From a bacterium (GTDB lineage: Bacteria; Armatimonadota; Zipacnadia; Zipacnadales; UBA11051): a stretch of 37,774 nt of DNA. The stretch covers positions 1 through 37,774 of the forward strand of contig JAJFUB010000010.1 in assembly GCA_021372615.1 (NCBI GenBank), written 5' to 3'. The first letter of the stretch is position 1. The number at the start of each line of letters is the position of its first letter. The notes beneath the pieces are model-generated. The model saw only the letters and a program-made list of their open reading frames with translations. It made no database searches and was not told where the DNA came from. Shown here piece by piece: positions 1 through 37,774 of this stretch. A program made the position numbers and the translations under genes.

Positions 1-58
1 TGGGAGCGGTCACCGACCGCGATGATCGCCACCCGGTCGCGGTCGGTGACCGCTCCCA
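1..58. repeat. Perfect 22-bp inverted repeat (family A)
   Basis: Arms 1-22 and 37-58 are perfect reverse complements around a 14-base spacer. The core GAGCGGTCACCGACCGCG also makes up the three-copy array at 7748-7885, so this is a dispersed family. It lies just past the stop of the glycyl radical enzyme and could act as that gene's terminator on the minus strand, but there is no T-run. The element may extend beyond the window edge. Confidence 0.85.
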
Positions 59-95
59 CGCCCCCATTACCCCCTCATCCCACCATCCCGCCACC

Positions 96-2447
96 TCACC
101 CTCTATGGCGGTGGCGCTCAATGATCTCCAGTTGCAGCTCACGCGACAGGCTCGTGAAGCGCGCGGAGAAGCCGCCGACCCGCACGATCAGGTGATGGTA
201 CGCCCCCGGCGTGTCCAGCGCGCGCTTCAACTCCTCCACATCGGTCATGTTCCCCTGGAAGATGTGGCCGCCCTGGTCGGCGAAGACCTGCACGACCGAC
301 CGCAGCAACCCCTGGTTGATCCAGCTCGCATCCGTATCCCACATCGTCGAGGCCCCGCCGCTGACACGGTCGTGTGGTAGGGCCGTGCAGTCCTGCACCG
401 CCGTCCCGAGGCCCTTGCTCATCGCGCAGCTTTGCGGGGTGAGGCCATGGCCGACGGGCTGGCCGGATCTGCGCCCATCGGGCGACGCGCCCAGGCTCGC
501 GCCCATCTCCGGCGCCCACACAAAGGTGAAGATGATCGGCTTGACATAGCGCCCGTGGCGGTTGCGATAGGCATCGAAGATGTCGCAGATGTCCGTCAGC
601 AGGCGGGCCATCGTGGCCTGGGCGTCGGGATCGCCCGAACCGTACTTGGGGATCGCCAGCAGCCGTGCCCGCAGGTCCTCGTAGCCGACGAAATCCGCCC
701 GCAAGGCCGCGATGAGTGCGTCCGGGGTCACGAAGGCTTCGTCGAACACCGCGACCTTGACGGCGTGCAGGGCATCGGCCGCGTTCTGGACGCCCACGGG
801 CGTGCCGCCATAATCAGCATACCGTGCGCCGCCATCCTGCTGGCTGCGCCCGCGCTCCAGGCAGTCGGCGATCATCGAGGACTGCAGGAACGCCGGGCGG
901 CAGCGCGCCATCTCCTCGCTGTATACGTCCAGGCAGCGGAACTGAACAAACAGTGCCCGCCGCATCTCGGCCACGCAGGTGGCGTAGAACTCCTCGAAGC
1001 TCGCGCACTCGCGCAGCCCGCGCGGCACACTCAGCCGGTGCTGCTGCCCCGTGCGCAGGCACTCGCCGCCGGTGAGGACGAGTTCCACGGTCTTGGGCAC
1101 GTTGTAGGTGAACGAGAAGAGCAAGTCGGAGTTCATCCCGTGCGGGTTGATCTCCATGCACCCGCCGCACATGTACATGGCCGCGTCGGCGAAGGGCATC
1201 CGCCCCTCGTCCTTGCAGTGCGGCCTTCCAGACCCCTCGTAGTGCGGGCTCCCAGACCCCTCGTAGTGCGGGCTTCCAGCCCGCCCCGGCTGTGTCATGG
1301 CCCGGATGATCGGCTCGTCCACCAGTATCTGCGCGCGGTTCCCACCCTTGAGCATGTACTCCACGCAGCGGTCCCAGTACTCCGGCGGGTTCACGTTCGC
1401 CACGCGGGTGTAGACGGCCGGGTGGGTGAGGTTGAGTTGCTCGAAGGCGTCGAGCATCATGTAGGTCAGCGGCGTGACGGCATCGCCGCCGTCAGGTCCC
1501 ATGCCGCCGACGACGATGGTGTTGACATGGCCGTCGGACAGGTGGACCCGCTCGTCTATCTTGATGAACAGCTCGGCGACGAGTTCGGTCGCTTCCTGAT
1601 AGGAGATCGCCCCGGACTCCAGCCCCGCTTGCAGGTGCGGCCACAGAAAGTAGTCCAGGCGGCCGGGGCTATTGCCACCGTACGGGACCTCGTACATGAC
1701 GGCAAGCCACTGGAAGTAGTAGCTCTGGATGGCCTCGCGGAAGTGGCGCGCCGGGAGCGCCGGCACGCGCTCCATCACGGCGATGTTCTCTTCGATGAAC
1801 GTGCGTTCGGCATCGGTCGTGGCTGCCGCGAGCATCTCGCGCAGGGTCGCGACATGCCGGGCGTTCCACTCCAGCATGGCTTCGAGGAGGATGAGCACGC
1901 ACCGGTAGTACTCGCGCGCCCGGTCATCGGCTGCCCGGTCGAGCGCCTCCCGGTGCATGGCCATGAGGCCCTCGACGCCATGGTTCAGGATGAGATCGAA
2001 GTTCCACGCGATGTGCCCTGGCGCGGCCCCGCCGGAGATGATGTACGAGCCTTGTCCGGGGACGGGCTCGCGCTCGGGCCACTGGTTCGCCAGCTCGGCG
2101 AGCTCGGGGATCTCCGTTGCGATGCGCGCGGCGGCCGACGGGAAGGCGGAGAACTCCCCCCAGGAGCCGTCATAGAGCTGCGGGTCGGCGGCGCCATAGA
2201 ACTGCCCGTTGACGCGCTCGCCGGGGAAGAGACGCACGGGCTCGTTGACCATGGCATAGGCGAGCGAGCGGGCCTGCCGCTCGGCGAGGGGCAGGTGGAC
2301 ATAGAGCTCGAAGAAGGCGCGCTTCTGGTTCTCCCCCCGCAAGAGCGGCGCGCCGGCGGCGCCGCGTTCAGCAGCGGCCGCGGCGAGCGCGCGCAGGCGG
2401 TCGGTGAGGGTGAAGCGTTGCTTTGCGATGCGTTCGGCGATGGCCAT
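96..2447 (-). CDS. Glycyl radical enzyme (pyruvate formate-lyase-like), substrate unknown
   Basis: A 783-residue protein of the PFL/glycyl radical enzyme family, the usual length for the family. The active-site cysteine loop is GGCMEINPHG, with Cys430 in the GC-x-E context found in dehydratase and lyase members. The glycyl radical loop near the C-terminus is RVGGFSARF, with Gly759 as the likely radical residue. The enzyme should be cytoplasmic and oxygen-sensitive and should need a radical-SAM activase, which is absent from this window. The start at 2447 (MAIAERIAK) was chosen because upstream codons run into the tandem repeat array, and a GAGG lies just upstream. Residues about 388-414 are an in-frame repeat insertion (three 8-residue units related to SPHYEGSG) placed 16 residues before Cys430. 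Substrate cannot be assigned; PFL proper is unlikely, since PFL has a Cys-Cys pair. Confidence 0.9.
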   Translation of the reverse strand: MAIAERIAKQRFTLTDRLRALAAAAAERGAAGAPLLRGENQKRAFFELYVHLPLAERQARSLAYAMVNEPVRLFPGERVNGQFYGAADPQLYDGSWGEFSAFPSAAARIATEIPELAELANQWPEREPVPGQGSYIISGGAAPGHIAWNFDLILNHGVEGLMAMHREALDRAADDRAREYYRCVLILLEAMLEWNARHVATLREMLAAATTDAERTFIEENIAVMERVPALPARHFREAIQSYYFQWLAVMYEVPYGGNSPGRLDYFLWPHLQAGLESGAISYQEATELVAELFIKIDERVHLSDGHVNTIVVGGMGPDGGDAVTPLTYMMLDAFEQLNLTHPAVYTRVANVNPPEYWDRCVEYMLKGGNRAQILVDEPIIRAMTQPGRAGSPHYEGSGSPHYEGSGRPHCKDEGRMPFADAAMYMCGGCMEINPHGMNSDLLFSFTYNVPKTVELVLTGGECLRTGQQHRLSVPRGLRECASFEEFYATCVAEMRRALFVQFRCLDVYSEEMARCRPAFLQSSMIADCLERGRSQQDGGARYADYGGTPVGVQNAADALHAVKVAVFDEAFVTPDALIAALRADFVGYEDLRARLLAIPKYGSGDPDAQATMARLLTDICDIFDAYRNRHGRYVKPIIFTFVWAPEMGASLGASPDGRRSGQPVGHGLTPQSCAMSKGLGTAVQDCTALPHDRVSGGASTMWDTDASWINQGLLRSVVQVFADQGGHIFQGNMTDVEELKRALDTPGAYHHLIVRVGGFSARFTSLSRELQLEIIERHRHRG
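1205..1284. repeat. Family B in-frame repeat insertion inside the glycyl radical enzyme gene
   Basis: Three 24-base direct units (1205-1228 degenerate, 1229-1252, 1253-1276) end in a hairpin at 1268-1284 (GCGGGCT-TCC-AGCCCGC). The 24-base period keeps frame and encodes an 8-residue repeat (SPHYEGSG). On the coding strand the hairpin plus CACTAC tail also occurs at 23995-24016 inside another gene in a different reading frame, and in degenerate form at 21160-21181. Confidence 0.85.
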
Positions 2448-2501
2448 GGTTGCCTCACGATGTCCGGCGGCCCCGTTGGGGCGTGCACGGGTGGACCCGG
2501 G

Positions 2502-3060
2502 GTGGCCGCAGCCCGTGGGCTTCCGCCCACGGCTACGCACGTCGGCGCCTGCGGCGCGAACGGCCACGTCCTCGCCACTGGCCTCCAGGATAGGGCCGTG
2601 CCTCACGCGGCCCGAAGGGCCCGCCGCATGTAGCCACGAGCGCAAACTCGTGGACCTTCCGCCCACGGCTACGTACGTCGGCGCCTGCGGCGCGAAGGAC
2701 CACGTCCTCGCCACTGGCCTCCAGGATAGGGCCGTACCTCACACGGCCCGAAGGGCCCCGCCGTATGCAGCCACGGGCGTAAGCCCGTGGGCTCCCCACG
2801 GCTACGCACGTCGGCGCCTGCGGCGCGAAGGACCACGTCCTCGCCACTGGCCTCCAGGATAGGGCCGTACCTCACACGGCCCGAAGGGCCCGCCGTATGT
2901 AGCCACGGGCGTCAGCCCGTGGGCTTCCCCACGGCTACGTACGCCGGCGCCTGCGGCGCGAACGGCCACGTACTCGCCACTGGCCTGCAGGGCGAGGCCA
3001 TGCCTCACACGGCCCGAAGGGCCCGCCGCATGTAGCCACGGGCGTAAGCCCGTGGGGCCC
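2502..3060. repeat. Four-copy 133-136-bp tandem repeat array with alternative hairpins
   Basis: The anchor CGGCTAC(G/A)(C/T)ACG begins at 2530, 2666, 2799 and 2932, giving periods of 136, 133 and 133 bases, plus partial copies at both ends. Each unit holds GGCGCCTGCGGCGCGAA, a GGCCC-GAA-GGGCC hairpin and a hairpin such as 2771-2790 (CCACGGGC-GTAA-GCCCGTGG). The right arm of that hairpin can instead pair forward with CCCACGG, so two structures compete. Near 2632 the stem reads CCACGAG/CTCGTGG, a paired change that keeps base pairing. Open frames across the array are repeat-derived and not genes. The array fills most of the 2448-3138 gap between GH4 and the glycyl radical enzyme. Confidence 0.9.
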
Positions 3061-3092
3061 CGGCGTCCCTTCTCGCCATCTTCTCTCTGTAC

Positions 3093-3124
3093 GCCCCGAA
3101 GGGGCCGACGAGGCCCCCGGGGGC
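3093..3124 (-). terminator. Hairpin pair past the GH4 gene, possible terminator
   Basis: Two adjacent GC stems follow the GH4 stop on the minus strand: 3093-3105 (GCCCC-GAA-GGGGC) and the palindrome 3113-3124 (GCCCCCGGGGGC). No clear T-run follows, so this may be another repeat-family hairpin and not a true intrinsic terminator. Confidence 0.4.
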
Positions 3125-3138
3125 GATGAACTACGCCT

Positions 3139-4470
3139 CTACGGGAACTGCGGCAACCACTCCTTCGTGGCCGCGATCAGTTCCTCCACCATCGGCCGCG
3201 CGTCCGTCAGGTTCGACAGCAGCGGGTCCAGCGTCAGCACCGCCAGCGCCTTCTCGACGCTCCCCTCCAGCGCCGCCTCGACCGTCAGCTCCTCGCGCAA
3301 CACATGCGGGCGCAAGATCGCCTCGAGCGGCGGGCTGAGTGGGCTGGTGAGGCAGTGCACCCCCGTGCCGTCCAGCACCCCGCGCGTCTCCACGATCGCC
3401 CCCGCGGGCAGTTGCGGCACTTGCCCCGTGTTCGGGGCGTTCAGGTTGTCCTCGACCGTCATGCCCCCGCTCAGGGCGATCATCCAGCCCGCCATGTTGT
3501 CCATCGCCCGCTCCCCCACCAGCGGCGGTAGGGCCTCCTCACCAGTCAGCATCCGTTCCACCCGGGCGCGTCCCTCGGCGATGCCCCGCTGCCGCTCGGC
3601 CACCGAGGTCCGCACCAGGCCGTACTGCTCGATGCCATCGTGACGCTGGAACCACGGGAAGAACTCGGTCAGGTGCCGGTCGCTCATCGCCGGTAGGGCG
3701 CCGACCAGCGGCCAGAGCATCAGCCCGCACCGGAAACCGAAGATCGGGCCGAACACCGGGTCTCTCTCGGCCTGCGCTGGCGGCAACCTGAGCCACTCCT
3801 GCACACCCTTCTCGATGAGCAGGTCCTGCGCGGGCCGGCCGTCCACGGTCAGCTCGGTGAACCACGAGCAGTGGTCAATGCCGGTGTTGATGAAATGGAA
3901 GCGATCCAGGGGGCACTGGAAGAAGTCGGCCAGCATCCGCACACGGTTGCGCACGCCGTGGCAGACACCCAGCGCGCGAATGCCCGTCTCCTTGTTCACG
4001 ACCCGCGTCAGCGCGCACAGCGGGTTGGAGCAGTTGAGCATCCAGGCCCGCGGGCACAGGCGCTCCATGGCTCGCGCCATCTGCAGGTACACCGGCACGC
4101 CCCGCAGCGCCCGGTTCAGGCCACACGGTCCACCCGTGTCGCCGACGGTCATGGTGATGCCGTAGCGCTCGGGGATGGTCAGATCGGCGGCCATGGCCCG
4201 CAGGCCGCCGGTGGTGATGGTCACGACCACATAGTCGGCATCGGCAAAGGCAGCTTCCTGGTCCGTCGTCGCCGTGACCGTCGTCGCGAAGCCGCTGGCT
4301 TCCCTGAACTTCAGGGCGAGGCGGTGGGTCAGCTCGAGCGGGTCGGGGTTCAGGTCGAACATGACCAGCTCTGAGGTCCGCAGCGGCTCGGAACCGAGGA
4401 CATTGGCGAGCAGGTTGGGCGTCCAGGCAAAGCTCCCGGCGCCGACATGGACGATCTTGAGGTCCCTCAT
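3139..4470 (-). CDS. Glycoside hydrolase family 4 (NAD- and metal-dependent glycosidase)
   Basis: A 443-residue GH4 enzyme of normal family length. GH4 members cleave alpha- or beta-glycosides by an oxidation-elimination mechanism with NAD and a divalent metal, usually on intracellular phosphorylated or uronic sugars. The N-terminal Rossmann motif is VHVGAGSFAW (Gly10, Gly12); NCSNPL follows. The family metal ligands are visible as Cys170 in GVCHG and His200 in GIDHCSWF. The start ATG at 4468-4470 overlaps the TGA of the upstream URO-D-like gene (ATGA), which indicates translational coupling; an in-frame extension to 4788 would lie inside that gene and was dropped. Alpha-galacturonidase, alpha-glucuronidase and alpha-galactosidase are all possible; the sequence alone does not decide the sugar. 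Confidence 0.92.
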   Translation of the reverse strand: MRDLKIVHVGAGSFAWTPNLLANVLGSEPLRTSELVMFDLNPDPLELTHRLALKFREASGFATTVTATTDQEAAFADADYVVVTITTGGLRAMAADLTIPERYGITMTVGDTGGPCGLNRALRGVPVYLQMARAMERLCPRAWMLNCSNPLCALTRVVNKETGIRALGVCHGVRNRVRMLADFFQCPLDRFHFINTGIDHCSWFTELTVDGRPAQDLLIEKGVQEWLRLPPAQAERDPVFGPIFGFRCGLMLWPLVGALPAMSDRHLTEFFPWFQRHDGIEQYGLVRTSVAERQRGIAEGRARVERMLTGEEALPPLVGERAMDNMAGWMIALSGGMTVEDNLNAPNTGQVPQLPAGAIVETRGVLDGTGVHCLTSPLSPPLEAILRPHVLREELTVEAALEGSVEKALAVLTLDPLLSNLTDARPMVEELIAATKEWLPQFP

Positions 4471-5741
4471 AGCGACGCCCCGATCTCCTTCGCGGCCTCC
4501 GCCCACTCCCGCAGCCGCTCCGGCCGGCCGTCCACCGTCTCCAGCTCCTGCAGGACGATGTGCAGGGGCGTGCCTTTCGCGATGGTCAGCCCGCGCCGCA
4601 GGTGCTCCCGGATTGGGCCCATCGTCGGCGTGAATACCACGTCGGTCGCCTTCTGTCGCCACTCGATGCAATAGCGGTCGCCGACGGCCTCGACGAGCTT
4701 CTCCAGGTTCGTCCAGGCCGAGCAGACGAACTTGCGCAGGTTGGGGATGCTCAGCACGAGGGGGATCTTGTTGGTGAGGTCCTCGCAACAGCCGTAGTAC
4801 GTCAGGCCGAAGCGGGCCAGGATGGGCTCTTGGTAGTTGAGCAGGAACTCCTCATACTGGGCAGGGCCTACGCCCTGGAACTCCTGGCTCTCGCCCCGGC
4901 CCCAGAGGTCCTTGAGGCGGACACAGGCGACGGGTGCCGCGTCGTGTGCGGCGGGACCCGTCGCCGCGGTGGGGCCCGCCCCACACGACGCGGCACCCAC
5001 CGCCTCTACCGGCATCAGCCCGTCGCACGCCCACAGCCCACCGGTGTTCGGAGTCAGTACCCCCTGCTGCTCATACTGGTCCAGCAGCGCCAGGTTGCCG
5101 TCTCTCAGGGCCGCCATCAGCCGGTGGACCCACTCCGGGCGGTCCATCATGTCCACCAGCAGTTGCGTCACCCCGCGCAGTTGCGTGGCCCAGCCGTGCA
5201 ACCAGGCGCCGGGAGTGGGAATGGTGCAGGTGCGCTGCACCGGCAGGATGTCGCCGAGTAGCTCAGCGGTGCGTTCCAGGGCTTCCTGCGTGGCGCGTTC
5301 GTTGTGGACGTACCGGGGCGGGACGATCCGCTCGAGGTCCGCCTCGCTCTTGAGTGGTGGGTCATACGCCCAGGCGCCACGATACGACACGTCAGGGTGC
5401 GTGTAGCCGATGGGCAGCCCCCAGAAGTGCTCGCCCTGCAGCTCCATGACCGTGGCGACTTCCCAGTACGGGTTGATGACCGTATCGTCGCCGATGGTGA
5501 GCTTGTACAGCGACTGACGCATCGGCGCCTCGAGCTGGCGCAACCACGGGTCCCGGCAGACGTAGGCGCTGGCGGGGATCAGCTCGTGCCAGCAGCCGGC
5601 ATGGCAGATGACAGGGGAACGCTCGGGGAGACGCAGGGAGTGCACGTCGCGCCATAGCCGGCGGCGGAACGCCATCTCATCGCTGTGGGCCGCCTCGGCC
5701 AACTGGGCGGCGAGGGAGCGGACGACATCGCGGTCGGACAT
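4467..5741 (-). CDS. Uroporphyrinogen decarboxylase-like (URO-D/MtaA superfamily) protein
   Basis: A 424-residue protein resembling the divergent URO-D-fold proteins common in Armatimonadota, Lentisphaerae and Planctomycetes, which are thought to be methyltransferases or enzymes of unknown reaction and not heme enzymes. Recognisable parts are the PRYVHNERATQEALERT helix, YYGCCEDLTNKI (a Cys-Cys-Glu site in the position of the URO-D/MtaA metal or substrate loop) and the C-terminal TPTMGPIREHLRRGL segment. The start at 5741 (MSDRDVVRSL) has GAGGGTGA just upstream. It overlaps GH4 by 4 bases, so the two are probably made together, perhaps acting on the same glycoside. Residues about 248-271 (Ala/Gly/Pro-rich) are encoded by a palindromic insertion and are not expected in the fold. 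The exact reaction is unknown. Confidence 0.75.
   Translation of the reverse strand: MSDRDVVRSLAAQLAEAAHSDEMAFRRRLWRDVHSLRLPERSPVICHAGCWHELIPASAYVCRDPWLRQLEAPMRQSLYKLTIGDDTVINPYWEVATVMELQGEHFWGLPIGYTHPDVSYRGAWAYDPPLKSEADLERIVPPRYVHNERATQEALERTAELLGDILPVQRTCTIPTPGAWLHGWATQLRGVTQLLVDMMDRPEWVHRLMAALRDGNLALLDQYEQQGVLTPNTGGLWACDGLMPVEAVGAASCGAGPTAATGPAAHDAAPVACVRLKDLWGRGESQEFQGVGPAQYEEFLLNYQEPILARFGLTYYGCCEDLTNKIPLVLSIPNLRKFVCSAWTNLEKLVEAVGDRYCIEWRQKATDVVFTPTMGPIREHLRRGLTIAKGTPLHIVLQELETVDGRPERLREWAEAAKEIGASL
4932..4998. repeat. Family F palindromic insertion in the URO-D-like gene
   Basis: The 17-base arms 4932-4948 and 4982-4998 are perfect reverse complements. Between them lies a second nested GC-rich palindrome around 4949-4968. 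The whole is read in frame and adds an Ala/Gly/Pro-rich loop to the protein. I saw no second copy of this family in the window. Confidence 0.8.
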
Positions 5742-5815
5742 GACGGTCACCCTCGGGAGTGAGCTGCCGTCAGATTGTCCGCGTCGGCCCGCCACACCTG
5801 TCTCCGCCAGCAAAT

Positions 5816-5839
5816 GGGCCCGGCATCTCTGCCGGGCCC
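5816..5839 (-). terminator. Strong hairpin between prepilin and URO-D-like genes
   Basis: A perfect 10-bp stem (GGGCCCGGCA / TGCCGGGCCC) with a 4-base loop lies 60 bases past the prepilin stop on the minus strand, followed by ATTTG. It is well placed to end the prepilin transcript before the URO-D-like gene. The short T-run is weak, so termination efficiency is uncertain. The stretch 5840-5899 holds short direct repeats (GTCAGTCG, CTGTCCC) and no gene. Confidence 0.65.
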
Positions 5840-5899
5840 TGTGCTTGTCAGTCGCTAGCTGTCAGTCGTCAGCCGTTCCCTGTCCCCTGTCCCCTGCCG

Positions 5900-6556
5900 T
5901 CAAGGCGTCTCCAGCGCCGGCACCCACATGTACGACTGGTCGAGCTGGCTCTCCTTAGCCCACTTGGCGTGGCCATCGCCATAGCCCACGTTCACACCGT
6001 CGTTGTGGCGCTCGGGCTGGGAGGCATGCTTGAAGGTGTTGTCTGCGTCCACGCTGCCCAGACCCGCGGCGCTGATCTCCGCGGCGGTCGGCTCGCCCAG
6101 GCCGCTAAGGCTGTTGCACCACCATTCATTGCCCCGGCTGGTGGCCGTGGACCCGATCGCCTCGGGCGGCACGTCCATCAGCAGGATCTTCACGGCCGGG
6201 TCGAACATCGTGCCCTCGGAAGCCCCCGCTACCATATGGTTGACCGCATAGCCCATCTGCCGGTCCTTGCGGCTCGGGCAGACGTAGATCTGCCGGTTGT
6301 GGGTGTACGGGTAGATCAGGTCGTGCCAGTAGCCATTGGCGCCCAGATAGCCCGGGGTAACAATCTCATCGAAGTCCTGGGCATACATCTGGAAGGCCAT
6401 GCAGAGCTGGTGCACATTGCTGACACAGGCGGCCTGACGACCCTTCTCTCGCGCGCGGGCGAAGACGGGGAAGAGAATCGAGGCCAGGATCGAGATGATG
6501 GCAATGACCACCAACAGCTCGATGAGCGTGAAGCCTGCCCGTCGTTCGTGACTCAT
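5900..6556 (-). CDS. Type II secretion/type IV pilin-like prepilin, DUF1559-like
   Basis: A 218-residue protein with a class III prepilin leader: MSHERRAG then FTLIELLVVIAIISILA, cleaved after Gly8 with the conserved Glu at mature position 5. The sequence FPVFARAREKGRQAAC follows the helix, a hallmark of the large prepilin families I know from Armatimonadota. The C-terminal part carries the RHNDGVNVGYGDGHAKW motif seen in DUF1559/H-X9-DG proteins. It should be an exported pseudopilin or surface protein anchored by its N-terminal helix. The start at 6556 has GGGAAGGGAG upstream. It stands alone, with its own candidate promoter and a downstream hairpin. It contains three cysteines (positions about 45, 91, 146). 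The phylum-wide role of such proteins is not known. Confidence 0.9.
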   Translation of the reverse strand: MSHERRAGFTLIELLVVIAIISILASILFPVFARAREKGRQAACVSNVHQLCMAFQMYAQDFDEIVTPGYLGANGYWHDLIYPYTHNRQIYVCPSRKDRQMGYAVNHMVAGASEGTMFDPAVKILLMDVPPEAIGSTATSRGNEWWCNSLSGLGEPTAAEISAAGLGSVDADNTFKHASQPERHNDGVNVGYGDGHAKWAKESQLDQSYMWVPALETP

Positions 6557-6662
6557 GTTGGTAACTCCCTTCCCGCGACGGTGATACCCACGTACTGTGA
6601 CCCCAGCTGCCGGCGATTAGTTCCGTCTGCCCCCGCGCCGGGTTCCCATCGTTCTTGATGGA

Positions 6663-6689
6663 ATCTTACCACAATCATGAGCACCTCAA
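6663..6689 (-). promoter_or_regulatory. Candidate promoter for the prepilin gene
   Basis: On the minus strand TTGAGG (6684-6689) and TAAGAT (6663-6668) are 15 bases apart. The spacing is short, but TGG directly before TAAGAT gives an extended -10. It lies about 107 bases upstream of the prepilin start, in a locally AT-richer patch between a terminator-like hairpin and the gene. Confidence 0.45.
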
Positions 6690-6735
6690 TCAGGAAGACG
6701 GGCGCGCAGCGCACCCCATTCCCCACGACCGAAAG

Positions 6736-6761
6736 CGGGGCGGGGCGCAGGCCCCGCCCCG
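6736..6761 (-). terminator. 11-bp GC hairpin after the sugar isomerase gene
   Basis: The arms 6736-6746 and 6751-6761 are perfect reverse complements around a GCAG loop, 17 bases past the stop of the minus-strand isomerase gene. It separates that gene from the prepilin promoter. No T-run follows, so it may need Rho or may be a repeat-type hairpin. Confidence 0.6.
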
Positions 6762-6777
6762 TGGTCATCCGTCGGCC

Positions 6778-7563
6778 CTAGCTCTGCAGGATGAGCTGCA
6801 GGTGGGCGCCGGTGTCCAGGACCATCTGCTCCTGGAACTGGGTGTACTGCGCCAACTCGGCGGTCAGGTAGTCGTTGTAGCCGACGCCGCGCAGGGCGTT
6901 CATGATGCGCGGGAAGTCCACATTGCCGGTCAGCAGCGGCACGAAGTCGCGCTTCTGAATACTGAAGTCCTTGACATGGATCTTGCAGATGCGGTCACCG
7001 AGGATCTCGATCCACTGGTGCGGGTAGCCGTACATCAGGATGTTGCCCACATCGAAGTAGGCGCACACCAGCTCGTGCTCGAAGGCGTCCACATAGTCCC
7101 GCATCTCCAGCGGGCTGAGCAGGAACTTATTCCACACGTTCTCCATGCCCATGCGGACGCCGGTCTCCTCGGCGGTCGGGAGCAGCTCGCGGATGCTCTT
7201 CTGGGAGATCTCCCAGGCGGCGGCATAGGACACGTCCTCATTGACGACCGCCGGCACGACCAGGACCGTGTCCGCGCCGGCCCACTTGGCCACCCACAGC
7301 GCGTGCTTGATGCCCTCGACGGCCTGGACCCGCACCGCTTCATCGGTGCTCGACAGCGGGAACTGCCAGTGCGTGGAGGCCATCACACTGTGGACCTCGA
7401 TGCCGGCTGCGGTAGCGGCCGCCGCGAGTTGCTCGACCTCTGCCTGGGTCTCGTATGTGCTGGGGATCTCAACGCCGTCGAGGCCGGCCCGCTTGGCCAG
7501 AGCAAACCGTTCGGCCACAGACAGTTTGGTGGGCAGTGTGCCAAAGTAGATGCCCTTCTTCAC
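6778..7563 (-). CDS. Sugar phosphate isomerase/epimerase (xylose isomerase-like TIM barrel)
   Basis: A 261-residue AP-endonuclease-2 family TIM barrel, normal length for sugar isomerases/epimerases such as IolE/IolI, hydroxypyruvate isomerase or ketose 3-epimerase. The expected metal-site pattern is visible: GVEIPST, MENVWNKF (Glu), YFDVGN (Asp), IHVKDF (His-x-Lys-Asp) and a late TAELAQY Glu. The start is GTG at 7561-7563, since AGGAGG lies 7 bases upstream and the barrel's first strand (KKGIYFGTL) begins right there; the open frame further upstream runs into intergenic repeats. Likely role: interconversion of a keto sugar from polysaccharide breakdown. It is followed by a strong hairpin, so it is probably transcribed alone or as the last gene. 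Confidence 0.88.
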   Translation of the reverse strand: MKKGIYFGTLPTKLSVAERFALAKRAGLDGVEIPSTYETQAEVEQLAAAATAAGIEVHSVMASTHWQFPLSSTDEAVRVQAVEGIKHALWVAKWAGADTVLVVPAVVNEDVSYAAAWEISQKSIRELLPTAEETGVRMGMENVWNKFLLSPLEMRDYVDAFEHELVCAYFDVGNILMYGYPHQWIEILGDRICKIHVKDFSIQKRDFVPLLTGNVDFPRIMNALRGVGYNDYLTAELAQYTQFQEQMVLDTGAHLQLILQS

Positions 7564-7570
7564 CGGTGCG

Positions 7571-7576
7571 CCTCCT
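7571..7576 (-). promoter_or_regulatory. Shine-Dalgarno site fixing a GTG start
   Basis: AGGAGG on the minus strand, 7 bases from GTG at 7561-7563. It decides the start of the TIM-barrel isomerase against longer in-frame alternatives. Confidence 0.8.
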
Positions 7577-7747
7577 GTAGGGGAACGAGAACGTCTGCCT
7601 GCATCGCAGGTAGGGACAGGTTCGCCGGAGGCGCCAGGGCGACCTCCTGGCGTGGGGACTGGGGATTGGGGATTGGGGACTGAGATCCGGGATCCGGGAG
7701 CGGGGATGCTGGCGGACAGACGCACACCCTCCCCACCTCCGGTGTGG

Positions 7748-7890
7748 GAGCGGTCACCGACCGCGACCGGTCGAGCACACCCTCCCCCCGGGGCCTCCGC
7801 TGTACGAGCGGTCACCGACCGCGACCGGTCGAGCACACCCTCCCCTCGGGGCCTCCGCTGTACGAGCGGTCACCGACCGCGACCGGCAGC
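7748..7890. repeat. Three-copy 58-bp tandem array (family A core)
   Basis: GAGCGGTCACCGACCGCGAC begins at 7748, 7806 and 7864, exactly 58 bases apart, separated by GGTCGAGCACACCCTCC and GGGGCCTCCGCTGTAC. The core holds the inverted repeat CGGTC-ACC-GACCG and is the same as the arms at 1-58. The rest of the gene-free stretch 7564-7898 holds a short GGGGATT/GGGGACT direct repeat (about 7653-7681) and a doubled GATCCGG; I see no gene or RNA in it. Confidence 0.88.
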
Positions 7891-7898
7891 CGTGCCCC

Positions 7899-8969
7899 TT
7901 ACTGGGTCTGCTCCTGCTCGACGCCCGTGGGCACTGACGGGTTCCACCAGGTGGTGGCAAAGACATGCTCCCAGATCGTCCGCCGGTCGGGCTGTAGGCC
8001 CCGCTTGAGGTAGTAGTCCAGATGCTCGCGCGTGGTGTTCCCCCGGAAGGCGAGCAGGGACATGCGCTTGCCGTCCACGTCCACGTCGGTCACCGCGCGC
8101 ACGGTCAGCGACTGTACGCCCTTGTCGGCCTGGACGGTGGCCACCGCCAGCTTGTAGGCCATGTCAATGACGGCGTTCGACAGATCGGCGCTGCGCAGGC
8201 CCGGAGCGACCTCCACGGTGATCATCGCGTAGCCGGTGTAGTCGTCCACCATGCCCTGCACGCGCCAGCCGAGAGCCTCACCGCTGGGCCAGGTGATGCC
8301 CGCGAGCCCCTGGGTGAGCAGGCGGTCGCGGTTGGACATCGGCGCGTCCACGCTCTGGGTGATGTTGATCGGTTGACCCGAGGCGCTGGGGCCCTGGGCG
8401 GCGCCGGAGGGCCTCGCCGGCGTGGCCTGCACGCCGGTCGCGGGGCGGCCGCCAGTGGTGACGGGGGAGCCGGCGGCCGTCGGCAGCGCCGGGGAGGTAG
8501 TGGACGCCTCCGGGGCGGCCCGCCGCGCCTGGACGCGAGTTGAGCGCGCCACGCGAGTGCGATCCCCTCCGGCCTGGCGTCGGGGCACTATCGCGGCGAA
8601 CAGCCACACCAGCAGGGCCACGACGACGAAGCCGCCGATGATCGCGGCCATGAGCAGGCGGCGATTGTCGCGCGGCGAGGCCAGCAGTTCGTCTATCTCC
8701 GCCTCGGCTGCCGCCTCCTGCAGGGCCCGCTGACGGTCCAGCCGCGCCGCCACCGACGGGTCATTGCCCAGCCGCAGTGCCAGTTCGTACCAGTCTATGG
8801 CTTCGCGATGGTTGCGGCGGGCGGCGGCGATGTCGCCCATCAGCGCATGCACCGGGCCGCTGTTGGGGTAGCGCACGAGCAGGTCCTCGGTCAGGCTCTG
8901 CGCGCGGTCGAGGTCCCCACCCTCAACCAGCAGGACGACGTCGGCGAGCTCGTTGGCGATCGTGTTCAT
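7899..8969 (-). CDS. TPR-type membrane protein with a C-terminal domain of unknown function
   Basis: A 356-residue protein. Residues about 5-95 look like tetratricopeptide helices (DLDRAQSLTEDLLVRYPNSG, NHREAIDWYELALRLGNDPS). A single transmembrane segment lies at about 106-128 (LLMAAIIGGFVVVALLVWLF), flanked by Arg. A Pro/Ala/Thr-rich linker (about 135-205) leads to a compact 150-residue C-terminal domain that I do not recognise (QGLAGITWPSGEALGWRVQG ... EHVFATTWWNPSV). The arrangement predicts a cytoplasmic TPR domain and an extracytoplasmic C-terminal domain. The second of two adjacent ATGs (8969) was chosen because GGAG is 5 bases from it and only 2 from the first. It is the last gene of the long minus-strand run and follows GNAT by 31 bases. 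The function is unknown. Confidence 0.82.
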   Translation of the reverse strand: MNTIANELADVVLLVEGGDLDRAQSLTEDLLVRYPNSGPVHALMGDIAAARRNHREAIDWYELALRLGNDPSVAARLDRQRALQEAAAEAEIDELLASPRDNRRLLMAAIIGGFVVVALLVWLFAAIVPRRQAGGDRTRVARSTRVQARRAAPEASTTSPALPTAAGSPVTTGGRPATGVQATPARPSGAAQGPSASGQPINITQSVDAPMSNRDRLLTQGLAGITWPSGEALGWRVQGMVDDYTGYAMITVEVAPGLRSADLSNAVIDMAYKLAVATVQADKGVQSLTVRAVTDVDVDGKRMSLLAFRGNTTREHLDYYLKRGLQPDRRTIWEHVFATTWWNPSVPTGVEQEQTQ

Positions 8970-9000
8970 CATATCTCCGGGAGGTCCGTCGTGGCGCCTG

Positions 9001-9516
9001 TCAACACCCCGGGGGCAGTTCGTCGGCGCCGTCTAGCTTCTTCTCCATGCGCAGGCGGACGGCGACATAGCCATTGGTCTCGTAGATGCCAATGGCTCGC
9101 GGGTTGCACACGCTGGCATCCAGACTGGCCTTCGTGCAACCCCGGTCGCGGAACCACTCGTCCGCGGCCGACAGCAGCAGGCGACCATACCCCCGACCGC
9201 GCAGGCGCGGTGCGACGTAGATGTTCTTTATATACCCCACGAATGGCTCCACCATCGTGGTAATCAGCGAGACCCACACAAAGCCGCAGAGGCCCGCCTC
9301 GTCCTCCAGCACCATCAGGTGCTCGCTGGGATGGCGCAGGGCCTGACGAATCTGCTGCTCGTAGTCGCGCAGGAACGTCGGCCCCATGTGGAAGCCGGGG
9401 AAGTTCGTCTCGTAGATCTCGGCCTGGAAGCCCAGGACCGCATCGCGGTCGGTGCGCCAGCGGAACTCGCGCAAGTGGGGCCTGGTCGTGCTCGACACCG
9501 GGCTAAGCTCCCTCAT
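9001..9516 (-). CDS. GNAT family N-acetyltransferase
   Basis: A 171-residue single-domain GNAT protein. The acetyl-CoA binding motif A is clear: IKNIYVAPRLRGRGYGRLLL (R/Q-x-x-G-x-G/A type), followed by ASLDASVCNPRAIGIYETNG (motif B, with the NPRAIGIYE pattern common to the family). It should transfer an acetyl group to an amine of a small molecule or protein; the substrate is unknown. The ATG at 9516 overlaps the end of the DUF1232 gene by 14 bases but lacks a ribosome site. A GTG at 9498 with GGGAG 9 bases upstream is an equally good start and would give 165 residues. Both starts imply coupling to the DUF1232 gene. Confidence 0.88.
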   Translation of the reverse strand: MRELSPVSSTTRPHLREFRWRTDRDAVLGFQAEIYETNFPGFHMGPTFLRDYEQQIRQALRHPSEHLMVLEDEAGLCGFVWVSLITTMVEPFVGYIKNIYVAPRLRGRGYGRLLLSAADEWFRDRGCTKASLDASVCNPRAIGIYETNGYVAVRLRMEKKLDGADELPPGC

Positions 9517-9820
9517 CGATCAGCCGCACGTGCTCCTCCACGACGCTGCGGGGCGACATGGCAATGAACAGGCGCGCCGCCAGGATCAGCACCACCAGGT
9601 CGTCCATCTGCCCCAGCCCCACCAGCGGGAAATCAGGGATCAGGTCCAGCGGCACGGCGAAGTACAGCATCCCGGCGACGAGCACGAGCTTGGGCACGAG
9701 GCTGACCCGGCGGTCCGTGAAGACCCGCCAGTAGAGCTTCAGCAGCTGCGGCAGGTGGGCCAGCAGACGCAGCTTGCCCATCGGCGAGGAATAGAAGGCG
9801 ACCTTGTCGGCGAACTTCAT
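9503..9820 (-). CDS. DUF1232 (YkvA-like) membrane protein
   Basis: A 105-residue protein of the DUF1232/YkvA family. The diagnostic core is present: LVPKLVLVAGMLYFAVPLDL then IPDF..VGLGQMDDLVVL, a short hydrophobic hairpin containing the P-x-D-L-I-P-D signature and the later DD pair. It is small and membrane-associated; the family's role is not established. The second ATG (9820, MKFADKVAF) was preferred over 9826 because GGAG is 8 bases from it and 2 from the other. The next gene (GNAT) overlaps its 3' end. About 100 bases separate it from the EamA half upstream, with no feature visible there beyond GC-rich short repeats. Confidence 0.88.
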   Translation of the reverse strand: MKFADKVAFYSSPMGKLRLLAHLPQLLKLYWRVFTDRRVSLVPKLVLVAGMLYFAVPLDLIPDFPLVGLGQMDDLVVLILAARLFIAMSPRSVVEEHVRLIDEGA

Positions 9821-9920
9821 CGGCATAACTCCGCGGCGCGGACCGGACCCGACCGCACCTCACCTAGTCTCACTTCGCTGTGCCGCGCCTGCGCACCTGT
9901 CGGCGCGGCGGCCGGCGGCC

Positions 9921-10406
9921 CTACAACTGCACGAGGATGATCCCCACCAGGGCGAGCAGCACACCCCATGTCTGCTGCCGCGACAGGCGCTCCTGGAACA
10001 CCAGCCATCCCGCCAGCAAGGTCAGCGCCAGGGCCAAGGCTGGTATCACTGAGAACACCACTACCCCCCCGACGCGTTTCAGGGCCGTCAGCAGGAAGTA
10101 GACGCTCAGCACACAGGTCGTGCCGGAGATGGTGCCGATGACGATGGCCGCGGGCTTGACGCAGCCCCCCCGCCGTCGGAACAGCACGTAGGACAGCAGC
10201 GCTGCCACCACGTACGTACACCAGAGGAAGAAGACGCGGTACTCGCCGGGGAGTTCCGTCAGACCCTTCTGCGTCACCCCGGCCAGTCCCTGGGCCAGGA
10301 AAGCCAGGCCGGCCATCTGCTGCCACTTGCGGTGTCTCGCGCGCGCCTCGGCCGGCGCCGACGACGGTTCGGCCGGGGTCTGGGGAGCCAGCACCTCGTC
10401 AGCCAC
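9921..10406 (-). CDS. EamA/DMT transporter, C-terminal half (separate reading frame)
   Basis: A 161-residue protein starting with a charged, Pro/Ala-rich tail (about 30 residues) followed by about five hydrophobic segments: MAGLAFLAQGLAGV, FFLWCTYVVAALLSYVLF, AAIVIGTISGTTCVLSVYFL, VVVFSVIPALALALTLLAGW and TWGVLLALVGIILVQL. The ...ALALTLLAGWLVFQERLS... segment is typical of the second EamA repeat. GTG at 10404-10406 was chosen because it overlaps the stop of the N-terminal half by 8 bases (10399-10406). Together the two halves give about 305 residues and 10 segments, the size of one ordinary DMT transporter. Either a paired half-transporter or a single gene broken by a frameshift; the clean GTG/TGA overlap favours a real split. 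The substrate is unknown. Confidence 0.78.
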   Translation of the reverse strand: MADEVLAPQTPAEPSSAPAEARARHRKWQQMAGLAFLAQGLAGVTQKGLTELPGEYRVFFLWCTYVVAALLSYVLFRRRGGCVKPAAIVIGTISGTTCVLSVYFLLTALKRVGGVVVFSVIPALALALTLLAGWLVFQERLSRQQTWGVLLALVGIILVQL

Positions 10407-10833
10407 GCTTGCCACCCCCCAGCAGCACCAGCGCCCCCAGCAGGCACAGCACCCCGGCGAGCTTGGTGACCAACTCGCGCGGCTCCAGGCTGCGCAGTTC
10501 GCCCCAGAAGACGATGGAGGCCAGCACGGGGATGACGGTCGCGGCGCGCAACAGCGACCAGGTGGCGTTGAGGCTGCCGAAGTCGAGGGCACGCAGACCC
10601 GCGTACCCGGCCACAAACGCACAGGCGCCGCCGGCGATGCCGATCAGGCCCGCGGGCAGCAGATGCGGCTGATGCCAGTCGAAGCTGCAGGCGACCAGCA
10701 CTGCCGTCAGCAGCGCCCCGGACACGCGCAGGACGAGGTTGACGCCCACCGCGTCCAGGCCCCGCAGGGCCGCCGACTTCTGGCTGACGCTGGTGCAGAC
10801 GTAGCAGAAGACTGCCAGGAGAACAAAGATCAT
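10399..10833 (-). CDS. EamA/DMT transporter, N-terminal half
   Basis: A 144-residue membrane protein with about five hydrophobic segments: MIFVLLAVFCYVCTSVSQKS, LVLRVSGALLTAVLVACSF, AGLIGIAGGACAFVAGYAGL, ATVIPVLASIVFWGEL and LAGVLCLLGALVLLGG. The pattern, including GLRALDFGSLNATWSLLRA and the FWGE motif, is that of one EamA domain. It ends in GGGKRG before the linker of the next gene. It most likely pairs with the product of the overlapping downstream gene to form one drug/metabolite-type transporter. No strong ribosome site is visible at 10833. Confidence 0.78.
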   Translation of the reverse strand: MIFVLLAVFCYVCTSVSQKSAALRGLDAVGVNLVLRVSGALLTAVLVACSFDWHQPHLLPAGLIGIAGGACAFVAGYAGLRALDFGSLNATWSLLRAATVIPVLASIVFWGELRSLEPRELVTKLAGVLCLLGALVLLGGGKRG

Positions 10834-10878
10834 GTCGTGTGACGCCCCGCGCGATGGCGACGGCAGCCTCAGCGCCGC

Positions 10879-11865
10879 CTAGCGCAGGGCTCCGGAAATG
10901 GCCTCGATGGCCGCCTCTTCGACCAGAGTGCCGATGTCCAGCTTCATGATTCGGCCATGGGCCTCGGCGATTCGGGCAGAGGTGGTGTCCTGGTCGTTGA
11001 GGCGGGCCTGCTTCACGATCGCCTCGGTCACGGCCGGCCCGGCGCCCGTGTCAATCTTCCCGATGATCTGCAGCAGGCGCAGGTAGTCCACGGCGCTCAG
11101 CTTCTCGGCGGCCGCGGCGCTCACCGGGGGATTGGGCAGCAGCCCGCGCTGCAGCGCCGACACGAGGCGGCTCCCGGCATCCGCCGGCCCGCCGCGCATG
11201 ACCAGTTGGTCTGCCAGCCGCCCGATGGTGAGCCAGTTCGGCAACTCGGTGGTCAGCCGGAAGTCCTGCAGGGCCTGCTTGCTCTGCAGGTCGGCGATCG
11301 CCAGCTTCCACTCGGCCTTGCCGGGCGCCACCACCTCGCCGGTCGTGGCCACGACTTCACCCGGGCCAGCCAGGGAGATGCTGATCTGCATCTCCGACAT
11401 CATGGAGGTCGCCAGGCCGGACAGGTCGGGCCCGGCCTCTGTCGCGCCCTCGCCCTGCTTGGGCGGCGGCGCCAGTTGCGCCGGTGGCGGCGGTGTCACC
11501 AGGCTGATGTCATACCGGGTGCTCAGCCGCCGCGACGCGGTCTGCACCTGCAGCTTCGGGCCGTCCTTCTCATCCGGGAAGAGCGCCTCGCCGGGACCCG
11601 CACGGCCGACGGCCTCAGTGACCGTCCAGCGTCCTTCCTTGTACTCGCGCGTCGTCCAGCTCTTGGGGGCGGCGTTCGTCAGGTCGCTGAAGGCGTCCCC
11701 GCCCTCAGCCATCTCAGCCAGCGAGGTATCTACCGCGGCGGCGAGCCGTGCGCTGACGCTCCGATCGGGCGCCACCGCCACATCTACGTTGACCTTGATA
11801 CAGCCGGCACACAACAAGGCACTCAACGCCGTGGCTAGTGCCAGAGCCGATGTCCGCCTGCCCAT
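10879..11865 (-). CDS. Secreted lipoprotein of unknown function
   Basis: A 328-residue protein with an N-terminal lipoprotein signal: MGRRTSALALATALSALLCA then Gly-Cys, with Cys22 as the probable lipidated residue. The mature part starts CIKVNVDVAVAPDRSVSARL and alternates predicted beta strands (KVNVDVAV, RYDISLVT) with a helical C-terminus (about 230-328). I do not recognise a catalytic motif. The N-terminal style (strands after a Gly-Cys anchor) recalls outer-face lipoproteins of the LppM type, a weak resemblance. The start at 11865 has GGGAGG 7 bases upstream and was preferred over 11883. It lies 14 bases after the URO-D methyltransferase stop, so it is probably cotranscribed. The function is unknown. 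Confidence 0.8.
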   Translation of the reverse strand: MGRRTSALALATALSALLCAGCIKVNVDVAVAPDRSVSARLAAAVDTSLAEMAEGGDAFSDLTNAAPKSWTTREYKEGRWTVTEAVGRAGPGEALFPDEKDGPKLQVQTASRRLSTRYDISLVTPPPPAQLAPPPKQGEGATEAGPDLSGLATSMMSEMQISISLAGPGEVVATTGEVVAPGKAEWKLAIADLQSKQALQDFRLTTELPNWLTIGRLADQLVMRGGPADAGSRLVSALQRGLLPNPPVSAAAAEKLSAVDYLRLLQIIGKIDTGAGPAVTEAIVKQARLNDQDTTSARIAEAHGRIMKLDIGTLVEEAAIEAISGALR

Positions 11866-11879
11866 GATGTGCCTCCCTC

Positions 11880-12950
11880 TCAACCCGTGTCCGACCCATA
11901 CTGACCATACTCCTCCACAGCCTCGAAAAAGGCCACGATGTTGTCCCAGGGCACGTCAGGCTCGAGTACATGCGTGGGTGCGAGGAATAAGCCGCCATCG
12001 TTGCCGACGGTCTCGATCAGACCCTTGACCGTCTGCTTCATCTCCTGCGGCGTGCCGAAGGGAAAGACGGTTTGCGTACCCACACAGCCCCAGAACGCGA
12101 TCCGGTCGCCGTACTCGGCCTTGAGCTTGACCGGGTCCATGCACTCGGGCTGCACGGGGTTGAGAATGGTCATACCGATCTCGATGAGATCAGGGATGAT
12201 GGCCTCGACGTTGCCATCGGAATGGTACCATATCTGGATGTCCGGATTGATCTCCCGGGCGGCGGCCCACACGCGTCCCCACCGGGGCTTGAGCCACTCC
12301 CGCCACATCGCCGGGCTCATCATCATGCGGTCCTGCATGGCCACATCATCGCCGCACAGCAGGCAGTCTACCCCGGCCTGGGCATAGCGCCGGGCCTGGA
12401 AGAGCCGGTCCTCGGTGATGCGGTCCAGGACATACGCCGCCTGGTCCGGGTGCATCACGAAGTCCATCATCAGCTTCTCCATCGAGACGACTTGCCAGGC
12501 GTTCTCCCAGATGTGGCCGACGCCGCCCTGGATATACCAGCCGTCGTCATGGAGCTTCCCCACGTTCGCCTCGAGGTGCTCGTGCCGATAGGCGGGGGTG
12601 TAGTCGGGCCAGGGGAACTCCTCCATGCGCTTGAGGCTGTCCACATGGTCCATGGGGAAATCGAGGCGCCAGAAGTGGTGGAAGCTGCCGGGGATGTGAG
12701 CGGTGCCGTACTCGCTGTAGCTGGTGCCCTCGGGGTGGGTGCAGTCATACCATGCGGACCAGTCCACCCGCTCCCGGGTTCCGGCGAAGCCCGCGCCGGC
12801 GACATCATAGTCGAAGTAGGCGGCGGCGTCGGTCTGCCCCGTGTGCTCCTCGAACATCTTCTGCACCGCAGGCGTGAAGCCGGCAGCCTTCGGCACCCGG
12901 TCAGGCCGCTGCCGGTTCATGGCGGTAAGGACGCGTTCACGCTTGGTCAT
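11880..12950 (-). CDS. URO-D family methyltransferase-like protein (MtaA/CmuA type)
   Basis: A 356-residue protein of the uroporphyrinogen decarboxylase family, closest in style to the methylcobamide-linked branch. Features: MTKRERVLTAMNRQRPDRVP at the N-terminus (standard for the family), CGDDVAMQDRMMMSPAMWRE, YHSDGNVEAIIPDLIEIG with His243, NPVQPECMDPVKLKAEYG, and GTPQEMKQTVKGLIETVG near the C-terminus. In MtaA a His-x-Cys...Cys set binds zinc; here the first Cys is Asp (H-S-D-G), so zinc-thiol chemistry may differ. The start at 12950 has AGGGG 6 bases upstream and replaces a longer ATG at 12968. Heme synthesis is unlikely: the URO-D N-terminal RQAGR motif is absent. Probable role: methyl or one-carbon transfer in a corrinoid system, with MttB nearby. 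Confidence 0.83.
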   Translation of the reverse strand: MTKRERVLTAMNRQRPDRVPKAAGFTPAVQKMFEEHTGQTDAAAYFDYDVAGAGFAGTRERVDWSAWYDCTHPEGTSYSEYGTAHIPGSFHHFWRLDFPMDHVDSLKRMEEFPWPDYTPAYRHEHLEANVGKLHDDGWYIQGGVGHIWENAWQVVSMEKLMMDFVMHPDQAAYVLDRITEDRLFQARRYAQAGVDCLLCGDDVAMQDRMMMSPAMWREWLKPRWGRVWAAAREINPDIQIWYHSDGNVEAIIPDLIEIGMTILNPVQPECMDPVKLKAEYGDRIAFWGCVGTQTVFPFGTPQEMKQTVKGLIETVGNDGGLFLAPTHVLEPDVPWDNIVAFFEAVEEYGQYGSDTG

Positions 12951-12986
12951 GTAGTCCCCTGCGCTCACGAGGGCGGCGTGCCTTGT

Positions 12987-13940
12987 CTATGATAACGCCA
13001 TCCGCCGCCCCAGGTACGCTGTCAGGGCCCGCCCGAAGGGCTCCGTCGTCAGCATCAGCTCGTAGTCCAGACCGGCGCTGCGGCAGCCGTCGCAGATCGT
13101 CTCCTGGTGCTGCCGGAAGCCCTCCAGGTAGCTCCGCCGGATGTCGGCCGTCTCCGTCCGCAGCCGCTGCCCGCTCTCCAGGTCCTGGAACTCCACCGCG
13201 CCGCGGAACGGGAAGTTGACCTCCGCCTCGTCCAATACCTGCAAGACAACCACATCATGTCCCCGGTGGCGGAAGTACCGCAGGGCCCGCAGCAGCCGCT
13301 CCGGCGGCTCCAGCAGGTCGGAAATGAGCACCAGGATGCCCCGCCGGGTGAGCATGGCGGCCACCTCGGCGAGGCTGTCGGCCAACGCGCCGTCTGTAGG
13401 GCGGGGGCTTGTACCCCGCCCATCTGTGGACGTTCCGGGGCGGGGTACGAGCCCCGGCCCTACAAGCGTCTCCTCCAGCATCTCCCACAGCCGCCGCAGG
13501 TGCGCCGGGCGCGTGCGGGGCATCAGCCGCCCGGCGACGCCCCCGTCCAGCAACGCCAGGCCCGGAGCATCCCCCTGCCGGCTGGTCAGGTACGCCAGCC
13601 CGGCGGCCAGGTAGCTCCCGTACTGCGCCTTGGTGATCTCCCCGGAGGCGTACTGCATCGAGCCGCTGGCGTCGAGCACCAGCATGACGCTCATGTTGGT
13701 CTCGGCATCGTACTGCTTGACGAAGAAGCGGTCGGTGCGGCCGTATAGCTTCCAGTCCAGGTGGCGCAGTTCGTCACCGGGGCTGTAGTTGCGGTGGTCG
13801 GCGAACTCGACGCTGGCGCCCTTGAAGTGGCTATGGTGCTGGCCGGAGAAGTGCCCCTCCACAATGGTCCGGGCGCGCAGCTCCATGTTGGCCAGTCGGG
13901 CCAACGCCGCCGGTTCCAGGGCCTGGATGATGTCTGTCAT
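12987..13940 (-). CDS. DUF58 domain protein (VWA-like)
   Basis: A 317-residue DUF58 protein. The N-terminal GQHHSHFKGASVEFADHRNY then SPGDELRHLDWKLYGRTD is the DUF58 signature. The VWA-like half has a MIDAS motif (VLDASGSMQ) and a late LISDLLEP strand. DUF58 proteins usually sit next to a MoxR ATPase and act in protein maturation or envelope stress; no MoxR gene is in the window. ATG at 13940 (MTDIIQALEP) was chosen since the family begins here; upstream codons overlap the next gene. Residues about 159-182 are a palindromic insertion (PGLVPRPGTSTDGRGTSPRP) between two helices, in a position likely to be a surface loop. Confidence 0.88.
   Translation of the reverse strand: MTDIIQALEPAALARLANMELRARTIVEGHFSGQHHSHFKGASVEFADHRNYSPGDELRHLDWKLYGRTDRFFVKQYDAETNMSVMLVLDASGSMQYASGEITKAQYGSYLAAGLAYLTSRQGDAPGLALLDGGVAGRLMPRTRPAHLRRLWEMLEETLVGPGLVPRPGTSTDGRGTSPRPTDGALADSLAEVAAMLTRRGILVLISDLLEPPERLLRALRYFRHRGHDVVVLQVLDEAEVNFPFRGAVEFQDLESGQRLRTETADIRRSYLEGFRQHQETICDGCRSAGLDYELMLTTEPFGRALTAYLGRRMALS
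13395..13464. repeat. Family C palindromic element inside DUF58 gene
   Basis: Arms 13395-13420 and 13439-13464 (26 bases each) are reverse complements with two mismatches, around an 18-base centre. The left arm is identical over 26 of 26 bases to 14838-14863 in the neighbouring giant gene. Both copies are inside open coding sequence, and the shared bases are translated in different frames in the two genes. Confidence 0.9.
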
Positions 13941-13972
13941 GTCTGCTCTACCGCCGGGCCGCTGTGAGGCGA

Positions 13973-16900
13973 CTACTGCACGGCGAACTTCGCTTCGCCG
14001 GTCGCTCCTGTCAGTACGTCGCGCGCCCTGAGCGTCCATTTCCCCTTTGCGTCATTGAGAGCCAGCGGCACGCGCAGTGTGCCCCGTCCGCCGGACAGCA
14101 GCTCATTGCGCGTGTAGCACCACACGCTGTGCCCCTGCGGGTCGAGCAGCTCCACATGGGCGACATGGTCGCCCGCCTTCGCGCCGGTGACGAGGTTCAC
14201 CTGGGCCACCAGTTCGTCCCCGGCCTTGACCGTCGCCGGGACGTTGAGGCCCAGGCCCTGCACCTGGTACGGCAGCAGCGCATACAGCGCCGTCTCCCCC
14301 GGCGGCAGCGTCGCCTGGACGCGATCTACTTCCCCCAGGTACTTGCGGGCCCGCACGTCATACACGTGGGCCTTGCGGCCGAGGTTGACCGTGACCGGGT
14401 CGCTGTCCTGGCACTTGCGGAAGTCGCGGATCAGGCCATAGACCGTGACCGGCCCGCGGGAGAAGGTATTCAGCTCGTAGGCCCGCGGCACGGCAGGCGG
14501 GCTGGTGGCGCCCGGCGCCGCCGGCTCCACCGTGACCTCGCGCTTCACCCCGGCGCGCGTGACGATCTGCCGCAGCAGCTCGCGCATCTCCACCCCGTAC
14601 GAGGGCAGCTTGAAGTTCAGGTAGACCGACAGCCCCTTGCCGTGGGGCATGACCAGCACGGCCGGCTCCCCGCCGGCGTGGGCGGCCAGCGCCGTGGCGC
14701 CGGCGGGCGTGAGGCTCTCCTTGCCGAAGACCGTCATCTCCTGGCCGGTCATGTCTATGCCTGCGCCGGCCTGCTTGAAGCTGACCTTGCTCTCGGCGTA
14801 GCTCACCTCGCCCTTGCGCGTGGCGCCGAACAGCCTCTGTAGGGCGGGGGCTTGTACCCCGCCGGCGTCAGGCTTGCCATGCGCATCGGTCCGCAGGCAG
14901 CGCATGTCGCCGACGAGAACCCCGCCCTGCTGGACGTAGGCCTCGAGCTTGTCCACCAGCCCCGCCGAGGCGGCGACGGTGAAGGGGAGGATGAGGACGG
15001 GGTAGTCTTCCAGACGGCGTCCTACCCCCGGCCCTGCGGGCCGACCCCTCCCTGCAGGGAGGGACGACAGCTCCCCCGACGCGAGGACCTGGTCGGGAGC
15101 CACATACTGGTAGTCGAGTTGCAGCTCGTTGAGGTGCTGGCGGAAGTTGTAGGCGCTCATGTACCAGGAAGCGTAGGCGTCGCTGGTGTCGCGCTCCGAC
15201 GGATCGCCGGGCACATCGTCCTTCGACTCGCACCAGCTCACCAGCATCGAGGGATGGGACCAGAGGATCGCCACCTGCGGCTGAGCGCGCTGGTATTCCA
15301 TCAGGAGCTTGCCCACGCCGCCCCGCAGGTCCGCCAGGGCCTCCTTCACCGCGCCGGAGTACTCGGTGAGGCTGCCGGTGGGGTACACCAGCGCCCAGGA
15401 GTGGCCGCGCGGCACGTCGTAGGCCGAGGTGGCGAAGTAGCTCACCCCCCGCGAGTCGTGCAGCGCCAGCCACCAGGGCTCATAGTGCGCCGCCACCGTC
15501 GTCCGGGCATAGCCGATCCAGCCATGGTTGAAGAAGGGCGCCGCGGACGCGGTGGCGTTCCCCCCTCCCTGCGGGGAGGGGGCCGGGGGGTGGGCCGCCG
15601 TGCGACTCGCCCGAGCCTCCGGCGTCTCCACGAAACTCCGCCAGAGGTCGAAGATCGCCTTGTTCCCGCCGCCCTTGATGGCTTCGCTGTACTCCTGTCC
15701 CCACCCGAAGCCGGTCTGCGTCGCCAGCTTGTAGTAGTCGTTCCCATTGAACGGATTGCAGCCGAAGGTGTTGGTGTGGCCCATCGGGATGGCGGGGTTG
15801 ACCTCGTGGTAGGCGTCGGTGATGGTCTTGCACGCCTCGATCCACTGGTCGGTCATGAAGGTGCGGAAGTCCACAAAGTGGCTGAAGTTGGCCTGCCCGC
15901 GGGCCTCTTCGGTCTTGATCCCGCGCACCTCGTCCCACGCCTTGTACGCCGTGCCCCACTGGGCGTTGAGGGCGTCGAGCGAGGGGTAGCGCGCCTGCAG
16001 CCACTTCTGGAACCGCGCGGCGCACAGTGGGCAGAAGCATAGCTCCTGCCGCTGGTTGTGGTAGCTGAGGAAGGCCTCATCCGTGATGCCGACGGCATAG
16101 GGCCCGTCGGGAGCCTGCTGCGCGGCAGCCTCCTTGGCCGCCGTGGTGTACTTCTCGACGACCGCTGGGTCGCTCAGGCACATCCGCCGCACATCGCCGG
16201 CATGGGCCTCATCACGGAAAGCCCCGGCCCCGCCGCAGTACCCCGCGGCCAGCATCCCGTGCTCGCCGGCCAGGAACTGGCTCACGGCGAACTCGGCGTT
16301 GAGGCCCAGCTCGCGGGTGCGGTCGGCCAGGACGCCCGTCGCCTCGGGGAAGCCGCCGGGGCCCCACGGGGTGACAACGAAGTCGGCGGCGGCCAGCGCC
16401 GGCCCGAGGGCCGGCACCGTCACGGCGATCCAGCGGCTATCCTGCTCTCTGCCGCCGACGAGCACGCGCACGAAGGCCTTGTGGCTTACGCCAAGCGGAT
16501 GGGCCATCGGGAGCACCAGCCCAACGGCCTGCTCACCGGCGACGCCCTTCTGCATCAGACGCCCGATGGCGAGGTCGCGCCCGAAGGCATCAATCAGTCG
16601 CCCCTCCACCGTGACATCGGCCGGCTTGGGCACGGACAGCACGACCGTCACGCTGGCCGAGCCCCCCGGCTTGACGGTCGGGCTCTTGGCCTCCAGCCGC
16701 ATGATCTGCGCCTGCCTCGGCACGGGGATGACCTGCGTCGCCCAGTCCAGTGTCTTGCCCCCGGCATCGCGCAGCATCACATCGGCCAGCACGGGCCCGG
16801 CCGGCAGCTCCGCCGGCGCCTTCAACTGCGGCTGGCCCTGCGCGTCCAGGGCGACGGCTTGGGGAGCCAGGCGCAGGTTGGGCCCGTCGAAGCGCAGCTC

Positions 16901-18118
16901 GCGAGCGGAGCGGTAGATGACCTGCGCGCTGTCTGGCTTGCCCTGGGGCTCGCCCCGCGCCGCCCACACCATGGCTTTGCCCAGCAGCGACAGCCAGCCG
17001 TCCCAGTACGCCCACTGGCGGGTGCGCCAGTCGTCGTACTTCAGACCGATGGGGATCAGGCCCCACACGCGGCAGGCGTCGAAGGGGAAGTTGAGGCGGA
17101 CGACGCGGCCCTGGCCCAGTTGCCCGGTCTGCATCCCGGACATGATCCCCTGCGGCATCACTTCCCAGGGAATGCCACGGCGCAGGAAGTGATCGGCCGG
17201 GACCTCCGGCATCGTCTTGGTGTCCAGGAGCTTGCCGGCCTGCCCGAAGCCCTCCATGACCACCAGCCCCGCGCCCTTGCTCACGCGCTCCATGATAGTC
17301 TTGGTTGCCGGTGGGCTGAGCTTCGAGGCGACCAGGTAGACCTCATAGGTGCTGTCGGTCAGGCGCTGCATCATGCGGCGGCCCGTCTCCGACACGGTCT
17401 CATCGCCGTCGGTGCCCGCGTTGAGCACGTCGTAGTCCATGTCCAGCCGCTGGGCCAACTCGACGACTTCGCGCATGTGGCGGAAGCTGCGCAGGGCAAT
17501 GAATGTCTTCAGCGGCCCGCCCGCGAGGTTGCGACCATAGGGGATGTGCTCGGTGACCGGCGGGTCCTCGACGGGGCGGTCTATCCGGGGCAGGGAGAGC
17601 TGCTGGACGAGGAACTGATCTGGCGAGCCCTCACGCAGGCTCACCCGGTCGTAGCAGATCGTGCCCTTCTTCGAGACGTTGTAGATGTACAGGCTGCACG
17701 CCGGGTTGGGGGCCTTGAAAGTGGCCGTATAGTCCTCGTACTTCTCCCCCACCTCGACGTTCCAGACAATGGGGAACTCTCGCGTGGGCCGGTCGGGCCC
17801 GTGCAGCACCAGGACCCCGGCCATGGCCCCACTCTCACCACGTATGCGCATCGTCACGTTGTACTGCTGGCCGGGCTTGAGCCTCACGGCCTGGGTCGCC
17901 AGCACATAGGCGCCGGGCACGGAGACGATCTCGTAGTTGCCGCTGAAGGCCTGCACTTCCTGGCGGCGGAGGGTCTTGTCGGAAGCCGACCAGCCGTCCG
18001 GGAGGCCATCCTTGTTCTCGTCGAGGTCGAAGCCGGCGTTCTTGAGCAGCTCGCCCTCATCCTGGGCGAAGGCCGGCACGACGAGTAGCAGACACAGGGC
18101 CAGCAGTCCAGTGCACAC
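13973..18118 (-). CDS. Giant secreted GH42-like (beta-galactosidase-like) protein
   Basis: A 1381-residue exported protein. Signal peptide MCTGLLALCLLLVVPAFA is followed by a CBM-like beta domain (ELLKNAGFDLDENKDGLPDG, about 22-175) and a long central region. The GH42-like barrel has a TDEAF site at about 677, CFCPLCAARFQKWLQARYPS (about 690-710) and NAQWGTAYKAWDEV, the usual GH42 W-x-x-W pattern; GWGQEYSEA (about 806) may hold the nucleophile. A GATase-like trimerisation domain follows (YPVLILPFTVAASAGLVDKL, about 1037-1060), then C-terminal beta domains. Start is GTG at 18118, with GGAGG 8 bases upstream; the longer frame lacks a signal peptide at its start. Three palindromic insertions lie in it. 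Probably digests polysaccharide in the periplasm or outside; the catalytic pair is uncertain because the standard Asn-Glu is Asp-Glu here. Confidence 0.85.
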   Translation of the reverse strand: MCTGLLALCLLLVVPAFAQDEGELLKNAGFDLDENKDGLPDGWSASDKTLRRQEVQAFSGNYEIVSVPGAYVLATQAVRLKPGQQYNVTMRIRGESGAMAGVLVLHGPDRPTREFPIVWNVEVGEKYEDYTATFKAPNPACSLYIYNVSKKGTICYDRVSLREGSPDQFLVQQLSLPRIDRPVEDPPVTEHIPYGRNLAGGPLKTFIALRSFRHMREVVELAQRLDMDYDVLNAGTDGDETVSETGRRMMQRLTDSTYEVYLVASKLSPPATKTIMERVSKGAGLVVMEGFGQAGKLLDTKTMPEVPADHFLRRGIPWEVMPQGIMSGMQTGQLGQGRVVRLNFPFDACRVWGLIPIGLKYDDWRTRQWAYWDGWLSLLGKAMVWAARGEPQGKPDSAQVIYRSARELRFDGPNLRLAPQAVALDAQGQPQLKAPAELPAGPVLADVMLRDAGGKTLDWATQVIPVPRQAQIMRLEAKSPTVKPGGSASVTVVLSVPKPADVTVEGRLIDAFGRDLAIGRLMQKGVAGEQAVGLVLPMAHPLGVSHKAFVRVLVGGREQDSRWIAVTVPALGPALAAADFVVTPWGPGGFPEATGVLADRTRELGLNAEFAVSQFLAGEHGMLAAGYCGGAGAFRDEAHAGDVRRMCLSDPAVVEKYTTAAKEAAAQQAPDGPYAVGITDEAFLSYHNQRQELCFCPLCAARFQKWLQARYPSLDALNAQWGTAYKAWDEVRGIKTEEARGQANFSHFVDFRTFMTDQWIEACKTITDAYHEVNPAIPMGHTNTFGCNPFNGNDYYKLATQTGFGWGQEYSEAIKGGGNKAIFDLWRSFVETPEARASRTAAHPPAPSPQGGGNATASAAPFFNHGWIGYARTTVAAHYEPWWLALHDSRGVSYFATSAYDVPRGHSWALVYPTGSLTEYSGAVKEALADLRGGVGKLLMEYQRAQPQVAILWSHPSMLVSWCESKDDVPGDPSERDTSDAYASWYMSAYNFRQHLNELQLDYQYVAPDQVLASGELSSLPAGRGRPAGPGVGRRLEDYPVLILPFTVAASAGLVDKLEAYVQQGGVLVGDMRCLRTDAHGKPDAGGVQAPALQRLFGATRKGEVSYAESKVSFKQAGAGIDMTGQEMTVFGKESLTPAGATALAAHAGGEPAVLVMPHGKGLSVYLNFKLPSYGVEMRELLRQIVTRAGVKREVTVEPAAPGATSPPAVPRAYELNTFSRGPVTVYGLIRDFRKCQDSDPVTVNLGRKAHVYDVRARKYLGEVDRVQATLPPGETALYALLPYQVQGLGLNVPATVKAGDELVAQVNLVTGAKAGDHVAHVELLDPQGHSVWCYTRNELLSGGRGTLRVPLALNDAKGKWTLRARDVLTGATGEAKFAVQ
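14838..14863. repeat. Family C half element in the 1381-residue gene
   Basis: 26 bases identical to the left arm of the DUF58 element (13395-13420). Here only one arm is present. It is translated as GGVQAPALQ at residues about 1086-1094, while the same bases in DUF58 are read in another frame (RGTSPRPT). Confidence 0.88.
15029..15063. repeat. Family D double hairpin in the 1381-residue gene
   Basis: A hairpin at 15029-15043 (CGGCCC-TGC-GGGCCG) is followed by a perfect 18-base palindrome at 15046-15063 (CCCTCCCTGCAGGGAGGG). It is read as SSLPAGRGRPAGPG at residues about 1019-1030, just before the GATase-like domain. Confidence 0.75.
15559..15583. repeat. Family D-like palindrome in the 1381-residue gene
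   Basis: A CCCCTCCC...GGGAGGGG stem around TGCG, followed by GGGCCGGGGGGTGGGCCG. It encodes HPPAPSPQGGGNATA (residues about 842-856) within the barrel region. The shape and core match the palindrome at 15046-15063. PAPSPQGGG-type inserts of this kind are widespread in bacteria. Confidence 0.75.
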
Positions 18119-18126
18119 GCGGAGCA

Positions 18127-18131
18127 CCTCC
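18127..18131 (-). promoter_or_regulatory. Shine-Dalgarno site fixing a GTG start
   Basis: GGAGG on the minus strand, 8 bases before GTG at 18116-18118, which begins the signal peptide of the 1381-residue protein. The longer in-frame open reading to 18295 is Arg-rich and would bury the signal peptide. Confidence 0.7.
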
Positions 18132-18197
18132 GGGACGATTTGGCGGAGGCTTCGCCGGCCGGACAGGAGAGGCCTCCATGCCGGGGCGGCGCTACCC

Positions 18198-19586
18198 CTA
18201 CGCCGTCCCGTCCAGCACCGCCCCCTGCCGGCGCAGGGTCTCCTGCAGCAGCTCCACGGGCAGGTCCCGTACGTCATGCCAGCCGTGGGCGACACAGAGG
18301 GCCGCGGCCGTGCCGGCGGCTTGCCCGGTAGCCAGACACGTGCCCATCACGCGGGCGGAGCCGTTGGCCTCGCGGCTGGAGGACAGACAGCGCCCGGCGA
18401 CCAGCACGTTAGCCAGGCCGCGGGGGATGAGGCAGCCCAGGGGAATGTCGTAGGATCGGCCGTTCCGGATCGGGAGACGCTTCTGGTAGGTGCCCGCCCC
18501 ATGGATGTCCACATGGTGGCCGCCCCGGGCGACGACCTGAGGGGACTTCCGCCCCTCCAGTACTTCCTCGGTCGTCAGCACATGCTCGCCCACCACGCGC
18601 CGGGTCTCACGCACGCCGAGGCGCGGCGCCAGGCGTGTCAGCCCCGCCTCGGCAAAGCCAGGGACCTGCCGGTGGGCGAACTGCACGGCCGTTCGGACCT
18701 GCGCGGCGAGTTCGCCCTGCACCGCGCTCAGGGCCCGTGGGTCGGTCGCGTCCACATTCGCCACCCGGGTAGTGTTCAGCGTCACCTCGCGCCGCGCCAG
18801 CGAGGTGGGCGACATGAAGATGGCAGTGCAGGGGAACATCTCGCCGCTCCGTACGGCGCCGCCGAGCAGCTCACCCCCGGCGCTGAGGGCCACGTACGGG
18901 TATCCGGCCTCGTGCAGCGCCCGGGCGCAGTCCGCTCGCGAGGTCCCGATGACGGGGTTCTCAGCCAGGAGGGCCTCCTCCGGGTGGTCCCGGACGAAGT
19001 CCAGGAGGGCAGGGAAGTCCACCGGGCCCATCTGGAAGACCCAACTGACCGGCTGGAACTCCCCGTTCGGCCCGCCCTGCTCGCACTCGGCCCCGCAGGC
19101 AGCGGCGACGGCGGCATCGCCCGTGCAGTCCACGACCAGGTCCGTCCGCACGCGGGTCCGGATGCCACCGCAGGCCAGCAGCAGCTCGGTCGCCGTTCCT
19201 CCGGCACTCGCCGCGCCGCACAGGTGAGCGCCCGGGCGCAACTCGACCCCGTGGCGCGCCAACACCTCCAGGATGACCAGGCGGAGCACCTCGGGGTCCA
19301 CACAGACGCCCCAGAGGGTCCGCCAGTCGCAGATGCAGCCCAGGTAGCCCTCCAGGCGCTTGCAGCCCTCCAGCAGCTCATCGAGCACCCCGCCGACGAT
19401 CCACTCGCCCCGGGAGTTGCAGCAACCCAGGATGGGCAGCCCGCTGATCAGATCGCCCCCCACGAAGGTGTCGCGCTCCACCAGCAGCGTGCGGGCACCG
19501 TTGCCGGCGGCGGCGGCCGCAGCCGCCACACCGGCACTTCCAGCCCCGACGACAACGACCTGGTACTCATCATGCGTAGCGCCCAT
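18198..19586 (-). CDS. FAD-dependent oxidoreductase (FAD_oxidored family)
   Basis: A 462-residue flavoprotein of the FAD_oxidored (PF12831-like) family. The dinucleotide-binding motif is VVVVGAGSAGVAAAAAAAG (Gly14, Gly16, Gly19), followed by LLVERDTFVGGDLISG (the E of the second strand and the GG loop). A mid-protein DLVVDCTGDAAVAAACGAEC and a C-terminal NVLVAGRCLSSSREANGSAR then MGTCLATGQAAGTAAALC complete the FAD fold. It probably oxidises a sugar, polyol or related compound in the cytoplasm; members often sit beside glycosidases in this kind of genome. ATG at 19586 has AGGAGG 7 bases upstream. It lies 45 bases after the MttB-type gene and 79 before the GH42-like gene, so a single transcript is likely. 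The substrate is unknown. Confidence 0.87.
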   Translation of the reverse strand: MGATHDEYQVVVVGAGSAGVAAAAAAAGNGARTLLVERDTFVGGDLISGLPILGCCNSRGEWIVGGVLDELLEGCKRLEGYLGCICDWRTLWGVCVDPEVLRLVILEVLARHGVELRPGAHLCGAASAGGTATELLLACGGIRTRVRTDLVVDCTGDAAVAAACGAECEQGGPNGEFQPVSWVFQMGPVDFPALLDFVRDHPEEALLAENPVIGTSRADCARALHEAGYPYVALSAGGELLGGAVRSGEMFPCTAIFMSPTSLARREVTLNTTRVANVDATDPRALSAVQGELAAQVRTAVQFAHRQVPGFAEAGLTRLAPRLGVRETRRVVGEHVLTTEEVLEGRKSPQVVARGGHHVDIHGAGTYQKRLPIRNGRSYDIPLGCLIPRGLANVLVAGRCLSSSREANGSARVMGTCLATGQAAGTAAALCVAHGWHDVRDLPVELLQETLRRQGAVLDGTA

Positions 19587-19631
19587 CCGGGCCCTCCTGC
19601 ACCGTCTTGCGGCAGCCAGTGCCGCGCTCCC

Positions 19632-21065
19632 TCAGTCGGTGAGGTCACGCCGGGCACGGGCCACGACCTCGCCCACCTCGGCGACCAGCACCTCGTTCAC
19701 TTTCGGCGGCGGGGCCGCCGCCAGGATCTTGCGCCACTTCGCGTCAGCGTGCTCGATGACTTCCCGGTCCCGCCGGCTCTCGGTCTCGCCGTCCTGCCAT
19801 GCGCGGCGGTCCCAGAAACGCGGGCTCCACAGGCAACGCCAGTTCGCCAGCGTATGATCGTGCTGCAGGAACGATTTCCCCTCCCCACACCCCACGTCGG
19901 CGATGACTTCCAGCGCCAGCGTCTCGGGACTGACCGACAGACCCCGGAAGAAACGCCACGACCACTCGCTGTAGTCGAGATCCAGCATGGCCTGCGTCGG
20001 CGAGAACGCGCGGGCGCAGTCAATCGTGCCCAGGTGCAGCCCCAAGCCGACCGCGCAGCCGAAGACGGTGCGCTTGAAGCACTTCTCGAAGGCAGCCATC
20101 ATGCCCGGCACCCGGGCCTCGGTGTAGCCGGCGCCGAGGTCGAGGGGCACGGTCTTGCCGTAGCGGAACAGGAAGGTGTCATGGATGGCGAGGTCTTGCA
20201 GGCAGGCTTCGGGAGCCCCGAAGCTGGCCCGGCCGGACCGCATGTCCAGGACGCCGCTGATGATCATTCCCGGCCCCGTCGGCTCATCAGGTGCGAGAGC
20301 CCTGGCGATCATCCAGCCGCCCAGCAGCTCCGCCACCCCCATCACGACCGTGCCCTCCGGTGTGACCGGCGCGTTGCCGCCCGCGATGGGCATGCTTGAG
20401 AAGCCCACAGCCCGGTAGCCGCGCTCGTGGAAGCCCTGGGCGATGTCGGCGGTGCGCGAGCCAAGACACAGGGGCGTGGTCAGACAGCCGCCGGCCTGGA
20501 TGAAGGCGCCCTGTCGTCCCGTGTGCCGCTCGTAGAGCCGTGAGACCTCCACAAAGTACGGCACCTGCTCGGGCAGCCGCACCCCTGGCCAGCACGGCTT
20601 GGCTGTGTTGGCCAGGATCGTCTCGGCAGCCTCCAGGGCCTCCACCCGCTGGTTGGTCCTGGTATCCAGCACCGGCAGCCCCATGGCCGTGACCTCGGGA
20701 ATCGCGTCCCCGAGCCGGATCATCTCAGCCTGGCCCTCCCGCCCCACCGCTACCTGCTGCTTGGTGGGCCAATCGTAGACGAAGAAGCAGTGCTCACCGT
20801 AGCCAACGCCGAAAGTCGTCGGCACCGACGGGGCGGTGATCGTCTCGGGGTGCGCGCGGTCGGCGGCCGTGCATTCCTCGATCAGTTCCGACGGGAAGCG
20901 CACCACCCCCGCCTCGTGGTCCACCTGCCACCCAAACGCCTCGCACCGGCCGAGCATCCACCGGTTGAGCACGCGCATCCCGACTCGCCCGAGCACCTCG
21001 CGCGCGGCCCGGTCGAGTCGCTCGGCCTCCTCCTGTGAGATGACCTCGATGCGTCCGGTGAGCAT
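19632..21065 (-). CDS. MttB-family methyltransferase, non-pyrrolysine type
   Basis: A 477-residue member of the trimethylamine methyltransferase (MttB, PF06253) superfamily. The N-terminal REVLGRVGMRVLN is the usual start of the fold. EALEAAETILANTAKPCWPG, GFSSMPIAGGNAPVTPEGTV and LFRYGKTVPLDLGAGYTEAR are family blocks. No in-frame amber interrupts it, so it is of the non-pyrrolysine group, such as glycine betaine MtgB; quaternary amine demethylation onto a corrinoid protein is the family's known chemistry. The start at 21065 has GGAGG 8 bases upstream. It is the first gene of the long minus-strand run. No corrinoid protein or reductive activase is nearby, so the methyl acceptor is unknown. 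Confidence 0.85.
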   Translation of the reverse strand: MLTGRIEVISQEEAERLDRAAREVLGRVGMRVLNRWMLGRCEAFGWQVDHEAGVVRFPSELIEECTAADRAHPETITAPSVPTTFGVGYGEHCFFVYDWPTKQQVAVGREGQAEMIRLGDAIPEVTAMGLPVLDTRTNQRVEALEAAETILANTAKPCWPGVRLPEQVPYFVEVSRLYERHTGRQGAFIQAGGCLTTPLCLGSRTADIAQGFHERGYRAVGFSSMPIAGGNAPVTPEGTVVMGVAELLGGWMIARALAPDEPTGPGMIISGVLDMRSGRASFGAPEACLQDLAIHDTFLFRYGKTVPLDLGAGYTEARVPGMMAAFEKCFKRTVFGCAVGLGLHLGTIDCARAFSPTQAMLDLDYSEWSWRFFRGLSVSPETLALEVIADVGCGEGKSFLQHDHTLANWRCLWSPRFWDRRAWQDGETESRRDREVIEHADAKWRKILAAAPPPKVNEVLVAEVGEVVARARRDLTD

Positions 21066-21086
21066 GGGGTGCCTCCGTGGGTGGAG

Positions 21087-21181
21087 CGCGGGCTTTCCAG
21101 CCCGCGAGCCGCGCTCCGACAGCTTCGCGTCACGGAGAGGCCTGACCTGCCCACGCCGGGCGGGCTGGACGCCTGCACTAC
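21087..21181. repeat. Family B hairpin and degenerate copy in a divergent intergenic region
   Basis: A hairpin at 21087-21106 (CGCGGGCT-TTCC-AGCCCGCG) and a degenerate family B copy at 21160-21181 lie between the divergent MttB-type and 1531-residue genes. The second copy has two mismatches to the 22 bases shared by the two in-gene copies. The 193-base gap holds no promoter I would trust and no gene. Confidence 0.7.
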
Positions 21182-21258
21182 GGGGCCGGCCTGGCAGAGG
21201 GGCCGACGCACCTTACGGGGAAGTGCACTCTACGCCAATCTGGAAGGGAAGAGTTGCC

Positions 21259-24200
21259 ATGCGCCGGGCGCTTACCGTCGGCATCGCCCTGAGTATCGCC
21301 GTCGCCGCTCACGCCACCGTGGATGTCACGCTATCCGGGCCTCAGGTGACCAAGCTGGGTGACGGCCAGCAGCGTCTCATCAGCACCGTCACCTTCGGCA
21401 ACGAGGTCACCGCGTACACGCTGGTCTACGACCGCAACACCCGCGACGACAAGCCCGGCGAGGCGACCTCCAACTGGTGGGGCTGGACCGCCGGCTTCAT
21501 CCCCATCGGCATGACCCAGCCGTCCAACCCCAACTGGTACTGGCAGGCGTTCTTCAACTGGCGCTTCGGCGACGAGGACCTGTCCAAGCGGCCGGCGCAG
21601 GTGCGTGTCGTGCGGACCGGACAGGACGGCGTGGTGGAGTTCGCGTGGGACACGCCGCTGGTCAAGGCCAGTGTGTTCTTCGCCCTCCCCACCGGCAGTG
21701 ACAAGCTCATGATGTTCGGCCGGTACGAGCCGAAGGCCCAGCTTGGGCCGTCGAAGCTCACGCTCTCGTGCTACCCCACCGGCTTCGAGCCGCCGCACAA
21801 CCGGGCCGTGACCACGGCCCTGGGCACCCAGCAGGACGGCGCGCTCAAGACGCTGGACCTGACCAAGGAGCGCTGGGTGCTGTATGAGGACGTGACGCCC
21901 AACCGACCGGGCGCCGGCCCGGCCGGACTGTTGGTCGGCACTCCGGAGGCGTTCGATAGCATCTCCATGCCCGCTGGAGGCTACGGGATCGTCACGACCG
22001 CGGTGCTCAAGCCCGAGGCGCGCAGCTTCGCCCTGGGGCTGTACGACTTCCCGGCGCTGCCGGACTGCGAACAGACGCGGAGCTACTTCCGACAGTCCGC
22101 CGATGCCGAGGCCCTGGCGCTGGGCAGGGCGGCCGCCGCGGGGATCGAGCAGCCCCTGGCCGCGCTCCCGCTGGAAGCACAGCGCATGGCGACCATCCGG
22201 GTCGGGCAGGACAAGCTCCTCGAGCGCCCGGCCGAGACCTGGCGGCCCCTCAAGGGCGTGAGCTTCCCCTGGGTCGCCAAGCAGTCCGGGGGCCCGCTGA
22301 ACGTGGCGCTATTCGTGCCCCGCTGGCGGGCGTGGGAGACAATGGTGCTGGCCGGCAGCATGGACCTGAACGTCCAGCACCTGTACTTCGACGGCTCGGG
22401 CGGGCTGTCCCTGACTGACTACTGGCCCTATGCCAGCACGACGGGCATCGGCCCCATACCCTACGGTGTCGCGATGCAGCGGGCCGTGCAGATGGCCCAG
22501 GACCCGGCCAGCGCGGTCTTCGTGATGGCGAGCGTGGCCGCCGTCGCCGTGCCCAGCATCGCCCGCCAGGAGATCATCAAGCAGGTGCAGGCCGGCAAGG
22601 GTCTCGTGCTGATCGGGAGCGGCGGCTGGCCCCAGGAGCTGTTCAAGACCCCGAACGAGGCCCTGGCTCAGCAGACGCTGGCCGGGCTGGCGTGGGAGAG
22701 TGTGCCGGGCTTCCGCGAGGGGGATCGCGGGCGCGGCGGGCCGCTGGTGCAGGCGTATGACGTCGGCCAGGGGCATGTCATCGTGCTGAACGTGCGGCCG
22801 ACGACGTACGGGGTCCTCGTGCCCGCCAATGACGAGGTGGACTGGCGGCAGGGCACGATGGGGACGGCCATGGCGGTGGCCGCCCGAGCGCTGCAGGCGG
22901 CCGCCAACCGCCTGCCGCAGGTGAAGCTGCAGGTGGCGTACGAGGATCAGGGCACGCTCGTGGTGCGACCCGATCCGGCCCCGGCCAACGGCAAGGCGTA
23001 CCTCGCCATGGTCAACGACCAGGATGAGCGCGTGGACGCCGATGAGCTCTTCGACGAATGGACGCCGCTGGTGGACGGCCAGATCAGATGCCGCCTGCAG
23101 CAGCCCCGCAACCGCGCCCACGTCGTCTTCGCGGCCATCGCCGATGCCACAGGCAGCACCGTGGCGTACGGCTCGGCCTACGTGCCGCCGGACCCGCACC
23201 TCTTCCCCACGGTCGAGGCGGTCAGTTTCGCGCCACTGGCGCCAGCGCCGGAGGGCGCCCTCACCCCGAAGGTGGCGCTGCCGCAGGGCGGGCCGCTGAC
23301 GGTGACGGTGCAGATCAAGGGGGCTCCGGCCGGCGCGACGGTCCGGGGGGCGGTGGATGATGCGCTCGGGCGGGTGCTCACGGCGACCGGACCGGTGCCG
23401 CTGCAAAGCGGCCGGGCGACGCTGTCGCTGAAGCTGACCCGGCCCGTGACCGTGTGCCATGTGCTGCGCCTGTACGTGTGGAGCCAGCGCAACCTGCTGG
23501 TCGAGGAGAAGCGGCGCTTCACCGTGGCCCTCCCCTACCCCTACGACGACTTCACGGGGCTGCTGTGGAGCTACGCGGGCGGCGACCCGGTGCTGCGGCA
23601 GACCGACCGCCTGTGCTACGACTGGGGCGCCGACATGATGGACCTGTGCCACATGGGCGGCTACGAGGGCGCCCGGGCGGCCCGCGAGTACGAGCTGGCG
23701 GCCGAGTCGGGCCTGCGCGTGATCCCGTACGTGACGCGCATTGCCGGCGAGGGCAACGACAAGCACGAGCGCGTGCCCTGCCTGCACGACCCCAAGTACC
23801 TCGACAGCACCAATGGGAGCCTGGTGAAGACCTGCATGCAGGCCCAGGCCTTCAGCCCGGCAGCGTACACCCTCGGGGATGAGAACTACCTGTTCGAGGG
23901 CCAGGAAGTCTGCCACACCAGCTACAGCGTGGCGGCGTTCCAGCAGTGGCTGCAGGCCAAGTACGGAACGATTGAGGCTCTGAACGGGGCCTGGGCGGGC
24001 TGGAAGCCCGCACTACAGACCTCTGGGACCCCGCCGTACGCCAGCTTCGCGGACATCAGGATCCCGGCGCTCCTCGAGGAAGCGGCCAAGCAGGATGCCA
24101 GCTTCGCCCCGTGGCTGGACCACAAGCTCTTCATGTCGGAGGCCTTCTGCAACACCCACGACGTCTTCCGCACCACGATCCGCACCGTGGACCCGCAGGC

Positions 24201-25854
24201 CAAGGTCGGCTATGACGGCTTCCTGGGCTTCAACTGGCAGTCGGGCTATGACTTCGAGCGGCTGGCGCGGAACCTGGACATGAACCAGGTCTACACGGTC
24301 AGCTGGATTCAGGGCGAGCTGATGCGGGCCTTCAAGCAGCCGGGCTCCCTGACCGGCAAGTGGGGCAACTCCGACGCCGATGTCGAGGCCGGCTGGCACG
24401 CCTTCCCGTGGAGCTGCCTGCTGGATGACGACAACTCCGTGTGGTGGTGGACCTCGTTCGGATGTGACTACATCCCCTTCAACCCCGACCTGTCGCAGAG
24501 TCTCATGGGCAAGTGGTTCTTCGAGGCCCTGCGCGAGACCGCCAGCGGGCCCGGCAAGCTGCTGCTGCACGCCGACAGGGAGCTGTCGCCGGTGGCCGTC
24601 CTGCACTCGCAGACGGACTTCTACCTGACCAACATCGCCTATGCGGCGGGGTCGCGGTCACCGTTCGCGGCCGGCGGGCAGTACCTGAGCGAAGAGACCG
24701 GCATGATGCACGGCCTCCGCGACGTGGGGCTCCAGTACCGGAGCCTGACGCCCGGGCTGATGACCCGGGAGAACCTCGACCCGGCCAAGTGCAAGGCCTT
24801 CTTCCTGCCCTATGCCTCGTGCCTGTCGGACGCGCAGGTGGCGCTGTTGCGGGACTACGTGCAGCGGGGCGGGACGCTCGTAGCCGACGGACGGGCGGGG
24901 ATGCTGACCGCCGAAGGCACGCTGCGCGACAGCCGCCCGCTGGATGACCTGTTCGGAGTGAAGAGCGAAAGCGGCCTGGAAGCCTTCAAGCGCGAGAGCG
25001 CCGGCGGGAAGGTGGCCATCGAGGGGACCCTCGACGGGGCCGCGACGGCGGTGCCGCTGAAGATCGAGGCCTTCGACGCGACCGTGCTGGAGCCGGGGGT
25101 GCAGGTCACAACCGGCACGGCGCTCGGCAAGACGGACAAGGCCCCCGTGCTGGTCGTCAACAAGGTCGGCAGCGGCCGGGCCGTCCTGCTCAACATGCCT
25201 GTCACCGCGATCAACACCGACCGCACCAAGCCCGGCCAGCAGCCGGCCGAGGCGATCGTGGCGGCCATCGCGCGCAGCGCCGGCGTGACCCCGCCGGCGA
25301 CGGTCACGGGCGACCAGGGCCAGGCCCCGCTGTGCCTGAACACAGTGAGCTACCGCGAGGGCAGTCTGCGCTACCTGGCGATCATGCAGGACTTCCGCGT
25401 ACGCGGCCTGCCCGAGCAGACCATCCATGTGAAGCTGCCCGCCCCCGCCTACGTCTACGACGTGCGGGCCGGGAAGATGCTCTTCAAGGGCCAGGGGCAG
25501 GAGTGGGACGCGCAGGTGGGGCGGGGCTATCCGCTGGTCTATGCGCTGCTGCCGTACCAGGTGGCGGCGGTCAAGCCCCAAGCCCTGGCAGCGGGTACGC
25601 GCGGCCAGGAGATCGCCGTGAAGGTGGCGGTCCAGGCCACGCAGCCGGCGGGCTTCCATGTGGTGCGGCTGGATGTGTTCGCACCCGGTCAGACGGCCCC
25701 GCACCGGCAGTACTCGCAGAACCTCGCCTGCGCGCAGGGGCAGGGCGCGGCCACGATCCCCTTCGCCGTCAGCGACCCGCAGGGCCTGTGGCGGCTGCTG
25801 TGGCGGGATGTGGCGACCGGCGTGACGGCCGAGAGCAAGCTGGTGGTGAAGTAG
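21259..25854 (+). CDS. Second giant secreted GH42-like protein
   Basis: A 1531-residue exported protein, a distant relative of the 1381-residue one. Signal peptide MRRALTVGIALSIAVAAHA is followed by beta domains (about 20-430), a GATase-like module with GKGLVLIGSGGWPQELF (about 445-460) and the barrel. The barrel has YTLGDENYLFEG (Asp-Glu at about 873), FQQWLQAKYGTIEALNGAW (about 893-912) and a second GATase-like part, AFFLPYASCLSDAQVALLRD then YVQRGGTLVADG (about 1176-1210). It ends with beta domains. The start has GGAAGGGAAGAG 5 bases upstream and the best signal peptide; the longer frame back to 20836 overlaps the MttB-type gene. A family B repeat is inserted at residues about 913-925, where the relative has GTAYKAWDEV. 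Probably a polysaccharide-binding glycosidase outside the cytoplasm; the active site is not proved. Confidence 0.83.
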   Translation: MRRALTVGIALSIAVAAHATVDVTLSGPQVTKLGDGQQRLISTVTFGNEVTAYTLVYDRNTRDDKPGEATSNWWGWTAGFIPIGMTQPSNPNWYWQAFFNWRFGDEDLSKRPAQVRVVRTGQDGVVEFAWDTPLVKASVFFALPTGSDKLMMFGRYEPKAQLGPSKLTLSCYPTGFEPPHNRAVTTALGTQQDGALKTLDLTKERWVLYEDVTPNRPGAGPAGLLVGTPEAFDSISMPAGGYGIVTTAVLKPEARSFALGLYDFPALPDCEQTRSYFRQSADAEALALGRAAAAGIEQPLAALPLEAQRMATIRVGQDKLLERPAETWRPLKGVSFPWVAKQSGGPLNVALFVPRWRAWETMVLAGSMDLNVQHLYFDGSGGLSLTDYWPYASTTGIGPIPYGVAMQRAVQMAQDPASAVFVMASVAAVAVPSIARQEIIKQVQAGKGLVLIGSGGWPQELFKTPNEALAQQTLAGLAWESVPGFREGDRGRGGPLVQAYDVGQGHVIVLNVRPTTYGVLVPANDEVDWRQGTMGTAMAVAARALQAAANRLPQVKLQVAYEDQGTLVVRPDPAPANGKAYLAMVNDQDERVDADELFDEWTPLVDGQIRCRLQQPRNRAHVVFAAIADATGSTVAYGSAYVPPDPHLFPTVEAVSFAPLAPAPEGALTPKVALPQGGPLTVTVQIKGAPAGATVRGAVDDALGRVLTATGPVPLQSGRATLSLKLTRPVTVCHVLRLYVWSQRNLLVEEKRRFTVALPYPYDDFTGLLWSYAGGDPVLRQTDRLCYDWGADMMDLCHMGGYEGARAAREYELAAESGLRVIPYVTRIAGEGNDKHERVPCLHDPKYLDSTNGSLVKTCMQAQAFSPAAYTLGDENYLFEGQEVCHTSYSVAAFQQWLQAKYGTIEALNGAWAGWKPALQTSGTPPYASFADIRIPALLEEAAKQDASFAPWLDHKLFMSEAFCNTHDVFRTTIRTVDPQAKVGYDGFLGFNWQSGYDFERLARNLDMNQVYTVSWIQGELMRAFKQPGSLTGKWGNSDADVEAGWHAFPWSCLLDDDNSVWWWTSFGCDYIPFNPDLSQSLMGKWFFEALRETASGPGKLLLHADRELSPVAVLHSQTDFYLTNIAYAAGSRSPFAAGGQYLSEETGMMHGLRDVGLQYRSLTPGLMTRENLDPAKCKAFFLPYASCLSDAQVALLRDYVQRGGTLVADGRAGMLTAEGTLRDSRPLDDLFGVKSESGLEAFKRESAGGKVAIEGTLDGAATAVPLKIEAFDATVLEPGVQVTTGTALGKTDKAPVLVVNKVGSGRAVLLNMPVTAINTDRTKPGQQPAEAIVAAIARSAGVTPPATVTGDQGQAPLCLNTVSYREGSLRYLAIMQDFRVRGLPEQTIHVKLPAPAYVYDVRAGKMLFKGQGQEWDAQVGRGYPLVYALLPYQVAAVKPQALAAGTRGQEIAVKVAVQATQPAGFHVVRLDVFAPGQTAPHRQYSQNLACAQGQGAATIPFAVSDPQGLWRLLWRDVATGVTAESKLVVK
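23995..24030. repeat. Family B element inside the 1531-residue gene
   Basis: Hairpin GCGGGCT-GGA-AGCCCGC at 23995-24011, then ACTACAGACC. The first 22 bases match the coding strand of the glycyl radical enzyme insertion exactly. Here they read A-G-W-K-P-A-L; in the other gene they read R-A-G-S-P-H-Y. Confidence 0.88.
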
Positions 25855-25862
25855 CGGCGCGG

Positions 25863-26981
25863 TCAGCGCGCGCTGAGCATCCCCACGAGGGCGCACCCGC
25901 GCTGGGTCGCGTCATCATCGAGCGCCACCCAGCGCCAGCCGACGCGCTGCATCACTTCGGCCAGGAACGGACGCAGCCCGACGAGCGCGCCGCCATGCAC
26001 CACGACGGTGGGCTCGTCGGGCACGAGGCCGGCCCGGGCCAGGAGGGCCAGGCCCGCGCGCAAGTCCGCTACGACCGCCGTCAGGACCGCTTCGCGGTCT
26101 GGTGGGCCGGCGGCTCTCAGGACGTCCAGCAGCTCACCCACCGCCCAGCGGGGCAGGCGCCCCGGGAGGGTGGGACGCTGCCCGTCCAGCGCCTCCTGCA
26201 GGTACGGCCCCCAGCGGTAGCCGATGATCGAGACCATGGCCGCGTACGGCCCGGCGGCGGGAATGAAGCGCAGGTCGGGCCGGTCGGTCAGGGCGGCGGC
26301 CGGGGCGGTCAGCGACCAGAAGGTGGCCGTCGCCAGCCCCACATCGGCCCCGTTCCCGACGCCTGCGCCGTGGTGGCTCGCCTGTTCGTCGGTCCCCGCG
26401 AGATAGACATCCGTCTGTGGGTAGCGTCGGCACGGCCCCAGTGAGGCCCCCTCGGCCACGATCGGGGTAGCGGCCCACGGCGCCCACAGGTCGGTCCGCC
26501 GCGCCAGGCCGAGCGCCGACAGTTCCGAGGCGGTGACGGCCGCCTGCCCCGTCAGCCGCGACGCGACGAACCCCGGCACCGACAGCAGAGCGCGCACGTC
26601 GGTCCGCCCCGCGAGGACCTCGGGCAGGAGATCGGCCACCGCCACATCGCCGATGGGCAGGTCCAGCAGGCGCTCGTCATCCAGCAGCGCGTTCCCCGAC
26701 ACCCACAGCGGCTCCCCTGCCCCGTCCAGGAGCACCAGCCCCTCGCGGATGCTGGTCAGGCCGATGCGGTCCACCGGGAAGGCGGCCAGGATGTCGCCGA
26801 CGGCCGTCTCCAGGTGGTCGCACAGGCCGAGGAAGCTCTCCACGGAGGCGGCGGACCCATCGTACGTCCCCACGCCCGAGGGCACGCGATCGCTGTGGCG
26901 AAGCCGGGGGCTGCCGTCGCTGCAGTCATACACGGCCAGCTTCGCCCAGCTTGTGCCGATGTCTACGGTCAGGATCCGCAT
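25863..26981 (-). CDS. FGGY-type carbohydrate kinase, short form
   Basis: A 372-residue sugar kinase of the FGGY/hexokinase-actin fold. The N-terminal phosphate-1 motif is LTVDIGTSWAKLAVYD; GTDEQASHHGAGVGNG takes the place of the usual G-G-x-D-x-x phosphate loop; VVVHGGALVGLRPFLAEVMQ is the C-terminal adenosine motif (GG-A). The usual length is 450-520 residues, so some surface insertions have been lost. It begins only 5 bases after the stop of the heparinase-like gene; the two should form one operon, so the substrate could be a sugar set free by that lyase. No sugar can be named. An unusual catalytic-Asp context (GTDEQ) should be checked. No frameshift is visible. Confidence 0.83.
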   Translation of the reverse strand: MRILTVDIGTSWAKLAVYDCSDGSPRLRHSDRVPSGVGTYDGSAASVESFLGLCDHLETAVGDILAAFPVDRIGLTSIREGLVLLDGAGEPLWVSGNALLDDERLLDLPIGDVAVADLLPEVLAGRTDVRALLSVPGFVASRLTGQAAVTASELSALGLARRTDLWAPWAATPIVAEGASLGPCRRYPQTDVYLAGTDEQASHHGAGVGNGADVGLATATFWSLTAPAAALTDRPDLRFIPAAGPYAAMVSIIGYRWGPYLQEALDGQRPTLPGRLPRWAVGELLDVLRAAGPPDREAVLTAVVADLRAGLALLARAGLVPDEPTVVVHGGALVGLRPFLAEVMQRVGWRWVALDDDATQRGCALVGMLSAR

Positions 26982-26986
26982 GGGGC

Positions 26987-29900
26987 CTACTTCCGCTCCC
27001 AGGCGGCGACGGGCAGGAACTCCCAGGTCGTGCCGGGACGCGCCTCTACCCCCACACCGTCGCGCTTGGTGTACAGCTTGGTCTGCTCGCCGGCCGCTTC
27101 CACAGCACGGATGGGGTAGGCACGTTGGTGGGCGCCGTCCTGGACCAGCAGCGTCTGCCCCAACAGGCCCGCCGCGCTCTCCAGCTTCCCCTCCAGCACG
27201 TAGTGCGACTCCCCACGCCCGCTGGCGTTTTCCAGCACCTTGCCGCTGTAGAGCGCCGTCGGACAGGAGATGGTGGCCTCGGCCAGAGCCAGCTTGCTCC
27301 CGCCCACCAGACAGGCGGCTGTGGGCCGGTTGCCCTCGCCCAGCATCGCCGCCAGGCGGCCGTCCGTCGTCACCGGCCCCAGGGCCGTGGTGACGGTGAG
27401 AGCCTGGGGGCTCAGCATCGAGACCACCACGTCGGCGCCCAGCGTCGTCTGCACCTCGACGGCGACTGCACCCGCCGGGGCCCCCTCGGGCAGCGGCAGC
27501 GTCCGCACGGTCTGCACCAGCGGTGGCCCGGCGGCGCAGCCCGCGAAGACCGTCACGAACTGGTCGAGGCCCGGCCCGCGGGTGCTACGCACCAGGTAGG
27601 GCAGCCTGGCGCCGACATCGGTGTTGCGGTGGTCGCGCTGCCCCCAGCCGTCGCCCACCAGCACCGTCTCGCGGGGGCTGCCGGGGGCCAGGGCGAGGAA
27701 GGTGTAGCCCCCGTCGAGAGCCCAGGTGGCCCTCCAGGGCTCCCCGCCGGCGGCCTCGCGCGCGTTCTCCAGTTGCAGCCCTCCGTCAGTGATGGCAAAG
27801 GTCGCCTCGAAGCGGGTCCAGGCGTCGGTGGCGGCGACCTGCCGGATGGCCGTTGAGTGCCGATCCGCCGGGGAGGCGGGGTCGTTGGGCCACGTCGTGC
27901 AGTCCACGTTCACCGCCGGGGCGTTCCCCCGGAGCCAGAAGCGCACGACATACTTGCCGCTGGCGAGGCCCGGCAGCGCTCCGGTCCCCTTGTAGCCGTC
28001 GGACTCGCCGATCAGCAGCGCCACGTTCATGCGGCCCTTCGTGGCGCCGGTTTCCTGCGGCGACAGGGCCCGCACGCGAACGCAGTTCCCGCCGTCGCGC
28101 CCCGCCGCTGCCAGCCCCCAGTCGCCCTTGCCATCCCCGCTGTAGTAGCCCCAACCGGCCGGATGCGACCCGGGCGCACCCGTGCTGGGGGTGGAAGCCA
28201 GGTTCGGCCCCTCTTTGCCGTCGGGGAGCAGTTGATGGACCTCGGCGCCGTCCACGAGGACTTCACTCACCTGCGGCAGTTGCAGGCGAACGGCGAAGGG
28301 CACGGGACGCGCTACCGGGGCGAAGGGAGCCAGTTGCAGCCCGGCGATCTGGACGTCGGTATTCGGCCCGTGGAACACGTACTGGCGCTGCGAGCCGCCC
28401 TGGGCACGGAAGATGTCCACGAGGTACGAACCGGCCGCGCCGTGGTCCACCTGCACGCAGGTGCGGCGGTAGACCGTCGCCGCCTCGTAGGCGGTGGACG
28501 AGGCCTCCATGGCCTTCACGCGCGGGGTGGTGGCGAAGAGGTGGAAGCTCCCACCGCGTCCGCCGCCGCGCTGGTTGGCGCCATCGAGGAGCACCGTGTC
28601 GTGCGACAGCGTCTTGCGCGTCTGGAAGGAGTCCGGGTGATCCCACAGGTAGCCCAGGTCCGACAGCAGCTCCCGGCCGTCCTTCCAGTAGTACAGGTCG
28701 AGGCTGTCAGAGTGGTGGTGGCCACCGTAGTCGCTGGCGTTGAGCAGTGCCATGCTGTCACGGCCGCTGGGGCCGGTGCGCAGGTAGCCCTGAGCCAGGA
28801 AGGGGAAGACGATGTCAGGCAGGACGAACGGCTCCCCGGTGCGCGTGTCCAGCCCCGGCTCGCGGTAGAAGATCGCCTGATCGGGCGAGCCGGAAGCCAG
28901 CTCCTTGCCGGCCAGCTCTTTGAGCAGCGCCAGGTGCTGAGCGGTGGGGTACTCGGCGGCGATCAGCTCGGCGTAGCTTGCCCCCAGGGATGACGTGCGG
29001 TACGAGTCGGCCTGCGGCGCCCAGCGCAGGTTGCCCTGCAGCGTCCAGATCAGACTTTGCCAGCAGTCGCCGTAGCGGGTGTCGCGGCAGGCGTTGAAGT
29101 GGTCCAGCCGAGCCTCGCCCGCCGGGGGCGTGTAGCCGGGCGGGTCCGAGACGTCGCGGAACAGCAGCCCGAAGTCGTCAATCCCGCCCATGGTCATCAT
29201 GGCATAGGCCGGCGACTCGGAGGTCCCGCCGTCGGGCAGGAACCAGTCCTCCACGGTCTTGCGGAAGCCATCGAGGCCGAAGTGCACGAGCGGTGGATAG
29301 CCCACGCACATGCCCACCATCGCGGCCCCGGCGCGATTCCCCACCGACTTGTTGTTGATGGCGCTGTCACAGACGGCCAGGTATGCGCCCTCGAGCAGCA
29401 CCTCGCGCTCGAGGCGCTCCCGCTCCTGCGGGGAGTACACCGGGGCGCCCCCTTCGGTCGCCGTGCAGGTTAGGTCATAGGCCTGGGTGACCGTGGACAC
29501 CCACGAGCCGTCCATGCCGGAGGTGCCGATGCGACTGGCCGCCCAGTAGCCGGCCCACAGCTTGCGGTCCGGCTTGTTGGGCGGGTAGGCCAGCTCATCG
29601 GTCGGCAGGTTGCCGATGCGCTCGGCGGCCACACGCGGGTCGCAGTCGGCATATTCCCCGTAGCAGTAGCCGGCCCGGACGAGGTACTTGGGCAGGACCT
29701 CGGCAAAGCGCAGCAGGATCGTCTTGGTCGCGCGCGCGAACTTCGCCTCGCCGGTGAGGGCATAGGCCCGCGCCAGCGTCCGCAACTGGCCGGTCACGTA
29801 GCTGATCTTCCGGGAGCGAATGATGCCGGTGAAGCTGGGGCGCGTGGTGTAGCCGAAGCACTTGAACGTGTCGCCCCCGTAGAAGCCGAACTTCTGCTCC

Positions 29901-30379
29901 GGGTCCCAGGTGCTCTGCAGGACGACGCTCTCGGGGAACTCGCTGCTGGGGAACACGGTCTTGCAGACCTGGCAGGTGAGCTGGTTGGGGCTGCTGACCG
30001 ACCAGGACCACTGGCCGCTGGGATGCCACGGGAGACCTTTGGCGCGGCAGGCCGGGCACGGGCCCGTGCAGCCGGGCGTGGTGCGCTCGACCAGGGTCGT
30101 CAGGTACTCGGGGGTCAGCAGCGGCACAATCTCGTCGGCGGCGGCCCGCTGAGACTCCATGTAGCTCTTCGCCCACGCGTAGCGGGCGATGTTGTCCTTC
30201 GCCCGGGCCAGGTCCTCGGCTTTGATGGTCGTGATCGGGTGCGTCACCGGGAAGCGATGGGCTTGCCAGTCGGCGAAGTCCAGGGCAGGCGAACGTTGCG
30301 CTGACACAATACTCACCGTCGCAAGCAGAATGGCGGCCCACAGGGCGATTCGGCGGTCCGGGCGGCAGAGGTCGGCCAT
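26987..30379 (-). CDS. Secreted heparinase II/III-like protein with zinc-ribbon-like Cys pairs
   Basis: A 1130-residue exported protein. The start at 30379 gives a signal peptide (MADLCRPDRRIALWAAILLA then TVSIVSA), with GGGG about 9 bases upstream. The N-terminal part is an alpha/alpha barrel; at about 100-142 it carries two Cys-x2-Cys pairs (CPAC and CQVC). The central barrel includes NKSVGNRAGAAMVGMCVGYP then an SES site in LPDGGTSESPAYAMM. The heparinase II/III C-terminal domain has NASDYGGHHHSDSLDLYYW at about 545-565, then LSDLGYLWDHPDSFQTRKTL and SHDTVLLDG. A CBM-like domain is inserted at about 735-830. The family are polysaccharide lyases that cleave uronic-acid glycans; the exact polysaccharide is unknown. 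It is followed by the FGGY kinase 5 bases later. Confidence 0.88.
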   Translation of the reverse strand: MADLCRPDRRIALWAAILLATVSIVSAQRSPALDFADWQAHRFPVTHPITTIKAEDLARAKDNIARYAWAKSYMESQRAAADEIVPLLTPEYLTTLVERTTPGCTGPCPACRAKGLPWHPSGQWSWSVSSPNQLTCQVCKTVFPSSEFPESVVLQSTWDPEQKFGFYGGDTFKCFGYTTRPSFTGIIRSRKISYVTGQLRTLARAYALTGEAKFARATKTILLRFAEVLPKYLVRAGYCYGEYADCDPRVAAERIGNLPTDELAYPPNKPDRKLWAGYWAASRIGTSGMDGSWVSTVTQAYDLTCTATEGGAPVYSPQERERLEREVLLEGAYLAVCDSAINNKSVGNRAGAAMVGMCVGYPPLVHFGLDGFRKTVEDWFLPDGGTSESPAYAMMTMGGIDDFGLLFRDVSDPPGYTPPAGEARLDHFNACRDTRYGDCWQSLIWTLQGNLRWAPQADSYRTSSLGASYAELIAAEYPTAQHLALLKELAGKELASGSPDQAIFYREPGLDTRTGEPFVLPDIVFPFLAQGYLRTGPSGRDSMALLNASDYGGHHHSDSLDLYYWKDGRELLSDLGYLWDHPDSFQTRKTLSHDTVLLDGANQRGGGRGGSFHLFATTPRVKAMEASSTAYEAATVYRRTCVQVDHGAAGSYLVDIFRAQGGSQRQYVFHGPNTDVQIAGLQLAPFAPVARPVPFAVRLQLPQVSEVLVDGAEVHQLLPDGKEGPNLASTPSTGAPGSHPAGWGYYSGDGKGDWGLAAAGRDGGNCVRVRALSPQETGATKGRMNVALLIGESDGYKGTGALPGLASGKYVVRFWLRGNAPAVNVDCTTWPNDPASPADRHSTAIRQVAATDAWTRFEATFAITDGGLQLENAREAAGGEPWRATWALDGGYTFLALAPGSPRETVLVGDGWGQRDHRNTDVGARLPYLVRSTRGPGLDQFVTVFAGCAAGPPLVQTVRTLPLPEGAPAGAVAVEVQTTLGADVVVSMLSPQALTVTTALGPVTTDGRLAAMLGEGNRPTAACLVGGSKLALAEATISCPTALYSGKVLENASGRGESHYVLEGKLESAAGLLGQTLLVQDGAHQRAYPIRAVEAAGEQTKLYTKRDGVGVEARPGTTWEFLPVAAWERK

Positions 30380-30556
30380 GATTCGTGTCCCCGCGTGGTG
30401 CGGCGTGGCTGGTGATGCTGCCCGCCAGTTCACCGCCACCGGTGCGCGCTCCTGCCCGGAAGGGATGGGGGTCGGTCGCGGGCAATCTACGCGGACCGGC
30501 CGGGGCAGCTCGTCCGCTGCCCGGTCGGTCACGACGCCACTGGACCGGAGGATGTC

Positions 30557-31588
30557 ATGCTAGCCGCTGTACTCCACGACTTTGGGCAGCTTGTCCTTGA
30601 GGAAGTGCCCACGCCTCGGCCCGGACCGGGCCAGGTCGTTGTCCGCATCAAGTCCTGTGGCATCTGCGCCACCGACTACAAGGCTTTCCGAGGCATTCGC
30701 CGCAATGTCCAGTTCCCGTCCATCCAGGGCCATGAACCTGCCGGGATCGTCGCCGAGATCGGGGCCAACGTGACCGGGTTCGCCGAGGGCGACGAGGTGG
30801 TCGTGCAGCCCAGTGGCTTCTGCGGCGTATGCGCCAACTGCCGGTCGGGCAACACCCACTACTGCGCCCACTCGTACACCACCGGCGGCGACGGCCCGGA
30901 CGATACCCGCCCCGGCAGCTTCGCCGAGTACCTGCTGACGGAAGCCAACACGCTTTACCACAAGCCGGCCCACCTCAGCTTCGATGCGGCGTGCCAGACC
31001 GAGCCGGTCAGCGGGGCGTGGAAGGGCATCATCCGCATGTCGGAGATGCAGGTCGGCGACGACGTGGTCATCATCGGCACCGGCGGGATCGGGATGTACT
31101 GCCTGATGGTCGCCCGGGCGGCCGGCGCGGGACGGCTGATCGCCGTGGACATGAGCGACTACGCCCTGGCCACGGCCCGGAAGCTGGGCGCCACCCACAC
31201 GATCAACCCGCGGGAGGGTGACGCGAAGCAGGCCGTCCATGACATCCTGCCCGATGGTCCGGACCTGGTCGTCGAGGCCGCCGGGCCGATTGAGGCGGTC
31301 AGGCTCATGGTCAGCCTGCTGCGGCGCGGCACGCGCTGGAACGTGTTCGGGATCACCACCCACGAGACGTTCGAGCTGGATGGCGGCCTGGCGCACTTCC
31401 TGGAGGCGCGCATGGATGCCAGCTTCGGCACGAACCCGATGGCGATGCAGCGGGCGCTGCGGCTGATCGGCGCGGGCCTGGTGGACCCCGAGCAGGTGAT
31501 CTCCCACCGCTTCCCGCTGACCGAGATTCACCGGGCGATGGAGACGATGGGCACACCGGAGCGGAACAAGGTCGTCGTGAACCCGTAA
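30557..31588 (+). CDS. Zinc-dependent medium-chain alcohol/polyol dehydrogenase
   Basis: A 343-residue MDR family dehydrogenase. Catalytic zinc ligands are visible as Cys34 and the GHE motif (His59, Glu60); the structural zinc site has Cys89, Cys92, Cys95 and Cys103 (CGVCANCRSGNTHYC). The Rossmann motif is GTGGIG at 174-179, followed by AVDMSDYALATARKLGATHT, with Asp at the end of strand 2, which favours NAD. Most like threonine or sorbitol/L-idonate-type dehydrogenases. The start has GGAGG 5 bases upstream. It is the first gene of a plus-strand operon with SDR 23 bases later. Probable role: oxidation of a sugar alcohol or keto-sugar reduction. The 177-base region between it and the heparinase gene has no promoter I can trust. 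Confidence 0.9.
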   Translation: MLAAVLHDFGQLVLEEVPTPRPGPGQVVVRIKSCGICATDYKAFRGIRRNVQFPSIQGHEPAGIVAEIGANVTGFAEGDEVVVQPSGFCGVCANCRSGNTHYCAHSYTTGGDGPDDTRPGSFAEYLLTEANTLYHKPAHLSFDAACQTEPVSGAWKGIIRMSEMQVGDDVVIIGTGGIGMYCLMVARAAGAGRLIAVDMSDYALATARKLGATHTINPREGDAKQAVHDILPDGPDLVVEAAGPIEAVRLMVSLLRRGTRWNVFGITTHETFELDGGLAHFLEARMDASFGTNPMAMQRALRLIGAGLVDPEQVISHRFPLTEIHRAMETMGTPERNKVVVNP

Positions 31589-31599
31589 GGGGTCGCGTC

Positions 31600-31605
31600 A
31601 GGAGG
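31600..31605 (+). promoter_or_regulatory. Shine-Dalgarno site fixing a GTG start
   Basis: AGGAGG is 6 bases before GTG at 31612 and 15 from the first ATG (31621). This supports GTG as the start of the SDR protein. Confidence 0.75.
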
Positions 31606-31611
31606 CGTAAG

Positions 31612-32364
31612 GTGTCACACATGCAGGAATTCGCCGGGCGCGTCGCGGTCGTCACCGGCGGCAGCGACGGCCTGGGGTTGGACTTCTGCCGGGCGCTGGT
31701 CGAGGCGGGCGCGGAGGTGTACTTCTGCGCGCGCCACGGTGCGCGCGGGGAGGCGGCGGCGCAGAGCCTGGGGCCGCGCGCACACTTCGTGCCAGGCGAC
31801 ATGGCTGACCCCGCCTCGGTCGAGGCCTTCGCCGCAGCCGTCCGCGAGGCGGCCGGGCATGTGGACTACCTCATCAACAATGTCGCCCTGGATGATCGCA
31901 TTGAGCTGGATGAGCTGACGGCCGAGGTGTGCGACCGGATGTGGCAGGTGAACCTGCGGTCGTACCTGCTCGTGGCGCAGGCGTTCGTGGGCCTGCTGCG
32001 GGCGGGGGCGGGCAAGAGCATCGTCAACATCTGCACCACCAACTACATGCTGGGGCTGGCCCCGTTCACGCTCTACAACGCCACCAAGAGCGGCGTGGTG
32101 GGCTTCACGCGCTCCCTGGCCCGCGAGTTGGGCCCCGAGGGCATCCGCGCCAACACCGTCAGCCCCGGCTGGGTGATGACCGAGAAGCAGCTGCGTGTGC
32201 ACGTGACCCCCCAGGACCAGGCTGACCTCCTGGAGGCGCAGGCGCTGAAGTTCCTGCTGGAGCCCCGTCACATCACCCCCGCGGTGATGTTCCTGCTCAG
32301 CTCGGCTGCCGCCGCCATCACGGGCCAGAACCTCGTGGTGGACGCCGGCAAGGTCATGCAATAG
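31612..32364 (+). CDS. Short-chain dehydrogenase/reductase
   Basis: A 250-residue classical SDR. The nucleotide motif is TGGSDGLG (15-22); NNVA (89-92) replaces NNAG; the active site is YNATK (Tyr155, Lys159). The residue 13 before Tyr, normally Ser, is Thr142. The C-terminal NTVSPGWVMTEKQ and GQNLVVDAG are standard. The start GTG fits AGGAGG. It sits 23 bases after the dehydrogenase and 23 before the C25 peptidase. Fatty-acid reductase FabG and sugar dehydrogenase are both in the family; the neighbour suggests paired oxidation and reduction of one sugar. The substrate is unknown. Confidence 0.9.
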   Translation: MSHMQEFAGRVAVVTGGSDGLGLDFCRALVEAGAEVYFCARHGARGEAAAQSLGPRAHFVPGDMADPASVEAFAAAVREAAGHVDYLINNVALDDRIELDELTAEVCDRMWQVNLRSYLLVAQAFVGLLRAGAGKSIVNICTTNYMLGLAPFTLYNATKSGVVGFTRSLARELGPEGIRANTVSPGWVMTEKQLRVHVTPQDQADLLEAQALKFLLEPRHITPAVMFLLSSAAAAITGQNLVVDAGKVMQ

Positions 32365-32387
32365 CCGCCCCACCGGAGAAGCACGGA

Positions 32388-33998
32388 ATGACTGTCGGCG
32401 CCGCGCTGCTGGGGATGCTCCTGCCCTTCATGCAGCCTGTCTCGGGGCTGATCGCTGACCCCGGCGGGCCCGCGCAGGCAGCGTACCTGATCGTGGCCGC
32501 CGACGCCTTCGCCGGCGACTGCAACGCGCTCCTGGCCCATCGGGCCGCCGGGGGCCGCAGCGTCGGCCTGGTGCGCTTTGCGGATGTGCGGCGGACGTGG
32601 CCGGGGCGCAGCGGCCCGGAGGCCCTTGTGGCGTGTCTGCGCCACGCCCAGGCTGACTGGGGCACCCGCTTTGTGCTGCTGGTGGGTGATGCCGCCGGGC
32701 CGCCGGAGTGCGTCATCCCCTGGTGCACCGGGCCCGCGGCGTATGTCAGCAACCAGTTCCTGTCAAGCCGCGATCTGGCCCATGACTGGGACTACGCCAC
32801 GCTGGGGGGGCCGGAGCCGGTGCTGCATGTCGGCCGCTTTCCCGTCCAGACGCGCGCCGAGTTGGCGGTGATGGTCGCCAAGACCATCGCCTACGAGACG
32901 ACGCTGCCAGCCGGGGAATGGCAGGCGCGGTTGCGCCTCGTGGCAGGGCCCTTCGGCGGCGCGCCGATGATTGACCGGGTGCTGGAGACGCAGCTCACGC
33001 GCCTGTTGGCTGACAACGTGCCGCCCGCGTACGACCTGGAAGTCGCCTACGCCAATCCCACTTCGCCGTATTGCCCCTATCCGCCGCTGTTCCATGACAA
33101 CGCCGTGCGCATGCTGAACGAGGGGGCGCTGCTGTACTGCTATGCGGGGCATGGGACGCGGCACGGCCTGGACAGCACCACCTGGAACCAGCGGACCATC
33201 CCGTTCCTGGAGGCCGGGCAGGCGGGTGAGGTGGCGGTGACAGCGGGGCTGCCGGTGATGGCGGCGATGGCGTGCTGGACGGCGGCCCTGGATACGGAGG
33301 GGGGAGACTGCCTGGCCGAGGCGCTGCTGAAGCGCCTGGCGGGGCCGGTGGCGTATCTGGGCGCGACGCGCATCTGCCAGCCGTACGGGAATGCGCTGCT
33401 GGGGCGGGCGCTGGTGGGCACGATCTTCTCGGCGGAGTACCCGACCCTCGGGGAGGCCGTGACGGAGGCCGAGCGGGGCCTCCTGGCCCCGGAGGCGTCC
33501 GAGGCACGGCGGCAACTTGATGCCCTGGCAGCCATGGTGCAGGGCGCCCCGGCGCTTGAGCCGATTCGCCGTGACACCGTGCGGCACTACGTGCTGCTGG
33601 GGGATCCCGCCCTGGTGCTGCGTCGCCCGGGGCCGCTGGCGGACCTGCAGGCCACGCCGGACGGGGCCGGGGTGCTCGTGCAGTGTGCCGCGCCCTTCGC
33701 CCGAGAGGCCCGGGTGAGCCTCCGCGTTCCCGCCGACCGTCCGGCCCACGCCGTACCCCCGGCGCCCAGACCTGACGCTCCAGACTTCGCCACGGCGATG
33801 ATGGCCCGCTACCGGGCGGCCAATGACCGCATCCTGACCTCCATGGCGCCCGTTCTCGACCACGGGGCAATCCAGGTGCGGCTGCCGCTGGTCGCCGACT
33901 TCACCGGCGGGACGGTGTTCGCCCGCGTCGTCGCCTGGGACGACCGGACCGCCGCCGTCGGGGCGGCGCCGCTGACGTTCCCCGCCGCGCCCCACTGA
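32388..33998 (+). CDS. Gingipain-like peptidase C25 family protein
   Basis: A 536-residue protein of the C25 (gingipain) caspase-like fold. The sequence YLIVAADAF (strand 1), then RFVLLVGDA, VLHVGRFPVQTRAELAVMVA (the strand leading to the catalytic half), YCYAGHGTRHGLD with His255, and MAAMACWTAALD with Cys296 form the expected His-Cys dyad. The YVLLGDPALVL block near 400 is also typical of the family. A short hydrophobic N-terminus (about 1-22) may be a signal peptide but lacks a basic n-region, so export is uncertain. The C-terminal 120 residues look like a beta domain. It is the last gene of the operon with MDR and SDR, an odd partner for sugar dehydrogenases. No gingipain-type sorting domain is visible. 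Family confidence is good; the target is unknown. Confidence 0.83.
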   Translation: MTVGAALLGMLLPFMQPVSGLIADPGGPAQAAYLIVAADAFAGDCNALLAHRAAGGRSVGLVRFADVRRTWPGRSGPEALVACLRHAQADWGTRFVLLVGDAAGPPECVIPWCTGPAAYVSNQFLSSRDLAHDWDYATLGGPEPVLHVGRFPVQTRAELAVMVAKTIAYETTLPAGEWQARLRLVAGPFGGAPMIDRVLETQLTRLLADNVPPAYDLEVAYANPTSPYCPYPPLFHDNAVRMLNEGALLYCYAGHGTRHGLDSTTWNQRTIPFLEAGQAGEVAVTAGLPVMAAMACWTAALDTEGGDCLAEALLKRLAGPVAYLGATRICQPYGNALLGRALVGTIFSAEYPTLGEAVTEAERGLLAPEASEARRQLDALAAMVQGAPALEPIRRDTVRHYVLLGDPALVLRRPGPLADLQATPDGAGVLVQCAAPFAREARVSLRVPADRPAHAVPPAPRPDAPDFATAMMARYRAANDRILTSMAPVLDHGAIQVRLPLVADFTGGTVFARVVAWDDRTAAVGAAPLTFPAAPH

Positions 33999-34021
33999 TC
34001 TCCCCGTCGCTCACGTGCCGA

Positions 34022-35881
34022 TCACGCCGTCCTGGGGTTGGGGCCGCCTGAGGTGAGGCCGCCGAACTGCAGCTCGTGGAGGCGATAGTACGCGCCGCGT
34101 GCCTGCAGCAACTCCTGGTGCGTCCCCTGCTCCACGATGCGCCCGTTCTCGATCACCAGGATGCGGCTGGCGTTGCGGATGGTGCTGAGGCGGTGGGCGA
34201 TGACAAAGGCCGTGCGGCCCTGCATCAGGCGCAGCATGGCTTCCTGGATGTTCAGCTCCGTGCGGGTGTCTACGCTGCTGGTCGCCTCATCCAGGATGAG
34301 CACGCGAGGGTCGGCCAGCACCGCCCGGGCGATGGCCAAAAGCTGCCGCTGGCCCTGGCTGAGGCTGCCGCCGGCTTCGCTCAGGACCGTATCGTAGCCG
34401 CGCGGCAGGCGACGGATGAACCCGTCGGCATTGGCCAGCGCGGCCGCCTCCTCGACCTCGGCGTCGGTGGCGTCGAGACGGCCGTAGCGGATGTTCTCGC
34501 GCACGGTGTCGGCCAACAGGAACGTGTCCTGCAGCACCACGCCCAGGGCGCCGCGCAGGTCGGCCCGGCGTATCTGCCGCAGATCATGGCCGTCGAGGCG
34601 GATGGCGCCGCTCTGGACGTCGTAGAAGCGGCTGAGCAGGTTGATGATGGTGGTCTTGCCGGCGCCGGTGCTGCCGACCAGGGCGATGGTCCGGCCCGCC
34701 GGGGCGGTGAAGGTCACATCCCGCAGGACGGGCTTGTCGGGCTCGTAACCGAAGTCCACATGGTCGAACTCCACCTCGCCGCGCACGTCGTCGAGGGCCA
34801 CTGCCCCGGGGGCGTCGGCGGTCTCGGGGGTCTCGTCGAGCAGGCCAAAGACGCGCTCGGCCCCGGCGATGGCCGACTGCACGGTGCCCCACAGGTTGGC
34901 GAGCTGGTTGAGCGGGCGCGTGAAGTGCTGCGCGTAGTTGATGAAGGCGGCGACGATCCCGATGGTGGCCCAGCCGCGCAGGACCATCCAGACGCCGGCG
35001 GCCGAGACCACAGCGAAGGTGATGTTGCGCGACATGTTCATCGCCGGGCCCATGCTGCCGATGAGGATGCCGGCGGCGGTGGCGCTGCGGCGCAGGTTGT
35101 CGTTGGCTTCGTCGAAGGCGGCGACGGCGCGGCCCTCGCCCCGGTAGGCGATGACGGCTTGCTGGCCGCTGATCGTCTCCTCGATGAGCCCCCCAAGCTC
35201 ACCCAGGTGCCGCTGCCGGTCGCGGTAGCGCTGGCGGCTCATGGTGGAGATGATGTGGGTGAACAGGAAGACCAGCGGTGTGGTGGCAGCCGTCACGAGC
35301 GCCAGGCGCCAGTTGAGCCAGGCCATGGCCGCCCCCGCGCCCAGGACCGTGAGGACGCTGGAGATGAGCTGGGTCGCGGTCTGTGCCAGGGCATTGTTGA
35401 CCGCGTCCGTGTCGTTGGTGAGGCGGCTCATGACCTCCCCGTGCGGGTGGGTGTCGAAGTACCGCAGGGGCAGGCTGGCGAGCCGGGAGAAGATGTCACG
35501 GCGCAAGTCCCGCAGCGTGCGCTGCGAGAGATGGATCATGAGCACGGTCTGGGCCCAGGTGCCCAGCGAGGACAGGACCTGCGAGCCGATCATCAGCCAG
35601 ACCACGACGAACAGGTCGCCCATCCGCCCCGGGGCGATGCAGCGGTCGAAGGCCACACTGATGAGATACGGGTTCAGCAGCGTCAGGCCCGTGCCGATCA
35701 CGACGAGCAGCGTGACCCAGAGCAGACCGACCCAGTAGCGGCCCAGGTATCCCCAGAGCCGCCGCACGACGGCCGGCACGTTCTCGGCCCGAGACACCTC
35801 GCCCATCATGCGCCCCGGCCCGCGCCCCGGGCCCGGCCCCATCATCTCGTGCAGCCCCTTGACCTCGCGCCGGCTAGACAT
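34022..35881 (-). CDS. ABC exporter subunit with canonical ATPase site
   Basis: A 619-residue half exporter (membrane domain plus ATPase). Six hydrophobic segments lie in about 45-330. The ATPase has Walker A GSTGAGKTT (Lys409), Q-loop VLQDTFLL, signature LSQGQRQLLAIARA (Gln for Gly), Walker B VLILDEATSSVD (Glu532) and the switch His563 in VIAHRLSTI. It starts at ATG 35881, which overlaps the end of the partner gene by 8 bases; the first 30 residues are rich in Met, Gly and Pro. In heterodimers such as TM287/288 and BmrC/D the subunit with the intact Glu has this degenerate signature. Probable export of drugs or lipids; the substrate is unknown. Confidence 0.92.
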   Translation of the reverse strand: MSSRREVKGLHEMMGPGPGRGPGRMMGEVSRAENVPAVVRRLWGYLGRYWVGLLWVTLLVVIGTGLTLLNPYLISVAFDRCIAPGRMGDLFVVVWLMIGSQVLSSLGTWAQTVLMIHLSQRTLRDLRRDIFSRLASLPLRYFDTHPHGEVMSRLTNDTDAVNNALAQTATQLISSVLTVLGAGAAMAWLNWRLALVTAATTPLVFLFTHIISTMSRQRYRDRQRHLGELGGLIEETISGQQAVIAYRGEGRAVAAFDEANDNLRRSATAAGILIGSMGPAMNMSRNITFAVVSAAGVWMVLRGWATIGIVAAFINYAQHFTRPLNQLANLWGTVQSAIAGAERVFGLLDETPETADAPGAVALDDVRGEVEFDHVDFGYEPDKPVLRDVTFTAPAGRTIALVGSTGAGKTTIINLLSRFYDVQSGAIRLDGHDLRQIRRADLRGALGVVLQDTFLLADTVRENIRYGRLDATDAEVEEAAALANADGFIRRLPRGYDTVLSEAGGSLSQGQRQLLAIARAVLADPRVLILDEATSSVDTRTELNIQEAMLRLMQGRTAFVIAHRLSTIRNASRILVIENGRIVEQGTHQELLQARGAYYRLHELQFGGLTSGGPNPRTA

Positions 35882-37619
35882 GGGCCGCCCCCGTCTCGCC
35901 AAGCTGCGACCGGACGATGTCCTGGTAGACCGGGCTGGTCGCCAGCAGCTCCTGGTGTGTCCCCTGGGCGGCGATCACGCCGTCCTCCAACACGAGAATG
36001 CAATCGGCCGTGAGCACCGAGGCGATGCGCTGGGCTACCACCACGCGCGTGCAGGCCCGGCCCGGCCGATTGAGGGCCTGCACCAGACGGGCCTCCGTCG
36101 CGGCATCCAGGGCGCTGGAGCAGTCGTCGAGGATCAGCACCGCCGGTCGGCAGACCAGAGCGCGCGCAATGGCCAGCCGCTGCCGCTGGCCTCCGGACAG
36201 ATTGACCCCACGCTGCCCGAGGACCGTGTCGTAGCCCTCCGGCAGGGCGAGGATGAAGTCATGGGCCTGGGCGTCGCGCGCGGCCTGCTCGACCTCCGCG
36301 TCGCTGGCGTCCGGGTGGCCGAGCCGGATGGTGTCGCGGACGGTGCCGGAGAAGAGGATTGTCTCCTGCAACACCATGACGACGTCGCGGCGCAGGTCGT
36401 CCTGCCGCACATCGCGGACATCCACACTGTCCACAAGCACCCGGCCCTCGGTCACGTCGAAGAAGCGCGGGATCAGTTGCACCAGTGTGGACTTGCCCGA
36501 GCCGGTTGCCCCCACGACGGCCACGGTCTGTCCCGGCTCGGCGACGAAGGACACGCCGCGCAGCACGGGCTCCGCCTCTTCGCCGTCGTAGCTGAAGTGC
36601 ACATCGTCGAACTCGACTCTGCCGCACGTCAGCTCACGCGGCGCGGCGTCCGGGAGGTCGCGCACTTCCGGCTCGGAGTGCAGGACGCCGAGGATGCGCT
36701 CGGCCGAGGCGTCGGCCTGCGCCACCCGCATGACGAGCATCCCGACCATCATGAGCGAGGAGAGCATCTGGAGCAGGTAGTTGATGAAGGCGAGCAGTTG
36801 GCCGATATGTGCGCGCCCGGCGTGCACCTGCCAGCCGCCGAACCAGATGACGCCGACCGTGCCCAGATTGATGAGCAGCATCATGATGGGCATGACGGTC
36901 GCGACGAGGGTGGAGGCGCGCACCGAGGCGGCCATGTAGTCCTCGTTGCGGTCGCCGAAGCGCGCCTGCTCGTGATCCTCGCGAACGAAGGCCTTGACCA
37001 CCCGCACGCCCGCTAGGTTCTCCTGCATGACGGTGTTGACGCGGTCGAGGCGGTCCTGCAACGCCAGGAACAGCGCATGACCGCGGCGGCTGACGGTGGT
37101 GAGCGTCAGCAGCAGCAGCGGGCTGAGCGCCACGAGCAGCAGCGAGAGCTGGGGGTCGGTGAGGATCGCCATGATGAGGCTGCCCACGACCAGCAGCGGG
37201 GCGCGGACGAGCACGCGCATGAACATCTGCGCCGCTTCCTGCACCTGGTCCACGTCGTTCGTCAGCCGGGTGATGAGGCGGCCGGTCTCCAGCTGCTCGA
37301 GGTTGCCGAAGGAGAGTGACTGGATCTTGCGGAACAGCGCCCCCCGGATGTCGGCGCCGAAGCCCAGGCCAGCGATGGTGGCGAACACCCCGCAGGCGAC
37401 GCCGCCGATGAGCCCGATCACGCCGACGCCGATCATCCAGCCGCCGGTGTGCAGCACCAGGGGCAGATCGCCGCGGGCCAGACCGACATCCACGATGGTC
37501 TGCAGCAGGCGCGGCTGGGCGAGGTCCGCGGCCACTTCCACCGCCATGAACAGCGGGGCCAGCACGGCGGCCACCCAGTACGCCCGCATATAGGTGATAA
37601 GTCGCGACAGGGAACTCAC
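35874..37619 (-). CDS. ABC exporter subunit with degenerate ATPase site
   Basis: A 581-residue half exporter. It has six hydrophobic segments (about 15-300), Walker A GATGSGKST (Lys376), a standard signature LSGGQRQRLAIARAL, Walker B VLILDDCSSALD with Asp499 in place of the catalytic Glu, and Gln530 in place of the switch His (VAQRIASV). These are the known marks of the non-canonical subunit of heterodimeric exporters (TM287, BmrC). The start is GTG at 37617-37619, with a weak ribosome site. It is first in the operon and lies directly downstream of a strong sigma70-type promoter. The two proteins should form one asymmetric transporter in the inner membrane. Confidence 0.92.
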   Translation of the reverse strand: MSSLSRLITYMRAYWVAAVLAPLFMAVEVAADLAQPRLLQTIVDVGLARGDLPLVLHTGGWMIGVGVIGLIGGVACGVFATIAGLGFGADIRGALFRKIQSLSFGNLEQLETGRLITRLTNDVDQVQEAAQMFMRVLVRAPLLVVGSLIMAILTDPQLSLLLVALSPLLLLTLTTVSRRGHALFLALQDRLDRVNTVMQENLAGVRVVKAFVREDHEQARFGDRNEDYMAASVRASTLVATVMPIMMLLINLGTVGVIWFGGWQVHAGRAHIGQLLAFINYLLQMLSSLMMVGMLVMRVAQADASAERILGVLHSEPEVRDLPDAAPRELTCGRVEFDDVHFSYDGEEAEPVLRGVSFVAEPGQTVAVVGATGSGKSTLVQLIPRFFDVTEGRVLVDSVDVRDVRQDDLRRDVVMVLQETILFSGTVRDTIRLGHPDASDAEVEQAARDAQAHDFILALPEGYDTVLGQRGVNLSGGQRQRLAIARALVCRPAVLILDDCSSALDAATEARLVQALNRPGRACTRVVVAQRIASVLTADCILVLEDGVIAAQGTHQELLATSPVYQDIVRSQLGETGAAHV

Positions 37620-37660
37620 GAGACTACTCAGTCCGATCCTGATATTATGGATACCAAACT

Positions 37661-37689
37661 ATTTTAGGCATCAACCTCTTAGCTGTCAA
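37661..37689 (-). promoter_or_regulatory. Near-consensus sigma70 promoter for the ABC exporter
   Basis: On the minus strand TTGACA (37684-37689) and TAAAAT (37661-37666) are exactly 17 bases apart. It lies 42 bases upstream of the GTG start and in the most AT-rich stretch of the window. An imperfect inverted repeat GACTGAGTAGTC lies between promoter and start (about 37621-37632), a possible operator. Upstream bases 37690-37774 hold no gene I can see. Confidence 0.8.
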
Positions 37690-37774
37690 CAATACTTTGG
37701 CATCTTCTGAGGCCCGTGCCGTCTGGTACCGACTTACGGAGGTTCGCGCTAGAACAGGCGGCGGGTGGCGGGGG

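Follow-up and report, generated by a model that had tools for sequence, protein, structure and literature searches.

A tandem array beside a glycyl radical enzyme gene is probably a cluster of mobile REP elements of the Acido-Lenti-1 family

The window, that is the whole stretch of 37,774 nt of bacterial DNA that was analysed, contains two minus-strand genes coding for a glycoside hydrolase of family 4 (GH4) and a glycyl radical enzyme (GRE). A repetitive array lies in the gap of about 690 nt between them. In the original prediction the array was taken for a selected RNA or DNA structure in the leader of an oxygen-sensitive enzyme gene. The question raised by this locus is whether the array acts with the GRE gene or is a DNA element of another kind.

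Architecture of the array

A single tandem array was delimited by TRF at positions 2510-3056 (period 133, 4.1 copies, 90% matches), and successive copies started at intervals of 136, 133 and 133 in a repeat search. Alignment of the four units, each 133-136 nt long, showed that they are about 90% alike. The predicted occurrence of four such units between GH4 and GRE was borne out by TRF and by the Pfam assignments of both genes (Table 1). The 9-mer AGCCCGTGG is found at both edges of the array (2510-2518 and 3047-3055). The longest reading frame of the PFL-like GRE spans 96-2714 on the minus strand, and the sequence suggests that the true start is probably the ATG at 2447. The closest named relative of the GRE belongs to an Armatimonadetes MAG (66%), and 19 matches of the protein in its own genome (G000) indicate several glycyl radical enzyme paralogues. 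TRF also reported a 24-nt repeat inside the GRE reading frame (1217-1279, 2.6 copies) and a 58-nt tandem repeat (7736-7886, 2.6 copies, 95% matches) on the start side of the minus-strand reading frame 6778-7836.

Each unit of the array is a tail-to-tail pair of inverted REPs with their feet facing one another, and a covariance model detected eight REPs, four per strand. On its own strand, a REP is composed of a hairpin A, about 8-9 nt, a GTAG foot and a hairpin B. Hairpin A has about 5 bp and a three-base loop, for instance GAA or GCA, and hairpin B has 8 bp and a four-base GNNA loop. Palindromes similar to the one found downstream of the array (Table 1) also occur some tens of nucleotides past other REPs.

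Table 1. Features of the array and its flanks in the window, and transposase genes elsewhere in the same genome (CM, covariance model).
Feature	Position	Strand	Evidence
Tandem array, four tail-to-tail REP pairs, bounded by AGCCCGTGG	2510..3056	.	TRF, repeat search, alignment
REP 1-, complete; hairpin B CCGTGGGC-GGAA-GCCCACGG, GTAG foot, hairpin A loop GCA	2513..2572	-	CM R1 76.1 bits; RF01687 30.5 bits
REP 1+, unit with the paired change, CCACGAGC-GCAA-ACTCGTGG	2594..2653	+	CM R1 56.9 bits
REP 2-, shortened hairpin B, overlaps REP 1+	2648..2708	-	CM R1 48.8 bits
REP 2+, GCAG foot, GTAA loop	2730..2790	+	CM R1 64.7 bits; RF01687 25.1 bits, other strand
REP 3-, shortened hairpin B, 6-nt overlap with REP 2+	2785..2841	-	CM R1 53.0 bits
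REP 3+, GTCA loop	2863..2922	+	CM R1 71.1 bits; RF01687 36.0 bits, E 2.6e-6, other strand
REP 4-, shortened hairpin B, 6-nt overlap with REP 3+	2917..2974	-	CM R1 58.6 bits
REP 4+, complete, right end of array, GTAA loop	2996..3055	+	CM R1 68.5 bits; RF01687 33.4 bits
Isolated hairpin-A-like palindrome GCCCCGAAGGGGC, downstream of array	3078..3113	+	18.8 bits
GRE gene (PFL-like), flanking, outside the element	96..2447	-	Pfam PF02901 + PF01228; start predicted from sequence
GH4 gene, longest reading frame, flanking	3139..4788	-	Pfam PF02056 + PF11975
HuH/Y1 transposase gene, family I	C56:6056-6613		four REPs within 350 bp
HuH/Y1 transposase gene, second family	C40:18341-18838		seven REPs flanking

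The stem CCACGGGC/GCCCGTGG was located at 2771-2790, 2903-2922 and 3036-3055. As had been claimed, the stem at 2634-2653 (CCACGAGC/ACTCGTGG) differs by one paired change from G-C to A-T; the claim left out that the innermost pair of this variant hairpin is broken (C-A). Four stem matches were found against 0 expected in shuffles. The two exclusive folds that had been proposed are present at three junctions (2630-2676, 2767-2809 and 2899-2940), though unequal in energy. At these internal junctions (n=3), the 3' arm of one hairpin B overlaps by 6 nt with the 5' arm of the inverted element that follows, and the two hairpins therefore cannot coexist. The competition thus results from the fusion of neighbouring units with a shared 6 nt of arm, and the left and right edges of the array display one of the two hairpins only. 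With RNA parameters, the REP hairpin reached -16.7 kcal/mol at junctions 2 and 3 versus -11.9 and -12.4 for the inverted hairpin, and -10.2 versus -6.6 kcal/mol at the changed junction. Since the alternative hairpin is weaker in the changed unit (-6.6 versus about -12 kcal/mol), the paired change does not preserve both folds.

Dispersed copies and covariation

The checks proposed with the original prediction included a search for other arrays with the same core and a covariation analysis over the genome copies. The 6.4-Mb genome was searched with a covariance model built on 32 copies, which gave 89 matches at E up to 0.1, about 45 of them strong and about 40 weaker; tens of copies are thus dispersed over the genome. 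Stems of the strongest (about 45) are mostly CC(A/G)(C/T)GGGC, and the weaker copies belong mostly to a second family with a CTAG foot and the stem GCGGGGGC. A pattern search with the stem but no loop specified retrieved 33 places in the genome, 32 of which display a four-base GNNA tetraloop. The combination of GTAG foot, 8-bp stem and 4-nt loop is present in 32 of the 35 family-I copies, and the loop has C at the third position in 11/35, unlike RNA GNRA loops. A family-wide DNA-specific structure of GNNA/GNA loops was also considered and was ruled out by AAC, ACC, ATC and CCG loops in other genomes; loop sequences vary among lineages and arguments drawn from them hold, therefore, within this lineage only. 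More than half of the REPs (47/86) lie less than 300 bp from another REP, and 22 are arranged tail to tail. By a rough gene call, 19 of 30 REPs are located outside genes, and the other 11 are ambiguous because the gene caller over-extends starts, that of the GRE gene included.

Both-side changes were detected in 11 of the 13 pairs among 32 genome copies (58 cells), a score not reached in any of 500 shuffles, and covariation was also obtained with 76 distinct copies, the second family included. The stems are thus conserved as structure. One-sided G-U changes amounted to 1 cell versus 58 double changes, which would be expected for DNA and is unlike the usual trace of RNA selection. The choice between RNA and DNA had been left open in the original prediction; the structural conservation stands, and the evidence points to DNA. 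Folding energies computed by strand with DNA and RNA parameters did not separate the two hypotheses.

Template switching between the arms of a palindrome in DNA can produce paired changes in one event (PMC8794818), and covariation alone is for this reason no proof of RNA selection. The compensatory changes might even derive mainly from this process, with no selection on structure, as the rarity of one-sided intermediates here would suggest. It is doubtful that this is the main cause, since the conserved foot, the loop type and the two-hairpin layout across genomes would be left unexplained, as would the link to TnpA described below. Template switching can nevertheless operate alongside mobility of the elements.

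Association with transposase genes

Seven Y1_Tnp matches were identified in the genome, and two of these genes have elements on both sides, which belong to family I at C56 and to family II at C40. Both are single-copy genes, and their products are 38% identical. Their HuH motifs read HLH/HVH and their Y---Q--HH motifs YLAGQEAHH/YIANQEAHH, and a conserved C-terminus HGVEYDERYxW was seen. Both proteins remained far below the cut-off of 80 of the RAYT model NF047646 (C56 22.8, C40 17.2 bits). Their agreement with the IS200 model is much closer, C56 reaching 56.5 bits on the NCBIfam IS200/IS605 model (cut-off 55). About 310 bp away from one REP there is a separate RAYT, C146 (89.1 bits). Quentin et al. 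(2018, PMC6006769) gave Y---Q--HH as the signature of TnpA-Y1 subclass 1.2, and by this motif alone the C56 and C40 enzymes would be placed in that subclass. From their flanking position, C56 and family I appear to be cognate. A homologue in another genome (G059:C159:62857-63315, L139) has HDIDTQRQHH in place of YxxxQxxHH; the tyrosine is gone from the expected catalytic position, and this protein is perhaps inactive or repurposed.

Members of subclass 1.2 are generally devoid of typical IS200 end structures and occur mostly in Cyanobacteria and Bacteroidetes (PMC6006769). The enzymes described here resemble them in the Y---Q--HH motif, the low copy number and the proximity to IS200 transposases (PMC6006769); they differ in being flanked by REPs and in occurring in genomes labelled Lentisphaerae, Phycisphaerae and Armatimonadetes. 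It is very unlikely that the palindromes mark the termini of a mobile insertion sequence of the classical IS200/IS605 type. The score of C56 above the NCBIfam cut-off would agree with it; however, both genes are single copy, the palindromes occur in tens without a gene, and several REPs flank each gene in a REPtron-like manner.

The GTAG REP/BIME/REPIN systems with their RAYT (REPtrons) are much closer. They share with the present elements the GTAG foot, the short perfect palindrome and the short loop, as well as the high copy number, the inverted dimers and clusters, and the flanking single-copy Y1 gene (PMC3733652, PMC8266576). As in GTAG REPs, the foot stands directly before a stem of 6-13 bp with a short loop, and the elements are of high copy number, extragenic and often arranged in inverted dimers or clusters. 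The system described here is distinguished by two hairpins per element and by flanking enzymes which score far below the RAYT model and carry Y---Q--HH.

Among 61 related genomes, six are rich in the element (G000, G009, G014, G016, G020 and G023), and these are exactly the ones with a close TnpA homologue (E < 1e-50). Within the order (41 genomes), 6/6 genomes with a close TnpA are REP-rich versus 0/35 of the others (Fisher 2e-7, a value which overstates the strength because related genomes are not independent). REPs adjoin TnpA in all six, G009, G014, G016, G020 and G023 as well as G000, with 15 in a row in G009. Repeated perfect palindromes were found at 15/30 and 12/27 loci of such enzymes, some of which overlap, versus 1/41 control stretches, a 42nd control having been dropped as it was the array itself.

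A structured leader RNA, co-transcribed with the GRE gene and regulating it by two exclusive folds, would be in line with the position of the array 5' of the gene on its coding side, with the conserved stems and with the exclusive folds possible at three junctions. Such a leader is nevertheless extremely unlikely. Copies of this element occur at many other genes, and GRE orthologues in G001, G009, G014, G017 and G024 have no element upstream, G009 and G014 carrying 39-60 copies elsewhere. The element tracks TnpA, REPs are equally many on both strands, hardly any G-U pairs occur and the changed unit has a weaker alternative fold. Furthermore, a scan of 2300-3300 gave no promoter-like or terminator-like sites. 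Considering the dispersed copies, the five orthologues devoid of the element, the TnpA link and the result of the scan, the leader proposed for an oxygen-sensitive enzyme gene is unsupported. REPs located in operons of E. coli can affect their transcript, and the array may likewise affect a transcript containing it.

Relation to Acido-Lenti-1 and proposed origin of the array

No match was obtained with a default Rfam search. A permissive search aligned the array elements with RF01687 (Acido-Lenti-1) on the complementary strand, the best copy (36.0 bits, E 2.6e-6) remaining slightly below the gathering cut-off of 37, which is passed by other copies of the genome (C169:64250, 44.7 bits; C56:29048, 37.5 bits). 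RF01687 is similar in having two hairpins, in their spacing and in its TAG foot, which reads GGCUA on the Rfam strand; it differs in being filed as sRNA and in the opposite strand. It was put forward by comparative genomics and rated 'probably RNA' (Weinberg et al., 2010, PMC2864571), and a possible role in the regulation of proteases in Tannerella is suggested in a 2026 paper (PMC13298647). The passages of these two papers that deal with it do not tie it to a transposase.

Between 22 and 44 copies of RF01687 were found in genomes reached via contigs labelled Lentisphaerae/Victivallales, Phycisphaerae and Armatimonadetes, versus none in 14 control genomes. At least 11 of 30 TnpA genes, including genes from genomes labelled Lentisphaerae, Phycisphaerae and Armatimonadetes, have RF01687 within 500 bp (0.12 expected), mostly at a distance of 22-67 bp. 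On a plasmid of Persicobacter (Bacteroidota), RF01687 likewise stands beside a TnpA. Like REPINs, the copies form dimers with constant spacing (114, 114, 114, 114 and 116 nt in G068, 100-104 nt in G046) and related spacer sequences, and the stems are specific to each genome. G046 carries 22-23 copies, six pairs of which are head-to-head dimers spaced by 100-104 nt (L274-L279), while its assembly, which is 96% complete, contains no Y1 gene; its copies are possibly an orphaned population. In G065, a strong TnpA was accompanied by no RF01687 match.

The view that RF01687 is a genuine trans-acting sRNA with additional dispersal through mobile DNA, and the array a cluster of sRNA genes, would be compatible with the rating given by Weinberg et al. 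(2010, PMC2864571) and with the filing of RF01687 as sRNA. This is unlikely: REPs covary too, and covariation alone does not make RF01687 an RNA; moreover, its copies adjoin transposase genes far above chance, form inverted dimers of fixed spacing and have genome-specific stems. The sRNA looks mislabelled, because the same element appears as mobile DNA beside transposase genes.

Taken at the sequence level, the anatomy, copy number, covariation, inverted pairing, enzyme co-occurrence and elements flanking the enzyme gene suggest, with a probability of about 85%, that the array is a BIME-like REP cluster served by a TnpA of subclass 1.2 type and that Acido-Lenti-1 is the same mobile DNA family. 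The array itself would thus be ordinary in kind. It is also probable that Acido-Lenti-1 is no RNA family and that TnpA-Y1 subclass 1.2 uses it as DNA substrate. The two would form a two-hairpin REP system which extends over several phyla and in which an IS200-type enzyme, separate from the RAYT lineage, would have come to mobilise REPs. Through the array, such a system on an IS200-like enzyme would come to light, and with it a likely reassignment of Acido-Lenti-1 from sRNA to mobile DNA. If true, a catalogued bacterial "sRNA" used for genome annotation is mobile DNA, a transposase subclass without known substrate obtains one, and two lineages of REP enzymes can be compared, making the origin of REPs from IS200-like elements directly testable.

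Experiments on RAYT have demonstrated that the folded single-stranded REP, GTAG foot included, is recognised in a strand-specific manner, and that one RAYT group also recognises the first loop base G (PMC8266576). By analogy with TnpA-REP, the TnpA would recognise the GTAG strand when it is single-stranded and folded, and would cut and join it, thereby spreading the element. In the simplest history, one tail-to-tail REP pair would have landed between GH4 and GRE, and tandem duplication between the terminal 9-mers would have given four units, fusing neighbouring REPs head to head and creating the exclusive folds. Another tandem array, differently organised, was observed beside the C40 Y1 gene (G000:C40:18997-19333, L124), where family-II REPs follow one another head to tail every 93 nt.
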